From assembly GCA_011525845.1 (NCBI GenBank), contig WYBP01000014.1:248001-312000 (forward strand): 64,000 bases of DNA. Reading direction: 5' to 3'. The stretch is from Gemmatimonadaceae bacterium. GTDB lineage: Bacteria; Gemmatimonadota; Gemmatimonadetes; Gemmatimonadales; Gemmatimonadaceae. Shown one piece after another: positions 1-64,000 of the stretch. Below the pieces are notes generated by a model. It ran no database searches. It saw only the letters and a list, made by a program, of their open reading frames with translations, and was not told where the DNA came from. The translations under genes and the position numbers were made by a program. Numbering within the stretch: position 1 is the first letter of the stretch; each line of letters starts with the position of its first letter.

Positions 1-118
1 CGGCGGCCCGCTTGAACGCCTCGAGGTCCGGCCGTTGCGCCGCGCCTGGGTGCGGTGCGAGCGCGAGAAGGCCGAGGCCGGCGAGCACGGGGTAGATTGC
101 GGGGACGCGTCTGGGCAC
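1..118 (-). CDS. N-terminal fragment of a secreted protein (runs off the left edge)
   Basis: The reverse strand opens with a GTG codon at 118-116 and reads a classic signal peptide: two arginines, a hydrophobic stretch rich in Leu/Ala/Gly, and an Ala-x-Ala-like end (PGAAQ) around residue 30. Only about 39 codons are inside the window, so the function cannot be named. It is transcribed away from the CcdA gene that starts at 205. The start is inferred from the signal peptide only. Confidence 0.55.
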   Translation of the reverse strand, partial: MPRRVPAIYPVLAGLGLLALAPHPGAAQRPDLEAFKRAA

Positions 119-204
119 GATTCGCTCCGAAGTGGACTTCATAGATGGACGACGGACCGCCGCCCCGTGTTACCCGCTGAGCCCCCCATCGCACCGCCGC
201 CCTG

Positions 205-921
205 ATGGACTTCACCGACATCGCCACGCGCCTCTCGTCGAGCCCCCTGACGGCGATGCCGCTCGTCTTCCTGGCCGGGGTGCTCACGAGCCTCACCCCC
301 TGCATCTACCCGATGATCCCGATCACCGCGGCGATCGTCGGCGGGCAGACGGTCGGTGCGGAGAAGCCCCCGCGGTGGCGCACGGTCGCGCTCACCCTCG
401 CCTATGTGCTCGGGCTCGCGACGGTCTACTCGATCCTTGGCCTCATCGCCGGGCTCACGGGGACGCTCTTCGGCTCGATCAGCACGAACCCGTGGCTCTA
501 CTTCGCGATGGCGAACATGCTCGTGCTCGCCGCCCTCGCGATGCTCGACGTGATCCCGGTGCGGCTCCCGGCGTCGCTCGTGCAGCGAGCCGCGACCGCC
601 GGCACCGGCGGGCGCGCGGCCGGCGCCTTCGTGATGGGCGCGATGTCCGGACTGGTGGCGGCCCCCTGCGGCGCGCCCGTGATGGCCGCGATCCTCACCT
701 GGGTGGGCTCCACGGGGAGCCCCACGCTCGGTTTCGTGTATCTCTTCGTGTTCTCCGTCGGGATGTGCACCCTGCTGGTGGTGGTGGGCCTCTCGAGCGG
801 AGCGGTCTCGCGCCTGCCGCGCGCGGGTGCCTGGATGGTCTGGATCAAGCGGCTCTTCGCGTTCCTGATGCTCGGCGTCGCCGAGTGGTACCTCATCGAG
901 ATGGGGAAGCTCCTCATATGA
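205..921 (+). CDS. ccdA: CcdA/DsbD-type transmembrane thiol-disulfide reductant carrier
   Basis: This 238-residue integral membrane protein belongs to the CcdA/DsbD transmembrane family, which passes electrons from cytoplasmic thioredoxin across the membrane to periplasmic thiol proteins, for example for cytochrome c maturation. The sequence has about six hydrophobic segments and the two family cysteines in proline contexts: TPCIYP (Cys33) and APCGAP (Cys155). It lacks the fused periplasmic domains of full DsbD, so its length fits stand-alone CcdA. It overlaps by 4 bp (ATGA) with a TlpA-like thioredoxin at 918, the expected periplasmic partner. Function is known for the family; the pairing is visible here. 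Confidence 0.85.
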   Translation: MDFTDIATRLSSSPLTAMPLVFLAGVLTSLTPCIYPMIPITAAIVGGQTVGAEKPPRWRTVALTLAYVLGLATVYSILGLIAGLTGTLFGSISTNPWLYFAMANMLVLAALAMLDVIPVRLPASLVQRAATAGTGGRAAGAFVMGAMSGLVAAPCGAPVMAAILTWVGSTGSPTLGFVYLFVFSVGMCTLLVVVGLSSGAVSRLPRAGAWMVWIKRLFAFLMLGVAEWYLIEMGKLLI

Positions 922-1433
922 CCAAGTCCCACGTGCGCGGCCCCACGGCCGCCATCGCCCTGATGCTCGCCTCCCTCACCTTCGTGCCCGAGGGTGCGGC
1001 GCAGGAGAGCGGCATCCCCGTCGGGAGCAAGGGCCCCGACGCGGCGATGGAGACGCTGGACGGCGCAGCTGCGACGCTCGCACCGGTGATCGCCGGGAAG
1101 CCCGCGGTGATCGAGTTCTGGGCCACCTGGTGCCCGAACTGCAAGGAGCTCGAGCCCGCGCTGATGGCCGCGCACAAGAAGTACGGCGACCGCGTGGCGT
1201 TCGTCGGCGTGGCAGTGAGCGTGAACCAGTCCACGGAGCGCGTGCGGAGATACACCGCCGAGCGCATGGTGGGGTTCACGCACTTCTATGACCGGCGGGG
1301 GAACGCGGTGGAGGTGTACGACGTGCCGGCCACGAGCTATGTGGTCGTGCTCAACAAGGAGGGCGTCGTCGTCTACACCGGACTCGGCGGCAAGCAGGAC
1401 ATCGAGGGGGCGATCCAGAAGGCGCTGAAGTGA
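918..1433 (+). CDS. Exported TlpA-like thioredoxin
   Basis: A 171-residue protein with an N-terminal signal peptide (hydrophobic residues 10-22, cleavage likely near GAAQ at 29) followed by a thioredoxin fold. The redox motif WCPNC is at residues 71-75, and a cis-proline segment DVPATSY lies near residue 135. It resembles TlpA/ResA proteins that reduce cysteines outside the cytoplasmic membrane. The ATG overlaps the stop of the CcdA gene, so the two are almost certainly co-translated; CcdA would keep this protein reduced. A hydrolase gene follows with a GTGA overlap. Confidence 0.85.
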   Translation: MTKSHVRGPTAAIALMLASLTFVPEGAAQESGIPVGSKGPDAAMETLDGAAATLAPVIAGKPAVIEFWATWCPNCKELEPALMAAHKKYGDRVAFVGVAVSVNQSTERVRRYTAERMVGFTHFYDRRGNAVEVYDVPATSYVVVLNKEGVVVYTGLGGKQDIEGAIQKALK

Positions 1434-2377
1434 GCGGTGTGCGCCCGCGCGTGACTCTCCCGCCGGCGCCACGCCGCGGGCGCTGGCTCTTGATCGTTCC
1501 GCTCGCGATCGCCGTGCTCGGCTACCTCGGCGCGATCGCCTACCTCAAGGTGAACGAGACCGCGCTCGTCTATCATCCGGACGAGTACGGGGGTCGTGCG
1601 ATGGTCGCGCCGGCCGCGGACCTGCGCGTGGAAGAGGCGCGGGTGATGTCGCACGACGCGCCGGGCGACTCGCTCGCGCTCGTCACCTGGGTGATCCCAC
1701 CCGCCGACAGCGCGACCGCACTCGGGTTCTGGGTACTCGTCTGCCACGGCAACGCGGGGAACATCTCCCTTCCCATGCGTCAGGCGTGGACGCGCGCGCT
1801 CGTCGCGCAGGGCGTAGGCGTGGTCTCGTTCGACTATCGCGGCTATGGCGCGAGCGACGACGGTCCGCTCGACGAGGAAGGACTCTACCGTGATGCGCGC
1901 GCGGTCTACGACTGGATGGTGCGCGAGCGCGGGATCCCGCGCTCGCGGATCGTGATCTATGGACACTCGCTCGGGAGCGGCGTCGCGACTTCGCTCGCCG
2001 CACACGCCGAGGCGGCGGGACTCATCCTCGAGGGCGCGTTCACCTCGGTGCCGGATGTGGGCGCTTCACGCTACCCCTGGCTCCCCGTGCGCTTCGTGGC
2101 GGGGGAGCGCTTCGCGAGCATCCAGCGGATGGACAGCATCGCGATGCCCAAGCTCCAGCTCCACGCGACGGATGACGCGGTGATCCCACTCGAGTTCGGC
2201 GAGCGGCTCTTCGCGGCGACGCCGGCGCCGAAGGAGTTCGTCACGCTCACCGGTGGGCACGACCGCGCGTTCGAGGCGGACTCGGCGACGTACTATGGCG
2301 CGATCGGGCGGTGGCTCAAGATGCTGGCGGAGCCGGACAGGGAGTCGGCGCCGCCGGGCACTACCGGGGCGCGCTGA
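1430..2377 (+). CDS. Membrane-anchored alpha/beta hydrolase (BEM46/S33-like)
   Basis: A 315-residue hydrolase with an N-terminal membrane anchor (about residues 19-38). The alpha/beta hydrolase fold is marked by the oxyanion segment HGNAGN (106-111), the nucleophile elbow GHSLGSG (Ser180), an acid near TDDAVIP and the catalytic His in TGGHD. This pattern is typical of BEM46/serine aminopeptidase-like hydrolases; the substrate cannot be told from sequence. The GTG start overlaps the thioredoxin stop (GTGA), so it is the third gene of the ccdA operon. Its 3' end overlaps by 17 bp with the convergent esterase gene. Confidence 0.8.
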   Translation: MSGVRPRVTLPPAPRRGRWLLIVPLAIAVLGYLGAIAYLKVNETALVYHPDEYGGRAMVAPAADLRVEEARVMSHDAPGDSLALVTWVIPPADSATALGFWVLVCHGNAGNISLPMRQAWTRALVAQGVGVVSFDYRGYGASDDGPLDEEGLYRDARAVYDWMVRERGIPRSRIVIYGHSLGSGVATSLAAHAEAAGLILEGAFTSVPDVGASRYPWLPVRFVAGERFASIQRMDSIAMPKLQLHATDDAVIPLEFGERLFAATPAPKEFVTLTGGHDRAFEADSATYYGAIGRWLKMLAEPDRESAPPGTTGAR

Positions 2378-3332
2378 GTGCGCTGAGCACCGCGTCGCGC
2401 ACGGCAGGCCACGCCATGCTTCGCGGCGACATGAGCTCATGGTGCCCCGCCCCGGGAACCACGACCAGCTCCACCGGACTCCCACTCGCCCGCACCGCCG
2501 CCGCGTGCGCCTCGCGCGCCCTCGCCGGCATCACGCGGTCGAACTCCCCGACCACCTGCACCTGCGGCGTCCGCATCGGGAGCAGCTGCACCGGCGACCC
2601 CGCCGCATACCGCTCCGGCACCGCATCCGGCGTGCCGCCCATGAATGCATCCACCACGTCGCCGCAGGTGTTCGCCGAGTAGGTGCGGAAGTCCGCGAGG
2701 TCGGCGATCCCCGCGAGCGCGACCGCCGCGCGGATCGCGACCGGCGCGCCGTCGCGCGTCCAGGCGCCGATCGGACTCGACGCCGGCACGCGCCCCTCGG
2801 CGGCCGCGGCGAGCCAGAGGGCGAGGTGTCCGCCCGCCGAGTGGCCGACGCTGACGACACGGTCCAGGTCGAGCGGGTGCGTGCGCGCGAGGACGCGGAG
2901 ATGCGCCGTGGCGGCGAGCACGTCGAGGAAGGTGTTCGGCCACCCGCCGCCCGGGCTGTCGGTGCGCCGGTACTCGATGTTCCAGGTGGCGACGCCCGCG
3001 TCGCGGAGCGCGTCGGCGAGCGGGGTGCTGTTCACGATCGACGCGTAGCGCTCCACCCAGCACCCGCCATGGATCACGATCGCGACCGGGAACGGGCCGT
3101 CCCCCGGCGGGAGGCGCAGGTCGCCGAACTGGAGCGGGTCGGTGCCGTACGCGGCGCGCTCGGTCGCGGGCTTCGACGGGAGCGCGTCGACGTCGCTCGC
3201 GCGGAGGAGTTGGGCGTCGAGGTCCATCGTCGGGACTCCAGCGAGGAGAAGAAGAAGGACGGTGAGGCCGCGCGCGATCGCAGCCGCGATGCGACCGTCG
3301 AGGGTGGAGCGGCGCGCGGGCCGTCGAGTCAC
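2361..3332 (-). CDS. Secreted alpha/beta hydrolase, esterase-like
   Basis: A 323-residue protein with a hydrophobic signal segment around residues 22-34 and an alpha/beta hydrolase domain of the BD-FAE/esterase type. Visible motifs are HGGCW (oxyanion hole) and GHSAGGH (nucleophile elbow), with a likely acid in GEFDRVMP and His in GAGHHE near the C-terminus. The substrate is unknown; related enzymes cleave esters of sugars or lipids. The GTG start overlaps the stop of the upstream 2H phosphoesterase gene (GTGA), making it the last gene of the reverse-strand trio that begins with the PAP2 phosphatase. Confidence 0.8.
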   Translation of the reverse strand: MTRRPARRSTLDGRIAAAIARGLTVLLLLLAGVPTMDLDAQLLRASDVDALPSKPATERAAYGTDPLQFGDLRLPPGDGPFPVAIVIHGGCWVERYASIVNSTPLADALRDAGVATWNIEYRRTDSPGGGWPNTFLDVLAATAHLRVLARTHPLDLDRVVSVGHSAGGHLALWLAAAAEGRVPASSPIGAWTRDGAPVAIRAAVALAGIADLADFRTYSANTCGDVVDAFMGGTPDAVPERYAAGSPVQLLPMRTPQVQVVGEFDRVMPARAREAHAAAVRASGSPVELVVVPGAGHHELMSPRSMAWPAVRDAVLSALSAPR

Positions 3333-3862
3333 GCGCCCCCCTCGAGCTGCGCGCGGAAGAGGAGCGTCGGCGGCTGCGGTTCCTTCGTGTGGTAGACGCA
3401 GAGCGTGTGCACCGTGAACGGCTCCTCCTCGCGGATCGCCAGCATCGCCTTGAGGTTCGCGGCCGTGAGCGTCGGGTACAGGTTGATCGTGCAGTGCGGC
3501 GTGAACGGGTAGCGGCTCGGCAGGAAGGGGAGCCCGCAGGTCTTCAGGTCCTCGTGCAGCTTGCGCAGCGGGCCGTGCGGGTCGAGGCGCAGCGAGACGA
3601 TCTCGCGCTGCACGAAGCGCTCGGGATGGCCGAACTGCAGCGTGATCGGCGGCGTGGCCTTGGCGATCGGGAGGATCTTCTCCTTCATCAGGGCCACCGG
3701 GGTGTCCGGCGGCGCGGGGCCCGAGCCCGATGACCCGATGAGGGTGATGTGGGGCGGGAGGTAGCGCCCCATCTTCGGGTCGAAGCGCATCTGGTACGCG
3801 TGGATGCGCTTCGCGAGCTCCCCTTCGAGCTCGGTGGTGATGAAGATCCCGCTCACCGCCAC
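3329..3862 (-). CDS. 2H phosphoesterase / 2'-5' RNA ligase-like protein
   Basis: A 177-residue protein with the two signature H-x-T motifs of the 2H superfamily: HIT at 38-40 and HCT at 123-125. Members (LigT/ThpR, CPDases) ligate or hydrolyse 2',3'-cyclic or 2'-5' phosphodiester bonds in RNA or nucleotides. Length matches the family. It overlaps the upstream PAP2 gene by 10 bp and the downstream esterase by 4 bp, so the three are translationally coupled, although no shared pathway is evident. The exact substrate is open. Confidence 0.82.
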   Translation of the reverse strand: MAVSGIFITTELEGELAKRIHAYQMRFDPKMGRYLPPHITLIGSSGSGPAPPDTPVALMKEKILPIAKATPPITLQFGHPERFVQREIVSLRLDPHGPLRKLHEDLKTCGLPFLPSRYPFTPHCTINLYPTLTAANLKAMLAIREEEPFTVHTLCVYHTKEPQPPTLLFRAQLEGGA

Positions 3863-4698
3863 GAGAACGTCACCCCGAGCTCGGTGCGGCCGTCCCCCGC
3901 GGGCCGGACCAGCGGGCGCATCGCCGGTCCGAGCAGCAGCGCATCCACACGGTTGCCGGGGCGCGTGCGGTGCCAGCGCGTCACCGCGAGTCCCCCGACG
4001 ATGCCGATCCCCGCGCCCATCGTCACGTCACTCAGCCAGTGCGCATCGCGATAGGTGCGCGCGTAGGCGGTGCTGAGCGCCATCGTGTAGCTCGCGACGC
4101 CGACGAGCCGCGCGTGGCGTGGTGCGCGATGCGCCACCTCGCTCGTGACCGCGGCGGCGAAGGCGAAGGCGGCGGTGCTGTGCCCCGACGGGAACGACTC
4201 ATAGTCGCCATTCCCCGAGCCGAACCCGCGCCCGAACTCCACGTCCCACGCGTCCGCCGGCGCGACGCGCGGCCGCGCCCTGCCGAACGCCCCCTTGAGC
4301 ACCTTGGTCACCACGCTGCTCACCGTGATCGCCTCGAGCGCGCGAAGTCCGACGGCCGCGACACCCTCGTTGCGCGCATAGAGCCCGCCTCCCCAGAGCG
4401 CGGCGCCGAGCACCACGACGCCGGGTTGGCCCCAGCCGTTCCCGATGTCCGCGAGGGCGCCGAACGTGGCGTTCGACTGGGACGCGGGCCCGCGGACTTC
4501 GCTCCGGACGGACGCGTCGGCCCGCTGGGCGAGCGCGGCGAGTCCACCGGTGCCCGCGAGCCATCCGAGATCGCGCACCGTGACCGCCGCCGGTGGCTTC
4601 ACGGCACCAGTGTCGGGCGGCGCCTGAGCCGATATCCCACCGGGAGTTGCCATCGCCACGAACGCGGCGAACGGCACGAGAGAGCGGATCGGCTTCAC
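3853..4698 (-). CDS. PAP2-superfamily phosphatase
   Basis: The PAP2 (type 2 phosphatidic acid phosphatase) signature is complete: a K-x6-RP motif (KGAFGRARP), the PSGHS motif, and the third motif with a histidine in RTYRDAHWLSD. Such enzymes dephosphorylate lipid phosphates such as phosphatidate or undecaprenyl pyrophosphate outside the cytoplasmic membrane. I chose the GTG at 4698 because the following residues (KPIRSLVPFAAF) form a good signal peptide and a TAAAAT box lies 7 nt upstream. An ATG at 4737 or 4767 in the same frame is possible, but 4767 lies inside a dispersed purine-rich repeat and gives an unconvincing N-terminus. Confidence 0.8.
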   Translation of the reverse strand: MKPIRSLVPFAAFVAMATPGGISAQAPPDTGAVKPPAAVTVRDLGWLAGTGGLAALAQRADASVRSEVRGPASQSNATFGALADIGNGWGQPGVVVLGAALWGGGLYARNEGVAAVGLRALEAITVSSVVTKVLKGAFGRARPRVAPADAWDVEFGRGFGSGNGDYESFPSGHSTAAFAFAAAVTSEVAHRAPRHARLVGVASYTMALSTAYARTYRDAHWLSDVTMGAGIGIVGGLAVTRWHRTRPGNRVDALLLGPAMRPLVRPAGDGRTELGVTFSWR

Positions 4699-4705
4699 CC
4701 CCGGT

Positions 4706-4711
4706 ATTTTA
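4706..4711 (-). promoter_or_regulatory. Candidate -10 box, leaderless start of the PAP2 gene
   Basis: The reverse strand reads TAAAAT, then 7 nt, then the GTG at 4698. This spacing would put the transcription start at or next to the start codon. The same arrangement recurs at several other genes in the window. Prediction from sequence only. Confidence 0.45.
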
Positions 4712-4743
4712 GCTGCGAGACGAGGGGAGAGCGACATTCGCCT

Positions 4744-4782
4744 GGTCCCTCCCACCTCCCATCTCACACCTCACACCTGCAG
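4744..4782. repeat. Dispersed heptamer-based purine/pyrimidine repeat, copy 1
   Basis: The stretch reads CTCCCACCTCCCATCTCACA and then CCTCACACCTGCAG on the + strand. It shares about 30 bases with the 8821-8903 element, including the shared end ACCTGCAG/ATCTGCAG. It sits between the divergent PAP2 and GNAT genes, immediately before the GTG at 4786. Confidence 0.7.
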
Positions 4783-4785
4783 TCC

Positions 4786-5550
4786 GTGATCCTTCGCGAC
4801 TTCGAATCCCACGCCGACCGCGCCAAGTGCGTCGAGCTCCAGGAACTCACCTGGGGCAAGGGCTTCACGGAGAAGGTCCCCGCCGCGATGCTCCTCGTCG
4901 CGCAGAAGCTCGGCGGCGTCACGGCGGGCGCGTTCGACGAGAGCGGCACGATGCTCGGCTTCGTCTTCGGCGTGACCGGCGTGAAGGACGGGAAACTCGT
5001 CCACTGGTCCGACATGCTCGCGGTGCGCCCCGAGGCGCAGGGCACGCACCTGGGCACCCGGCTCAAGGAGTACCAGCGCGACCGCTGCCGCGAGCTGGGG
5101 ATCGAGACCATCTACTGGACCTACGATCCGCTGGTCGCCCGCAACGCCCACCTGAACCTCAACCGGATGGGCGCGCGCGCGGTGGAGTACGTGGTCGCGA
5201 TGTACGGCGAGGGCACCAACTCCCCGCTCCAGGGCGACATGCCCACCGACCGCTTCGTGATCGACTGGGCCGTGGACCCCGCCAAGGCCGCGAAGCCGCT
5301 CGCTGCGCTGCCGAGCCCGCTCCCGCTCGCCGTGGGCGACGCCGCGCACGAAGGGGAGCTCGTGGACGCGCCCGAGGTGGGGGTGCGCGTCCCACGCGAC
5401 ATCACCGCGCTCGCGGCCTCCGATCTCGCCACGGCGCGGCGCTGGCGCTTCGCCACGCGGCGCGCCTTCACGCATTACCTCGCGCGCGGGTACACCGTGC
5501 GCGGCTTCGTCGCGGACGACCGCGGCGGCACCTACCTCCTCAGCCGATGA
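4786..5550 (+). CDS. GNAT acyltransferase, likely N-succinyltransferase for D-amino acids
   Basis: A 254-residue GNAT-family protein. An acyl-CoA binding segment is recognisable in the region MLAVRPEAQGTHLGTRLK (about residues 82-99; compare the usual R/Q-x2-GxG/A loop), followed by a C-terminal extension of about 100 residues. The GTG start at 4786 follows a repeat element. The stop overlaps the ATG of the NSAR/OSBS gene (ATGA). In Geobacillus a GNAT succinyltransferase, NSAR and an M20 desuccinylase together convert D- to L-amino acids; the same three-gene order here supports that role, which remains an inference because GNAT substrates cannot be read from sequence. Confidence 0.75.
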   Translation: MILRDFESHADRAKCVELQELTWGKGFTEKVPAAMLLVAQKLGGVTAGAFDESGTMLGFVFGVTGVKDGKLVHWSDMLAVRPEAQGTHLGTRLKEYQRDRCRELGIETIYWTYDPLVARNAHLNLNRMGARAVEYVVAMYGEGTNSPLQGDMPTDRFVIDWAVDPAKAAKPLAALPSPLPLAVGDAAHEGELVDAPEVGVRVPRDITALAASDLATARRWRFATRRAFTHYLARGYTVRGFVADDRGGTYLLSR

Positions 5551-6674
5551 TCCACCTCGACCGCATCGTCCTCCGCGAGATCCGCCTCCCGCTCCGCGAG
5601 CCCTTCCGCATCTCGTCCGGGGAGATGACCGAACGACGGATCCTGCTCTGCGAGCTCTTCGACGCCGACGGCGCCTCCACCTGGAGCGAGTGCGTGGTGG
5701 ACGACGCGCCGAACTACTCCCCCGAGACGCTCGACACCGCCTGGCCGACCATCACGCGCTTCCTCGCGCCGCGCCTCCTCGGCCGGCGCGTCGAGACGCC
5801 CGGCGAGGTGTTCGCGCTCCTCGAGCAGGACGTGCGCGGGCACAACATGGCCAAGGCCGCGCTCGAGATGGGGTGCTGGGCCATCGCGGCCGAGCAGGCG
5901 GAGATGCCGCTCGCCCGGCTGATCGGCGGCACGCGCGAGCGGATCGCCACCGGGATCTCGCTCGGCATCCAGCGCGACGTGCACGCGCTGATCGCCAAGG
6001 CGGAGGAGGCGCTGGCGGCGGGGTACCAGAAGGTGAAGATCAAGATCGCCCCGGGGCGCGACGTGGACTGGGTGCGCGCGGTGCGCACGGCCGTCGGCCA
6101 CGACGCGCACCTGATGGCGGACGCGAACAACGCCTACACGCTCGCCGACACCGACCGCCTCCTCGCGCTGGACGACCTGGGGCTGATGATGATCGAGCAG
6201 CCCCTCGCCTGGGACGACCTCGTGCGGCACGCCGAGCTGCAGCGGAAGCTCCGCACGCCCCTCTGCCTCGACGAGTCGATCGTCTCGCTGGAGCGGGCGC
6301 AGGACATGGTCACGCTCGAGGCGGGGCGCATAGTGAACATCAAGCCCGGGCGGGTGGGCGGGTTCACGGCATCGCTCCGCATCCATGATTACTGTGAGAG
6401 TGTGGGCGTCCCGGTCTGGTGCGGCGGGATGCTCGAGAGCGGGATCGGGCGCGCGTACAACGTCGCGCTCGCCTCGCTGCCGAACTTCACGCTTCCCGGC
6501 GACCTCTCGCCGAGCGCGCGCTACTGGGCGCAGGATGTCGTGACGCCGGAATGGACGATGGATGCGGAAGGGATGGTGCAGGTGCCGCTCGGCATGTCCG
6601 GCATCGGCGTCACGGTGGACCGCAAGCGGATCGAATCACTCACGGTACGTGCCGAGGAGCTGCGCGCGCGATGA
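5547..6674 (+). CDS. menC: N-succinylamino acid racemase / o-succinylbenzoate synthase (enolase superfamily)
   Basis: A 375-residue enolase-superfamily enzyme. All catalytic positions of the NSAR/OSBS family are present with a constant offset of +3 from the Amycolatopsis enzyme: the acid/base lysines in KIK (Lys164, Lys166) and NIKPG (Lys266), and the metal ligands Asp192 (MADANN), Glu217 (MIEQP) and Asp242 (CLDES). These enzymes dehydrate SHCHC to o-succinylbenzoate in menaquinone synthesis and/or racemise N-succinyl amino acids. No other menaquinone gene is nearby, while an acyltransferase and an M20 hydrolase overlap it on either side by ATGA, so the racemase role is more likely. The symbol is used in the family sense. 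Confidence 0.85.
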   Translation: MIHLDRIVLREIRLPLREPFRISSGEMTERRILLCELFDADGASTWSECVVDDAPNYSPETLDTAWPTITRFLAPRLLGRRVETPGEVFALLEQDVRGHNMAKAALEMGCWAIAAEQAEMPLARLIGGTRERIATGISLGIQRDVHALIAKAEEALAAGYQKVKIKIAPGRDVDWVRAVRTAVGHDAHLMADANNAYTLADTDRLLALDDLGLMMIEQPLAWDDLVRHAELQRKLRTPLCLDESIVSLERAQDMVTLEAGRIVNIKPGRVGGFTASLRIHDYCESVGVPVWCGGMLESGIGRAYNVALASLPNFTLPGDLSPSARYWAQDVVTPEWTMDAEGMVQVPLGMSGIGVTVDRKRIESLTVRAEELRAR

Positions 6675-7870
6675 CGAAGGGGAAGAGCGGGACCGAGCAG
6701 CTCGTGGGACAGTTCACGGCCGGGGAGCGCGCCCTGCTCCTCGAGTTGCGCCGCGCGCTGCACCGCAACCCGGAGCCCTCGTGGCAGGAGCTCAAGACGC
6801 AGTCGCTCCTCAAGGCCGCGATCGAGCAGGCCGGGATCAAGGTGGTGCGGGAGGTCGCGAAGACCGGCCTCATCGCCCGCATCCCCGGGACCGCCAAGGG
6901 TGGACCCGTCGTCGCGATCCGCGGCGACATCGACGGTCTCCCGATCCTCGAGGAGACGGAGCTGCCGTACGCCTCCGAGACGCCGGGGATGATGCACGCC
7001 TGCGGGCACGACATGCACGCCACCTGGACCGTGGCGGCGGGGATGCTCCTCGCGAAGTCCCCCGCGGTCGGCGAGGTGCTTCTGGTGCTGCAGCCCGCGG
7101 AGGAGGTGGGCGAGGGGGCGGCCAAGGTGCTCGCGAGCGGCGCGCTCGAGGGCGTGGCCGCGATGTTCGGCGCCCATGTCGACTGGCGCTACGACGTCGG
7201 GGAGTTCGTCGCCGACGCGGGACCGCTCGCCGCGAGCACCGACACCTTCGAGGTGGATTTCCGCGGCAGCGGCGGCCATGGCGCGCGCCCGCAGGACACG
7301 AAGGATCCCGTGGTGGGGATGGCCGCGTTCGTCTGCGACGTGCAGACCGTCGTCTCCCGCCGGCTCGACCCCGCCGTGCCCGGCGTGATCAGCGTGGGGA
7401 TCCTCAAGGCCGGGGGCGCGCCGAACGTGATCCCCGAGACGTCGCACTGCGCCGGCACCATCCGCGCGACGACACCCGAGGTGCGGAAGATGCTCGCCGA
7501 CGAGCTCGGCCGGCTCGCCCACTCGGTGGCCGCGACGCACCAGCTCAAGGCGAAGGTCACGCTCAAGGAGGGCACGCCTCCGCTGATCAACCCCGAGCGC
7601 GGCGCCGGCTGGGCGCAGGACGCGGTGCGCGAGCTGCTCGGCAAGTCCGCGCTCCGCTCGCTGCTGCGCGCGAACATGGGGGGCGAGGACTTCGCGTTCT
7701 ACCTGGAGAAGATGGACGGCTGCTTCCTCCGGGTCGGCACCCACCGCGGGGCGGGGGAGCGCGTGGGCGTGCACAACTCGAAGTTCAACCCGGACGAGGA
7801 GACGATCTTCCTCGCGGGCGCGGTGCTCGCGGAGTGCGCGCGCAAGGCGAGTGCGGAGCTCGCGGGCTGA
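6671..7870 (+). CDS. M20 metallopeptidase / N-acyl-L-amino acid hydrolase
   Basis: A 399-residue M20D amidohydrolase (hippurate hydrolase/aminoacylase type). Metal-site motifs are visible: HACGHDMH, the EE pair in QPAEEVGEG, and a late His in GVHNSKF; the dimerisation lid contains SGGHGARP. Such enzymes remove N-acyl groups from L-amino acids. It overlaps the NSAR/OSBS gene by 4 bp, and the natural reading is that it releases L-amino acids from N-succinyl-L-amino acids, making the upstream racemisation irreversible. The substrate is inferred from context. FabI follows after 43 bp. Confidence 0.85.
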
Positions 7871-7913
7871 CCCTCCACTTGCCGCACCGCCCTTCCCACA
7901 CCATATCACGCCC

Positions 7914-8828
7914 ATGCTCCCCATCGACCTGAAGGGCAAGCGCGCCCTAATCGCCGGCGTCGCCGACGACGGCGGCTTCGGCTTCGCCATCGCCAAGGCC
8001 ATGATCCAGGCCGGCGCCACCGTCTGCGTGGCCACCTGGCCGCCGGCGCTCAACATCTTCCTGAACCTCCTCGAGCGCGGGAAGATGGACGAGTCGCGCA
8101 AGCTCCCCGACGGCTCGCTGCTCGAGTTCGAGAAGATCTACCCGCTCGACGCGGCCTTCGACCGGCTCGAGGACGCCCCCGCGGAGATCCGCGAGAACAA
8201 GCGCTACAAGGACACCGGCGACTTCTCGCTCGAGGGACTCGCGGCACGCATGCGCGCCGATTTCGGCGAGCAGCCGCTCGACATCCTGGTGCACTCGCTC
8301 GCGAACGGGCCCGAGGTGAAGAAGCCGCTGCTCGAGGTGAGCCGCAACGGCTACCTCGCCGCGGTGAGTGTCAGCGCCTACTCGCTGATCGGGATGCTGC
8401 GCGCGTTCGGCCCGATGCTCCGTCCCGGTTCGAGCGTCGCCTCGCTCACCTACATGGCGAGCGAGCGCGCGATCCCCGGCTACGGCGGCGGGATGAGCTC
8501 GGCCAAGGCCGCGCTCGAGAGCGACACCCGGGTGCTGGCCTTCGAGGCCGGCCGGAAGTGGGGCGCACGGGTGAACACCGTGAGCGCCGGCCCCTACGCC
8601 TCGCGCGCCGCGAGCGCGATCGGGATCATCGGCGCGATGGTGAAGTACTGCGAGGCCAACTCCGCACTCCCGCAGGCGCTCGATGCCAGCGAGGTCGGCC
8701 ACGCCACCGCCTTCCTCTGCTCACCCCTCGCCAGCGGGATCACCGGGGCGACTGTGTACGTGGACAAGGGGTACCACGCCATGGGGATGGCGGTGGATGG
8801 GGCGTCGGTTCCAGAACTGCAGATGTGA
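7914..8828 (+). CDS. fabI: Enoyl-[acyl-carrier-protein] reductase, plant/chlamydial type
   Basis: A 304-residue SDR-fold enoyl-ACP reductase for the last step of fatty acid elongation. The N-terminal nucleotide motif is [14 protein letters not shown]. The catalytic region reads [19 protein letters not shown]: two tyrosines ten residues apart and a lysine eight after the second, one residue more than in E. coli FabI and identical in layout to plant and Chlamydia enzymes. An insertion of about 40 residues after the cofactor-binding part also matches that subgroup. The final residues and stop lie within a repeat element. Confidence 0.9.
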
Positions 8829-8903
8829 GGTGTGAGATGGGAGAGGTGAGGGACTGCACTCACCCGGCGCACCCTCACATCTCCCACCTCCCATCTCACA
8901 TCT
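8821..8903. repeat. Inverted pair of heptamer repeats between convergent genes, possible bidirectional terminator
   Basis: The left arm AGATGTGAG-(GTGTGAG)-ATGGGAG at 8821-8843 is complementary to CTCCCAT-CTCACATCT at 8888-8903, except for one extra 7-base unit in the left arm. A second, inner stem GGTGAG/CTCACC lies at 8845-8864. Both convergent genes, fabI and GNAT, take their last codons from this element: each ends ...CAGATGTGA. It shares sequence with the copy at 4744-4782. There is no U-tract, so a terminator role is only suggested. Confidence 0.65.
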
Positions 8904-9414
8904 GTCGTTCGAGCATCGTCACCGCATTCGCCCCCTCGTTGTACTCCCGCACGCCCACCGCCACGTAGCCCATCCGCGCGTGGAACGCGTCTGAGACCGG
9001 GTTCGGCGGGCGCAGGTTCACCTCGAGCGTGACGCGCGGCCAGCGGCCCTTCGCGAAGGCGTGCATGTCCTCGTAGAGCGCGCGCCCCGCGCCCCTGCCC
9101 TGCGCGCGCGGCGCCACCGCCACCCGGTCCAGGTAGAGGAAGCGGTCATGGCGCACGGTGAACCACGCGTAGTTGCCGCTCCAGTAGGCGATGCCCGAGG
9201 GGAGGCAGATCACGAACCCGGCCACCCCCGCCGCGTCCACGGCCACGCGGAAGTACACCGCGTGCTCCGCGAGCCAGGCCAGGTCGGTCGACGTGAGCTC
9301 GTTGAGGGCCGGCACCTCGGCGTTGTTCATCGAAAGCACCACTGGGTGATCCGCGACGGTCGCGTCGCGGATCACCCAGTGGGTCCTGCCCTTTCCCTCG
9401 CCGCTGCGCGTCAC
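8896..9414 (-). CDS. GNAT-family N-acetyltransferase
   Basis: A 172-residue single-domain GNAT protein. The acetyl-CoA loop is visible as VAVAPRAQGRGAGRALYEDM (R/Q-x2-GxG/A pattern) near residues 100-119, followed by the beta5 segment VTLEVNLRPPN and a typical C-terminal MGY. The substrate is unknown. The GTG start overlaps the stop of the VPS10 gene upstream (GTGA). A perfect 20-bp inverted repeat lies within its first 30 codons, encoding HWVIRDATVADHP. The gene ends inside a dispersed repeat. Confidence 0.8.
   Translation of the reverse strand: MTRSGEGKGRTHWVIRDATVADHPVVLSMNNAEVPALNELTSTDLAWLAEHAVYFRVAVDAAGVAGFVICLPSGIAYWSGNYAWFTVRHDRFLYLDRVAVAPRAQGRGAGRALYEDMHAFAKGRWPRVTLEVNLRPPNPVSDAFHARMGYVAVGVREYNEGANAVTMLERQM
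9339..9382. repeat. Perfect 20-bp inverted repeat with a 4-nt loop inside a coding region
   Basis: The arms are 9339-9358 (CCACTGGGTGATCCGCGACG) and 9363-9382, exactly complementary, separated by GTCG. The element sits in the 5' part of the GNAT coding sequence. Because it is a palindrome, the opposite strand also reads HWVIRD..VADHP in one frame. Confidence 0.9.
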
Positions 9415-12400
9415 GCCGCGGGGAGCACCTCATCATCATCCGCCGTGATCACCGGCTTGGGCGGCGGCTCCTCGGCCTTCGGCACCACCGCCTCGAGGCC
9501 GGCGCGCCGCGCCTCCTGGTTGAACCGCTCCAGGTCCTCCTTGAGCAGCTTCTCCATCTGCTTGAGCTGCACGCCCAGGAGCTCGGAGAGCTCCGCGAAC
9601 ACCGCCTCCGCCTGGTCCGTCGGGCGGTAGGGACCCGAGGAGGCCACGCCGTTCAGCGCGGCGATCTTGTTGTTCAACTTGATCGGAAAGTTGAGCGGGT
9701 CCTGGCCGCTCTGGTTCTTCACCTGATAGACCTCCTGCTCCACCTTCGAGAGCGCGGCCGCGAGCGCATCCGCGCTCCGCTTGAGGCGGGGCGCCTTCTC
9801 CGCACGGTCGGCGAGCTGCGCCTTCACGTTGCGGATGGTCTTCACCGCGTCGTTCGCCTCGCTCGTCTTGTCGCGCACCTTCATCAGGAACTCGAACTGT
9901 GCCACGAGGTCGGCCGCGGTGGCCGTGGTGCGCGGATCGTTGAGCAGCTTGAACGTCGCCGTCTGCGGCGCGGCGTTGCCCACGGTCATCCGCACCGTGT
10001 ACGTCCCCGCCGGCGCGATCGGGCCGCGCGTGCTCCCGGCCCAGAGGATCATCCCGGTGAAGGTGCTCGCATCGGGATAGCGCATGTCCCACGCGAAGGT
10101 GTTGAGCCCCGCCGCGTTCGGGATGCGCGTCTCGCCGCCGCCACCGCCCCGCCCGCCTCCGCCGCCACCGGCGGCACGTGCCGCCGCCGCAGCAGCAGCG
10201 GCCGCCGCACGCGAGGCCGAATCCGCCGACTCGTACATCTTGATCACCGAGCCGTCCGGCGCGAGGAACTCGAGCTTCACCTTCTGGTCGGCGCTCGCCA
10301 GGTGGTAGTACACCACCGCACCACTGGTCGGGTTGAGGCCCGGGCGCGTGGTCACCGTGCTGTCCTGCCGCGCCCCGCCACCGAACCCGCCGCCCCCCCA
10401 GTCGATGCGGTACGCGTCACGCGGGGCGAAGAGGTGCGCGGGCTTGGCGAGCACCGCCGGTGTCAGCTGCCGGATGGCCGAGATGTCATCGAGCACCCAG
10501 AACGAGCGCCCATGCGTGCCGACCACGAGGTCGCCCTCCTTCACCACCAGGTCGTGCACCGGCACCGGCGGGAGGTTCATCTGCAGCTTCTGCCAGAGCG
10601 CGCCGTCGTTGAACGAGACCCAGACGCCGCGCTCGGTGCCGGCGTAGAGCAGCCCGCGCCGCTCGGGGTCCTCGCGGATCACGCGCGTGAACTCATCCCC
10701 CGTGATGCCGTTCACGATCTTCGTCCAGGTCGCGCCGAAGTCAGTGGTCTTCCAGAGCGAGGGGGAGAAGTCGTCGAGCTGGAAGCGGTTCGCCGCGAGG
10801 TACGCCGTCCCCTCGTCGAAGCGCGAGGCGTCGATGATCGAGATGCGCGCGAAGTCCCCGATCCCAGGCGGCGTGACGTTCTTCCACGTCTTCCCGCCGT
10901 CCCGCGAGAGCTGCACCCACCCGTCGTCGGTGCCCACCCAGAGGGTCAGCGGCGAACGCGGCGACTCGGAGAAGGTGAAGATCGTGCCGTAGGTCTCGAC
11001 GCCCGTCTGGTCCTTGGTGATGGGACCGCCGGAGGGGCCGAGCGTCTTCGGGTCGTTCCGCGCGAGCGGCCCCGAGATGATGTCGAAGCTCTGTCCCTCG
11101 TTCGTGGAGCGGAACAGGTGGCTCCCGCCCACGTAGAGCACCTTCGTGTCGTGCTGCGAGATCACGATCGGGAAGGTCCACTGGAACTTGTACTTGATGT
11201 CCTCCGACGAATGCCCCATCGGGTTCATCGGCCAGGCGTTGATGTTCCGCTCGAGCCCGGTGCGCATGTCCTTGCGCGTCAGGTAGCCGGAGTAGCTGCC
11301 GGCGTAGATCAGGTCGGGGTTGGTGGGGTGCGCCGTCACGTAGCCGGACTCTCCGCCGCCCGCGTCCTGCCAGTCGGCGCGGCTGATCCCGCCCTCCTTC
11401 CGGCTCGGCCCGCAGAGCGTGGAGTTGTCCTGCTGCGCGCCGCAGACGTGGTAGGGGAAGTGGTTCGTCGTGGAGACGTGGTACATCTGCGCGGTCGCGA
11501 AATCCTGCTCGGACCAGGTCACGCCGCCGTTGAAGCTCACGTTCGCGCCGCCGTCATTCGCCTGCACCATCCGCTTCGGATCGCCCCGCGCGATCCACAT
11601 GTCGTGGTTGTCGCCGTGCGGGACGGAGATCTGCTGGCGGAAGGTCCGGCCGCCGTCCACGCTCCGGAAGAACTGGACGTTCAGTCCATAGATGACGTTC
11701 GTGTCCGCCGGGTCGGCGTAGATCTTGGAGTAGTACCAGGCGCGCTGGCGGAGGTTGCGGTCCTTGTTGATCCACTCCCAGGTCGCACCGGCGTCGTTCG
11801 AGCGGTAGACGCCCCCCGAGTCCGCCTCGATGATCGCCCAGACGCGCTGCGAGTTGGCGGGCGAGACGGCGAGGCCGATCTTGCCGAGCACGCCGCGCGG
11901 GAGGCCCGGCGCGGCGGTGATCTCCCGCCAGGTCGCGCCGCCGTCGGTCGTCTTGAAGATCCCTCCGCCGGGGCCGCCGGAGTTCAGCATCCAGGGACGC
12001 CGGTACGCATGCCAGAACGCGGCGTAGAGCGTGTTGGGGTCATTCGGGTCCATGATCAGGTCGGAGATCCCGGTCGAGTCGTTCCGGAAGAGGATCTTCG
12101 CCCAGGTCTTCCCGCCGTCGGTCGTCTTGAAGACGCCGCGCTCCGGGTTGTTCCCGAAGGCGTGGCCCAGCGCGCCGACATAGACGATGTCGGGGTTGGT
12201 GGGGTGGACGCGCACGCGCGCGATGTGGCGCGTCTCCTTGAGGCCCATCAGCGCCCAGGTCTTGCCGGCATCGGTCGTCTTCCAGAGCCCGTCGCCGTGC
12301 GAGGTATTGCCGCGGATGTGCGTCTCGCCTCCGCCGACGTACACGATGTCGGGGTTCGACTCCGCGACGCCGATCGCGCCGATCGTCCCGCCGAAGTACT

Positions 12401-12671
12401 TGTCGGTGACGGGATTCCAGTTCACGCCGCCGTCGGTGGTCTTCCAGACACCACCCCCGGTGGTGCCCATCCAGTACTCGAGCGGGCGGGACTCCGAGCC
12501 CGCGACGGCGACGGAACGCCCGCCGCGCGCGGGACCGAGCTCGCGCCATCGGACGCCGTTGAGGGCCGAGGCGTCGAGGGTCTGCGCCTGGGGCGCGACC
12601 GGCAGGGCCAGGGAGATCAGGGTGAGCGCGGCGGGCACCAGCGCGCGGCGGACAACGGACAGGACGGACAC
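9411..12671 (-). CDS. Secreted sortilin/VPS10-type BNR-repeat protein
   Basis: A large exported protein of about 1086 residues. The GTG at 12671 is chosen because TGGAGG precedes it by 6 nt and a signal peptide follows (LVPAALTLISLALPVAPQAQ). The first 700 residues hold many Asp-box/BNR motifs of the form K-T-T-D-G-G-x-x-W, a beta-propeller seen in VPS10/sortilin domains and glycosidase-like photosystem-stability proteins. The C-terminal part has a Gly/Ala-rich linker (about 810-850), a beta-rich FlgD-like segment (AGTYTVRMTVG) and a charged helical tail. Such proteins are abundant in Gemmatimonadota and Bacteroidota; the ligand or substrate is unknown. An in-frame ATG 26 codons upstream is less likely. 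Confidence 0.82.
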   Translation of the reverse strand: MSVLSVVRRALVPAALTLISLALPVAPQAQTLDASALNGVRWRELGPARGGRSVAVAGSESRPLEYWMGTTGGGVWKTTDGGVNWNPVTDKYFGGTIGAIGVAESNPDIVYVGGGETHIRGNTSHGDGLWKTTDAGKTWALMGLKETRHIARVRVHPTNPDIVYVGALGHAFGNNPERGVFKTTDGGKTWAKILFRNDSTGISDLIMDPNDPNTLYAAFWHAYRRPWMLNSGGPGGGIFKTTDGGATWREITAAPGLPRGVLGKIGLAVSPANSQRVWAIIEADSGGVYRSNDAGATWEWINKDRNLRQRAWYYSKIYADPADTNVIYGLNVQFFRSVDGGRTFRQQISVPHGDNHDMWIARGDPKRMVQANDGGANVSFNGGVTWSEQDFATAQMYHVSTTNHFPYHVCGAQQDNSTLCGPSRKEGGISRADWQDAGGGESGYVTAHPTNPDLIYAGSYSGYLTRKDMRTGLERNINAWPMNPMGHSSEDIKYKFQWTFPIVISQHDTKVLYVGGSHLFRSTNEGQSFDIISGPLARNDPKTLGPSGGPITKDQTGVETYGTIFTFSESPRSPLTLWVGTDDGWVQLSRDGGKTWKNVTPPGIGDFARISIIDASRFDEGTAYLAANRFQLDDFSPSLWKTTDFGATWTKIVNGITGDEFTRVIREDPERRGLLYAGTERGVWVSFNDGALWQKLQMNLPPVPVHDLVVKEGDLVVGTHGRSFWVLDDISAIRQLTPAVLAKPAHLFAPRDAYRIDWGGGGFGGGARQDSTVTTRPGLNPTSGAVVYYHLASADQKVKLEFLAPDGSVIKMYESADSASRAAAAAAAAAARAAGGGGGGRGGGGGETRIPNAAGLNTFAWDMRYPDASTFTGMILWAGSTRGPIAPAGTYTVRMTVGNAAPQTATFKLLNDPRTTATAADLVAQFEFLMKVRDKTSEANDAVKTIRNVKAQLADRAEKAPRLKRSADALAAALSKVEQEVYQVKNQSGQDPLNFPIKLNNKIAALNGVASSGPYRPTDQAEAVFAELSELLGVQLKQMEKLLKEDLERFNQEARRAGLEAVVPKAEEPPPKPVITADDDEVLPAA

Positions 12672-12819
12672 GCACGACCTCCATCGGGGGATGATTGACC
12701 CAGCGTGCCGATGTTGCTCCCCTTCGGGGCGCGACGCAAGGGCACACATCCTAGATTCTCAGGCGCTCGACCGAACGACCGTCGCATCCGTACTGGACTT
12801 CCGGAGGAGGACCCCTCAC

Positions 12820-13848
12820 ATGCTGCCCATCACGCCGATCATCACGTCCCGCTCGCACCGGACCGCGCGCGCCTCGCGCCCGGCCCTCGGCCTCGCCGCG
12901 ATCCTCGCGCTGCTCGTCGCCGGCTGTGGCGGCAAGGAACCGGAACAGGAGCAGGCCGCTCCGCCCGCGCGGGACCCCAACACGCCCCTCGCCGTCGCCA
13001 GTTCCGGTCTCTCCACGCCCGAGTCCGTGCTCTGGGACGACACGCGCCGCGTCTGGTACGTCTCGAACATCAACGGCTCGCCGACCGCGAAGGACGACAA
13101 CGGCTACATCCTCCGGCTCGGTCCCGGCCTCGCGCGGCTGGACTCGCTGCCATTCATCAATGGCGCGGACGACGACATCACGCTCAACGCGCCCAAGGGG
13201 CTCGCCCTCCAGGGGGACACCCTCTGGGTCGCGGACATCGACATGCTCCGCGGATTCGACGTGACCACCGGCACGCAGGTGGCCGATGTCGACCTCCGTC
13301 GCCTGCGCGCCACCTTCCTGAACGACGTCGCGGTCGGCAACGACGGCGCGATCTACATCACCGACAGCGGGATCGCGTTCGGTGCGGACGGGGCCGTCAC
13401 CCACCCCGGCCTCAGCCGCGTCTTCGAGGTCCGCAACCGCACGCCGCGGCAGGCCGTCGTCCTCCCGCGCGAGTCCGCGGCCAACGGCATCATCTGGCAT
13501 CCCGCCATGAACGCCTGGCTGATCGTCGGCTTCAACACGCCGAACATCTACTCGTGGGTGACGGGCGCCAAGGAAGCCACGGTGGCAGGCACGGGCCCCG
13601 GCGGCGCCGATGGCATCGTCGTCCTCGCCGATGGCAGCACGCTCCTCACGAGCTGGGCCGACTCCTCGGTGACGCTCTTCTTCGGCGGACTCACCACCAC
13701 CATGCGCCGCGGCCTCAACGCCCCCGCCGACCTCGGGTACGACGCGCGCCGTGGCGTGATCGCGGTGCCCCTCTTCTCGGACAACCGCGTCGAACTCTGG
13801 CCGGTGACCTCGACCCCCAGCGCCACGTCGGTCCCGCTGCGGCCCTGA
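12820..13848 (+). CDS. Lipoprotein with SMP-30/NHL-type beta-propeller
   Basis: A 342-residue lipoprotein. The start is fixed by a strong ribosome binding site (GGAGGAGG at 12803-12810). The signal peptide ends in the lipobox LLVAGC, so Cys30 or thereabouts is lipidated. The mature part shows repeated propeller-like blades (TPESVLWDD, LNDVAVGNDGAIYITDS, NGIIWHP, GADGIVVLADG) of the SMP-30/gluconolactonase or NHL type. The catalytic residues of lactonases are not obvious, so a binding role is equally possible. It is divergent from the VPS10 gene. Confidence 0.75.
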   Translation: MLPITPIITSRSHRTARASRPALGLAAILALLVAGCGGKEPEQEQAAPPARDPNTPLAVASSGLSTPESVLWDDTRRVWYVSNINGSPTAKDDNGYILRLGPGLARLDSLPFINGADDDITLNAPKGLALQGDTLWVADIDMLRGFDVTTGTQVADVDLRRLRATFLNDVAVGNDGAIYITDSGIAFGADGAVTHPGLSRVFEVRNRTPRQAVVLPRESAANGIIWHPAMNAWLIVGFNTPNIYSWVTGAKEATVAGTGPGGADGIVVLADGSTLLTSWADSSVTLFFGGLTTTMRRGLNAPADLGYDARRGVIAVPLFSDNRVELWPVTSTPSATSVPLRP

Positions 13849-13888
13849 TGCCTGAGGCGGCGGCGGGGCGGCCGGAGGCGATCGGGCG

Positions 13889-14905
13889 ATGAGCCGGCGA
13901 CGCTGGCTCATCGTCGTCCTCTCCTTCGCCGCGGCGCTCGGCGTCTCCGCCTACCTCGTCTGGAGCGGATGGACCAAGCACGGCGCGCCCCCGCTCCTCC
14001 CCTGGTGGGCGCACCTCGCCGCGCTCGGGGTGGTGGGCGTGGAGGTCCTCGCGCGCGGGCTCAAGCTGCACTGGAGTGCCGCCGCGATCGGTGTGCGGCT
14101 CCGGGTGGGCGCCGCGGTGCGTGTGATCCTCGGCGGCGACTTCGCGGCCGCCATCACCCCGGGCCGTTCCGGCGCTGAGCCGGCGCGCTTCCTCGTGCTG
14201 GCCGAGGAGGGGCTGCCGGCCGCGGCGATCATCCTCGTGCTCTTCGTGGAGCTCTTCCTCGAGCTCGTATCGCTGGTGATCATCGTCGCGGCGATGGCGG
14301 TCGTCTTCCGCGGTTCGGGGGGCGTGATCGGCCTGATGGTCGGGGTGATCGGCGCGTGGACCGTGCTCGTGGGCGTCGCGGCGGTGGCCGGCTGGTACCT
14401 CTCCCAGCGCAACACTCACGGCAAGCCGCCCGACTGGGCACGCCGGCTCGGATTCAACGCGGGCGCGTGGCGGCGGGTGCAGCGCGCGCTGCGCGCACTC
14501 AAGGCGAGCCTCGGCAAGCTCCGCGAGGCGCGTCCGGGCGCGCTCATCGCCGCGACGCTCGCTTCCTCCGTGCATGTCGCGGCGCGGCTCGGCATGCTCG
14601 TGGTGATCGTGCGCGCCGTCGCGCCCGAGACCGCGGTGGCGCCGCTCGTGCTCTGGTCGCTCGTCCTGCTGTATGGGAGCTCGATCGCGCCCGCGCCCGG
14701 CGGCGGCGGCGCGGTGGAGTTCTCGTTCAAGCTGGCCTTCGGCTCACTCCTCGCGGCGGATGTGCTCGCGGGCTCGCTGATCTGGTGGCGCGCCTACTCG
14801 TTCTACCTCTACATGCTGCTTGGCGCGCTGGCCGCCGGCAGCACGGTGCTCCGCGCCCTGCGCGAGCGCCCCGAGGAGTTGCTCGACGAGGCGCGGACCG
14901 CGTGA
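13889..14905 (+). CDS. Integral membrane protein, LPG synthase transmembrane/UPF0104-like
   Basis: A 338-residue polytopic membrane protein with about seven hydrophobic segments. The pattern resembles the flippase-like domain of lysylphosphatidylglycerol synthases (MprF/AglD family), including the conserved AAITPGRSGAEPAR loop near residue 88 and the glycine-rich APAPGGGGAVEFSFKLAFG segment near the C-terminus. Members are thought to move lipids or glycolipids across the membrane. It ends in a GTGA overlap with the SCP2-like gene, a plausible lipid-handling partner. Function is inferred from the family only. Confidence 0.75.
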   Translation: MSRRRWLIVVLSFAAALGVSAYLVWSGWTKHGAPPLLPWWAHLAALGVVGVEVLARGLKLHWSAAAIGVRLRVGAAVRVILGGDFAAAITPGRSGAEPARFLVLAEEGLPAAAIILVLFVELFLELVSLVIIVAAMAVVFRGSGGVIGLMVGVIGAWTVLVGVAAVAGWYLSQRNTHGKPPDWARRLGFNAGAWRRVQRALRALKASLGKLREARPGALIAATLASSVHVAARLGMLVVIVRAVAPETAVAPLVLWSLVLLYGSSIAPAPGGGGAVEFSFKLAFGSLLAADVLAGSLIWWRAYSFYLYMLLGALAAGSTVLRALRERPEELLDEARTA

Positions 14906-15321
14906 CTCACCGCCCATTCACCGTCCCATGGGCCGACGCGCTCCGCGCGGCGATCGAGGACGATGCCGACTACCGGAGTGCGGCCGCCAAGTGGACCTGG
15001 CCCGTGGCCATGGTGCTCGAGCCGGCGGCGGAGTTCGGATACCCCGAGGCGGTGGCGATCGAACTCCAGCTCGACCGCGGGCGCTGTGCGCGCGCGGAGG
15101 TCCGCGACCCCTCCACCGTCACCGCGCCGTTCGTGCTGCGCGCGACCTACGCCACCTGGAAGTCGATCGTGCGCGGGGAGCTCGACGTGATGAGCGCGGT
15201 GGTGCACCGGAAGGTCACCGTGCGCGGCTCGCTCACGACGCTCATGATGCACACCCGCGCGGCGATCGCGCTCGTCGCCTGCGCGCGGCGCGTCCCCACG
15301 GAGTTCCCCGACGAGCGTTGA
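14902..15321 (+). CDS. SCP2-like sterol/lipid-carrier domain protein
   Basis: A 139-residue soluble protein with the features of an SCP-2 domain: a beta-rich centre with an ELQLDRGRC segment, ATYATWKSIVRGELD, and a C-terminal amphipathic stretch that would line a lipid-binding tunnel. The GTG start overlaps the stop of the flippase-like membrane protein. SCP2 domains bind lipids or act as accessory domains; the pairing with a lipid-related membrane protein is consistent but not proof. Family assignment is by overall pattern and moderately secure. Confidence 0.6.
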   Translation: MTHRPFTVPWADALRAAIEDDADYRSAAAKWTWPVAMVLEPAAEFGYPEAVAIELQLDRGRCARAEVRDPSTVTAPFVLRATYATWKSIVRGELDVMSAVVHRKVTVRGSLTTLMMHTRAAIALVACARRVPTEFPDER

Positions 15322-15326
15322 CCGCG

Positions 15327-15366
15327 CCGGCGTGCGGTCCCCGGCGTGCGGTCCCCGGCGTGCGGC
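15327..15366. repeat. 14-bp tandem repeat, 2.9 copies
   Basis: The unit CCGGCGTGCGGTCC is repeated at 15327, 15341 and 15355 in the gap between the SCP2-like gene and the convergent anti-sigma gene. No function is evident. Confidence 0.85.
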
Positions 15367-15374
15367 CGGCGGCG

Positions 15375-16472
15375 TCAGCGCTCCTCGGGTGTCCGCGGGC
15401 ATTCCACCCGCGTCGCGACGTACGCCGTGGTGCGGTCACCCACGCGCGAGTCGCCACGCCACTGGTCCGCACCCGCGCGGAGCACCACGGCGGTCCGGCC
15501 GTCCGCGGCGACCACCAGCGTGAGCGTGTCCCCCGCCTGCCGCGCGATCACGGGGGCGTTCAGCAGGGTGTCGGCACTCCCGGCACGCTGCACGCGCCAG
15601 CACCCCTCGAGCACCTGGCGCGACTCGGCGGCCTTGTCCGCGCTCTGTTCGAGGCGCGACTGGAGCGCCGCGGCCGGCATCGCCTCGCGTGCCGCCGCAT
15701 CGCGCGGGGCCGCATCGCGCCGCGGTGCGGCCGCGACGGACGCGCGCTCGCGTGACTCCGAGGCTGCGCCCGCGGCGACGCCACCCGCGACGCCACCCGC
15801 CACGCCACTCGCGACGCCGCCCGCGACGCCCCCCACGGCACGCGCGCCGGCAGCGGCCTCGTTCGCCGCCTTCGCCGCCTTCGCGACCTCCGCCTCTCGC
15901 GTGAGTGCCGGCGCCGGCGCTTCCGCGCGCCGCGCTTCCGGCGGCGCGCTCGGCACCTCCTTCGGAGCTGCCTGCGGCATCGCTGGCGGCGCCGCGGTCT
16001 GCGCTGCCCGGTCGGATGCACCCGCCTTGACCTCGTCGGCGAGCACCGCGGTCGCCGCAGTCGCGGCCGGCACATCTGCCGTCGGCACGGCAGCCATCCC
16101 TTCACTGTTCGCGCGCGCCTCCCCGGCCACGAGCGCGAGGTCGTCCCCCTGCGGCGCGTTCGCCGAGCGCGTCAGGACCACGCTCGCCGTGCCCACCACG
16201 AGCACGATACCCGCCGCCATCCGCATCCAGGGCCGAACCGCCGACCGCGGTCGCGAACCTCCGGCCTTCGCACCCGCGGGGATCACCCCCGCCGGCACCA
16301 CGTCCAGCGCACTCACGATCCGCGACGACGCCGCGATCAGCCCCCGCGCCTCGGCGGCCACCGCTGCCCACTCGGCGTCCTCCGCCACCAGTCGCTCCAC
16401 GCGCGCCGCTTCGGCGGCATCGAGCTCGCCGTCGAGCCAGGCGTGGATCATCCCCTCATCAGGACGCGGCAT
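15375..16472 (-). CDS. Anti-sigma factor-like membrane protein
   Basis: A 365-residue protein beginning with a short anti-sigma-like N-terminal helix region (MIHAWLDGELDAAEAARVERL, first 35 residues). A single transmembrane segment lies near residues 91-106 (RMAAGIVLVVGTASVVL), followed by a long Ala/Pro/Val-rich linker with a GGVA repeat and a C-terminal beta-rich domain of about 85 residues (VLEGCWRVQ to the end). The start overlaps the sigma-factor stop by 14 bp. The usual HxxxCxxC zinc motif is not visible. The topology suits a sensor that holds the sigma factor at the membrane. Confidence 0.7.
   Translation of the reverse strand: MPRPDEGMIHAWLDGELDAAEAARVERLVAEDAEWAAVAAEARGLIAASSRIVSALDVVPAGVIPAGAKAGGSRPRSAVRPWMRMAAGIVLVVGTASVVLTRSANAPQGDDLALVAGEARANSEGMAAVPTADVPAATAATAVLADEVKAGASDRAAQTAAPPAMPQAAPKEVPSAPPEARRAEAPAPALTREAEVAKAAKAANEAAAGARAVGGVAGGVASGVAGGVAGGVAAGAASESRERASVAAAPRRDAAPRDAAAREAMPAAALQSRLEQSADKAAESRQVLEGCWRVQRAGSADTLLNAPVIARQAGDTLTLVVAADGRTAVVLRAGADQWRGDSRVGDRTTAYVATRVECPRTPEER
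15775..15834. repeat. 12-bp tandem repeat (5 units) encoding GGVA-type linker
   Basis: Five consecutive 12-bp units, consensus GCGACGCCACCC on the + strand, encode VAGGVASGVAGGVAGG-like sequence in the linker of the anti-sigma gene. The first two units are identical. Confidence 0.85.
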
Positions 16473-16986
16473 GCTTCCCTCCCCGGCGCCCAGCCTCGAG
16501 CGCCTCATATGACTCGGCGAGCCGGCGACGCGCTCGCGACAGTGTCGTCCCCACGGAACTCTTCTCGATCTTGAGCACGTCCGCGATCTCGGTGTAGTCC
16601 AGCCCTTCCTCCTTCAGGAGCAGCGCCTGGCGGTCCCGCTCGCCGAGCGCCTCGAGCGCACGCCGCGCCATCGCGGCCCGCTGCGCCCGCTCCAGCGTCT
16701 GCTCCGCCTCATCGACCGGCTCCTCCTCCTCGGCGCCCCGGACCTCCGAGGCGAGCAGCTCCAGGTGCCGGCGGTTCCGCGCGTCCCGCCGCGCCCCATC
16801 GCGCACGAGGTTGTGCGCCACCGCGAAGACCCACGCCCGCTCGTTCATGATGGCGTCCTGCCGCAGGGCCCGGACGAACGTCTCCTGCGCCACCTCCTCC
16901 GCCCAGTCGCGGTCACCCAGCCGTCGGGTGAGGTACCGCACGAGCGTGGCGTGATAGGTGCGGAAGAGACGTTCGGCCTGGTCCAC
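16459..16986 (-). CDS. ECF RNA polymerase sigma factor
   Basis: A 175-residue ECF sigma factor. Region 2 is visible in the first 60 residues (LVRYLTRRLGDRDWAEEVAQETFVRAL... AWVFAVAHNLVRD). Region 4 follows with the helix-turn-helix segment LDYTEIADVLKIEKSSVGTTLSRARRRL near residues 125-152. It starts with GTG 4 bp after the VIT/VWA gene stop and overlaps the anti-sigma start downstream, so the order is VIT/VWA, sigma, anti-sigma. The regulon is unknown. Confidence 0.9.
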   Translation of the reverse strand: MDQAERLFRTYHATLVRYLTRRLGDRDWAEEVAQETFVRALRQDAIMNERAWVFAVAHNLVRDGARRDARNRRHLELLASEVRGAEEEEPVDEAEQTLERAQRAAMARRALEALGERDRQALLLKEEGLDYTEIADVLKIEKSSVGTTLSRARRRLAESYEALEAGRRGGKHAAS

Positions 16987-16990
16987 GGCG

Positions 16991-19267
16991 CTACCAGTCG
17001 CGGGTCAGTGCGGCGAGGGTGGCGGCATCCAGCAGGTCGGCACCGTTCGCGTCCAGCCGGATGGTGACCGCCTTGCCGTGCACCTCCACCTGCTCGCCGA
17101 GCGCGAACACCTCGCGCAGTTCGGGGATCTGTTCCATCAGGGCAAAGTACGCCTTCGAGAAGGGCCGCACCTGCACCACCCGCGCGTTCGCGGCGGCCGG
17201 ACGGTCGTCCATCCACACGCCCTTCACCTGCGTGAAGGAGCGCGTGCCGGTGCGACGGAAGCGTGCCTCGTCCTCGGACACCATCATGTCGGCCACGGAC
17301 TTGGCGTCGCGCATCTCGGCCGCGGCCTTCGCCGACTCGAACGACTGCTGCGGGGAAGGTGCGGCCGCAGGCGCCGACGACGCGCCCATCCCGCTCGCAC
17401 GCCCGCCGGCCACGCCTGCCTCGTTGCGACGGAGCTGGCCCGCATCGCGCCGCGGCATGTTCCCCGCGACCTGGTCCATGCCCGGCTCCAGCACCAGGTA
17501 GGAGGTGAGCTCGGTGGGGATGCCCCACCGCTCGCCGAGCGAACGGATCTCGCCGTCCACCTCACGCGACGCGCCGTTCTTCCGGCGCTCCGCGCTCAGC
17601 CACCCCACGCGCTGCGTGGCCCAGAGCCGCCCCACGAACGCGTCCGCCGTACGGCGCTCGGGGAAGCGCGCCTCGGCGTCCCAGCTCACGCGCCCCTCGG
17701 GCGTCTCACCGGTGATGGTCACGCGCGACGAGCCGCTCGCGCCGAAGCCGGTGGAGGTCCGCCGATACTTCGCGAGGATCGTCAGTTCCTGCCCGGCGAA
17801 GAGGTCGAGCCGCCCCGCCGGCTGGAGCGCGGTGAGCTGCACGCCCGCCGCACGGATCTTCAGGTTCGTCGCCACCGGGCGCTGCAGCCGCTCGGCCACG
17901 ACACCCACCACGCGCTCCACGTCCTCCTCCGGACGGACGAAGTGCGCGGTGCCGGCGCCGTCGAGCGCCACCTGCTCCAGGAGCCCGGCGTTCACGTCCG
18001 CCCCCAGCCCGAAGGTGAAGACGCGACGCTCGCCGCGCAGTTCGCCCGCGCGCGCGGCCAGGCGTTCCGCCCGCCGCTCGCCCACCGTCGGCGCGCCGTC
18101 GGTGAGGAAGAGCACCAGCGCCAGGCGGCCCGACGCCTCGTCCGCCTCGAGCGCGCGCTCCAGGGCGCCACCGATGTTCGTGCCGCCGGAGGCGCGCAGC
18201 CCGTTCAGCCAGCGGAGGCCGGCCGAGCGTGACGCGCTGGTCGCGCTCGTCCACCCGTCGCGGAACTCCTCCACGTCGTTCGAGAAGGCGATCAGCCGGA
18301 AGCGGTCGCCGCTGGAGAGCGTGCCGAGCAGCTGCCGGCCGGCGGCCTTCGCCTGCTCGAGCTTGCCACCGCTCATCGACCCCGAGACGTCCACCACGAA
18401 GGTCACGTCGCGCGACGTGGCGCGGCGCGTCACCGCGGGGGGCGTGAGGGTGATCAGCGCGTAGCCATCGTTCGCGCTCGGGGCGTGCGTGAGCACGGTG
18501 ATCGCCGCGTTCCCGTTCGACCGCACGGGCACGAGGAGCGTCACGGTCCCGTTCGCGTCGTCCACGCGCGCGGTGCGGCGCACGCCGTCGCGAGCGACCT
18601 CCACGCGGTGCGTGGGCGACCAGACCTCGCCGAAGCCGTCGCCGGCGGGCCAGCGGAAGGAGAGCGCGGTGCCGCTCCCGGCAGTCCCCGAGCCGCGGGG
18701 CGCCGGCACGTCCACGCGCAGTGCATCACCCTCGCGCTCCGCCACCGCGCGGAAGCGCACCACCACGGTGCGCGTCTCGCCCGGCTGGATCGGGAAGATC
18801 CGCGTGCGGAGCACGCCGAGGCCCATCCACTCCACCAGGGCGGGATCCTTCTTCTTGCGGACGATCTCCTCGTAGATGGCGCGCGCCCGGTTCGCGTCGA
18901 GCGCCTCGCCGGTCACCATCTCACCGTCGATCTCGAGCGCGAGGTCCTCGAACGCCGCGTTGCGCGGCAGCGGGAGCACGTAGTCGGCCTCGCCGATGGT
19001 GCCGCCGTGGTTGGTCCAGCGCTCGGTCACCTCGTATCGGAGCACGCGCCCCTCGAGCGTGACGCGCACCTCGCGGCCCGTGCGCTCCACACCACCTCGG
19101 CGATCCGGGCAGGGTGGCTGCGGGCAGGGTGCGGAGACGCACAGGCGCGTCTCGCAGACGGATTCGATCAGCACGGGGCGCTGGGCCTCCGCAGCCGCGG
19201 ATGCGGCGAAGAGAAGGGCCAGCGGAGTCAGGGTGCTGCGGATGATGCTGCGTGCGGTGCGGAACAC
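16991..19267 (-). CDS. Exported VIT and VWA domain protein
   Basis: A 758-residue protein: signal peptide (1-28), a cysteine-rich stretch with four Cys at 38, 43, 48 and 53, a VIT domain (about 60-190, with the YVLPLPRNAAF and ARAIYEEIV hallmarks), then a von Willebrand A domain with a complete MIDAS start DVSGSMS (293-299) and a FLTDGAPT segment. The C-terminal 250 residues are beta-rich and end in an Ala-rich and a charged region. VIT/VWA proteins bind partners through metal-dependent adhesion. It leads an operon with an ECF sigma factor and its likely anti-sigma, suggesting it is a cell-envelope part of that regulatory circuit. Confidence 0.82.
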   Translation of the reverse strand: MFRTARSIIRSTLTPLALLFAASAAAEAQRPVLIESVCETRLCVSAPCPQPPCPDRRGGVERTGREVRVTLEGRVLRYEVTERWTNHGGTIGEADYVLPLPRNAAFEDLALEIDGEMVTGEALDANRARAIYEEIVRKKKDPALVEWMGLGVLRTRIFPIQPGETRTVVVRFRAVAEREGDALRVDVPAPRGSGTAGSGTALSFRWPAGDGFGEVWSPTHRVEVARDGVRRTARVDDANGTVTLLVPVRSNGNAAITVLTHAPSANDGYALITLTPPAVTRRATSRDVTFVVDVSGSMSGGKLEQAKAAGRQLLGTLSSGDRFRLIAFSNDVEEFRDGWTSATSASRSAGLRWLNGLRASGGTNIGGALERALEADEASGRLALVLFLTDGAPTVGERRAERLAARAGELRGERRVFTFGLGADVNAGLLEQVALDGAGTAHFVRPEEDVERVVGVVAERLQRPVATNLKIRAAGVQLTALQPAGRLDLFAGQELTILAKYRRTSTGFGASGSSRVTITGETPEGRVSWDAEARFPERRTADAFVGRLWATQRVGWLSAERRKNGASREVDGEIRSLGERWGIPTELTSYLVLEPGMDQVAGNMPRRDAGQLRRNEAGVAGGRASGMGASSAPAAAPSPQQSFESAKAAAEMRDAKSVADMMVSEDEARFRRTGTRSFTQVKGVWMDDRPAAANARVVQVRPFSKAYFALMEQIPELREVFALGEQVEVHGKAVTIRLDANGADLLDAATLAALTRDW

Positions 19268-19353
19268 GGGTTCTCCCGGTCAGGGTCGACTAGGAGACGC
19301 AGGCGCGGCGAGAACTTGCACACGCACACGCCAAGATGTTCTGGCACAAGGGG

Positions 19354-20247
19354 TTACGACTCTCCGTCGTCCTCGCGCTGCACCGCCCCCGTGATCCGTG
19401 TCGGCGTCCGTTCGATCACGCGAACGGCGAGCAGGTTCTGGTCCGCCCGGTGCATCGTGTTCATCAGGTGCTCCCCGGCCTGCCGTGTCGCCCAACCGAG
19501 CGAGAAGGGGACCGGCGCCGTGCGCAACGCGGCCGACTGCATGCGCTGGGCGACCATCTGCGCCTGCGACTCGCTCGCACCGCGGAGCAGGATCACGAAC
19601 TCGTCGCCCCCCACGCGGATCACGGGCTCCTCGGCGCGCACCTGGCGCATCAGGAAGCGGCTCATCCGCACGAGGGTGTTGTCCCCCATCTGGTGCCCAT
19701 GCTGGTCGTTGTACGACTTGAAGTGGTCGATGTCGATGAAGATGCAGCCCCAGGGGGCATCGGTGGGGCTCATCTGCTCGTCCATCTCGGAGAGGTAGCG
19801 GCGGTTGTAGCAGCCGGTGAGCGGGTCGCGCATGCTCTGGTGCCGGAGCTCGTCCTCCATCCGCTTGCGATCCGTGATGTCCACCAGCATCCCGTGGTAG
19901 AGCGTCTCCCCTGACGCGGGATCCTTCACGCAGTACACGGTGTCGAGCACGGTGAGGAGCGTGCCGTCCGGTCGGACCAGCTGCAGCTCGAAGTCGCGCA
20001 CGAATCCGTCGCGGTCGATCTGCTCGAGCTGTGCCAGCCGCAGCGAGGGGTCCACCACGAGCTCGTTCGCGCCGATCGACGAGAGGTCCTCCTTGGTGCG
20101 CACGCCGAGCAGGGCGTAGAACGCGGGATTGGCGTCCAGGATCTCCCCGCGGTCGCTCGTGATGTAGATCGCCTCGCGGAGGTTCTGCACGAACGACTGC
20201 AGGCTCTCCGGGTCCGAGAGGGAGCGGAAGCGCTTCGGCGCGCTCAT
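19354..20247 (-). CDS. PAS-GGDEF diguanylate cyclase
   Basis: A 297-residue soluble protein. A PAS domain spans about residues 18-130 (LREAIYITSDRGEILDANPA, then a PAC-like end VDITDRKRMEDEL). A GGDEF domain follows with DPLTGCYNRR (141-150), the metal-site FIDIDHFK (170-177) and an intact GGDEF signature (213-217). The product should be cyclic di-GMP. The inhibitory I-site reads RAEE (204-207) instead of RxxD, so feedback inhibition may be weak. The start at 20247 overlaps the HD-domain gene by 4 bp. It is the third gene of the 21434-23572 operon. Confidence 0.85.
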   Translation of the reverse strand: MSAPKRFRSLSDPESLQSFVQNLREAIYITSDRGEILDANPAFYALLGVRTKEDLSSIGANELVVDPSLRLAQLEQIDRDGFVRDFELQLVRPDGTLLTVLDTVYCVKDPASGETLYHGMLVDITDRKRMEDELRHQSMRDPLTGCYNRRYLSEMDEQMSPTDAPWGCIFIDIDHFKSYNDQHGHQMGDNTLVRMSRFLMRQVRAEEPVIRVGGDEFVILLRGASESQAQMVAQRMQSAALRTAPVPFSLGWATRQAGEHLMNTMHRADQNLLAVRVIERTPTRITGAVQREDDGES

Positions 20248-21437
20248 GCCGCGTCCTCCGGCGCCACCACGGGCTGCGTCTCGTCCACCACGGCCACGCG
20301 GCGCTCCCACTGCCGCATCATCGCGCAGAACGCCGTCGCCGCCTCGGCGTCGAAGTCGGGTCCCGCTCCCTCCTCGATGTGCTTCAGCACGCGCTCGGAC
20401 TCCCACGCGTCCCGGTACGGGCGCTTGGTGCGCAGGGCATCGTACACGTCGCAGACGTGCACGAGCTTGCTCGCCGAGTGCACGCCACGTTCGAACCGTC
20501 GTGCGGGATATCCCTGTCCATTGATCATGATGTGGTGTTCATAGGCCACGGCCGCCGCGAGGTCGAGGTCACGGTCGCTCTCATAGATGATCTTCGCCCC
20601 GTCCACGGGGTGCTGCCGCATGATCTTCCACTCGTCATCCGACAGCTTGCCCGGCTTGGTGAGCACCTCCTTCGGGATGCGCACCTTCCCCAGGTCGTGC
20701 AGCAGGCCGGCCACGCCGAAGGCGCGCACGTCCTTCGCCCCCATCCCCACCCACTCGGCCAGCGCCATCGTGAGCACGCTCACGTTCAGCGAGTGGGTGG
20801 TGGTGTACTGGTCGAACTCCTTCAGCTGCAGCAGCGGGATCACGATGTTCTTGTCGCCGTGCATGGCGAGCGAGAGCGAGCGCACCACCGACTCCGCCTC
20901 CATCAGCGGGAGCTCCCCCCGCACCTGCACCTCGTCGTGCAGCCAGCGCACCGCGTCGGCCTCGTCGTTCAGCGAGTAGGAGATGCTCGCCGTCGGCACC
21001 ACCACGGACTCGACCGGGCGCACCTGGTCGTCCGACCCCTTCACGCCGATCGCGCCGAACTTGATCGTGGAGCGCCGTTCCGGGCTCCGCGACGCGCTGT
21101 CCACCGCTTGAAGGGTCAGACGAGCGAGCACCTCCTCGAGGAACACCTCGAACTCGTCGCGCGAGGTGCCGCGCTCGAACTCCAGGCGCTGCACGCCCGC
21201 GTTCGCGAGGCGGGCACCCCACCCCCAGTCGCCGAGCTCGCGGAGCGCCATCTCGCCGTAGATCACGTCCTGCCCGAGGAAGCTGAAGCGCGGGCGCGGG
21301 TCGTTCTCCTGCAGGAGCAGGAGCGAGTCGTACGCGGCGTCGATCGTCCGCTCGCGCTGCGGGTGCCCGTTCCCGTAGAGCGACATGGTGGCGAGCGACT
21401 GCGCGAACGAGTTGAGGAACTTCGCGGGCTCGCTCAC
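20244..21437 (-). CDS. HD-GYP-like phosphohydrolase with an unusual N-terminal domain
   Basis: A 397-residue protein. Residues 190-380 form an HD-GYP-type domain with HDLGK (247-251) and EHH...GYP (300-311). The HHExxDGxGYP signature is altered to HHIMINGQGYP, with Glu and Asp replaced by Ile and Asn, so metal binding or substrate choice may differ from standard cyclic di-GMP phosphodiesterases. Residues 5-110 form a domain that also opens the neighbouring helical-repeat protein (shared YxxGHP and L-x-F-x-x-G positions). GTG start overlaps the upstream stop (GTGA) and the stop overlaps the GGDEF gene. Confidence 0.8.
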   Translation of the reverse strand: MSEPAKFLNSFAQSLATMSLYGNGHPQRERTIDAAYDSLLLLQENDPRPRFSFLGQDVIYGEMALRELGDWGWGARLANAGVQRLEFERGTSRDEFEVFLEEVLARLTLQAVDSASRSPERRSTIKFGAIGVKGSDDQVRPVESVVVPTASISYSLNDEADAVRWLHDEVQVRGELPLMEAESVVRSLSLAMHGDKNIVIPLLQLKEFDQYTTTHSLNVSVLTMALAEWVGMGAKDVRAFGVAGLLHDLGKVRIPKEVLTKPGKLSDDEWKIMRQHPVDGAKIIYESDRDLDLAAAVAYEHHIMINGQGYPARRFERGVHSASKLVHVCDVYDALRTKRPYRDAWESERVLKHIEEGAGPDFDAEAATAFCAMMRQWERRVAVVDETQPVVAPEDAA

Positions 21438-23572
21438 GGGGTCCCCGTCCGGTGTTCGGTGGTGGCACCGCTCAGTCGGTGCTCGGCGGTGGCGCGCGGC
21501 GTCGCCGCCGACTGGATCTCCGGGTCCGAGCTCGCGGCCGCGAGCGCCAGCGCCTCGACGGCCGCCTTGTCCTCGCGCCAGTGCGCCGCCAGCCCCTCGA
21601 TCGCCGCGAGCAGCTCGGGCGACTTGCTCGCGAGCCCGGGGCGCCGGAGCAGGCGTCCCGTCCGCACCACGCGCGAGGCGAGCCACGCCGGCGTCTCCGG
21701 CGACTTGTAGCTCGAGAGCGCGCGGATGCCGAGCGCGCGCAGGTCGGGGGAGATCGTCGCGTCGTCGGCGCGCACGCGGAGGATCGCCGCCGCGTCGCGC
21801 GGGCAGCTGGTCATCGCCGCGCCGAGCCCGAGCCGCAGCGTGGCGTCGCTGGCGTCCGCGAGCGCGCGCACGATCGCGGCGTCGCGCGTCTCCGGCGCGC
21901 GCAGCTGCTGGCGCAGCGCCTCGCGCCGCACCTGCGCATCCGGATGGCTCAGGTACTGCGTGGAGGAGTAGCCGCCGGGCCAGCTGGGATTCCGGCCGAG
22001 GAGCGCGATCAGCACGCGCACGTGCGTCCAGCGCATCCCGGGGAGCCGGGCCATGATCAACGGCCCCGCCACCGGCCCAACGCTCGCGAGCAGCTCCACG
22101 AGGCGCTCCTGCGTCGCCGTCTCCTCCGACTCGTCGAGCGCATCGAGCAGCGCGTCCACCGCCGCCGCGCCCATCCGGGCCACCATCTTCTGCAGCACGG
22201 CCACCGGAAGCGGGTCGAGCGCGAGCTGGAGCCGCAGCCGCTGGGGCGTGGCCACGTGGCGCCAGACCACGTCGCGCATCCAGCCCGCCGGCGCGTTGTC
22301 CACCAGGTCCATGAGCGGCGTGAGGTCGTCGCGCGCGGCCATCGCGTCCACCGAGCGGAACACCTGGTCCCCGAGCGTCTCGATCTCGAGTCCCATCGCC
22401 AGCAGCCGCTCCGGCTCGATCGGGAAGGAGTGGTCCACGTTCCGGAACATCGGGGCCGAGGTCGCCATCTTCTCGAGCGCGAGCCGGTAGCCGTCGGGGT
22501 TCGGGTCGTCGAGCTGCCACCCCTCGATCAGCTTGGTCACCTGCTCGCGCAGCGCCCCGTCCGCGGCGGTGCGTGCGTCCGCGGACCCGGCGTCGGCATG
22601 CACGGCCATCTTGGAGAGCATCCGCACCATCGAGTGCGAGATCGTCTGGCCGGAGGTGTCCGCGGCGGCGCGCACGAGGTCCACCACCGCGTCCACGGCC
22701 ATCCCCTGCGCGGCGTCGGCGACGAACTTCCGGCGCTGCCGCACGTCGCCCCCCATCTGCAGCAGGCGCTGCAGCGCTTCCGGAGAGAGCGTCCCCACGA
22801 GCTGGCTCACGCGCTTGGTGAGCGCCGCGGCGTCGCGCCCGCCCTTGGCCTTCACCTCCTCCGCGATCTGCAGGAGGTAGCCCACCACCACCTGGTCGTA
22901 CGCCTCGTCGCGCTTGTGCTCCTCGATCGCCTTCGCCACGGCCACGGGGTCGGTGGACTCCGCGTCCTCGGTGTCCATCGAGACGCCGAGTTCCGTGATG
23001 AGCGCCGCGCGCGCGAGGCCGATCCAGAGCTGCGCCGAGCGGCTCCCGGAGCCGGTCGACTTCATCGAGTCGTCGTCGAGCGGATCCGCGCTGGGGTGCT
23101 CCTCGATGAGCTGCAGCTGCGCGAAGGTCATCGGGTAGAGCCGCGTGTGCGGCCACTGCGTCAGCACCTCGGGGCCCTCGAGCCCCAGCGGGCGCGGCAG
23201 CCGTCCCGCGTCCACCGAGACGGTCGCGAGCATGTCGTTGAGCTCGGCCTCCGTCACTCCCTGCGAGAACTTCACCGCACCGAGGTGGTGGCGGTGGAGC
23301 CGCGCCGCGAGTTCGCGCAGCACGGGGTTCGATTCGTCGGTGGCGACGCCCTCGATGATCAGCTGGTGCCGCGCGACGCCGAGCGAGAGCGCCGGCCGCT
23401 CCTTGAGCAGCGCCTCGAGCCGCCGGTTCAGGTCGGCGGAGGTCGTGCCGAGCATGGGATGCCCGGACGGGTAGATGGCGTACTTCTGCAGACCGATGGA
23501 GAACTCGATCAGGAAGTCCGACAGCTCCCGCGAAAGTGCCGCGGACTCACCAGCCGATGCGACTCGGGCCAT
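21434..23572 (-). CDS. Large helical-repeat (HEAT-like) protein heading a signalling operon
   Basis: A 712-residue cytoplasmic protein. Residues about 18-120 resemble the N-terminal domain of the next gene (FLIEFSIGLQKYAIYPSGHP compared with FLNSFAQSLATMSLYGNGHP). The rest is almost all alpha-helical with irregular HEAT-like repeats (for example VQ-type units around LVELLASVGPVAGPLIMARL and SHPDAQVRREALRQQL). Such proteins serve as scaffolds. It leads an operon with an HD-GYP-like and a PAS-GGDEF protein, joined by GTGA and ATGA overlaps. The precise role is unknown; a scaffold or regulator for the cyclic-nucleotide enzymes is an inference. Confidence 0.75.
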   Translation of the reverse strand: MARVASAGESAALSRELSDFLIEFSIGLQKYAIYPSGHPMLGTTSADLNRRLEALLKERPALSLGVARHQLIIEGVATDESNPVLRELAARLHRHHLGAVKFSQGVTEAELNDMLATVSVDAGRLPRPLGLEGPEVLTQWPHTRLYPMTFAQLQLIEEHPSADPLDDDSMKSTGSGSRSAQLWIGLARAALITELGVSMDTEDAESTDPVAVAKAIEEHKRDEAYDQVVVGYLLQIAEEVKAKGGRDAAALTKRVSQLVGTLSPEALQRLLQMGGDVRQRRKFVADAAQGMAVDAVVDLVRAAADTSGQTISHSMVRMLSKMAVHADAGSADARTAADGALREQVTKLIEGWQLDDPNPDGYRLALEKMATSAPMFRNVDHSFPIEPERLLAMGLEIETLGDQVFRSVDAMAARDDLTPLMDLVDNAPAGWMRDVVWRHVATPQRLRLQLALDPLPVAVLQKMVARMGAAAVDALLDALDESEETATQERLVELLASVGPVAGPLIMARLPGMRWTHVRVLIALLGRNPSWPGGYSSTQYLSHPDAQVRREALRQQLRAPETRDAAIVRALADASDATLRLGLGAAMTSCPRDAAAILRVRADDATISPDLRALGIRALSSYKSPETPAWLASRVVRTGRLLRRPGLASKSPELLAAIEGLAAHWREDKAAVEALALAAASSDPEIQSAATPRATAEHRLSGATTEHRTGTP

Positions 23573-23578
23573 TGCGCG

Positions 23579-23584
23579 AAATTA
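23579..23584 (-). promoter_or_regulatory. Candidate -10 box, leaderless start of the helical-repeat gene
   Basis: The reverse strand reads TAATTT, 6 nt, then the ATG at 23572. No ribosome binding site is visible in between. Confidence 0.45.
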
Positions 23585-23664
23585 TGTGACGGAGCAGGGT
23601 GGTGCCACGGCGTATGTCACCAATAGGATGGACGCACGGCCCGCCGACAGGTATCTCTTTCCGC

Positions 23665-25716
23665 GTGAACCCACCGGTTCCGCTGCCCGCGTCCCAGCGC
23701 GCCACGCTCGATGCCGTCGTCCGGCGACTCGTGCCGCACGCCTTCCAGGACGCCGCGCGCGGCGCGCGGCTCCTCACCGACATCGCGGACCGTGTGGCAC
23801 GACTCGCGCCCCGGCGGCGCCGTGACTTCGGCCTCGCCCTGACGCTCGCGGGCTCCCGCACCGCGGCCCTGCTCGGCGGCGCGCGCCCGATCCCGTTCAT
23901 CCGCCAGGGTTCGTCGCGTCAGGACCGCCTGCTCGACGGGTGGACCCACTCGCGCCTCCCCATCCTCCGCACGGTGGTGCAGGGGCTCCGCCGCTTCGTG
24001 ATGCACGCCGAGTACGCCACGCCCGAGGCCCTCGCGGAAGTCGGCTACCGCGGACCCTACCACGAGCGCGGCCCCGCCGTGCCCTGGGAGGGCGCGCTCC
24101 CCGGCACCCGCTCCGACGCCGAACCCGTGATGCGCGCCCCCGATCCGGCCACGGCGCATCGCCAACCGGCCCTCCCCTCCACGCTCTCGGCGCTCGTGAT
24201 CGACGGACAGGTGGTGCGCGCCGAGGTCGTGGTGGTCGGCACGGGCGTCGGGGGCTCCGTGGCCGCGGCGCGGCTCGCGGAGGCCGGGTTCGACGTGCTG
24301 ATGGTCGAGGCGGGCGAACTCGTCACCGGCGAGGAGCTCGACGAACAGGAGGCACCGATGTTCGAGCGCCTCTACGCCGACGCGGGGCTGCGCGCGACGG
24401 ACGACGTGAGCGTCTCCCTCTTCCAGGGCGCGGTGGTCGGCGGGGGCACCACGGTGAACTGGATGGTGATGCTCCGAACCCCGGAGTGGGTGCTCGACGA
24501 ATGGGCAGCGTACCACGGCATCGAAGGGATGCGCGCCGCCGACCTCGCCCCTCACTTCGACCGCATCGAGCGCGAGACCCACACGCGCCTGGTCCCCGAG
24601 GACGCGCACTCGCCCAACAACCGCATCATCCTCGGCGGCGCGCGCGCACTCGGCTGGTCCGCCTTCAGCGCCCGGATCAACGCCACCGGGTGCATCCGCA
24701 CCGGCTTCTGCGGCTACGGCTGCCGCTCCGGCGCCAAGCAGGGCGCCCTGCAGACCTACCTCCCGCGCGCGCAGCGGGCCGGCGCGCGGCTCATCACGCA
24801 CGGTCGCGTTGAGCGGATCAGCTTCGCCGCGCACGGCGGCTCCTTCCCCACCAAGCGGCTGCACGTCCGCCACGCACCGCCGGACGGCCCCACGCGCGAG
24901 ATCGAGATCGAGGCGCCCGTCGTGATCCTCGCCGCGGGCGCGATCGAGACGCCGGCACTCCTCCAGCGCTCCGGACTCGGCGGCGGGGCGGTCGGCCGGT
25001 ACCTCCGCCTCCATCCCACCACCGGGCTCTACGGCTTCTACGACCAGGAGATGTACGGCGCCGCCGGGATCCCCCTGAGCGCGGCCTGCGACGAGTTCTC
25101 GCGACTCGACCCGGCCGGCTACGGCGCGCTGATCGAATGCCCGCCCCTCCACCCGGGACTCGCGGCCGCCGCCACGCCGGGCTTCGGCGCCAGCCATCGT
25201 GAGACGATGCGCCGCTACGCCAACATCGGCACCCTGATCGTCCTCGTGCGCGACGGTGCCGTGCGCGGCCAGTCCGACGGCGAGGTGCGCGCCCGGCGCG
25301 ACGGCTCCATCTCCATCCGCTACCGCCTCAACCGCGCCGATGCGCTCCATATGGAGGCAGGGCTCGTTGCCGCAGCGCGCCTCCACTTCGCCGCCGGCGC
25401 CCGCGAGGTGCTCTCCGGCCACAGTCGCCCCGTGGTCCTCCACTCCGCGGAGGACGCCGGCCGCCTCCGCGGCCGCCCGATGGGTCCCAACCAGCTCGCC
25501 CTCGCCTCCGCGCACGTGAACGGCACCTGCCGAATGGGGATCGACCGGCGCACCGCGGGCACCGACACGCAGGGCGAGCGCTTCGGCGCTCCCGGCCTCT
25601 TCGTCGCGGACGGCTCGCTCCTCCCCACCGCACTCGGCGTGAACCCGCAGGAGACCATCGCCGCGCTCGCGGGCATCGTCGCCGAGCGAATCGCATCGCG
25701 CCGCCGGCCCGGCTAA
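23665..25716 (+). CDS. GMC-family FAD oxidoreductase
   Basis: A roughly 683-residue flavoprotein. An N-terminal domain of about 190 residues (gluconate dehydrogenase subunit 3-like in position) precedes the FAD-binding motif GTGVGGSVAAARLAEAG (Rossmann GxGxxG). Downstream are the GMC signature region GGGTTVNWMVMLRTP and the C-terminal HVNGTCRMG and VNPQETIAALAG segments that hold the active-site His and Asn. GMC enzymes oxidise alcohols or sugars. A cysteine cluster (CIRTGFCGYGC) resembles long-chain alcohol oxidases. The start is uncertain: GTG 23665 follows a TATCTC box by 7 nt; in-frame GTG at 23599 is possible but adds an unconvincing N-terminus. Confidence 0.85.
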   Translation: MNPPVPLPASQRATLDAVVRRLVPHAFQDAARGARLLTDIADRVARLAPRRRRDFGLALTLAGSRTAALLGGARPIPFIRQGSSRQDRLLDGWTHSRLPILRTVVQGLRRFVMHAEYATPEALAEVGYRGPYHERGPAVPWEGALPGTRSDAEPVMRAPDPATAHRQPALPSTLSALVIDGQVVRAEVVVVGTGVGGSVAAARLAEAGFDVLMVEAGELVTGEELDEQEAPMFERLYADAGLRATDDVSVSLFQGAVVGGGTTVNWMVMLRTPEWVLDEWAAYHGIEGMRAADLAPHFDRIERETHTRLVPEDAHSPNNRIILGGARALGWSAFSARINATGCIRTGFCGYGCRSGAKQGALQTYLPRAQRAGARLITHGRVERISFAAHGGSFPTKRLHVRHAPPDGPTREIEIEAPVVILAAGAIETPALLQRSGLGGGAVGRYLRLHPTTGLYGFYDQEMYGAAGIPLSAACDEFSRLDPAGYGALIECPPLHPGLAAAATPGFGASHRETMRRYANIGTLIVLVRDGAVRGQSDGEVRARRDGSISIRYRLNRADALHMEAGLVAAARLHFAAGAREVLSGHSRPVVLHSAEDAGRLRGRPMGPNQLALASAHVNGTCRMGIDRRTAGTDTQGERFGAPGLFVADGSLLPTALGVNPQETIAALAGIVAERIASRRRPG

Positions 25717-25773
25717 CTTTCACGTCAGGCGCAGCCACTCCCGCGCGCCTCCCCCAGCCCGCCGGAGTCGTCC

Positions 25774-27798
25774 TTGTCCCACGCAGTCTCCCCCACGCTC
25801 GCCGCGCCCGCCGAGCTCCAGCAGCTCGCGATCGACACCGTCCGCACCCTCTCGATGGACGCGGTGCAGGCCGCCGAGTCGGGACACCCCGGCACGCCGA
25901 TGGCGCTCGCGCCGCTCGCGTACGCGCTCTTCACGCGGCACATGAAGCACAACCCGGCGGATCCGCACTGGCCGGACCGCGACCGCTTCGTGCTCTCCGT
26001 GGGGCACGCGTCGATGCTCCTCTACTCCTCGCTCTACCTGAGCGGGTACGCGCTCACGCTCGACGAGATCAAGGCCTTCCGGCAGTGGGGGAGCCAGACG
26101 CCGGGGCATCCCGAGTTCGGGCACACCGCCGGCGTGGAGACCACCACCGGCCCGCTTGGCCAGGGCGTTGCCAATGCGGTGGGGATGGCGGTGGCGGAGG
26201 CGCACCTCGCCGCGCTCTTCAATCGCGACGGGCACGAGGTGATCGACCACTTCACCTGGTTCATCGCGGGCGACGGGTGCCTGATGGAGGGCATCTCGCA
26301 CGAGGCCGCCTCGTTCGCCGGACACCAGAAGCTCGGCAAGCTCATCGGCTTCTTCGACGACAACCGCATCACGATCGACGGCCGCACCGATCTCTCCTGC
26401 AGCGACGATGCCGCCAAGCGCTTCGAGGCGTACGGCTGGCAGGTGCTGCAGATCGAGGACGTGAACGACCAGTCGCAGATCGACCGCGCCATCGCCGCCG
26501 CCAAGGCGGACACGAAGCGTCCGTCGATGATCATCACCCGCACCGTCATCGGCTTCGGGTCACCGAATCGCGCCGACACCGCGAAGGCGCATGGCGAGCC
26601 CCTCGGGAAGGACGAGATCGCGCTCACCAAGCAGGCGTACGGCTGGCCGGGCACCGAGCCCTTCCACGTGCCGCACGAGGCGCTCGAGCATTGGCGGCTC
26701 GCCACCGAGCGGGGCGTGAACCTGCAGGCCGAGTGGATGCGTCGCTTCGCGACGTACGCGAAGGCCTTCCCGAGCGAGGCGAAGGAGGTCGGCCGACGCT
26801 GGCATGGGGACCTCCCCGCAGGATGGGAGAAGGCGATCCCGACCTTCGACGCGAGCAACGGCAACGTCGCGAGCCGCGCGGCCTCGGGTGTGGTGCTCAA
26901 CGCGATCGCGCCCGCGATCCCCGAGCTCATCGGCGGTTCGGCCGACCTCACCGGCTCGAACCTCACGAACATCAAGGGGAACGCCGTCTTCAGCGCCACG
27001 CAGCGCAGCGGGCGGAACTTCCACTTCGGCATCCGCGAGCACGCGATGGGTTCGGTGATGAGCGGGATGGCGCTGCACGGCGGGATCATCCCGTACGGCG
27101 GCACCTTCCTCGTCTTCGCCGACTACATGCGGCCCGCCATCCGGCTCGCCGCCCTGATGAAGCAGCAGTGCATCTACGTCTTCACGCACGACTCGATCGG
27201 GCTCGGTGAGGACGGCCCCACGCACCAGCCCGTGGAGCACCTCTCCTCGCTGCGCTGCATCCCGAACCTCCTCGTGCTCCGCCCCGCGGACGCGAACGAG
27301 ACCGCCGAGGCGTGGCGGGTGGCGCTCAAGCACCGCACCGGGCCCGTGGCCATCGTGCTCACGCGGCAGAAGCTCCCCCTGATCGACCGCGCGACGCACG
27401 CGAGTGCGAGTGGCGTGGCGAAGGGTGCCTATGTCCTGAAGGACGCGCCGGAGGGGCAGGCGCCGCAGGCCGTGATCCTGGCGAGCGGTTCCGAGGTGGA
27501 GGTCGCGCTCAAGGCGCAGGTGGAGCTGCTCAAGCGGGACGTGCCCACGCGCGTGGTGTCGATGGCGAGCATGGAACTGTTCGCGTCACAGCCGGCTGAG
27601 TATCAGGCCGAGGTGCTGCCGACGGGCGTGCGCCGCGTGGCGGTGGAGGCGGCGCACCCGATGTCCTGGTATCGCTGGGTCGGGGCCGATGGCGCGATCG
27701 TGGGGATCGAGGGGTTCGGGGCTTCGGCGCCGTATCAGAAGTTGTATGAGGAGTACGGGATCACTGCCGCGGCGGTCGTGCGGTCCGTCCTCGACTGA
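25774..27798 (+). CDS. tkt: Transketolase
   Basis: A 674-residue transketolase of the pentose phosphate and Calvin-type carbon shuffling pathways, using thiamine diphosphate to transfer two-carbon units. Visible are the N-terminal [17 protein letters not shown], the ThDP motif beginning [19 protein letters not shown], the central LTGSNLT and IREHAMG segments, and [15 protein letters not shown]. Length and domain order are normal. The TTG start is preceded by CCGGAG at a suitable distance. A TAACTT box at 25714-25719 could be its -10 element. It converges on the XRE/nucleotidyltransferase pair. Confidence 0.93.
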
Positions 27799-27808
27799 CG
27801 GTCCGGCC

Positions 27809-27835
27809 CCGGTGCGGTAGCCCTACCGCGACCGG
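27809..27835. terminator. Hairpin between convergent genes, likely bidirectional terminator
   Basis: A perfect 7-bp stem GCGGTAG/CTACCGC (27814-27820 and 27823-27829) with a 2-nt centre is extended by CCGGT/ACCGG with one bulged base. It lies between the transketolase stop and the stop of the nucleotidyltransferase gene, which it overlaps. There is no U-tract. Confidence 0.5.
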
Positions 27836-28311
27836 CGGATCTCCTCCAGCACCAATAGGTCCGCGACGTCCTGCGGCCGGCCCGTCCGCTTCGAGGCGAT
27901 GAGATCATCCAGCGATACCGTCGGGATCGCGACCCCCTCGACCTCGAAGCGTTCCGCCGTTCGGATCGCATCGCGGTACCGGACGCTCCACGCGAGCGTG
28001 AGGATGTCGACCCGCGGCGAGTCGCCGATGATCGTCACGAACTTGCGTGCCACCTCGGCCGCTGCCCACTCCTTCGAGAAGCCGTAGCCGGTCGTCGCGA
28101 GCGCGACGAGCACGCGTTGCGCGTTCTCCTCGGTCGGGTCGATCAGGATGTCGATGTCGCGCGTCGCGCGGGCGCTGCCCCAGAGTTGCAGGGCGCGCGC
28201 GCCGACCACCAGGTAGCGCGCGCCGGCCTCATTGAGCCGCCAGCAGATCTCGGCGAGCTCTGTCCGGAAGGGTGGTCCTACGACACCCCGATCGTCTCGC
28301 GGTGCTTCCAT
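27823..28311 (-). CDS. Nucleotidyltransferase, putative toxin partner of an XRE antitoxin
   Basis: A 162-residue protein with a minimal nucleotidyltransferase fold: the strand-loop GSARATRDIDIL (45-56) carries the two catalytic aspartates Asp52 and Asp54, and a third acidic residue is in RVDIL. It resembles AbiEii/DUF6036-type and MNT enzymes, which modify tRNA or proteins in toxin-antitoxin systems. The start at 28311 overlaps the end of the XRE gene by 34 bp, so the antitoxin-like gene is translated first. The toxin role is an inference from fold and context; I cannot tell which molecule it modifies. Confidence 0.7.
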   Translation of the reverse strand: MEAPRDDRGVVGPPFRTELAEICWRLNEAGARYLVVGARALQLWGSARATRDIDILIDPTEENAQRVLVALATTGYGFSKEWAAAEVARKFVTIIGDSPRVDILTLAWSVRYRDAIRTAERFEVEGVAIPTVSLDDLIASKRTGRPQDVADLLVLEEIRRSR

Positions 28312-28700
28312 GCGAAGTAGTCCTCGAAACGGTCGAAGGTCACGAAGAGCGAGGCGCACCGGCGCATCGGTACCTCGCGAGCGGTCCGTTCGGCCGCCAG
28401 CACGCGCTCCGTCGGCGTCAGCGCCAGGTCGGCGGCGAGCATCGCGCGTCGCGAGTCGTCCAGGCGCGGCGGTCGTGTTGGGGGGTCGGCGACGGAGGCC
28501 GGAGCGAGCTCGCAGCGCAGCGAGAACCCGGCGACCGCGAGGAGTCGCTTCAGGGTGCCGAGGGAAGGCTGCACGCCACCCCCCTCCAGCCGTGCAACAG
28601 CCGATTGCGACGTGCCCGCCCCTTCAGCGAGCGCGCGCTGGCTCAGCCCGCTCCGCGCACGCGCTTCCGCGAGAAGTCGTCCGGGATTGATATCATCCAT
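28278..28700 (-). CDS. XRE-family DNA-binding protein, putative antitoxin
   Basis: A 140-residue protein with an XRE/Cro-type helix-turn-helix at residues 7-60 (LLAEARARSGLSQRALAEGA, then SQSAVARLEGG and LGTLKRLLAVAG). The C-terminal 75 residues (a helical segment and then FVTFDRFEDYFAWKHRE) are of unknown type and may contact the nucleotidyltransferase. Its ATG at 28700 is covered by an ATATCA-N4-TGATAT dyad, and a second copy lies 20 bp upstream at the -10 box, as expected for autorepression. The DNA around the start is strikingly AT-rich compared with its neighbours. Confidence 0.78.
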   Translation of the reverse strand: MDDINPGRLLAEARARSGLSQRALAEGAGTSQSAVARLEGGGVQPSLGTLKRLLAVAGFSLRCELAPASVADPPTRPPRLDDSRRAMLAADLALTPTERVLAAERTAREVPMRRCASLFVTFDRFEDYFAWKHRETIGVS

Positions 28701-28725
28701 GATATAATCATATCATATCTGATAT
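28690..28725. promoter_or_regulatory. Two identical-consensus dyads, likely operator of the XRE/nucleotidyltransferase pair
   Basis: ATATCA-N4-TGATAT occurs twice, at 28690-28705 and 28710-28725, with centres 20 bp apart, about two helical turns. The first covers the XRE start codon (and has a 7-bp perfect arm version); the second covers the -10 box. This is a typical arrangement for cooperative binding of a small HTH dimer. Confidence 0.75.
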
Positions 28726-28734
28726 CCATGACAA
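28707..28734 (-). promoter_or_regulatory. Promoter of the XRE/nucleotidyltransferase pair
   Basis: The reverse strand has TTGTCA at 28734-28729, a 16-bp spacer and TATGAT at 28712-28707, followed by 6 nt and the ATG. Both hexamers are close to the sigma-70 consensus. The spacing predicts a leaderless or nearly leaderless transcript. Confidence 0.6.
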
Positions 28735-28746
28735 GGTCCGCGCACC

Positions 28747-30057
28747 CTAGAAATCGTCCCGCCCCCCGATATTCCCGAACCGCGGATTCACCACGTTGTT
28801 GAAGATCGACCCGAACTGATACCGGAGCCCGAAGAAGGTGAAGTACCGGTAGTTCGTCGCCAGCGCCTGCTGACGCGCCACCACCTGCACCGGCGTGAGG
28901 CCCACGGCCGAGAGGTAGAGCTGGTCGCGCACGCGGGAGACCGAGCCGCTCACCTCGAACGAGAGCCCGCGGCCGAGTCGCACGTCCACGTTCCCGCGGA
29001 TCCCGGCATTGTAGAACTTGAGGCCATCCAGGTACTGCGAGCCCGAGAGGGTGACGTTGGCCGAGCCCCAGGGCTGCCGCGCGCCGAAGGTCGCGTCCAC
29101 CGAGTGCACGGGGCGCGTCTCCTCGGTCTTTCCATAGATGGTGGTATCGCGGTAGTTGATGGCGCGCATGCCGACCGTGTAGAGCACGGTGAGCTTTCGC
29201 CGCGTGAAGTCCTTGTACGGGAAGTAGTCCCATTCCACGGCGGCCGAGGCCTGCGTGGAGAGGTCGGTGTTCCGGTATGACGCCTGATGCGACCCCACCT
29301 GCCCGCCCACGGACCAGTGGTCGCCGAGACTCTTCACCGCCATCCCGCTCACGCCGTAGTTGCGCTGGATGTTCGTGAAGGTCGTGACGCTGTCGATCTG
29401 GAAGCTCGAGCCGTCGTACGAGTAGTTCGCGTTCATCCGGACCTTCCACGCCTCGGTGGTCCGATTGGCGTTGATGCTCGAGAAGAAGTTCGTGAAGGTC
29501 TGGTTCGACTCCCCATTCAGGAAGCCGTTCCCCGAGACGCTGAAGGTCCAGAAGTTCCACTTGTCGCGCGCCGGGGCGGCCGCGGCACTCCCGGCCGGCG
29601 GCGGCGCGAACGAGATCGTGAGCCGGCTTCCGAGCGCACCGCGCGCCGCGTGCGGGAGCAGGAGCTGGCCGATCACCCGCTGCAACTGCCGGCGGATCAG
29701 GTCCGTCGCGTCGTTCGGGCCGGTGTTGAAGGTGAGCGTGTCGGTCTTCCCCGCGTACGACCGCTGCCCGATCGCGACCACGGTGTAGAGCCGCCCGCCG
29801 GAGCCTGTCGTCTGTGATGTCACCAGCAGGTGGAAGTCGGCGTCGAGCCGCTCGCGCATCCAGTTCACCCAGGTCATCTCGGTGACGAGGAAGTCGCGGT
29901 CGCACCCCATCACGTCGCAATCAAGGAAGGCACGGACGGCGGAGGCCTGCGAGGTGTCTGCCTGGGGCGCCCCTTCCTGCGCGTGCGCGACCGTCGCCGC
30001 GATCCCGAGCGCGAAGACGAGGACGAGGGCGCGAAGCAGCGTCTTCGGTGTGGGCAT
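28747..30057 (-). CDS. Predicted outer-membrane protein with CDRDF domain (paralogue A)
   Basis: A 436-residue exported protein: signal peptide ending AHAQ (about 26), an N-terminal domain with FLDCDVMGCDRDFLVTE and LDADFHLLVTS, and a C-terminal beta-rich region that looks like a barrel (alternating aromatic strands, ending YQFGSIFNNVVNPR). Its closest relative in the window is the protein at 35520, with the same motifs in the same order; the two flank a TldD/TldE/peptidase/ATP-grasp cluster and face away from it. I do not recognise a named family. The start at 30057 is chosen for the signal peptide; a TACATT box lies at 30102-30097. Confidence 0.7.
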   Translation of the reverse strand: MPTPKTLLRALVLVFALGIAATVAHAQEGAPQADTSQASAVRAFLDCDVMGCDRDFLVTEMTWVNWMRERLDADFHLLVTSQTTGSGGRLYTVVAIGQRSYAGKTDTLTFNTGPNDATDLIRRQLQRVIGQLLLPHAARGALGSRLTISFAPPPAGSAAAAPARDKWNFWTFSVSGNGFLNGESNQTFTNFFSSINANRTTEAWKVRMNANYSYDGSSFQIDSVTTFTNIQRNYGVSGMAVKSLGDHWSVGGQVGSHQASYRNTDLSTQASAAVEWDYFPYKDFTRRKLTVLYTVGMRAINYRDTTIYGKTEETRPVHSVDATFGARQPWGSANVTLSGSQYLDGLKFYNAGIRGNVDVRLGRGLSFEVSGSVSRVRDQLYLSAVGLTPVQVVARQQALATNYRYFTFFGLRYQFGSIFNNVVNPRFGNIGGRDDF

Positions 30058-30286
30058 CGTAATCTCGGGGGTGGGAGGGTGCGCCAAGGCGTGCACAATG
30101 TACGGTCCGAACAGGACGGGGGTTCCGGCACGCCTTCCGTTTGATTGCACGGACCCGGAATTCGTTGCCTTGGAGTGCCCCACCACACCCGACAGAGGTG
30201 CCTCCGCCACGGTTTGCCATCCCCCACCCCTCGGGCGACATTCCCCCCTCGCCCGACCCGGACTCCTCTCCCCACAGAGCCCGCCC

Positions 30287-31912
30287 ATGACCACCCGCCG
30301 CGACTTCCTCGCCTCCACCGGACTCGCCGCGAGCGCCATCGCGCTCGCCGGCCGCCGCGCGAATGCCGCCGGAATCCGCTCGCCGATCCTCACGCCGGAC
30401 ACCGAGCCCGATCCGGCCGTGAAGGTGCTCCTCCTCGAGGCCCTTACCGCCGCGAAGCTCGCCGGCGCCTCCTGGGCCGACGCTCGCGTGCAGCGCGCGC
30501 GCCGCCAGAACCTCGGCACCCGCGAGCAGCAGGTCACGAACGTCTCCGACACCGACACCATCGGCTGCGGCGTCCGTGTCCTCGTCGACGGCACCTGGGG
30601 CTTCTCGGCCACGCGCGCACTCACCAAGGAGGGCGTGGCCCGCGCCGCCAAGCAGGCGGTCGCACTCGCCAAGGCCAACCGCGTCGCCCGCGACCGGCAG
30701 GTGAAGCTCGCCCCAACGGAGTCGCACCCGAGCGCGACCTGGAAGTCGAGCTACACCATCGACCCCTGGTCCATCCCGGTGGAGGAGAAGGTCGACCTCC
30801 TGCTCCGCGCCAACGCCGCCGCGCTCAAGGTGAAGAACATCAGATTCGTGAACTCGAACCTCTCGTTCGTGAAGGAGGAACGCTCCTACGCGAACTCCGA
30901 GGGTTCGATGATCGCGCAGGACGTGGTCCGCAGCTGGGTCACGATGAGCTTCACCGCCATCTCCGACGACCGCACCGAGGTCGCCACACGCGGCCCCGAG
31001 GTGGTGCAGCCGATGGGACGCGGGTGGGAGTACGTGCTCGAGAACGACATCGTCGCCAACGCGCCGATCTGGGCGGAGCAGGCGCGCGAGAAGCTCACCG
31101 CGCGCCCGGTCGAGGTCGGCAAGTGGGACCTCATCATCCACCCCTCGCAGCTCTTCCTCACCATCCACGAGTCGATCGGCCACCCCACCGAGCTCGACCG
31201 CGCGATGGGGTACGAGGCGAACTACGCCGGCACCTCCTTCATCGCCCCGCCCGACGACGTGCTCGGCAAGCTCCGACTCGGCCCCGACCACCTCACCATC
31301 CGCGGCGACCGCTCGCAGCCCAACGCCCTCGCCACGATCGGCTATGACGACGACGGCGTGAAGCCCCAGGACTTCGACATCGTCAAGAACGGGATCTTCT
31401 GGGACTACCAGACCACGCGCGAGCAGGCCGAGTGGCTGCGTCCCTGGTACGAGAAGAATGGGATGCCGGTGCGCTCGCACGGGTGTTCGTATGCCCAGAG
31501 CTGGAGCGACGTCGCCTTCCAGCGGATGCCGAACGTCTCGATCGTCCCCGACCAGCGCGTCGACCGCTCGATGGACGACATCATCGCGGCGACGGACAAG
31601 GGGATCGTCTTCATCGGACGCTCCTCCTACTCGATCGACCAGCAGCGCTACAACGCGCAGTTCGGCGCGCAGGTCTGCTACGAGGTGAAGGGAGGGAAGA
31701 TCGTCGGCCAGCTCCGCGACGTGGCCTACGTGATGCGCACCCCCGACTTCTGGAACTCGATCGACCTGATCGGCGGGAAATCCTCGTACGAACTCGGCGG
31801 CACCTTCAACGACGGCAAGGGCCAGCCCGGCCAGTCGAACGCGGTGAGCCATGGCTGCCCACCCTGCCGCTTCAAGAACATCAACGTCCTCAACACGGGG
31901 CGCACGCTGTGA
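30287..31912 (+). CDS. tldD: TldD-type metalloprotease with a Tat signal peptide
   Basis: A 541-residue TldD/PmbA-family protein. The HExxxH zinc motif of TldD is HESIGH at residues 294-299, followed by TELDRAMGYEANYAG. TldD and TldE form a protease that trims modified or unfolded peptides (microcin B17, CcdA antitoxin). Unusually, this protein starts TTRRDFLASTGLAASAIAL and then AGRRANA: a twin-arginine signal peptide with a hydrophobic core and Ala-x-Ala cleavage site, implying export of the folded protein. Its stop overlaps the GTG of tldE (GTGA). Confidence 0.88.
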   Translation: MTTRRDFLASTGLAASAIALAGRRANAAGIRSPILTPDTEPDPAVKVLLLEALTAAKLAGASWADARVQRARRQNLGTREQQVTNVSDTDTIGCGVRVLVDGTWGFSATRALTKEGVARAAKQAVALAKANRVARDRQVKLAPTESHPSATWKSSYTIDPWSIPVEEKVDLLLRANAAALKVKNIRFVNSNLSFVKEERSYANSEGSMIAQDVVRSWVTMSFTAISDDRTEVATRGPEVVQPMGRGWEYVLENDIVANAPIWAEQAREKLTARPVEVGKWDLIIHPSQLFLTIHESIGHPTELDRAMGYEANYAGTSFIAPPDDVLGKLRLGPDHLTIRGDRSQPNALATIGYDDDGVKPQDFDIVKNGIFWDYQTTREQAEWLRPWYEKNGMPVRSHGCSYAQSWSDVAFQRMPNVSIVPDQRVDRSMDDIIAATDKGIVFIGRSSYSIDQQRYNAQFGAQVCYEVKGGKIVGQLRDVAYVMRTPDFWNSIDLIGGKSSYELGGTFNDGKGQPGQSNAVSHGCPPCRFKNINVLNTGRTL

Positions 31913-33339
31913 GCACGCTCAACAGGATCCCCGACTCGCCGAAGCGCCTGATCGCGCACGCGGCCGCCGCACGCCACGGCGTGCTCGACGAACCGCTCGT
32001 ACTCTCCCGTGCCGAGTGCGAGGACATCGTCGCCCGCGCGCTCGAGCTCTCCAAGGCCGACGCCTGCCGCGTCTCGGTCGGGAGCTCGTACGAGACCAAC
32101 CTCCGCTTCGCCGACAACCAGATGTCCACGTCCGGCGTGACGGACGACGCGAGCATCACGATCTCCCCCGTGTTCGGGAAGAAGCGCGCGAGCGTCTCCA
32201 CCAACGATGTCTCCCGCGAAGGGCTCGCGCGCGCCGTGGCGCAGGCGGAGGCGCTGGCGAAGCTCTCTCCCGACGATCCGGAGCTGATGCCTGAGCTCCC
32301 GGCGCAGCAGTACGCGTCCATCCCGGCCTGGTTCGACTCGACCGCCTCCCTCAGTGCGGACGAACGCGCACGCGCCGCACTCACCGCCCTCGAGCCCGCG
32401 CGCCGCTCCAGCGACCTCACCGTCGCCGGCTTCATCGTCTGCAACGCGAACGCCACCGCGGTCGGCACGAGCAACGGCCTCTTCGCCTACCACCGCACCA
32501 CGGGCGCGAACTACACCCTCACCGTCCGCACCAACGACGGCACGGGTTCCGGCTGGGTGGGCGCGGACGAGAACGACTGGACGCGCATCGACTTCGCCGG
32601 GATGGGCACGCGCGCGATCGAGAAGGCGCGCGCCTCGCGCAACCCGTCCGCGATCGAGCCCGGGCGCTACACGGTGATCTTCGAGCCGCAGGCGGTGGCC
32701 GACCTCATCGGCTCCGTACGCGGCGCGATGAACGCCCGCTCCGCCGACGAGGGGCGCTCCCCCTTCTCCAAGGCCGGCGGTGGGACCAAGCTCGGCGAAC
32801 GGATCATGGATCCGCGCGTCACGCTGCTCTCCGACCCCGCCGACCCGCAGATCCTCGGCGCGCCCTTCGACGGCGATGGACTGCCGCAGGGCCGGCAGGT
32901 CTGGGTCGAGAAGGGCGTGCTCACCCAGCTGGCGTACACCCGCTTCTGGGCACAGAAGACCGGGAACACCCCCACCGGTGGCGGGGGCGGGTTCGGCGGA
33001 GGAGGCGGCGGGCTCAAGATGCTCGGCGGCACCAGCTCGCTCGACGCGATGATCGCCGGCGCCGAGCGCGCGGTGCTGATCACGCGGCTCTGGTACCTGC
33101 GGTCTGTCGACCCGCGCACGATGGTCCTCACCGGGCTCACGCGCGACGGCTCCTTCCTGGTGGAGAACGGGAAGGTCTCGCGGTCGATCAAGAACTTCCG
33201 CTTCAACGACTCGCCCCTCTTCTTCCTGAACAACGTCGAGGCCATCGGCCCGACCGTGCGCACGGGGGATGGCGGGAGCGTGGTGCCGGCGGTGATGTCG
33301 CGCGACTTCAACTTCACCAGCCTGTCGGACGCGGTCTGA
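31909..33339 (+). CDS. tldE: TldE/PmbA-type partner of TldD
   Basis: A 476-residue TldE-type subunit. It shares the TldD/PmbA fold (SYETNLRFADNQMSTSGVTD near residue 60, the late RSIKNFRFNDSP and DFNFTS segments) but has no HExxxH, as expected for the non-catalytic partner. No signal peptide is visible, in contrast to TldD, so it could be exported only by riding on the Tat substrate. A glycine-rich insertion (GGGGGFGGGGGG, near residue 365) is unusual. It is translationally coupled to tldD. Confidence 0.85.
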   Translation: MSTLNRIPDSPKRLIAHAAAARHGVLDEPLVLSRAECEDIVARALELSKADACRVSVGSSYETNLRFADNQMSTSGVTDDASITISPVFGKKRASVSTNDVSREGLARAVAQAEALAKLSPDDPELMPELPAQQYASIPAWFDSTASLSADERARAALTALEPARRSSDLTVAGFIVCNANATAVGTSNGLFAYHRTTGANYTLTVRTNDGTGSGWVGADENDWTRIDFAGMGTRAIEKARASRNPSAIEPGRYTVIFEPQAVADLIGSVRGAMNARSADEGRSPFSKAGGGTKLGERIMDPRVTLLSDPADPQILGAPFDGDGLPQGRQVWVEKGVLTQLAYTRFWAQKTGNTPTGGGGGFGGGGGGLKMLGGTSSLDAMIAGAERAVLITRLWYLRSVDPRTMVLTGLTRDGSFLVENGKVSRSIKNFRFNDSPLFFLNNVEAIGPTVRTGDGGSVVPAVMSRDFNFTSLSDAV

Positions 33340-33374
33340 ACCTCGCTTCCACCTCGACCACCCCCGCCTGACCG

Positions 33375-34400
33375 ATGCCGCGCCGCTACCCCTGGGCCAA
33401 GTGGCCCGACGATCGCCTGCTCGACCTCCGCTTCCGCGAGCTCAAGCTCCGGATGGAGGGCACCTGGATCGCCGAGTGCGTGGCCGACCTGCATCGCGAG
33501 CTCGAGAACCGCGACATCCGGCTCAAGCCGCACATCTGGATCTCCGACGAGTGGTTCTCGCCCGACGGCGTCTCCGGGTTCGCGGTCCCGTTCTACCTGA
33601 TGCATCCGCGGCTGATGAAGCTCGAGCGCTCGCAGTTCATCGAGATCGAGGGGGGCACGTACAACGAGTGCATGATGATCATGCGCCACGAGACGGGGCA
33701 CGCGATCCAGCACGGGTACCAGCTGCAGCGCCGGCGCGAGTGGCAGCGGCTCTTCGGCAAGTCCTCCACGAAGTACCCGGAGGCGTACCGCCCCAACCCC
33801 GCGAGCAAGCGCTACGTGCAGCACCTGCGCCGCTGGTACGCGCAGAGCCATCCGGACGAGGACTTCGCGGAGACCTTCGCCGTCTGGCTCCGCCCGCGCA
33901 GCGACTGGCGCCGGCGCTACAAGGGATGGCCCGCGCTTCAGAAGCTCGAGTACGTCGATGAACTCATGAAAGAGATCGCAGGTGAGCGCGTGCCGAACCT
34001 CGACCGGCGCGTGCTCGATCCCGTGCGCTCGCTCCGCACCACGCTCCGCGACCACTACGCGCAACGGCGCGCGCTATATTCGGTCGAGTATCCCAAGACC
34101 TACGACTACGACCTCCAACGCCTCTTCTCCGACGATCCGAAGCACCGCCGCAAGCGCACGGCGGCGAGCTTCCTGCGCGAGCATCGCGCCGAGATCCGAC
34201 GGATCGTCTCCCGCTGGACCGGCGAGTACCAGTTCTCGCTCGACCAGGTGCTCACCGACATGATCGGGCGCTGCCGCGAACTCAAGCTCCGCGCGGTCGG
34301 GAACGAGCGTGAGTTGCTCACCGACTTCCTCGTGCTCCTCACCGCGCGCACGATGGGCTTCCTCGTCGGGCAGGCGCGCCGCGACTGGATCGCGGTATGA
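33375..34400 (+). CDS. Putative zinc-binding metallopeptidase
   Basis: A 341-residue protein with the zinc motif HETGH (105-109) and a likely third ligand in DEDFAETFAVWL about 60 residues later, as in zincins. No signal peptide is seen, so it probably acts in the cytoplasm. The remainder is helical and basic. It ends in an ATGA overlap with an ATP-grasp ligase gene, a pairing that suggests a joint role in building or trimming a peptide-like product. The substrate is unknown. Confidence 0.75.
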   Translation: MPRRYPWAKWPDDRLLDLRFRELKLRMEGTWIAECVADLHRELENRDIRLKPHIWISDEWFSPDGVSGFAVPFYLMHPRLMKLERSQFIEIEGGTYNECMMIMRHETGHAIQHGYQLQRRREWQRLFGKSSTKYPEAYRPNPASKRYVQHLRRWYAQSHPDEDFAETFAVWLRPRSDWRRRYKGWPALQKLEYVDELMKEIAGERVPNLDRRVLDPVRSLRTTLRDHYAQRRALYSVEYPKTYDYDLQRLFSDDPKHRRKRTAASFLREHRAEIRRIVSRWTGEYQFSLDQVLTDMIGRCRELKLRAVGNERELLTDFLVLLTARTMGFLVGQARRDWIAV

Positions 34401-35410
34401 AGAAGCTCCGCGTGCTGGTCCTCGCGCATCCCGACCTCGTGCCGCCGGAGGTCGTCAGCGCCCTCTCGCCGCGTGAGTCGTTCGACATCAAGACCGAGTA
34501 CGACGTCATCTCCACCCTTCGCAAGCTCGGCCACGACGTGCACGTCCTCGGCGTGCAATGGGAGCTCCGCCCGGTGCGCGAGGCCGTGGACGTGCTCAAG
34601 CCGGACATCGTCTTCAACCTGATGGAGGAGTTCCACGGCGAGACGGTGTACGACCACAACGTCGTGAGCTTCCTCGAGCTGATGAAGGTGCCGTACACTG
34701 GCTGCAACCCGCGCGGCCTGATGCTCTCGCGCGGAAAGGCCCTCTCCAAGAAGATCCTGCACTACCACCGCATCCGGACGCCGGAGTTCGCGGTCTTCCC
34801 GATCGGACGGAAGGTGCGGCGCCCGAAGCGACTGAACTTCCCGGTGATCGTGAAGTCCCTGATTGAACACTCCTCGCTCGGGATATCCAAGGCGTCGGTG
34901 GTCGACTCCGACGAGGGGCTCGCCGAGCGGGTGCGGATGGTGCACGAACGGATCGGCACCGACGCGATCGCCGAGCAGTTCATCTCCGGCCGCGAGATGT
35001 ACGTGAGCGTCCTCGGCAACGACCGCTTGGTCGCGTTCACCCCCTGGGAGCTCGTCGCCGAGAAGGCGGAGCCGGGTGAGCCGCTCATCGCGACCGCGCG
35101 CGCGAAGCACGATCCCGACTACCAGACCAAGAAGGGTATCGTGATCCAGGCGGTGCAGCAGCTCCACCCGGACGTGGAGGAGCGGCTCCTGCACGACAGC
35201 AAGCGCATCTACCGGATCCTCGAGCTCTCCGGGTACGCGCGCGTGGACTTCCGCATCGACGAGGATGGGAAGCACTACTTCCTCGAGGCGAACCCGAACC
35301 CGGACATCGCCGAGCACGAGGAGTTCGCGTCGAGCGCGTCGTTCGACGGCGTGCCGTACCCGAAGCTCCTCGAGCGCATCATCCGGCTGGGGCTCCGCCA
35401 GCACGAGTAG
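34397..35410 (+). CDS. ATP-grasp ligase, D-Ala-D-Ala ligase-like
   Basis: A 337-residue ATP-grasp enzyme related to D-alanine-D-alanine ligases. The ATP-binding lysine region (NFPVIVKSLIEHSSLGISK, about 150-168) and the metal-binding end (RVDFRIDEDGKHYFLEANPNPDI) are visible. The N-terminal substrate domain is unlike Ddl, and a true ddl gene is present at 46815, so this is probably not a peptidoglycan enzyme. It forms an amide or peptide bond in an unknown product. It overlaps the metallopeptidase gene by 4 bp. Confidence 0.8.
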   Translation: MKKLRVLVLAHPDLVPPEVVSALSPRESFDIKTEYDVISTLRKLGHDVHVLGVQWELRPVREAVDVLKPDIVFNLMEEFHGETVYDHNVVSFLELMKVPYTGCNPRGLMLSRGKALSKKILHYHRIRTPEFAVFPIGRKVRRPKRLNFPVIVKSLIEHSSLGISKASVVDSDEGLAERVRMVHERIGTDAIAEQFISGREMYVSVLGNDRLVAFTPWELVAEKAEPGEPLIATARAKHDPDYQTKKGIVIQAVQQLHPDVEERLLHDSKRIYRILELSGYARVDFRIDEDGKHYFLEANPNPDIAEHEEFASSASFDGVPYPKLLERIIRLGLRQHE

Positions 35411-35519
35411 CGCTGCAGCGCGCGCACGAGCGTGCGTGCGAACGTTCTCGCGCGCCGCTGCGTAGCCCATGGACCGGCCGGCGCACGCGCGTCGGCGCGA
35501 TTCCCCCGACACCGATCCC

Positions 35520-36836
35520 ATGGAGAACCACCGAGCGCGGCCCGCACTCGCAGCATCCGTAGTGTCCCTGCTCGCCACCCTGTGCGCCCTGGCCCTCGGG
35601 AGCGCGATCCACGCAACTGGCGCCGCCGCGCAGGGCCCGCCGCCGCCGCCACCCCTCCGCGTCTTCCTCGACTGCCCGAGCGGCGGCTGCGACCGCGATT
35701 TCCTCATCACCGACCTCCCCTTCGCGCTCTGGACGCAGGACCGGCTCGACGCCGACGTGCACCTCCTCGTCACGCGCATCGGCACCCCGGCCGGGGGGAG
35801 TGAGTTCACGATGGGCTTCATCGGGCAGCGACGCTTCGCGGGCCGCGTGGACACGCTCGTCACCTTCGTGCCCCCCAACACCTCCGACGACACGCGCCGG
35901 CGCGAGATCGCCCGAGTCGCCAAGATCGGGCTCCTCCGCTACGCGGCGCGCCTCCCGGGGCAGGAGCGCTTCAGCGTCGTCTACGCGGCCCCGCTCACAT
36001 CCGCGCCGGCCAGCGGTGCCGCCGGCGCCGACGATCCCTGGAACCTCTGGGTCTACCGCGCGCGTGTGAACGCCAACGGCAGCGCCGAGAGCCGCGAGAG
36101 CGACTACGAACTCGGGGCCTCCCTCAGCGCCTCGCGCACCGCGGAGGTGTGGAAGCTCGACTTCTCCGTCGAGAACGAGTACCGCGCCAACCGATACGAG
36201 CTCTCCGACTCCACGGAGCGCCGCTTCATCCGGCGGAGCTTCGACGCGAGCTTCCGCGCGGTGCGCAGCCTCAGCCGGCACTGGTCGGTGGGCACGCGGG
36301 TGGCGAGCGAGCAGTCGGACTTCCGGAACCTCGACGCGAGCGCGGAGCTCGACCTCTCCGCCGAGTACAACTACTTCCCGTGGGCCGAGGCGACGAGCCG
36401 GCAGTTGATCGCACTCGTCGCGGTGGGCGCGCGATACAACGACTACGCGGAGGTCACGATCCGCGACCTCACCACGGAGCTCCGGCCGATCGCGCGCGCG
36501 ATCATCGCGGGGGAGTCGCGGCAGGCCTGGGGCACGGTGGACGCGTCACTCCGCTACGCGCGCTACCTCCACGACTCGGAGACCTACAGCATCAGCTTCA
36601 ACGGGCGCACGAGCCTCCGGCTCTCCCGCGGGCTCTCCCTCGACCTCCGCGGCGAGGCGGCGAAGGTGAACGACCAGCTCTACCTCCCGCGCGGCGATGC
36701 CACGGACGAGGAGGTGCTCACGCGACAGCGCTCCCTCGCCACGGCCTTCCGGCTCAATGGCTCGATCGGACTCAGCTTCACCTTCGGCTCGATCTTCAAC
36801 TCGATCGTGAACCCGCGGCTGGATGAGCTGCGCTGA
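35520..36836 (+). CDS. Predicted outer-membrane protein with CDRDF domain (paralogue B)
   Basis: A 438-residue exported protein, paralogue of the protein at 28747. The signal peptide runs to about GAAAQG (37), then a proline run and FLDCPSGGCDRDFLITD and LDADVHLLVTR motifs. The C-terminal two-thirds are beta-strand-like and share LSRHWSVG, the YNYFPW site, RGLSLDLRG, NDQLYL and the end FTFGSIFNSIVNPR with paralogue A. An outer-membrane barrel is the likely form. It lies 109 bp after the ATP-grasp gene on the same strand. The function is not known to me. Confidence 0.7.
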   Translation: MENHRARPALAASVVSLLATLCALALGSAIHATGAAAQGPPPPPPLRVFLDCPSGGCDRDFLITDLPFALWTQDRLDADVHLLVTRIGTPAGGSEFTMGFIGQRRFAGRVDTLVTFVPPNTSDDTRRREIARVAKIGLLRYAARLPGQERFSVVYAAPLTSAPASGAAGADDPWNLWVYRARVNANGSAESRESDYELGASLSASRTAEVWKLDFSVENEYRANRYELSDSTERRFIRRSFDASFRAVRSLSRHWSVGTRVASEQSDFRNLDASAELDLSAEYNYFPWAEATSRQLIALVAVGARYNDYAEVTIRDLTTELRPIARAIIAGESRQAWGTVDASLRYARYLHDSETYSISFNGRTSLRLSRGLSLDLRGEAAKVNDQLYLPRGDATDEEVLTRQRSLATAFRLNGSIGLSFTFGSIFNSIVNPRLDELR

Positions 36837-36848
36837 GGCGCGGCCGGT

Positions 36849-37238
36849 TCAGGTCTTGACCGGCATCGCGAAGACGACCGGGTTCCCGCCCGGCTCGCGC
36901 ACCGCGATTTCGTCCATGCCGTAGAAGGTCTGCCGCCGGGGCACGAGCACCGGTGTCTTCCCGAGCGCCTTGATCACCGCTTCGAGGTCGGTCACCTCCA
37001 GGAAGAGCGTGGTGCCTCCCATCGGCGCCTTTGCGAGGCTCGGCATGTCGTCGTGCACGCTCGCGCGCGTCTGATACATCAGCTCGACGCCATCCTTCAC
37101 CAGGATCACGAACCCGAGCCCATCGCCGTGCGGCACCTCGGCCACCTGCTCGAACCCCAGCGCCTTCCAGAACGGGAGGCAGGGCTCGATCGCCTCCACC
37201 ATGAGGACGGGCGTGATCTTCTTCAGGGTGTAGGCCAT
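36849..37238 (-). CDS. VOC-superfamily (glyoxalase-like) protein
   Basis: A 129-residue protein with one vicinal oxygen chelate domain: two beta-alpha-beta-beta-beta units, beginning ITPVLMVEAIEPCLPFWKALGF and ending FYGMDEIAVREPGGNPVVFA, with a metal-ligand-like Glu near the end (VREPGG). VOC proteins include glyoxalases, dioxygenases and resistance proteins; the role is unknown. The ATG at 37238 is preceded by CCGGAG. It is divergent from the VKOR gene with 55 bp between. Confidence 0.75.
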   Translation of the reverse strand: MAYTLKKITPVLMVEAIEPCLPFWKALGFEQVAEVPHGDGLGFVILVKDGVELMYQTRASVHDDMPSLAKAPMGGTTLFLEVTDLEAVIKALGKTPVLVPRRQTFYGMDEIAVREPGGNPVVFAMPVKT

Positions 37239-37277
37239 GGGCACTCCGGGGTACGGTTGGGTCGGGGACGGACGCGT

Positions 37278-37284
37278 TAACTTA
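37278..37284. promoter_or_regulatory. Overlapping divergent -10 boxes between the VOC and VKOR genes
   Basis: The sequence TTAACTTA reads TAACTT on the + strand (37278-37283, 10 nt before the VKOR ATG) and TAAGTT on the reverse strand (37284-37279). This would give two back-to-back promoters using one AT-rich box in a 55-bp gap. Prediction only. Confidence 0.35.
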
Positions 37285-37293
37285 TCCCCCGAC

Positions 37294-37785
37294 ATGACGA
37301 CCTCGCACCGTTCCGGCGTCCTCGGACTCACCTGGCGACAGCTCATCGCGATCCTCGCGCTAGTGAACGCGTTCGTCGCCACCTACCTGCACCTCTGGAA
37401 GATCGGCAAGGCGGGCGCGCTCGCCTGCGGCGGGAGCGGCGGGTGCGCCGTGGTGCAGTTCTCGAGCTGGAGCTGGTTCCTCGGCGTGGACGTCGCACTC
37501 ATCGGCGCGGTCGGCTACACGGCGATCGTGCTCGTGGCCGCGATCGGCGCGGCGGAGGCACGGGCGGACGCGCGGTGGCCCGCGCTGGCGCTCGCCGCGC
37601 TCGTCTACCCGGCGATCCTCTTCACGGTGCGGCTCAAGTACGCGGAGTTCTTCGTGCTGAAGACCTTCTGCCCCTGGTGCGCGATCTCCGCCGTCTCGAT
37701 CACCCTGCTCGGCGTGATCGTCGCGCTCGAGCTCCGGCGCGTGCGCGGCCTCGCGCCGGCTACTTCAGCCGACCGTACTTCCTGA
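37294..37785 (+). CDS. Vitamin K epoxide reductase (VKOR) family membrane protein
   Basis: A 163-residue membrane protein with four hydrophobic segments. The paired cysteines of VKOR are present: Cys45 and Cys51 in the loop (CGGSGGC) and the redox-active CPWC at 126-129. Bacterial VKORs re-oxidise DsbA-like proteins by passing electrons to quinone and so replace DsbB. There is no fused thioredoxin domain and no DsbA-like gene next to it. Its 3' end overlaps the convergent P1 peptidase gene by 26 bp. Confidence 0.85.
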   Translation: MTTSHRSGVLGLTWRQLIAILALVNAFVATYLHLWKIGKAGALACGGSGGCAVVQFSSWSWFLGVDVALIGAVGYTAIVLVAAIGAAEARADARWPALALAALVYPAILFTVRLKYAEFFVLKTFCPWCAISAVSITLLGVIVALELRRVRGLAPATSADRTS

Positions 37786-39019
37786 ACGTCTCCACCACGC
37801 GCGCCGCCGGGAGTCCGTAAACGCGGAAGTTGTCGGCGCCGGTCATCGTGTCGGCCGCGAGCATCGCGTTCACGATCGCCTCCTCGGTGGCCTGCACCGT
37901 CGCCAGGAAGAGCGAGGAGATGCGCGCGTTGGAGAGCATCGTGAGGCGCGTGCTGTCCCCGGCCATCGCCGTATTCGGGTTGGCGGTGGAGAAGGCGATG
38001 AAGATGTCCCCCGACCCGTTCGACGCGTAGCTCCCCACGCGCCCGAGGCCGAGTGAGACGCGCGTGGCGATCCGCTTGAGTTGGTGCGGGAGGAGGGGCG
38101 CGTCGGTCGCCACCACCGCGATGATCGAGCCGAGCTCGCGCTCCGGTGCCGTGTCGTCCCGCACGGCACCTTCGCGGCAGAGCGGCGGGGCGCGCTCGCC
38201 GTCGCGCGTGGGTGGGAGCACGCTGGCCGCAGTGCAGGCGGCGAGGTCGGTGATCTCCTCCCCCACGGGCACGCCGGCGATCTTCAGGTGGCGCTGCAGT
38301 CCGAAGTTGCACTGCACCAGCACGCCGATGGTGTACCCGCCGAGTTCCGCGGGCAGCTTGCGCGACGCGGTGCCGATCCCGCCCTTGAAGCCCAGGCAGA
38401 CCATCCCCGTCCCACCGCCGACCGCACCCTCCACGACGCGGCCGCCGCGCGCACCGTCGAGCGCCTCCTTCACATGCTCGGTCTTCACGTGGAAGCCGTT
38501 GATGTCGTTCAGCGACCCGTCCCAGGTCTCGGCCGCCACCGGGAGCCCCCAGGGCTGGAGTCCCGGCATCCCCACCTGCCACTGGAGGATCCCGTCGCGC
38601 ACCACGCCCACGCTGTTGGTGTTGGTGATGCCGATCGGGCCTTCGAGGATGCCCCCCTCCTCGAGCCAGGTGGTGCCGGTCATCTCGCCGTTGCCGTTGA
38701 GCGAGAACCAGGCGCCGAACACCGGGTCGTTGCTGCGCCGGCCGCGAGGGTGGACGATCGTGACGCCGGTGCGCACCGGTCCCGTGCCCACCACCAGCGG
38801 CCCCGCCGCCCCGCGGATGATCGTGCTGTGCCCCACCTCGACGCCGGCGACGTCGGTGATGGCGTTCAGCGCGCCCGGCGTGCCGCCGATCAGGGGCGTG
38901 AGGCCGAGGTCACCGGCGCGCGGGCGCTGGGCCTGCGTCGACTGCGCCGCCTGCTGGGCTTCCGCTTCGCCGGCGGGGAGCGTGAGCAGTGCGAGGGTGG
39001 CGAGGGCGACGAGGCGCAT
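37760..39019 (-). CDS. Secreted P1-family (DmpA/BapA-like) aminopeptidase
   Basis: A 419-residue N-terminal nucleophile peptidase of the P1 family, which includes L-aminopeptidase D-Ala-esterase DmpA and beta-aminopeptidases. The precursor is expected to self-cleave before the serine in LGSIIAVVATDAP, a conserved context for the new N-terminal nucleophile. A signal peptide (residues 1-21, ending AEAQ) directs export. Other family hallmarks are NAITDVAGVEVGH near the start and GGTGMVCLGFKGGIGTASR. GGAG precedes the ATG by 8 nt. A class III aminotransferase gene ends 20 bp upstream. Confidence 0.88.
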   Translation of the reverse strand: MRLVALATLALLTLPAGEAEAQQAAQSTQAQRPRAGDLGLTPLIGGTPGALNAITDVAGVEVGHSTIIRGAAGPLVVGTGPVRTGVTIVHPRGRRSNDPVFGAWFSLNGNGEMTGTTWLEEGGILEGPIGITNTNSVGVVRDGILQWQVGMPGLQPWGLPVAAETWDGSLNDINGFHVKTEHVKEALDGARGGRVVEGAVGGGTGMVCLGFKGGIGTASRKLPAELGGYTIGVLVQCNFGLQRHLKIAGVPVGEEITDLAACTAASVLPPTRDGERAPPLCREGAVRDDTAPERELGSIIAVVATDAPLLPHQLKRIATRVSLGLGRVGSYASNGSGDIFIAFSTANPNTAMAGDSTRLTMLSNARISSLFLATVQATEEAIVNAMLAADTMTGADNFRVYGLPAARVVETFRKYGRLK

Positions 39020-39039
39020 TGATTAGTCTCCGGAAGGTA

Positions 39040-40370
<1,331 letters not shown>

Positions 40371-40374
<4 letters not shown>

Positions 40375-40601
40375 CGTCGCGGATTCGGGGTCGGGTCGGG
40401 CGGCTGGAACGCCAGCATCCTCGTGACCGTGAGGGCGAGCGTCCGCTCGCCGAGCGCGCCGGACTCGTGCGTCCGTCGGCCGGCGAACACGAGGAAGATG
40501 TCGCCCGGCGGCGCGTATCGGAAGTTGAAGCACGCCTCGGTCGTCGTGACGAACGAGGCGCCCGATCCGCGGACCGGGCGCCTCGTGTCACACTTCCATA
40601 T
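40371..40601 (-). pseudogene. 5'-truncated gene remnant, NTR/TIMP-like C-terminal fragment
   Basis: An open frame of 76 codons runs from just after a TAG (40604-40602) to a TGA that overlaps the aminotransferase ATG. The peptide reads well as protein (EACFNFRYAPPGDIFLVFAG and GERTLALTVTRML), with a Cys, FRY and a hydrophobic strand-like stretch similar to netrin-type/TIMP-like domains. No ATG, GTG or TTG occurs before the conserved part. The open frame begins 18 bp beyond the tRNA-Phe gene. I read it as the tail of a gene whose 5' end was lost at the tRNA. The family match is tentative. Confidence 0.5.
40553..40586 (-). terminator. Hairpin downstream of tRNA-Phe, likely terminator
   Basis: Perfect 12-bp arms ACGAGGCGCCCG (40553-40564) and CGGGCGCCTCGT (40575-40586) with a 10-nt loop that itself contains TCCGCGGA. 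It starts 33 nt beyond the tRNA 3' end. On the reverse strand it is followed only by a short TTCGT tract. Confidence 0.6.
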
Positions 40602-40619
40602 CTATGTCGGACATCCCAG

Positions 40620-40692
<73 letters not shown>

Positions 40693-40701
40693 GAGCACCG
40701 A

Positions 40702-40730
40702 AACGTAGTCGGGGGCCGACCCGCTCTCAA
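40702..40730 (-). promoter_or_regulatory. Promoter of tRNA-Phe
   Basis: The reverse strand carries TTGAGA (40730-40725), a 17-bp spacer and TACGTT (40707-40702), with the tRNA 5' end 10 nt further on. The GC-rich region between -10 and the start resembles a stable-RNA discriminator. Confidence 0.6.
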
Positions 40731-40912
40731 GTCGCGGGGTACTGTGGGGCGGCAGTCCGCGCCGCGGCATCCCGAGGCCCTCCAGTGGAGGGATGCCGGG
40801 GAGACCAACCCACTCTCCCACGGCCCTGTCGAACTCCATACCTTGACCCTGTGCGGCGGGCGCCCGAAACGCCCGTCGCCACCCCCGTCCCATTCTCAGG
40901 ACCCACCGCTCC

Positions 40913-42337
40913 ATGAGACCTCAGATCACGCGGCGCACGACACCCGGCGCCATCGCCCGGGCACTCGCCCTGGCGTTCGCCCTGGCGTTCGCCTTGGCGT
41001 TCGCCCTGGAAGCACTCGCACCAACACCGGCCGCCGCCCAGGGCACCCCCCTGCGCGTGCCGGTCGTGGTGGACACCCTCCCCAACGGCCTCACCCTGAT
41101 CATCCACGAGGACCGGACCGTTCCCGCGGTGACCACGAACGTCTGGTATCACGTGGGCTCGGGCGACGAGAAGCCGGGCCGCACGGGGTTCGCGCACCTC
41201 TTCGAGCACCTGATGTTCATGGGCTCCAAGAACGCCCCCTACCCGCAGTTCGACCGGCTCCTCGAGGCTGCCGGCGCCAACAACAACGGCTCCACCACGG
41301 GTGACCGCACCAACTACTACGAGAGCGGCCCGGCGAACGCGCTCCCCCTCATGCTCTGGCTCGAGGCCGACCGACTCGGCTGGATGCTCGAGACCATGGA
41401 TGCGCCGAAGGTCGACCTGCAGCGCGACGTCGTGAAGAACGAGCGGCGCCAGAGCTACGAGAACCAGCCCTACGGACTCGTCACGGAGAACCTCCTGCCG
41501 GCGCTCTACCCGGCCGGCCATCCGTACTCCTGGAGCACCATCGGCTCCATGGAGGATCTCTCCGCCGCGTCGCTCGACGACGTGAAGGAGTTCTTCCGCA
41601 CCTACTACGCGCCCAACAACGCCACGATCGTCGTCGCGGGCGCCGTGAACCCCGACTCGGTGCGCCAGCTCGTGCGCACGATGTTCGGCGAGATCCCGCG
41701 CGGGCCCGCGATCACGCGCCCCACGCCATCGAAGTTCACGCTCCGCGACACCGTCATCGTGCTCGAGGATCGCGTGCAACTGCCGCGCCTCTACCTGGCT
41801 TGGCATGGCACCCGGGAGTTCGGCCCGGACGACGCCGCGCTCGACATCGCGTCCTACGTCCTCGCCGGCGCCCGCAACAGCCGGCTCACGCAGGCCCTCG
41901 TCTACGAGCGCGAGATCGCCACCGGTGCGACCGCGTTCAACTCCTCCAAGCGGCTCGACGGGGACTTCCAGATCATCGCCACCGCACGGCCCGGCTTCGG
42001 GCTCGACACCCTGAAGGCGGTGATCGACGCCGAGCTGCGGCGGCTCGCCACCAGCGGACCGACGGCCCGCGAGATCGAGCAGGCCAAGAACGCGATCGAG
42101 GCCTCCTTCCTCAACCGCCTCGAGTTCGCGAGCGCCAAGGCCGACCAGCTGAACGCGTACTACTACGCCACCGGCACCGCGGACTACTTCCAGAAGGACC
42201 TCGACCGCTACCGCGCGGTGAGGGCGGCCGACGTGCAGCGCGTCGTGCGGCAGTACCTCCAGGCGGGGCGCGTCACACTGAGCGTGGTGCCCCAGGGCAA
42301 GCGAGAACTCGCGGCGACGCGGGGGGTGGTGCAATGA
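40913..42337 (+). CDS. Secreted M16 zinc peptidase, catalytic subunit
   Basis: A 474-residue M16-family (pitrilysin/insulysin-like) peptidase. The inverted zinc motif HLFEH is at 95-99, with the downstream Glu ligand in NERRQSYENQPYG about 75 residues later. The signal peptide is unusual: residues 18-33 are an ALAF tetrapeptide repeat encoded by a 12-bp tandem array. M16 enzymes cleave short peptides inside a two-part chamber. The ATG of the next gene, a non-catalytic M16 partner, overlaps this stop (ATGA). Confidence 0.88.
   Translation: MRPQITRRTTPGAIARALALAFALAFALAFALEALAPTPAAAQGTPLRVPVVVDTLPNGLTLIIHEDRTVPAVTTNVWYHVGSGDEKPGRTGFAHLFEHLMFMGSKNAPYPQFDRLLEAAGANNNGSTTGDRTNYYESGPANALPLMLWLEADRLGWMLETMDAPKVDLQRDVVKNERRQSYENQPYGLVTENLLPALYPAGHPYSWSTIGSMEDLSAASLDDVKEFFRTYYAPNNATIVVAGAVNPDSVRQLVRTMFGEIPRGPAITRPTPSKFTLRDTVIVLEDRVQLPRLYLAWHGTREFGPDDAALDIASYVLAGARNSRLTQALVYEREIATGATAFNSSKRLDGDFQIIATARPGFGLDTLKAVIDAELRRLATSGPTAREIEQAKNAIEASFLNRLEFASAKADQLNAYYYATGTADYFQKDLDRYRAVRAADVQRVVRQYLQAGRVTLSVVPQGKRELAATRGVVQ
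40967..41009. repeat. 12-bp tandem repeat (3.6 units) in a signal peptide
   Basis: The unit GCCCTGGCGTTC is repeated at 40967, 40979 and 40991 (one mismatch), with a partial fourth at 41003. It encodes ALAF repeats forming the hydrophobic core of the M16 peptidase signal peptide. Unit loss or gain would stay in frame. Confidence 0.9.
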
Positions 42338-43866
42338 TCGGGCGTCAGGAGTCCCCAGTCGGCGCGCACACGCGCGCTTCGTCCACGTCCGCGCCACGCC
42401 GGTCCGTCGGCCTCGTCGTGGCCCTCGCCGCCGGCCTCACCGCTGGGCTCACCACCGCACTCGTGCCGACCGCCGGCGCGCAACAAGCCGCATTCGACAG
42501 GACCCGGCCGCCGGCACTCGGCCCCGCGCCCGCGCTCACCGTGCCCACGGTCAAGAGTGGCCGGCTCGAGAATGGCGTTTCGCTCCGTGTCGTCGAGCAC
42601 CGCGAGCTCCCGCTCGTGCAGGTCACGCTCCTCGTGGCTGGCGGCGGCCGGCTCGACGGCAACGATCGCGGGCTCGCGACCTTCGTCGCCAACATGCTCG
42701 ACGAGGGCGCCGGCAAGCGCGACGCCAATGCCCTGCAGGCGGAGCTCGCCTTCCTCGGCGCCTCGCTCTCCACGGGCGCCGGGTGGGACAACACCTCCGT
42801 CTCGCTCAAGGTCGCGCGCCGCAACCTCGAGGCGGCCCTCGACCTCATGGCCGACGTCGTGCTGCGCCCGACGTTCTCGGCCGCCGAGGTGCGCCGGCAG
42901 CGCGACCTGCGCCTCGCCGGACTGCTCCAGCAGAAGGACCAGCCGGGAGCGCTCGCCTCGCTCGCCTTCAACCAGCTCCTCTTCCCCGAGGGGCATCCCT
43001 ACCACCACGCGCTCGGCGGCGACTCCACCTCCACCGCGGCCATCGATTCGGCGGCGGTGCGCGACTTCCACCGCGGCAGCTTCCGCCCGGCGCGCGCGTC
43101 GTTCATCGTGGTCGGGGACCTGAGCGAGGCGGAGGCGCGCGCGCTCCTCGGCGCGCGCTTCGGGAAGTGGCGGGCCGAGGGGCCTGAGCGGACACCGCCC
43201 CCGGTGCTCGTGCAGCCCGCGCGCCCCACGGGCGTGAAGGTCGTGCTCGTGGACAAGCCCGGCGCCGCACAGTCCGTGATCCAGATCGGCACGGTCGGCG
43301 TCGAGCGCACCAACGCCGACTACGCCGCCATCGAGGTGATGAACACGATCCTCGGCGGGTCGTTCTCCTCGCGGCTCAACACCAACCTGCGCGAGACCAA
43401 GGGCTACTCCTACGGCGCGGGCTCCGGCTTCTCCTGGCGCCCGCTCCCCGGCCCCTTCCTCGCCTCGTCGAGCGTGCGCACGAACGTGACGGACAGCTCG
43501 CTCGTCGAGTTCTTCTCCGAGCTGCGCGCCATCCGCACGGCGCCCGTGGATGCGGAGGAGCTCGATCGCGCCAAGGCCTACCTCATCCTCGGCGTGCCGG
43601 GCGACCTCGAGTCCACGTCGCAGATCGCCGGGCAGGTCGCCGGACTCGCGAACTTCAACCTCCCTCTCGACTGGCTCACCGAGTACGTGGACCGGGTGGG
43701 CAAGGTGACGGTGGAGGACGTGAAGCGCGTGGCCGAGCGGAACCTCCCGGCGGAGAACGCCCTCGTGGTGGTGGTCGGCGACCTCGCGCGCGTGCGCGCA
43801 GGCATCGAGGCACTGAACCTCGGCGAGGTCTCGGTGCGCGAGGTCGGGCAGATCGTGCGTGAGTAG
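42334..43866 (+). CDS. Secreted M16 family protein, non-catalytic subunit
   Basis: A 510-residue M16-fold protein with a signal peptide (about residues 26-49, ending AGAQ). The zinc motif HxxEH is replaced by FVANMLDEG, so it should be catalytically inactive. The R/Y-type substrate-binding segment KGYSYGAGS near residue 365 is kept. This is the usual makeup of two-subunit M16B peptidases, in which one subunit carries zinc and the other the Arg/Tyr pair. It overlaps the catalytic gene upstream by 4 bp and pheA by 8 bp. Confidence 0.87.
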   Translation: MIGRQESPVGAHTRASSTSAPRRSVGLVVALAAGLTAGLTTALVPTAGAQQAAFDRTRPPALGPAPALTVPTVKSGRLENGVSLRVVEHRELPLVQVTLLVAGGGRLDGNDRGLATFVANMLDEGAGKRDANALQAELAFLGASLSTGAGWDNTSVSLKVARRNLEAALDLMADVVLRPTFSAAEVRRQRDLRLAGLLQQKDQPGALASLAFNQLLFPEGHPYHHALGGDSTSTAAIDSAAVRDFHRGSFRPARASFIVVGDLSEAEARALLGARFGKWRAEGPERTPPPVLVQPARPTGVKVVLVDKPGAAQSVIQIGTVGVERTNADYAAIEVMNTILGGSFSSRLNTNLRETKGYSYGAGSGFSWRPLPGPFLASSSVRTNVTDSSLVEFFSELRAIRTAPVDAEELDRAKAYLILGVPGDLESTSQIAGQVAGLANFNLPLDWLTEYVDRVGKVTVEDVKRVAERNLPAENALVVVVGDLARVRAGIEALNLGEVSVREVGQIVRE

Positions 43867-44764
43867 CGGGTCAGCGCCAGGCGGAACGTCGCTCCGCATC
43901 GCCTTCCAGGGCGAGGCGGGGTCGTTCAGCGACGAGGCGCTGCAGCAGCTCTGGGGCGGCGACGCCGTGCGCATCCCGCACCGCGACTTCGCCGATGTGA
44001 CGGCGGCCGTGGCGGCCGGCATCGCGGACCGCGGCATCCTGCCGATCGAGAACACGATCGTCGGCTCCATCGCCGCGAGCCACGACGCGATCAATGCCCT
44101 CCCCGGCCTCTTCGCGGTCGCCGAGACGGTGGTGGACGTGCACCACTGCCTGCTGGCCGCGCCCGGCACGCGGTTCGAGACGCTCACCACCGTGCTCAGC
44201 CATCCGACGGCGCTCGCCCAGTGCGGACGGTTCTTCGCCGAGCATCCGCAACTGGAGGTGCACTCGGTCTACGACACGGCCGGCGCCGCGATGGACGTGT
44301 CGAAGGTGGCGGACCCCACGATGGCCGCGGTCGCGAGCCGCCGCGCGGCGGCCCACTACGATCTCGCCATCGTGCGCGCCGACATCGAGGACCGCCCGGA
44401 CAACCAGACGCGCTTCCTCGCGATCGCGCGCGCACCGGCCCCGCTCCCTGCAGGCACCCCCGCGCGCACGATGATCATCCTCACCGCGGTGGACCGTCCG
44501 GGCGCACTCCTCGAGGCGCTCGCGCCCCTCGCGCGCCATGGCGCGAACATCCGCCGCCTCGAGCCGCGCCCCACCGGCGAGCCCTGGAGCTACCGCTTCT
44601 TCGTGGAGTTCGACCACGAGGTGGGGGACGCGGCGGCCGAGGCCGTCACGAGGGACATCGCGGCCGCGGCGGCGGAGACCCGGCTGCTCGGCACCTATCC
44701 GCGCTGGGGCGCGGGACGGCGCGGGTCGATCGGCTGGAAGTCGGGGGCCGGCCGCACGGTCTGA
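43859..44764 (+). CDS. pheA: Prephenate dehydratase
   Basis: A 301-residue stand-alone prephenate dehydratase, which converts prephenate to phenylpyruvate in phenylalanine synthesis. The catalytic domain begins IAFQGEAGSFSDEA, contains LPIENTIVGSI and the TRF motif (NQTRFLAI), and is followed by an ACT domain (ILTAVDRPGALLEALAPLA with the LEPRP version of the ESRP regulatory site). Phenylalanine feedback control is expected. The GTG start is inside the end of the M16 gene. No fused chorismate mutase is present. Confidence 0.92.
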   Translation: MSSGSAPGGTSLRIAFQGEAGSFSDEALQQLWGGDAVRIPHRDFADVTAAVAAGIADRGILPIENTIVGSIAASHDAINALPGLFAVAETVVDVHHCLLAAPGTRFETLTTVLSHPTALAQCGRFFAEHPQLEVHSVYDTAGAAMDVSKVADPTMAAVASRRAAAHYDLAIVRADIEDRPDNQTRFLAIARAPAPLPAGTPARTMIILTAVDRPGALLEALAPLARHGANIRRLEPRPTGEPWSYRFFVEFDHEVGDAAAEAVTRDIAAAAAETRLLGTYPRWGAGRRGSIGWKSGAGRTV

Positions 44765-44794
44765 CCGTCCGCCTGGCCGTTGGCCTGACGCGCG

Positions 44795-45187
44795 CTACGG
44801 CTTGTGGTAGGTCGCCGTGATGACCGACTTGAGCCCGCCGCGCACGTTGAAGTCCCCCACGACCTTGAGCGAGCGCGGCTTCACCTTGCCCGACAGGTCG
44901 TCCAGGATCCGGTTCACCACGCGCTCATAGAAGATCCCGTCGTTCCGGAAGCTCCAGAGGTAGAGCTTGAGGCTCTTGAGCTCGATGCACTCGCGGTCCG
45001 GCACGTACGTGATGTTGATCGTCGCGAAGTCGGGTGCGCCCCCCTTCAACAGGGCGAGCTCCGCCGCGTCCGTCTCGATCCCGCCCAGCGGGCAGAGCGA
45101 GGTGAACTCCGGCGTCGTCATGAAGATCTCGTACTCCCGGTCGGGATACGGATTCGGGAAGGTCTCGAGCAGTTCCGGTTGTGGCAT
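44795..45187 (-). CDS. queF: NADPH-dependent 7-cyano-7-deazaguanine reductase
   Basis: A 130-residue short-type QueF, which reduces preQ0 to preQ1 in queuosine synthesis. The active-site cysteine is Cys32 (SLCPLGG). The QueF motif ELKSLKLYLWSF (69-80) and the FYERV segment are present. Length matches the unimodular (YkvM) subfamily. It is the last gene of a reverse-strand series after a pseudo-rhomboid and a radical-SAM-like gene. Other que genes are not in the window. Confidence 0.93.
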   Translation of the reverse strand: MPQPELLETFPNPYPDREYEIFMTTPEFTSLCPLGGIETDAAELALLKGGAPDFATINITYVPDRECIELKSLKLYLWSFRNDGIFYERVVNRILDDLSGKVKPRSLKVVGDFNVRGGLKSVITATYHKP

Positions 45188-45214
45188 GCGTCAGCGGTGC
45201 GGAGGCGGGAAGGG

Positions 45215-46147
45215 TCAGCCGTCGCGCATGCGGCGCGAGTGCTCGTCGAGGGCGCGGCGCTCGTCGTCCGTGAGGCGTTCGATGCCCTCGGCGGAGATCT
45301 TGTCGAGGATCGCGTCGATGCTCGGGGGCTCCCCGGGCGCGGCCTGTTCCTGGCTCGCCCGGCGGCGGGAGGGCGACGTGCGGCGCGAGGCCGCCGCGTT
45401 CGTGCGGGCGACCACGTCGTCGATGGTGTCACGGTCGCGCGTGCGCGAGCGGGGGAGCGTCTTGGGCACCGCGCGTGGCAGCTGGTCCTCGGGCGGCTCG
45501 TCCGGGAGCGCGGAGACGCCCTCGCGGAACTGCTCCACCAGCGTCACCTGCGTGGCGCGCACGAAGAGCCACGCCGCCGCGATTCCACCCAGGTGCGCGA
45601 GGAACGCCCCGCCGCCGCCGACCGGCTGCCGCATCCCCACGAGCAGGATGAGCGTGGCGATGAACACCACCATCCAGCGTCCGTGCATCACCACGCCGGC
45701 GGCGAGCGGGTGCTCCGCGTCGTCCCACTGCATGGCGTGCGCCGCGAGGACGCCGAAGGCCGGCGCCGCGGCACTCAGCAGCAGCGCGTCCCCGCCGATG
45801 AAGAGGTGGAGCGCCCAGCCGCCGAAGCTCGCCAGGACGCCGAACGCCAGGAACCGGCGCGCGCCCCACGCGCGCTCGAGCCGCGTGCCGAACACGGCGA
45901 TCGCGTACACCGAGACGAGCAACGTCGCCACGTCCGCATGCACGAACGGATAGGTGATGACGGACCACCAGCGCCCGAGGTCCAGGTCGCCGCGGCGGAA
46001 CCCGAGGAACTCCTGCACGGCCTCCGGCAGGAGGAGCGTCCACTGCAGGAAGTGCACGCCGAGCATCGCCGCGATCGTCCACGACACCACGCGCGGGAGG
46101 CGCGCGGCGTGTGGTGCGGAGGCGGGGAGCGGCGTGGTCTGGGGCAT
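45215..46147 (-). CDS. Rhomboid-family membrane protein, catalytic serine missing
   Basis: A 310-residue protein with about six hydrophobic segments in the first 190 residues and a hydrophilic tail. The rhomboid fold is indicated by the FVHAD loop, FGGWALHLFIGG, and the last helix with AHLGGIAAAW, which keeps the histidine. The GASG serine loop, however, reads SAAAPAFGVL, so the nucleophile is replaced by alanine or proline. It is best called an inactive rhomboid (pseudoprotease). The tail ILDKISAEGIERLTDDERRAL matches the small C-terminal motif often seen in such proteins (DUF6576-like). Confidence 0.78.
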   Translation of the reverse strand: MPQTTPLPASAPHAARLPRVVSWTIAAMLGVHFLQWTLLLPEAVQEFLGFRRGDLDLGRWWSVITYPFVHADVATLLVSVYAIAVFGTRLERAWGARRFLAFGVLASFGGWALHLFIGGDALLLSAAAPAFGVLAAHAMQWDDAEHPLAAGVVMHGRWMVVFIATLILLVGMRQPVGGGGAFLAHLGGIAAAWLFVRATQVTLVEQFREGVSALPDEPPEDQLPRAVPKTLPRSRTRDRDTIDDVVARTNAAASRRTSPSRRRASQEQAAPGEPPSIDAILDKISAEGIERLTDDERRALDEHSRRMRDG

Positions 46148-46152
46148 CGGGT

Positions 46153-49155
<3,003 letters not shown>

Positions 49156-49190
49156 CGTGTCGGGTGAGGGTGGTGGGCGCTGCGGCGAAT

Positions 49191-51968
49191 CTACGTCCGG
49201 CCCGAGGGGGGAGCGACCAGCGCGGGGGACGCGCCGTCCGCCCCATCCGCCGCGCGCGCGGCCGCGGCCAGCTCGCCGAGGAGCGCCAGCGCCTGGAGCG
49301 GCGTGAGTGCGTTCACGTCCACGTCGCGCAGCCGCTCGACGAGCGGGTCCGGCTCCGCCGGCGCGAAGAAGGTGAGCTGCGCGGCGGCGGGCGCCGCGCC
49401 CCGCCCCGAGGCCTGCGCCGCGCCAGGCGTTCCAGGCTGCGCCCCCGCGAGGGACGGCACGATCTGCTCCCCTTCCAGCACGCGCAGCAGCGCGCGCGCG
49501 CGGGCGATCACCGCCGGGGGCAGTCCCGCGAGCCGGCCGACCTCGATGCCATAGGAGCGGTCCGCGCCCCCCGGCTTCAGCCGGTGGAGGAAGAGGATCC
49601 GGTCCCCGACCTCCTGCACGGCCACATTATAGTTGCGCACTGATACGAATTCGTCCGCGAGCTGCGTGAGCTCGTGGTAGTGCGTCGCGAACACCGTCTT
49701 GCACCCCACGCGCTCGTGCAGGTGCTCGCTCACCGCCCACGCGATCGAGAGGCCGTCCCAGGTCGCCGTGCCGCGCCCGATCTCGTCGAGCAGCACGAGG
49801 CTCCGCGCCGTCGCGGTGTGCAGGATCGCACTCGTCTCCGACATCTCCACCATGAACGTCGACTGGCCCCGCACGAGGTTGTCGCTCGCCCCCACGCGCG
49901 TGAACACCCGGTCCGCGATCCCCACCCGCGCCGAGGCGGCCGGCACGTAGCTCCCCATCTGCGCCATCAGCACCAGGAGTCCCACCTGCCGGAGGATCGT
50001 GCTCTTCCCCGCCATGTTCGGGCCGGTGAGGATGATCATCCGCGCGTCCGGCGTGAGCGTCACGTCGTTCGGGATGAAGCGCTCGCGCGGCATCATCCGC
50101 TCCACCACCGGATGCCGGCCGCGCACGATCTCGAGGGCGTCCCCCTCGTCCACCACCGGCCGCACGTACCCTTCGCGCGCGGCGACCTCGGCGAGCGAGG
50201 CCAGCACGTCGAGCTGCGCGATCCGCCCCGCGATGGCCTGCAGCCGGCCGATGGCGCTCCCCACGCGCGTGCGCAGCGCCTCGAAGATCTCCCGCTCGCG
50301 CGCGTCGATCCGCTCCGTCGCGTGCAGCACCTTCTCCTCGAACGCCTTGAGCGCCGGCGTCACGTACCGCTCGGCGCCGGTGAGCGTCTGCCGGCGCTGG
50401 TAGTCCGCCGGCACGGCGTCGCGGTTGGCGTTCGTGACTTCGATGTAATAGCCGAACACCCGGTTGTAGCCGACCTTGAGCGACCCGATCCCCGTGCGCG
50501 CGCGCTCCTCCGCCTGCAGCGCCGCGATCGCGTCCTTGCCCCCCGTCGCGATCGCGCGCAGCTCGTCGAGCTCGCCGTCGATCCCGGCGGCGATCGTCTC
50601 CCCCTCGCCGAACTGGAGCGGGGGCCGCGCCACGAGCGTGCGCTGGATCTCCCCGGCGAGCTCCGGCGCGTCGTCCCACGCCTCGGCGATCGCCGCGAGC
50701 GCACCCGCGAGCGCACCCGCGAGCGCGCCGCCGCCACCGCTGCGCGCGAGCGCACGCGCCACCTCGGGGAGCCGCGAGAGCGAGTCGCCGAGTGCGCGCA
50801 GGTCGCGCGGCGTCGCGCGCCCCGCGGCCGTGCGGCCGCCGAGTCGCTCGATGTCGCGCACCCCCTCCAGGGCCTCACGGAGCGCGCCGCGCGCGAGCGC
50901 CTCCGTGACGAACGCGGTCACCGCATCGAGGCGCGCGTCGATCGCGGTGCGGTCGGTGAGCGGCGCCAGCACCCACTGCCGAAGGAGCCGACCGCCCATC
51001 GGCGTGAGCGTGCGGTCGAGCACGCCGAGGAGCGTGCCGCTGGTATCATCGGTCGCGCGGAGCGACTCGACGAGCTCGAGGTTGCGGCGCGTCATCTCGT
51101 CGAGCGGCATCGTGCCGCCCGGGCGTTCCACGGTCGGGCGCGCGAGGTGCGGCAGGCCGCCGGGCTGCAGTTCGCGCAGGTAGCGCAGGAGCGCGCCCGC
51201 CGCGCCCAGCGCGATGGCGTCGGCGGCGCCGATGCCGAACCCTTCCACCGACCCGACCTCGAACTGCTCCGCGAGCGCCGTGGTCGCGAGCGCCGCGTCG
51301 AACTCCCACGCCTCGCGCGGCGTCACGAGTGCGCCGAGCGAGGCGGCGAACGATTCGGCGGACGATCCCGTGGACGATCCCGTGGACGCCGCGGCCGACG
51401 ACTCTGAGGCGCCGCGCGCCCGCGCGCCTCCCGCGCCGGCCACGACGAGCACCTCGCGCGGCGCGAGGCGCGCCAGGGCGGCGTCCGCGTCCGCGGGCGC
51501 GCAGCGGATCAGCCGGAACTCGCCCGTCGAGAGGTCCGCCGCCGCGATCCCCGTCTCTCCCGCCCCCTCGGCCACCGCGCAGAGGAAGTTGTTCCGGTTC
51601 CCGTCGAGCAGGTCGTCGCTGAACGCCGCGCCGGGCGTGACCGTCTCCACCACCGCGCGCTTCACGATCCCCTTCGCCAGCTTGGGGTCCTCCACCTGCT
51701 CGCAGATCGCGACGCGATGCCCCTGCTGCACGAGGCGCCGCAGGTACTCCGCGGCCGCCTTCACGGGAACGCCGGCGAGCGGCACCTCCGCCGCGCCCCC
51801 GTTGTTGCGCGAGGTGAGCGTGAGGTCGAGCACGCGCGCGGCGAGCTCGGCGTCCTCGTAGAACATCTCGTAGAAGTCGCCCATCCGGAAGAAGAGGATC
51901 GCGTGCGGATGCCGCGCCTTGATCTCCCGGTACTGCGTCATCAGTGGGGTCGAGCCCTCCTTCGTCAC
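49191..51968 (-). CDS. mutS: DNA mismatch repair protein MutS
   Basis: A 925-residue MutS. The mismatch-recognition motif FFRMGDFYEMF is near residue 28, the connector and lever domains follow, and the ATPase has Walker A GPNMAGKST, Walker B LVLLDEIGRGTATWDG and a C-terminal HTH. GTG at 51968 is chosen because TPLMTQYREIKARHP is the usual N-terminus and the codon overlaps the SPOR-gene stop (GTGA). Two Ala/Ser/Gly-rich insertions encoded by 12-bp tandem repeats lie at 50695-50726 and 51361-51390, in non-conserved regions. mutL is not in the window. Confidence 0.95.
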   Translation of the reverse strand: MTKEGSTPLMTQYREIKARHPHAILFFRMGDFYEMFYEDAELAARVLDLTLTSRNNGGAAEVPLAGVPVKAAAEYLRRLVQQGHRVAICEQVEDPKLAKGIVKRAVVETVTPGAAFSDDLLDGNRNNFLCAVAEGAGETGIAAADLSTGEFRLIRCAPADADAALARLAPREVLVVAGAGGARARGASESSAAASTGSSTGSSAESFAASLGALVTPREAWEFDAALATTALAEQFEVGSVEGFGIGAADAIALGAAGALLRYLRELQPGGLPHLARPTVERPGGTMPLDEMTRRNLELVESLRATDDTSGTLLGVLDRTLTPMGGRLLRQWVLAPLTDRTAIDARLDAVTAFVTEALARGALREALEGVRDIERLGGRTAAGRATPRDLRALGDSLSRLPEVARALARSGGGGALAGALAGALAAIAEAWDDAPELAGEIQRTLVARPPLQFGEGETIAAGIDGELDELRAIATGGKDAIAALQAEERARTGIGSLKVGYNRVFGYYIEVTNANRDAVPADYQRRQTLTGAERYVTPALKAFEEKVLHATERIDAREREIFEALRTRVGSAIGRLQAIAGRIAQLDVLASLAEVAAREGYVRPVVDEGDALEIVRGRHPVVERMMPRERFIPNDVTLTPDARMIILTGPNMAGKSTILRQVGLLVLMAQMGSYVPAASARVGIADRVFTRVGASDNLVRGQSTFMVEMSETSAILHTATARSLVLLDEIGRGTATWDGLSIAWAVSEHLHERVGCKTVFATHYHELTQLADEFVSVRNYNVAVQEVGDRILFLHRLKPGGADRSYGIEVGRLAGLPPAVIARARALLRVLEGEQIVPSLAGAQPGTPGAAQASGRGAAPAAAQLTFFAPAEPDPLVERLRDVDVNALTPLQALALLGELAAAARAADGADGASPALVAPPSGRT
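50695..50726. repeat. 12-bp tandem repeat in mutS
   Basis: GCGAGCGCACCC is repeated exactly at 50695 and 50707 with a partial third copy. It encodes ALAG repeats on the reverse strand (GALAGALAGALAA). Confidence 0.85.
51361..51390. repeat. 12-bp tandem repeat in mutS, second site
   Basis: GACGATCCCGTG is repeated exactly at 51361 and 51373, with a partial third copy. It encodes STGSSTGSS-type linker on the reverse strand. Confidence 0.85.
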
Positions 51969-53044
51969 CCCGGCGGCACCTGGACGATGAACGCGTCGGC
52001 GCGCTCCTTCTGCTTGTACGCCTCGGACGCGGCCGTGGCCGCGGCGCTGGTCGGGAAGCGGCCGAAGCGCACGCGGAAGGGCGCCGTGCGCGTGTCCACC
52101 CGCGCGTCGTACCCCTTCGCCTTCAGCTGTTCGACGATCGCGTTCGCCTCCGCCATGGTGCTCATCGCCGCGACCTGCACCGACCAGCCCCCGCCGCGCG
52201 CCGAAGGTGCGGCGGTTGGTGCCGAGGTCGGTGCAGAGGTTGGCGCGGCCCGGGGCGCCGCCTGACGCGCGGGAGGCTGTGTCGCCGCGGCCGCAGCGGC
52301 CGCGGCCTCTTCCGCCGCGAGCGTCGCGGAGTCGGGGCACGCACGCATGAGATAGTCGTACTGGTTCTCGAGCTCCACCGATCCGGGCCTGAGCAGCGGA
52401 CGCGATGACCGGAGCACGGCACACCCGGGCGTACGGGACCCGCGCTCGAGCAGGAGCCGGCCATGCCAGAGCCCCGCCTCCGCGCGTGCGGGACTGTCCG
52501 GCGCCTCGCGCGAGAGCCGCTCCAGGTACCGCAGTGCGGCATCGCGGTCGCCGCGCGCCGCCTCGCCCTGCGCCAGGCGGAGCATCGCGTCGCCGGCACG
52601 CGGCGATCGCTCATGCTCGAGCATGAGCCGCAGGTAGTCCTTCTGCGCGGCGTCCCAGGACTCGGCGAGCGTCGCGCGCCAGAAGAGCGCCTCCGCTTCC
52701 TCGCGCGACCGCGGCTCGGCCGCGTTCAGCACCGAGTCCACCAGCGCGCGCCCCTCCGCACCCTGCCCGTCGTTCACGAGCCGCTGCGCGCGACGGAAGA
52801 CGGCGAGCGCCGCCGAGTCCGTGGGCGTCATCGCGGGCGACACCGCGGGCGACACCACAGGCGCCGGTGCGGCCTGCGCACCGAGGGCCGACGCAGCTCG
52901 CGACGCGCTCGGCGCCACGGCGAGCGAAACGAACGTGACGGCAGCAGCGGTCGCGAGGCGCACGACGCGGTGCACGACGCGGTGCACGACGCGGTGCGTG
53001 ACGCGGTGCGTGACGAGTGGCGCAACGCTCCGCCGCGCGTTCAC
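51965..53044 (-). CDS. Exported SPOR-domain protein with helical repeats
   Basis: A 359-residue protein. After a signal peptide (with an odd HRVV/HRVT repeat in its basic part, then ATAAAVTFVSLAV and ASRA) come TPR-like helices (residues 75-220, AEALFWRATLAESWDAAQKDY). An Ala/Pro-rich linker with an APTS repeat follows, and then a C-terminal SPOR domain (WSVQVAAMSTMAEANAIVEQL, VRFGRFPTSAAA). SPOR domains bind denuded peptidoglycan at the division site. The GTG start and TGA stop overlap holA and mutS respectively. Confidence 0.8.
   Translation of the reverse strand: MNARRSVAPLVTHRVTHRVVHRVVHRVVRLATAAAVTFVSLAVAPSASRAASALGAQAAPAPVVSPAVSPAMTPTDSAALAVFRRAQRLVNDGQGAEGRALVDSVLNAAEPRSREEAEALFWRATLAESWDAAQKDYLRLMLEHERSPRAGDAMLRLAQGEAARGDRDAALRYLERLSREAPDSPARAEAGLWHGRLLLERGSRTPGCAVLRSSRPLLRPGSVELENQYDYLMRACPDSATLAAEEAAAAAAAATQPPARQAAPRAAPTSAPTSAPTAAPSARGGGWSVQVAAMSTMAEANAIVEQLKAKGYDARVDTRTAPFRVRFGRFPTSAAATAASEAYKQKERADAFIVQVPPG
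52215..52247. repeat. Imperfect 12-bp tandem repeat in the SPOR-protein linker
   Basis: Three 12-bp units (consensus GTTGGTGCCGAG) encode APTSAPTSAP-like linker on the reverse strand, with a few substitutions between units. Confidence 0.75.
52961..53015. repeat. 12-bp tandem repeat (4.5 units) in a signal peptide
   Basis: CACGACGCGGTG is repeated exactly at 52961, 52973 and 52985, followed by CGTGACGCGGTG at 52997 and a partial copy. It encodes the HRVV/HRVT repeat in the n-region of the SPOR-protein signal peptide. Confidence 0.9.
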
Positions 53045-54099
53045 GCCGCCCTCCGCGTGGATGCCACCGGCGTGATGGCGAGCAGGAGCGAGGTCACGAT
53101 CTGCCCCTCGCTCGAGACCTTGGTGTCCTTGAGCGCGCGATCCGCGGCGAGCAGGTGCGGCAGTGCGCGGTCGATGTCGGCCGCACTCCACTTCGAGACC
53201 GATCGCGCCCAGCACTTCACCGCCTCGCCCCACGGTCGTCCGGTGTACACGTTCCCCGCCTCCTTGAGCAGCCCGAAGAACTCGCTCTCCAGCCGCGACG
53301 CGGAGAGCCCGCGCGCGCGCGCTGCCACGCCCCACCCGATCGCGAGCGTCTGCGCCGCGAGCGCCATCACCAGCACCACGGCCGAGACCTTCGGCTGGGC
53401 GAGCACCTCCTCCACCAGCGCGATCGCGGCGGTCGTCTCCCGCGCCGCGGCCCGGTCCAGCAGGTCGCCCATGGTGTGACCGGGGCGCACACCGGTCACC
53501 GCCTCCACCGCCGCACGGTCGATCGGTGCGCCGTCCGTGAATGCCGAGAGCTTCCGCAGCTCGCCCGCGAGCAGTGCGAGGTCGTTCCCCCCGTATTCGG
53601 CGAGCAGCGCTGCGGCGGCCGGTTCGATCGAGGTCCCGCACGCGGTGTCCGCCTGGTGGGCGATCCACTTCTGCAGGTCGTCCTCGCCGAGCGCCTTGAA
53701 CTCCACTCCCGTGCAGGCCTTCAGCTGCGCCGCGTCCGGCTTGGTGCCGGCGGGGACCACGAGCACCAGCAGCAGGTCGGCCGCCGGGCGCTCGAGGTAC
53801 TGCTGCAGGCGGTCGCGCGCCGCCTTCTTGAGGCCGGCCGGATCGCGGAGGATCACCACGCGGCGCTCCGCGAGCATCGGCAGCGCCTCGAGCGCCGAGG
53901 AGAGTGCCGCGACATCGCACTCGCCACCGCGGAGCATCTCGAGGTTGAAGTCCCGCGTGGAGGGATCGGTCGTGCGCTCGACGATCGCGCGGACCTTCTC
54001 CTCCTTCAGGAAGTCATCCCTGCCGTGAAAGAGATAGGCCGGATCGAACCGGCCGCTCTCGAGCGAGGCCTTGAGTGCCTTCATGGTCGCGGGAGCCAT
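53041..54099 (-). CDS. holA: DNA polymerase III subunit delta
   Basis: A 352-residue HolA-type protein, the wrench of the clamp loader that opens the beta sliding clamp. Family features are the N-terminal YLFHGRDDFLKEEKVRAIVER segment, MLAERRVVILRDP, and the C-terminal collar domain with IDRALPHLLAADRALK. The ATG at 54099 overlaps an anti-sigma-like gene by 86 bp; an internal ATG at 54084 is also possible. The stop overlaps the GTG of the SPOR gene. The chain holA-SPOR-mutS is fully coupled. Confidence 0.88.
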   Translation of the reverse strand: MAPATMKALKASLESGRFDPAYLFHGRDDFLKEEKVRAIVERTTDPSTRDFNLEMLRGGECDVAALSSALEALPMLAERRVVILRDPAGLKKAARDRLQQYLERPAADLLLVLVVPAGTKPDAAQLKACTGVEFKALGEDDLQKWIAHQADTACGTSIEPAAAALLAEYGGNDLALLAGELRKLSAFTDGAPIDRAAVEAVTGVRPGHTMGDLLDRAAARETTAAIALVEEVLAQPKVSAVVLVMALAAQTLAIGWGVAARARGLSASRLESEFFGLLKEAGNVYTGRPWGEAVKCWARSVSKWSAADIDRALPHLLAADRALKDTKVSSEGQIVTSLLLAITPVASTRRAA

Positions 54100-54352
54100 A
54101 CGACCGCAATATAGCCGCCGACGGACGGCTCGACTCGGCGGCGAGGCGCGTGGCGAGCGTCGTGCGGAACTGACGCGAGGGCGCGAGGGGCCGATGGTGT
54201 CGCGCCAGCAGGAGTCCGGTCCGCAGGAGCGCATCGAAGCGACGGCAGCGCGGACACTGGTCGGCGTGTGCGCGCATCTCCACCACGAGTCGGGGCGAGA
54301 GGGACGCGTCGAGCCACGCGAGATGCTGGGAACGGAAGGAGGAGCAGCGCAT
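54014..54352 (-). CDS. Short zinc-finger anti-sigma factor-like protein
   Basis: A 112-residue protein with the zf-HC2 signature HADQCPRC (H-x3-C-x2-C) near residues 28-35, preceded by HLAWLDASLSPRL. There is no membrane segment, so it would be a soluble anti-sigma. It lies 156 bp downstream of the ECF sigma gene on the same strand and its 3' end overlaps holA by 86 bp in another frame. Real coding is likely in the first 70 residues; the C-terminal 40 residues share DNA with holA and look less conserved. Confidence 0.6.
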   Translation of the reverse strand: MRCSSFRSQHLAWLDASLSPRLVVEMRAHADQCPRCRRFDALLRTGLLLARHHRPLAPSRQFRTTLATRLAAESSRPSAAILRSYGSRDHEGTQGLARERPVRSGLSLSRQG

Positions 54353-54508
54353 CGGGAGGGGGTGGGGGAGACCCGTGACCGAGCTTGGGCGACCAGCGAT
54401 GACCTGCAGGGACCTGCGGAATTACGAAACGCCCTCCCGATACCCCGGGAGGACGTTCCGCGTTCCGGCCTGCGTGGTGTCGGAGGTCCCACCCCCCTTC
54501 CAACCGTA

Positions 54509-55144
54509 CTACTGCAGGGCCGGCTCGATGATCTCCGCGAAGGAGCTGCGGGCACGGTTCAGCCGCGACTTCACGGTGCCCAGGTTGCAGTGCGTGATCT
54601 CGGCGATCTCCTCGTACGACTTCCCCTCGAGCTCACGGAGCACGAACACCTGGCGGTGATGCTCCGGCAGCTGGGCGACCGTGTTCTCCACCAGCGAGCG
54701 GATGTGGCGCTTCCGGTAGAGGTCATCCGGGCGGTAGGAGTTGTCCTCGAACTCCAGGGGGCGCTCCTCGTCCTCCCAGCCCGCGGTCATCGCCTGGAAG
54801 AGCACGAGCGGGTTCCGCGAGCGGTTCCGGAGCTCGTTCTTGGCCAGGTTCGACGCAATCGTATAGATCCAGGTCGAGAACTTCTTCGACTGGTCGAAGC
54901 GCGCGAGGTGGCGGTGCACACGGATGAACGCCTCCTGGACCAGATCCTCGGCGCGTTCCCGGTCACCGACCGTTCGATAGATGAAGTTGAGCAGGCGGGT
55001 CTGGTAGCGGTTCACCAGCGCATCGAACGCGCGGGTCTGACCAGCCAAGTATTCAGACACCAATGCGCCATCATCGAGCGTTTCAAGGTCGACGAGCGTG
55101 CGGAACTGGATCTTCCGTGCGGTGGCGCGAGCGGCGGTTCCCAT
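54509..55144 (-). CDS. ECF RNA polymerase sigma factor (RpoE-like)
   Basis: A 211-residue sigma factor with region 2 (LVNRYQTRLLNFIYRTVGDRERAEDLVQEAF... FSTWIYTIASNLAKNELR) and region 4 (KSYEEIAEITHCNLGTVKSRLNRAR). ATG 55144 is preceded by GGGAGGGG; a TTG 11 codons upstream is less likely. The product resembles the general RpoE group found in delta-proteobacteria and Gemmatimonadota. A zf-HC2 protein lies downstream. A 7-bp palindrome (55233-55247) sits about 90 bp upstream. Confidence 0.93.
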   Translation of the reverse strand: MGTAARATARKIQFRTLVDLETLDDGALVSEYLAGQTRAFDALVNRYQTRLLNFIYRTVGDRERAEDLVQEAFIRVHRHLARFDQSKKFSTWIYTIASNLAKNELRNRSRNPLVLFQAMTAGWEDEERPLEFEDNSYRPDDLYRKRHIRSLVENTVAQLPEHHRQVFVLRELEGKSYEEIAEITHCNLGTVKSRLNRARSSFAEIIEPALQ

Positions 55145-55232
55145 CGGCCCCTCCCATCCAAAGGAGTACAGCGGCAAATCTTCGCTGATATTTGGATGCA
55201 GGGGGTGTGCCAGTGGTTGCTGGCCCGTAAGT

Positions 55233-55247
55233 CGTTGTCAGACAACG
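55233..55247. promoter_or_regulatory. Perfect dyad upstream of the RpoE-like gene
   Basis: CGTTGTC-A-GACAACG is a perfect 7-bp inverted repeat in the 202-bp gap between the sigma gene and the NUDIX gene. It could be an operator. A second, weaker hairpin (TCTCCC-TGGT-GGGAGA) lies at 55277-55292. No clear promoter hexamers were recognised. Confidence 0.4.
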
Positions 55248-55346
55248 CCTTAATCGTCTCTTAATGTGCTCGGATGTCTCCCTGGTGGGAGAATTGCGTC
55301 CCCATTTGAGGACACACCTGAGTTCGGCGCTTCGCCCGGCGCGCCG

Positions 55347-55895
55347 TCAGGACCGGAAGCCGGCCGCGAAGAGAAGCCCGATGATCGTCTTCGCGTCCGT
55401 GATCTCGCCCGCCTCGATCATCCGCAGCGCCGTGGTGAGGGGGGTGGGGACCACTTCTATGAACTCGTCCGACTCCCGGTTCGCCGAACCGCGCGTGAGT
55501 TCCGAGGCCATGAAGATGTGGATCTTCTCGTTGGTGAACCCCGGTGTGGTCCACATCGACGTCAGGAGCTCCATCTTCGCGGCGGTGCAGCCCGTCTCCT
55601 CCTTGAGCTCGCGGTGCGCGCACGCGAGGGGCGCTTCGGCCGGCTCGAGCCGACCGGCCGGGATCTCCCAGAGCGTGTCGGCGACCGCGTAGCGGTACTG
55701 CTTGAGCAGCAGGACCTGCGGATCCTTCCCCTGGATGTCGCTCAGGAACGGCACCACGGCCGATGCGCCCGGGTGGTGGATCAGCACCTGCTCCCCCTCC
55801 GAGCCGTCGGGGAACCTCACGCGGTCCAGGTGGGCGTCGAGGAACCGATGCTGCCACACCCTGCCGCCGTCGATCCTTCCGGGTCCGTCGCTCAT
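55347..55895 (-). CDS. NUDIX hydrolase, ADP-ribose pyrophosphatase-like
   Basis: A 182-residue protein with an intact NUDIX box GRLEPAEAPLACAHRELKEE followed by TGC (G-x5-E-x7-RE-x2-EE-x-G). The preceding WEIPAG and following TPGFTNEKIHIFMA segments resemble ADP-ribose/ADP-sugar pyrophosphatases (NudF-like). The start at 55895 overlaps the M16 stop by 4 bp (ATGA), so it closes a reverse-strand operon of YdcF, two M16 genes and NUDIX. Confidence 0.87.
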   Translation of the reverse strand: MSDGPGRIDGGRVWQHRFLDAHLDRVRFPDGSEGEQVLIHHPGASAVVPFLSDIQGKDPQVLLLKQYRYAVADTLWEIPAGRLEPAEAPLACAHRELKEETGCTAAKMELLTSMWTTPGFTNEKIHIFMASELTRGSANRESDEFIEVVPTPLTTALRMIEAGEITDAKTIIGLLFAAGFRS

Positions 55896-57292
55896 GCCTG
55901 CTCCGTGGGATCGTGGTCGCCCGGGTGCGACTCGAGCGTGCCGAGGCGGAGGGCGTCGAGCGGTGCGGCGATCGTTCCGGCGTCGCCCACGGCGAGGGCG
56001 AGCAGCCGCGAGGGATCGAGATGCGCGACCGCGGCCGCGTGCACGAGCGTCGGCGTGATCGCGCGCACGCGCGCGCGGTAGCTCAGGAACCAGTCGTCGG
56101 GCAGCGCGTAGAGGACGGCCGCCGCGAGCGCGCCGGCCACGGCAGCCGTCGTCTCGTACCGGATCGGGAAGACGCCGGCCAGGTACTCGGTCGCCAGCTC
56201 CACCTCCGACACGCTCGGCGGCGCCGCGCGCATCCCGTCGATCTCGCGCAGGATCTCCGCCAGCGCATCCGCGGTGACCTCGCTCTTCACCGCCGTGCTC
56301 ACCACGAAGGGCCCCGCACCGCGGCGCCACTCGAACGCGGAGTTGGCACCGTACGTGAACGCGTTCCGCTCCCGCAGGTTCAGGTTGATGCGCGAGGAGA
56401 AGAGCCCGCCGAGGATCGCGTTCATCACGACGATCGGCAGGTGGTCGGGATGCGTGCGCGGCACCCCGACATGACCGACGCGCAGCTCGGACTGCGGCGC
56501 GCCGGGCTTGTTGACCACGACGGTGCGCCGTGCCGCACGCGCCGGGCGCGCGGGGTCGCCTGGTTCCGCGGCCGCAGCGCCAGCGGACGCGCCCGCCCCT
56601 CCCGGGACGCTCCAGTCCCCGAGTCGACGCGCGACGAGCGCCCGCGCTTCCCCGGGCGTCACGTCGCCCACGACGATCAGCGTGGTCGTGTCGGGACGGT
56701 AGTGTGCCGCGTGGAAGGCGCGCGCGACCTCCGCGTCGAGCCGCGGCACGCTCCGGGCCGTGCCGTCGGTCGCGCGTGCATAGCGCGCCGTGCGGTGGTA
56801 GAGGAACCCGTCGAACCGGAGGTCGGCCAGCCCGCGCGGCTCCGCGAGCTCCTGCGCGAGCGCGGCGATCCGCTCGTCGCGGCGGCGCGCCACGTCACGC
56901 GCGGGGAAGCTCGGCGCGCGCAGCACGTCCGCGAAGAGCGCGAACGCCTCGTCCAGCCGCGAGGTCGTGACCGTCATCCGCAGCGACGAGGTGTCCCAGT
57001 CCGCGGTCGCCGCGAGCGAGGTGCCGAGCGCCTCGAACCGGTCCATGAGCGCGGCGCCGTCGAGTCCGGCGGCGCCCTCCAGCAGCGTGCGTGCGGTGAG
57101 CACGGCCGCCCCCTCGCGCCCGGCATCGTCCAGCACCGCCCCCGCGTCCACGAGCGCGAGCACCGTGGCGATCGGGAGTCGCGGCATCGGGGCGACGACG
57201 ACCCGCACGCCGTTCGCGAGCCTCGCGCGCTCCACGGCCGGGAACTCCCAGGGCCGCGCGACCCCGGGCACCGGGCGCGGGGCGGCGCTCAC
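55892..57292 (-). CDS. M16 family protein, non-catalytic subunit
   Basis: A 466-residue M16-fold protein. The zinc motif position reads VLTARTLLEGA, so HxxEH is missing and the protein should be inactive on its own, while the substrate-binding site RNAFTYGANS near residue 325 is kept. It pairs with the catalytic M16 protein just upstream (GTGA overlap). No signal peptide is visible, unlike the pair at 40913-43866. An Ala-rich insertion (ASAGAAAAEP) near residue 245 is variable in such proteins. Confidence 0.85.
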   Translation of the reverse strand: MSAAPRPVPGVARPWEFPAVERARLANGVRVVVAPMPRLPIATVLALVDAGAVLDDAGREGAAVLTARTLLEGAAGLDGAALMDRFEALGTSLAATADWDTSSLRMTVTTSRLDEAFALFADVLRAPSFPARDVARRRDERIAALAQELAEPRGLADLRFDGFLYHRTARYARATDGTARSVPRLDAEVARAFHAAHYRPDTTTLIVVGDVTPGEARALVARRLGDWSVPGGAGASAGAAAAEPGDPARPARAARRTVVVNKPGAPQSELRVGHVGVPRTHPDHLPIVVMNAILGGLFSSRINLNLRERNAFTYGANSAFEWRRGAGPFVVSTAVKSEVTADALAEILREIDGMRAAPPSVSEVELATEYLAGVFPIRYETTAAVAGALAAAVLYALPDDWFLSYRARVRAITPTLVHAAAVAHLDPSRLLALAVGDAGTIAAPLDALRLGTLESHPGDHDPTEQA

Positions 57293-58593
57293 GCGCCCCC
57301 CGCCGGCACGTACACGAGCGATGCCCGGTTCGTCGCGCCCAGGACGCGCCGCGCGAGCGCGCTCACCGTCGGCGCATCCACCGCGGCGTACCGGGCCAGC
57401 TCCCCGTTCACCCGGTCGGCCTCGCCGAAATAAGTAGCGAACTGAGACAATTTATCGGCCCGCGCCGCCGCCGACTGGAGCCCGGTGAGCCACGCGGTCT
57501 CGAGCTGCGCGAGCGCGCGCGCGAGCTCCGGCGGCCGCACCCCCTTGCCGAGGACGCGATCCACCTCCTTCACCAGCGCGGCCTCGAGCGCCTCGGCCGT
57601 GATGCCGGGACGTGCGGTCGCATCGCAGATGAGCAGGTCCGTGCCCTTCGCGAGGTCGAACGTGTAGGCGCTGGCGCTGGTGGCCACGGACTGCTCCCGC
57701 ACGAGCGCGCGCGTGAGCCGGCTCCCCTCGCCGTCCCCCAGCACCGCCGCGAGCAGGCTGGCGGCGTGCCACCCGTCGGCACCGAAGGGCGGCACGCGGA
57801 ACGCGAGGAACACGCGGGGCGCCGCGACGGCGTCCGGCACGACCTGGCGCCGCCACTCGCCGAACTGCTCGGGCACGGCCATCGCGCCGAGCGGCGGGCG
57901 CCCCGCGCCACGCGCGATCGGCCCGAAGTGCCGGGCGATCATCGCCCGTGCCGCCGCGGGGTCGAAATCGCCGGCCACCGTGAGCACCGCATTGTCGGGC
58001 GTGTACCAGGTGCGGAAGAACTCCGCCACGTCCTCGAGGCTCGCCGCGCTCAGGTCCTCCATCGAGCCGATCAGCGAGTGGTGGAACGGGTGCTCGGGCG
58101 GGAAGCAGAGCGCGGGGAGGCGCTCCCACCAGGTGCCGTAGGGCTGGTTGTCCACCGACCAGCGCCGCTCGTTCTTCACCACGTCGCGCTGGGTGTCGAG
58201 CTTCTCCTGCGTCATCGCCGGCAGGAGCCGCGCCATCCGGTCCGCCTCGAGCCAGAGCGCGAGCTCGAGCTGGTGCGACGGCATCGTCTCGAAGTAGTTG
58301 GTGCGGTCGAGCCAAGTGGAGCCGTTGAGCGTGCCCCCGGCGCGCTGCACCAGCTCGAAGTGCTCGTTCGCCGCGACGTTCGCGCTCCCCTGGAAGAGCA
58401 TGTGCTCGAAGAGGTGCGCGAAGCCGGTGCGCCCCTCCCGCTCGTTCGCCGACCCGACGTGGTACCAGAGGTTCACCGCCACCACCGGGATCGCGTGGTC
58501 CTCCGCGAGCACCACGCGCAACCCGTTCGGGAGCTCGTATTGCTCCACCGGGATCCGCGTGGCCGGCGCCGGCGGTCGCGCGGCGGCCGTCAC
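57289..58593 (-). CDS. M16 zinc peptidase, catalytic subunit, probably cytoplasmic
   Basis: A 434-residue M16 peptidase with HLFEH at 60-64 and the distant Glu in NERRWSVDNQPYG. The GTG at 58593 overlaps the YdcF stop; one codon upstream is a TTG. There is no signal peptide: the protein begins VTAAARPPAPATRIPVEQYE, directly followed by the peptidase fold. It is therefore likely to act in the cytoplasm, in contrast to the secreted pair at 40.9 kb. The partner subunit follows with a GTGA overlap. Confidence 0.87.
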   Translation of the reverse strand: MTAAARPPAPATRIPVEQYELPNGLRVVLAEDHAIPVVAVNLWYHVGSANEREGRTGFAHLFEHMLFQGSANVAANEHFELVQRAGGTLNGSTWLDRTNYFETMPSHQLELALWLEADRMARLLPAMTQEKLDTQRDVVKNERRWSVDNQPYGTWWERLPALCFPPEHPFHHSLIGSMEDLSAASLEDVAEFFRTWYTPDNAVLTVAGDFDPAAARAMIARHFGPIARGAGRPPLGAMAVPEQFGEWRRQVVPDAVAAPRVFLAFRVPPFGADGWHAASLLAAVLGDGEGSRLTRALVREQSVATSASAYTFDLAKGTDLLICDATARPGITAEALEAALVKEVDRVLGKGVRPPELARALAQLETAWLTGLQSAAARADKLSQFATYFGEADRVNGELARYAAVDAPTVSALARRVLGATNRASLVYVPAGGA

Positions 58594-59195
58594 CAATCGA
58601 GCACCGCGGCGAGGGGCGCCTTGAACGTCTCCCCCATCAGGTAGCCGGGCTGCCGGAACACGCGGCCCCAGACGCCGGTCACGCTCGTCGGCGAGGTCAG
58701 CACCTCGAGCCCCTGCCGCCGCGCGACGAGCGAGGCGCGGAAGAGGTGGAACGGATCGGAGACGAGCACCACCCGGCGCAGCCCGCGCGCGGCGAGCAAC
58801 CGGCCCACCGCGCTCAGCGACTGCCCCGTGGTGCGCCCCTCGTTCTCGAGGAGGATCGATGAATCGGGCACGCCCGCGGCGAGCACGTAGGTGCGGCTCA
58901 CCGCGGCCTCGCTCTCCCGGTCCCCCTCGGCGATCCCGCCGGTGAGCACCAGGCGTGGGGCCATCCCGCGCGCGTAGAGCCCGACGGCGTGGTCCAGGCG
59001 CGCGCGGAGCACGGGCGACGGTCGCCCCCGGTACTGCGCGGCCCCCAGCACGACGATCGCGTCGGCGGGCGCGGCGCGGTCACGGCTCGCGACCCAGAGC
59101 ACCCCGGCGGCGGAGACGGCCCACAGCAGGAGCACCACTCCGACCACCAGGAGGCTCACGCGACGGCGCAGGGAGCGTCGGGGCTTCTCGGGCAT
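58590..59195 (-). CDS. YdcF/ElyC-type DUF218 membrane protein
   Basis: A 201-residue protein with one N-terminal membrane segment (residues 13-35) and a DUF218 domain outside the membrane (ADAIVVLGAAQYRGRPSPVL near 44-63, LVLTGGIAEGDRESEA, and VVLVSDPFHLFRA). ElyC and SanA, members of this family, help maintain the cell envelope and lipid carrier pool in E. coli; the biochemistry is unsettled. A TAGCTT box lies 6 nt before the ATG. The stop overlaps the M16 gene. Confidence 0.82.
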   Translation of the reverse strand: MPEKPRRSLRRRVSLLVVGVVLLLWAVSAAGVLWVASRDRAAPADAIVVLGAAQYRGRPSPVLRARLDHAVGLYARGMAPRLVLTGGIAEGDRESEAAVSRTYVLAAGVPDSSILLENEGRTTGQSLSAVGRLLAARGLRRVVLVSDPFHLFRASLVARRQGLEVLTSPTSVTGVWGRVFRQPGYLMGETFKAPLAAVLDW

Positions 59196-59201
59196 CGGCG
59201 G

Positions 59202-59207
59202 AAGCTA
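59202..59207 (-). promoter_or_regulatory. Candidate -10 box, leaderless start of the YdcF-like gene
   Basis: The reverse strand reads TAGCTT, 6 nt, ATG at 59195. No ribosome binding site is present between them. Confidence 0.45.
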
Positions 59208-59234
59208 CCGAGGTGACCGGGTGGAGGGTACGCC

Positions 59235-59795
59235 TCAGCGACCGAGTCCGATGAGCGCGAGCGCGAAGGTGTCGAGCTCGGCGTCGAGTGCCGCGCCGTC
59301 CATGGATGTGCCCGCACAGGCGAGCCCGTCGAGTTGGCGGAGCAGCAGGCGCCCGAGCGCCGGATCCGGCACGCGCGGCGTGAGGGCGACGTCGCCCAGC
59401 ACGGCGACGGCGAGTGCCGTCGCGGCCGCCTCGCGCTCCTGGTGCGCGCCCTGCACGCGCGCGGGCACGATGTCCTGCTCCAGCATCAGCGCCCCGAGCA
59501 GCGCCGCCTCGCCGCGCGCCGCGGGATCGAGCAGCAGCGCGCGCCAGGCGGCCATCGCCTGCCCCCGGCGCGAGGCCTCGCGCAGCCGGCGCGCGCCCTG
59601 CGCCGCCGCGCGCACCACGAGCGCCTCGAGCAGCGCCGCCTTGTCCGCGAAGTGGTACAGCAGGAGCGCCTTGCTCACCTCCGCCTCGGCCGCGATGGCC
59701 TGGAGGCTCAGCGCACCGACGCCGCCGCGCACGCCGAGGGCGAGCGCCGCATCCAGGAGGCGCGCCGTGCGTGCGGTCGCGTCAGTGCGTGACAA
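59235..59795 (-). CDS. TetR-family transcriptional regulator
   Basis: A regulator of about 186 residues. The N-terminal HTH is clear: TARLLDAALALGVRGGVGAL, then LSLQAIAAEAEVSKALLLYHFADKAALLEALV, the TetR helix 2-3 pattern. The C-terminal ligand domain is Ala/Leu-rich with no diagnostic motif. The TTG at 59795 lies within the end of the beta-CASP hydrolase gene and is the most sensible start; an ATG at 59849 would need a long overlap. The effector is unknown. Confidence 0.75.
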   Translation of the reverse strand: MSRTDATARTARLLDAALALGVRGGVGALSLQAIAAEAEVSKALLLYHFADKAALLEALVVRAAAQGARRLREASRRGQAMAAWRALLLDPAARGEAALLGALMLEQDIVPARVQGAHQEREAAATALAVAVLGDVALTPRVPDPALGRLLLRQLDGLACAGTSMDGAALDAELDTFALALIGLGR

Positions 59796-61176
59796 CGGTG
59801 CCCGGCTCGGGCGCGGTGACGCGATAGCCCTGGGCCGAGAGCTGCGCACTCAGTGCGTCCTGCGCGTCCGCCTCGCCGTGCACCAGATAGACATCCTGCA
59901 GTCGCGGCGAACTCGCCCGCGCCGCCGCGAGCCACTGTTGCAGGCCGGTGCGGTCCGCGTGCGCGCTGTAGCCGGTGATCACCTCGACCTGCGCGCGCAG
60001 CGGGACCTCCTCCCCGAACACCTTGAGGGTCTCGCGCCGTTCCACGATCCGCCGGCCGAGCGTGTGCTCCGCCTGGAAGCCGACGATGAGGATCGTGCTC
60101 CGCGGGTCGCCGGCGCTGTGGGCCAGGTGGTGCAGGATGCGCCCCGCCTCGGCCATCCCGGACGCGGCGATCACGATCATCGGCCCGGAACGCCGCATCA
60201 TCGCCTTCGAGTCCTCGACCCCCGGCGTGAACTGCACGAGGTCGAAGTCGAAGATCGCGGCCAGATCCTGCGCGTGCACCCGCACCATCGGCTCGGTGGT
60301 GTCGAAGATCGCGGTGTTCTCACGGAAGACCGCGGTGGCCTCCGAGGCCAGCGGGCTGTCGATCACGATCGGCACGCGCGGGATCTCCCCGGCGAGCGTG
60401 AGATGGTGGAGGTTGTAGAGCAGCTCCTGGGTCCGGCCGACCGCGAACGCGGGGATCAGCACGCGCCCGCCACGCCCCACGGTCTCCCGCACCACGCGCG
60501 CGAGCGTCGCGCGCGCGCCCTCCACGCTCGTGTGGTCGCGGTCGCCATAGGTGGACTCCATGATCATCCAGTCCACGTCCGCCAGCGGCTCGGGGTCGCG
60601 GATGATCGCGAGCCCCGAGCGTCCCACGTCCCCGCTGAAGCCGAGGCGACGCGTGACGCTCCCCTCCTCCCACTCGAGCGCGACGGAGGCGGAGCCGAGG
60701 ATGTGCCCGGCATCCGTGAACCGCGCCCAGACGCCGGGCACCACCTCGAATCGCCCGCCGTACTGGTGCGGACGCATCTGCGTCATGGTGGTGGAGACGT
60801 CGCGCAGCGCGTAGAGCGGGTCGATGACCTCCTTGTGCCGCTTCTGGAGGAACTCCGCGTCCTTCTCCTGGATGTGCGCCGAGTCCGCGAGCATCACCTC
60901 GCAGAGGTCGCGCGTGGCGGCGGTGCAGTGGATCGGGCCGCGGAAGCCTTCCTTCACCAGGAAGGGGAGCCGCCCCGCGTGGTCGATGTGCGCGTGCGAG
61001 AGCACCACCGCGTCGATGCGGCCGGTGGCGTAGGGGAGCCGCCGGTTCTTCTCCCCGACCTCGCTGCGCCGCCCCTGGAAGAGCCCGCAGTCCAGCAGGA
61101 TGGTCCGGCCGTCGAGGTGCACCAGGTGCGCCGAGCCCGTGACCTCACGCGCCGCGCCGACGAATTGGAGTCGCAT
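59782..61176 (-). CDS. Beta-CASP metallo-beta-lactamase RNase-like hydrolase
   Basis: A 464-residue MBL-fold hydrolase with a beta-CASP region, as in bacterial and archaeal RNA 3'-end processing enzymes. It begins [19 protein letters not shown] and has HAHIDH (61-66), the metal motif. Downstream are the [10 protein letters not shown] site, [17 protein letters not shown], and the C-terminal [15 protein letters not shown] and [15 protein letters not shown] segments. Members without KH domains act as RNases of unclear target. It overlaps the small gene upstream (ATGA) and TetR downstream. Confidence 0.9.
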
Positions 61177-61352
61177 CAGCGCTCCGGTTCGGCCTCGCGC
61201 TCGAAGATCACCGTGAGCCGCAGGTCGTGCTGCGACATCGTCGTGGGCGTCCAGCCGCCGCGGCTGCGTTCGTTGAACAGGTCCGTGAGCGCGTCCTCGT
61301 CCTCGCGGCCGTGGCGCGTGAGGCGGACGATGACGGCCTGATATTCTTTCAT
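61176..61352 (-). CDS. Small DUF4177-like protein
   Basis: A 58-residue protein, reading [28 protein letters not shown] and [10 protein letters not shown]. The beta-alpha-beta-like pattern (strand, helix ending in GGW, strand) resembles DUF4177. A TATCTT box lies 7 nt before its ATG and its stop overlaps the beta-CASP start (ATGA), so both genes are likely on one leaderless transcript. It is divergent from upp with 27 bp between start codons. Confidence 0.7.
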
Positions 61353-61359
61353 GGCGCCG

Positions 61360-61372
61360 AAGATACTAGCTT
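61360..61372. promoter_or_regulatory. Back-to-back -10 boxes for two divergent leaderless genes
   Basis: The reverse strand has TATCTT (61365-61360), 7 nt before the small-protein ATG at 61352. The + strand has TAGCTT (61367-61372), 7 nt before the upp ATG at 61380. The two boxes are adjacent in a 27-bp gap, so each -35 region must lie in the other gene. Confidence 0.5.
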
Positions 61373-61379
61373 GTCGCCC

Positions 61380-62027
61380 ATGCTCACCACCCCTCCGCTC
61401 CCCGGGCTCACGGTCGTCTCGCACCCCCTCGTGCAGCACAAGATCACGCTGCTGCGCGACCAGGCGACGCCCAAGAAGATCTTCAAGGAGCTCGTCGACG
61501 AGATCGCGATGCTGATGGCGTACGAGGCCACCGCCGACCTCGCCCTCGAGGACGCCGAGGTGGTCACGCCGCTCGAGACGACCACCGGCCAGCGCGTCGC
61601 GGGCAAGAAGCTCACGCTCGTGCCGATCCTCCGCGCCGGACTCGGGATGGTCGAGGGGATCCTCAAGCTCGTCCCCTCGGCGCGCGTGGGGCACGTCGGG
61701 CTCTACCGCGACCACGACACGCTCGAGCCGGTCGACTACTACTTCAAGGTGCCGGGCGACGCCGCCGAGCGGGACTTCTTCCTCCTCGACCCGATGCTCG
61801 CCACCGGCGGGAGCGCGGCGAGCGCGGTCGCCTCGCTGAAGCGCGCGGGCGCGACGCGGATCAAGTTCCTCTGCCTCGTCGCCGCCCCCGAGGGCGTGAA
61901 GCGCCTGCACGCGGCGCACCCCGACGTGCAGATCCTCGCCGCCGCGCTCGACCGCGAGCTCAACGCGAACGGCTACATCCTCCCCGGCCTCGGCGACGCG
62001 GGCGACCGGCTGTTCGGCACGCGCTGA
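61380..62027 (+). CDS. upp: Uracil phosphoribosyltransferase
   Basis: A 215-residue UPRTase, which salvages uracil to UMP with PRPP. The family segments are intact: QHKITLLRD near the start, [14 protein letters not shown], the PRPP loop [15 protein letters not shown], and the uracil-binding C-terminus ([18 protein letters not shown]). Length is typical. The ATG lies 7 nt after TAGCTT. Confidence 0.95.
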
Positions 62028-62155
62028 AGCCCCGCGGTCCCGTCGCTCAGCCGCGCACCGCCGTCGCGAGAGAGGAGCCGACGGCGCTCGCGACACCTGG
62101 CCACGACACCCGCGGCCTTCCGGGCCGGCGGCGATTTGCTTGCAATCGCGTCCTC

Positions 62156-62184
62156 TTGTCTGGAATCACGATGCACCGTATCCT
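62156..62184 (+). promoter_or_regulatory. Sigma-70-like promoter
   Basis: TTGTCT (62156-62161), a 17-bp spacer and TATCCT (62179-62184) precede the metalloprotease-like gene by 75 bp. Placed in a 232-bp gap. The match to consensus is fair. Confidence 0.45.
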
Positions 62185-62259
62185 TCGGCCCGTGATGCCT
62201 CGCCCGGTGGACATCCCGTTGGCCGCCCCGTTGATCGCACGACGCCCCTCCCCCACTGC

Positions 62260-63198
62260 ATGCTGATCAACCTGCTGCCCGACTTCTTCGCCGTGCTCCA
62301 GAGCGCGGATCCGGTCGCAGCATACCATCGATACTTCGAGGCGCACCGCCAGATCCTGGCGGCGTACTGGCACAACTACGTCATCGAACCCGCCGGGCCG
62401 CACTTCAATGACGTCGTCCGCGAGACCGTCCGCGCCGACCGCGCCGACCTCCAGACGATGCTCGAGCGCACCGACGTCGTCACGCTCGCCAAGCAGGCCG
62501 AGTCCGCCTGCACCGAGCTCTTCGCGATCGACTCCACCATCGACGTGGTGCTCATGGCCGGCGTCGGCGCCGCCAACGCGGGTGAGCTCGTGGTCAACGG
62601 GCGCGGCATGGCCTTCGTCTGCCTCGAGCACTTCACGAGCGTCGCCAATCCGAGCTCGCGCGGCCTCGGCCTCGACCCCGAGCTGATCCCGATGTGGCTC
62701 GCGCACGAGATCGCGCACTGCGTGCGCTACACCTCGCCCGCGAGCCGCGCCGAGCTCCACCGTGTCGTCGCGGCGGCCGGCGGCTTCTATTCGTACTGGG
62801 ACTCCGGGCGCCATGCGACGCTGCGTGAACACCTCGTCAACGAGGGGCTCGCCGTGCACGCCTCGCGCCTCCTCAGCCCGGGGCACGCGCCCTGGGAGTA
62901 CTACGGCTTCCAGCGGCGGCAGTACGCGCGGGTGCGCGAGCTCGAGTCCGTGCTCACGCGCGCCGTCGCCGAGGACCTCGACCGCACCGGACTCGGCCTG
63001 CGCCTGCGCTGGCTCTCGGGCGGCATGAGCGACGAGGCCCGCACGGTCCATCGCCACATCCTGCCCGAACGCTCGGGCTACTGGCTCGGCGCCAAGCTCG
63101 TCGAGGACGTCATCGCGGAGAAGGGGATCGCGTGGGCGCTCCGCGCCGACGCGCACGAGATCATGCACATCACCGACGCGGCCGCTCGCACAGCATAA
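62260..63198 (+). CDS. DUF2268-like predicted Zn-dependent protease
   Basis: A 312-residue protein with a zinc-protease motif HEIAH (149-153) followed by NEGLAVHASR, which would supply the third ligand about 45 residues later. The pattern resembles DUF2268 (YjaZ-like) proteases. No signal peptide is seen. The ATG at 62260 is used because the protein starts well there (MLINLLPDFFAVLQS), and a promoter lies 75 bp upstream. The substrate is unknown. A hairpin with a T-run follows the stop. Confidence 0.75.
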   Translation: MLINLLPDFFAVLQSADPVAAYHRYFEAHRQILAAYWHNYVIEPAGPHFNDVVRETVRADRADLQTMLERTDVVTLAKQAESACTELFAIDSTIDVVLMAGVGAANAGELVVNGRGMAFVCLEHFTSVANPSSRGLGLDPELIPMWLAHEIAHCVRYTSPASRAELHRVVAAAGGFYSYWDSGRHATLREHLVNEGLAVHASRLLSPGHAPWEYYGFQRRQYARVRELESVLTRAVAEDLDRTGLGLRLRWLSGGMSDEARTVHRHILPERSGYWLGAKLVEDVIAEKGIAWALRADAHEIMHITDAAARTA

Positions 63199-63220
63199 CC
63201 ACCGAGCGCACCGTTAGGTG

Positions 63221-63263
63221 GACGCGCGCGACCGGCTCCGGGGCCGGCCGCGCGTCGTCTTTT
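63221..63263 (+). terminator. Rho-independent terminator
   Basis: GAC-GCGCG (63221-63228) pairs with CGCGC-GTC (63249-63256), and an inner stem CCGGC/GCCGG lies within (63232-63236 and 63243-63247). The stem is followed by CTTTT (63259-63263). It lies 22 bp after the stop of the protease-like gene. Confidence 0.75.
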
Positions 63264-63270
63264 CCGCCCC

Positions 63271-64000
63271 TCACTTCCCCACGCAGAAGGTGCGGAACAC
63301 GCGGTCGAGCACGTCGTCCACGTCGATGCCGCCGAGCAGCTCGTCGAGCGCGTGCACCGCGGCGCGGAGGTGCGTGCCGACCACCGGCGCCGGCAGCTCG
63401 CCCGCCTCCCAGGCGTGCGTGAACGCGACCACCTCGTCGCGCGCCGCGCGGAGCGCCGCGGCCTGGCGCGCTCGCGTCACCACGGGCAGTTCCTCGTCCG
63501 GGTCGGGAGTGATCGCGGTCATCGCGTCCGTGATCGCTGCACGGAGCGCGTCGAGTCCGGCTCCCGTCGCGGCGCTCACCTCCACCACCGCGAGCGCCGT
63601 GTGCGGCGCGAGCACCTCCACCTCTCCGTCAGCCGGCGCCGCGCGTCCCCTTCCGTCCGTGCGCAGGTCGCTCTTGGTGCGCACGGCGATGCGCGGTGCG
63701 CCGCTCAGCGCCGCCACCTCGGCGCAGGTGCGCTGGAGGTCCGCGTCGCGCTCCGCGCAGACCAGCACGAGGTGCGCCATGGCCAGCCGGCGCGCGCTCA
63801 CCTCGATGCCGAGGCGCTCCACCACATCGTCACTCGCGCGCAACCCGGCGGTGTCCACGAGGCGGAGCGGCCAGGGCGAGTGGTCCACCAGCACCTCGAG
63901 CGCGTCCCGCGTGGTGCCGGGGACCTCGCTGACGATCGCGCGCGGGTCGCCCGCCAGCGCGTTGAAGAGCGACGACTTCCCGGTGTTGGGAGCTCCGGCG
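63271..64000 (-). CDS. mnmE: tRNA modification GTPase MnmE, C-terminal part
   Basis: The C-terminal 243 codons of MnmE, cut by the right edge. The G1 motif GAPNTGKSS, G3 region DTAGLR, G4-like RTKSD and the C-terminal FCVGK are present; the FC[IV]GK end is diagnostic because its cysteine helps formylate or bind folate. With MnmG, MnmE makes the cmnm5 modification at U34 of certain tRNAs. The N-terminal folate-binding domain lies outside the window. Confidence 0.93.
   Translation of the reverse strand, partial: AGAPNTGKSSLFNALAGDPRAIVSEVPGTTRDALEVLVDHSPWPLRLVDTAGLRASDDVVERLGIEVSARRLAMAHLVLVCAERDADLQRTCAEVAALSGAPRIAVRTKSDLRTDGRGRAAPADGEVEVLAPHTALAVVEVSAATGAGLDALRAAITDAMTAITPDPDEELPVVTRARQAAALRAARDEVVAFTHAWEAGELPAPVVGTHLRAAVHALDELLGGIDVDDVLDRVFRTFCVGK

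Follow-up and report, generated by a model that had tools for sequence, protein, structure and literature searches.

Gene organization of the locus

The window analysed here, a stretch of 64,000 nucleotides of a Gemmatimonadaceae genome (G000:C9:248001-312000), contains adjacent genes for TldD, TldE, a zinc metallopeptidase and an ATP-grasp ligase, which are flanked by two outer-membrane-like proteins (Table 1). In E. coli, TldD and TldE take part in microcin B17 maturation and in CcdA degradation. The locus raises the question whether these genes constitute one peptide-processing system, as a preliminary description proposed, and, if so, which of them belong to it and which substrate they would share.

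Table 1. Position and features of the genes discussed, in window coordinates
Feature	Position	Strand	Remarks
OMP1, outer-membrane-like	28747-30057	-	signal-like N-terminus and LDCDVMGCDRDFL; judged outside the system
TldD	30287-31912	+	Tat signal (RRDFL), HESIGH zinc motif; optional partner
TldE, PmbA-like	31909-33339	+	HExxxH and Tat signal absent; optional, together with TldD
Peptidase_Mx zinc metallopeptidase, cytoplasmic	33375-34400	+	HETGH 105-109, Y155, E162; first gene of the pair
ATP-grasp ligase, D-Ala-D-Ala ligase superfamily	34397-35410	+	PF07478; follows the peptidase gene in the pair; distinct from the housekeeping Ddl
OMP2, outer-membrane-like	35520-36836 (ORF open from 35469)	+	judged outside the system
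True Ddl	46815-47756		TIGR01205, 303.5 bits

All six open reading frames described earlier are present, and the 4-bp overlaps reported to join the middle genes two by two are found both between tldD and tldE (31909-31912) and between the peptidase and ligase genes (34397-34400), with a gap of 35 bp separating tldE from the peptidase gene. TldD and TldE each contain the first, second and third PmbA_TldD domains of Pfam. The peptidase belongs to Peptidase_Mx (PF15887, 36.4 bits; curated cut-off 27) and the ligase matches Dala_Dala_lig_C with 98 bits, while no Pfam family was found for OMP1 or OMP2. TldD begins with MTTRRDFLAST, a twin-arginine signal (start sequence MTTRRDFLASTGLAASAIALAGRRANA). 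The cluster had been called Tat-exported, which is correct for TldD but not for its neighbours, since no Tat or other export signal was found in TldE, the peptidase or the ligase.

The two flanking proteins are paralogues with 38% identity, confirming that they form one family. Their structure is plausibly a barrel, judging from a poor model (pLDDT 61) with many long strands. Members of this family occur in 61 of 101 Gemmatimonadota genomes in one to four copies, mostly away from the cluster genes, and lie within the region in 17 of the 88 Gemmatimonadota loci of the peptidase-ligase pair; for these two proteins, such an outcome had been named in the preliminary description as refuting its proposal. 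Because they are common and mostly located elsewhere, we exclude both proteins from the unit as bystanders whose membership in the system is not supported, and reject the suggestion that they export or receive its product. OMP2 follows the ligase in the window's genus and in some members of genus g10; this fits background synteny, because the transketolase, VKOR and M16 genes have likewise been retained. The neighbours vary outside the genus, so that the idea of one conserved six-gene cluster is rejected.

The peptidase and ligase form a conserved module

Of 168 loci, 166 have the peptidase and ligase genes adjacent; the remaining two (L037 and L085) are matches at contig edges. All 166 pairs are spaced within 300 bp, four of them inverted, and 145 share the 4-bp overlap. 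Some loci were sampled twice; across 147 distinct pairs the protein distances of peptidase and ligase correlate with r=0.97, a value reached by 0 of 500 permutations and compatible with co-evolution as well as with shared inheritance. Full-length peptidase is encoded in 29 of 101 Gemmatimonadota genomes, with the ligase adjacent in those loci that were examined. Scanning named genomes yielded 80 loci from Gemmatimonadota, Bradyrhizobium, Afipia, Dongia, Rhodoplanes, Myxococcota, Planctomycetota (Phycisphaerae), Acidobacteriota and Eisenbacteria, with the ligase adjoining the peptidase in all but L085, where the match reaches the contig end. The pair is also present in Alphaproteobacteria, and its linkage is stronger, and extends over more phyla, than is visible from the window alone. 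That the two genes stay linked through several orders and orientations strongly argues for a common job, and we firmly conclude that peptidase and ligase are a conserved two-gene module. De novo clustering of the genes around the pair gave no third gene common across phyla. Several genomes carry the ligase without the peptidase.

In another Gemmatimonadales family, the gene immediately following a related ATP-grasp ligase encodes a Peptidase_Mx with a fused double zinc ribbon (L050:8911-9903 and L052:10368-11375); here the partnership takes a third form.

The active site of the peptidase is near-invariant in the 168 homologues: HExGH is found in 167 and YAQxHPxED[FW]AE in 166, corresponding to HExxH at H105-H109 and to Y155 and E162 in a Y-x6-E spacing. 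A PDB search with the peptidase sequence gave no match, and Foldseek alone was weak for the AF2 model (pLDDT 85.8; E 0.22). By VIA-align, the fold of the model matches lethal factor (Z 9.5 over ~155 residues), PPEP (Z 6-7.6) and 4l7a (Z 6.9), all at moderate Z, a Bacteroides Peptidase_Mx1 structure being among the matches. Identity to the lethal factor and PPEP zincins is 11-20%. The peptidase may be described as lethal-factor/PPEP-like by resemblance of fold and of the HExxH...Y-x6-E active site only, with no sign of a toxin role: unlike those proteins, it has no secretion signal, toxin part or cell-binding part.

The ligase is in the same ATP-grasp superfamily as Ddl and VanA and keeps the catalytic Lys, Arg, Glu and Asn among its ATP/Mg residues K153, K237, R282, E297 and N299. 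Its score against TIGR01205 (Ddl) is 122.6 bits, below the cut-off of 245.65, and the D-Ala motifs GGxSxEReVS and PGMTxxSL, present in the genome's own Ddl, are absent from it. A housekeeping Ddl identity is rejected on these grounds, together with the true Ddl elsewhere in the window, and the substrate is expected to differ from that of Ddl. PDB matches include the L-amino acid ligase BL00235.

TldD and TldE are an optional neighbour of the pair

TldD occurs within the ~19-kb region of the pair in 19 of the 88 Gemmatimonadota loci. Ten of these belong to the window's genus and have the order tldD-tldE-peptidase-ligase on one strand; in eight loci from five other genera tldDE is convergent on the ligase, and in one it is divergent. 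In five of the genus loci only 6-54 bp separate tldE from the peptidase gene on the same strand. A first sample of 38 regions had suggested that tldDE is a genus-only neighbour, which was overturned by 60 more loci. In the peptidase tree, the three arrangements occupy different branches, arguing for at least three origins, although the counts do not separate gains from losses. The adjacent TldDs represent several different TldD lineages, and we therefore reject a TldD subfamily specific to the pair. With moderate confidence we consider that the adjacency is probably not a matter of chance, yet optional and confined to one family.

Of 17 genomes in the window's genus, 12 encode TldD, and it is these 12 that encode the peptidase. 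Among the remaining five, four retain the ligase, which directly follows transketolase in the three inspected closely. The joint absence probably reflects one loss in a reduced-genome clade.

HExxxH is conserved in 40 of 40 TldD homologues, and 36 of them have an RRxF-like start. In several (L074, L208), a lipobox comes after the Tat motif (e.g. RREF...IAGC), which suggests that these proteins would be lipid-anchored and periplasmic. As judged from sequence, the window proteins resemble E. coli TldD/TldE in having three PmbA_TldD domains, HExxxH in TldD only and a D/E pair. They differ from the E. coli proteins in the Tat signal of TldD, in the several paralogous pairs per genome and in their neighbours, which are not known for E. 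coli TldD/TldE. The recurrent association may help to explain the role of Tat-exported TldD proteins.

A family-wide small peptide

The preliminary description recommended a search for short peptide-coding genes nearby. Such a gene does exist at other loci but not in the window, where a profile of the peptide gave no match and the six-gene cluster leaves no space for it. The ~50-residue peptide has the pattern EPxGIVISRGxxxExxPxFxAYVWGPxPE, followed by a variable stretch and usually an AA end. In 24 loci, nearly all of those in the pair's second subfamily, its gene precedes the peptidase gene on the same strand at a distance of 93-289 bp; eight of these loci also have convergent tldDE. In the region searched, the peptide is missing from G033 and G107 of Gemmatimonadaceae and from G038 and G043 of another family. 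Always near the peptide, and upstream of it, is a gene for a ~255-residue protein resembling TehB/daptide methyltransferases with scores below the cut-offs. In genera g1, g8, g9 and g58, tldDE is faced by the peptide and methyltransferase-like genes, and no pair intervenes. A short gene beside candidate maturation genes, as expected of a RiPP system, is seen for the second subfamily of the pair but not within the window.

By codon position, differences in the peptide gene amount to 31/21/55%, indicating a real coding gene, and the product has no Pfam or NCBIfam match. Despite the variable preceding stretch, 42 of 49 peptides end in AA or VA, which may recall SsrA-type ClpXP tags, a likeness of the ends only. 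Within Gemmatimonadaceae, all 35 genera and 162 of 179 genomes encode the peptide, including 101 of the 105 good genomes; it is nearly always single-copy and fades outside the family. Of the 12 highest-ranked small-ORF clusters, no other one came from outside Gemmatimonadaceae, and most of those other clusters look like shadow ORFs. The copy of the window's own genome (G000:C13:210995-211120, minus strand) is located outside the window, beside a tandem tldD-tldE-tldD-tldE. At this peptide locus (L057:15962-17104, minus strand), the methyltransferase-like gene is upstream, the tandem is faced, and an fpg-like gene is located divergently beyond.

Since the peptide gene is not close to the pair in the window, and a search of 18 pair-carrying genomes from other phyla did not recover it, the peptide cannot be the pair's general substrate. 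It is also near-universal in the family, including genomes without peptidase or without TldD, and thus has a role of its own. A family-wide peptide with a fixed Ala-Ala end is a concrete and testable candidate substrate.

Possible function and alternatives

The conservation of a 4-bp-overlapping pair across several phyla implies a common substrate, unnamed as far as the searched literature shows. We tentatively favor, at not quite an even chance, that the zincin and the Ddl-like ligase edit the same carboxyl end of a peptide or protein, that Tat-exported TldDE acts on a related peptide, and that the peptide ending in AA is one likely peptide in the family, the OMPs being bystanders. In this scheme, the ligase would activate the C-terminal carboxylate with ATP and add an amino acid or short peptide, whereas the peptidase would trim or remove residues at the same end, so that the two could serve as writer and eraser. 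In Gemmatimonadaceae, TldD/TldE would then probably digest or mature a related peptide outside the cytoplasm, and this might be the ~50-residue peptide, with its AA carboxyl terminus, encoded beside the module or beside tldDE elsewhere. Several observations weigh against this explanation. TldD has an export signal and the peptidase and ligase have none; tldDE is missing from the majority of pair loci, and the ligase persists in several genomes that have lost or lack the peptidase. No peptide gene adjoins the pair in the window; the pair is present in other phyla without the peptide, and the peptide in many genomes without the pair. The proposal of a peptide-processing system stands for peptidase and ligase, with less force for TldD/TldE, and falls for the OMPs.

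A possible but doubtful alternative is that two unrelated two-gene units lie side by side, in which the pair is functional and tldDE is a free-standing protease that became adjacent by rearrangement and was then passed on within the family, again with the OMPs as bystanders. This would agree with the absence of tldDE from all alphaproteobacterial and 69 of 88 Gemmatimonadota loci and with the nearest TldD relatives (70%) being in genomes without peptidase; moreover, the convergent genes do not constitute an operon, and their arrangement could trace back to a single ancestral event. However, three separate arrangements involving different TldD lineages are difficult to attribute to coincidence, for which a rough, after-the-fact estimate is below ~1%. 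The close same-strand spacing of tldE and peptidase in the genus, and the fact that tldDE adjoins the same peptide even when the pair is absent, also argue against it.

Less probable still is that the ligase makes a small non-ribosomal product, such as a dipeptide, peptidyl metabolite or modified amino acid, which the peptidase recycles or activates, with no ribosomal peptide involved. Ligases of this superfamily commonly make dipeptides, as Ddl does and as the match to BL00235 recalls; the ligase can persist alone, and Bradyrhizobium and others have the pair without the peptide. Yet a conserved peptide gene lies directly upstream of the peptidase in the 24 second-subfamily loci, and the structures matched by the peptidase fold are endopeptidases, not dipeptidases. 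A cell-wall or resistance system of the VanA-VanX type, with the ligase making an altered D-Ala-X ending and the peptidase removing D-Ala-D-Ala, would suit a Ddl/VanA-superfamily ligase paired with a metallopeptidase, both cytoplasmic, but is very improbable given the two missing D-Ala-binding motifs, the lack of VanH or a regulator nearby, a peptidase that is an HExxH zincin rather than of the VanX (M15) type, and a normal Ddl 12 kb away.

The favored reading, editing of one carboxyl end by the pair, can be extended to a more specific pathway, which we consider rather unlikely in its complete form: the Ala-Ala C-terminus of the family-wide small protein would be extended by the ligase and trimmed by the zincin, may be modified by the methyltransferase-like enzyme, and would be processed outside the cytoplasm by Tat-exported TldD/TldE. 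If true, such a pathway for ribosomal peptides or C-terminal tagging would be new, and the copy in the window would be its second, substrate-less one.

Comparison with known systems

RimK/RimB and RloABC of Pseudomonas also co-encode an ATP-grasp ligase with a protease that opposes or regulates it, the antagonism in Rlo being shown by genetics (PMC12239564). The window pair resembles them in this joint encoding, known here from gene linkage, but combines an HExxH zincin with a Ddl-like ligase, whereas those systems use aspartic (retropepsin-like) proteases with RimK-like ligases; unlike at their loci, there is no transglutaminase or EAL protein at the pair. The Anbu operon (ATP-grasp, alpha-E, transglutaminase-like and Anbu) is described as uncharacterised, with a predicted role in peptide tagging (PMC6376114, citing Iyer et al. 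2009). According to that summary, it likewise joins an ATP-grasp protein to a peptidase, but as a four-gene operon with other ligase and peptidase folds, compared with two genes here. Searches for the peptide motifs, for Peptidase_Mx with ATP-grasp and for Tat with TldD returned nothing relevant, the 2009 amidoligase survey (PMC3268129) lying outside their scope. Thus, the kinds of component, ligase-plus-peptidase editing and TldDE, are known, whereas their combination, the cross-phylum zincin/Ddl-like pair and the family-wide peptide are absent from the searched literature.

Additional observations

Immediately upstream of the cluster (27823-28700, minus strand), a nucleotidyltransferase-like protein (DUF6036/DUF2204, weak) lies beside an HTH_31 regulator in what looks like a small two-gene module, and a comparable HTH and nucleotidyltransferase pair is found near the same place in L171. 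Downstream (37237-43866) are a VKOR-family protein, a family S58 peptidase and two M16 peptidases, whose synteny is partly kept in related genera. Elsewhere in the genome, two tandem Ddl-like ATP-grasp genes (G000:C14:5706-7501; L159, L160) may represent a further ligase pair, and such tandem genes are also adjacent in many other Gemmatimonadota (e.g. G094:C125, G026:C5 and G081:C17).
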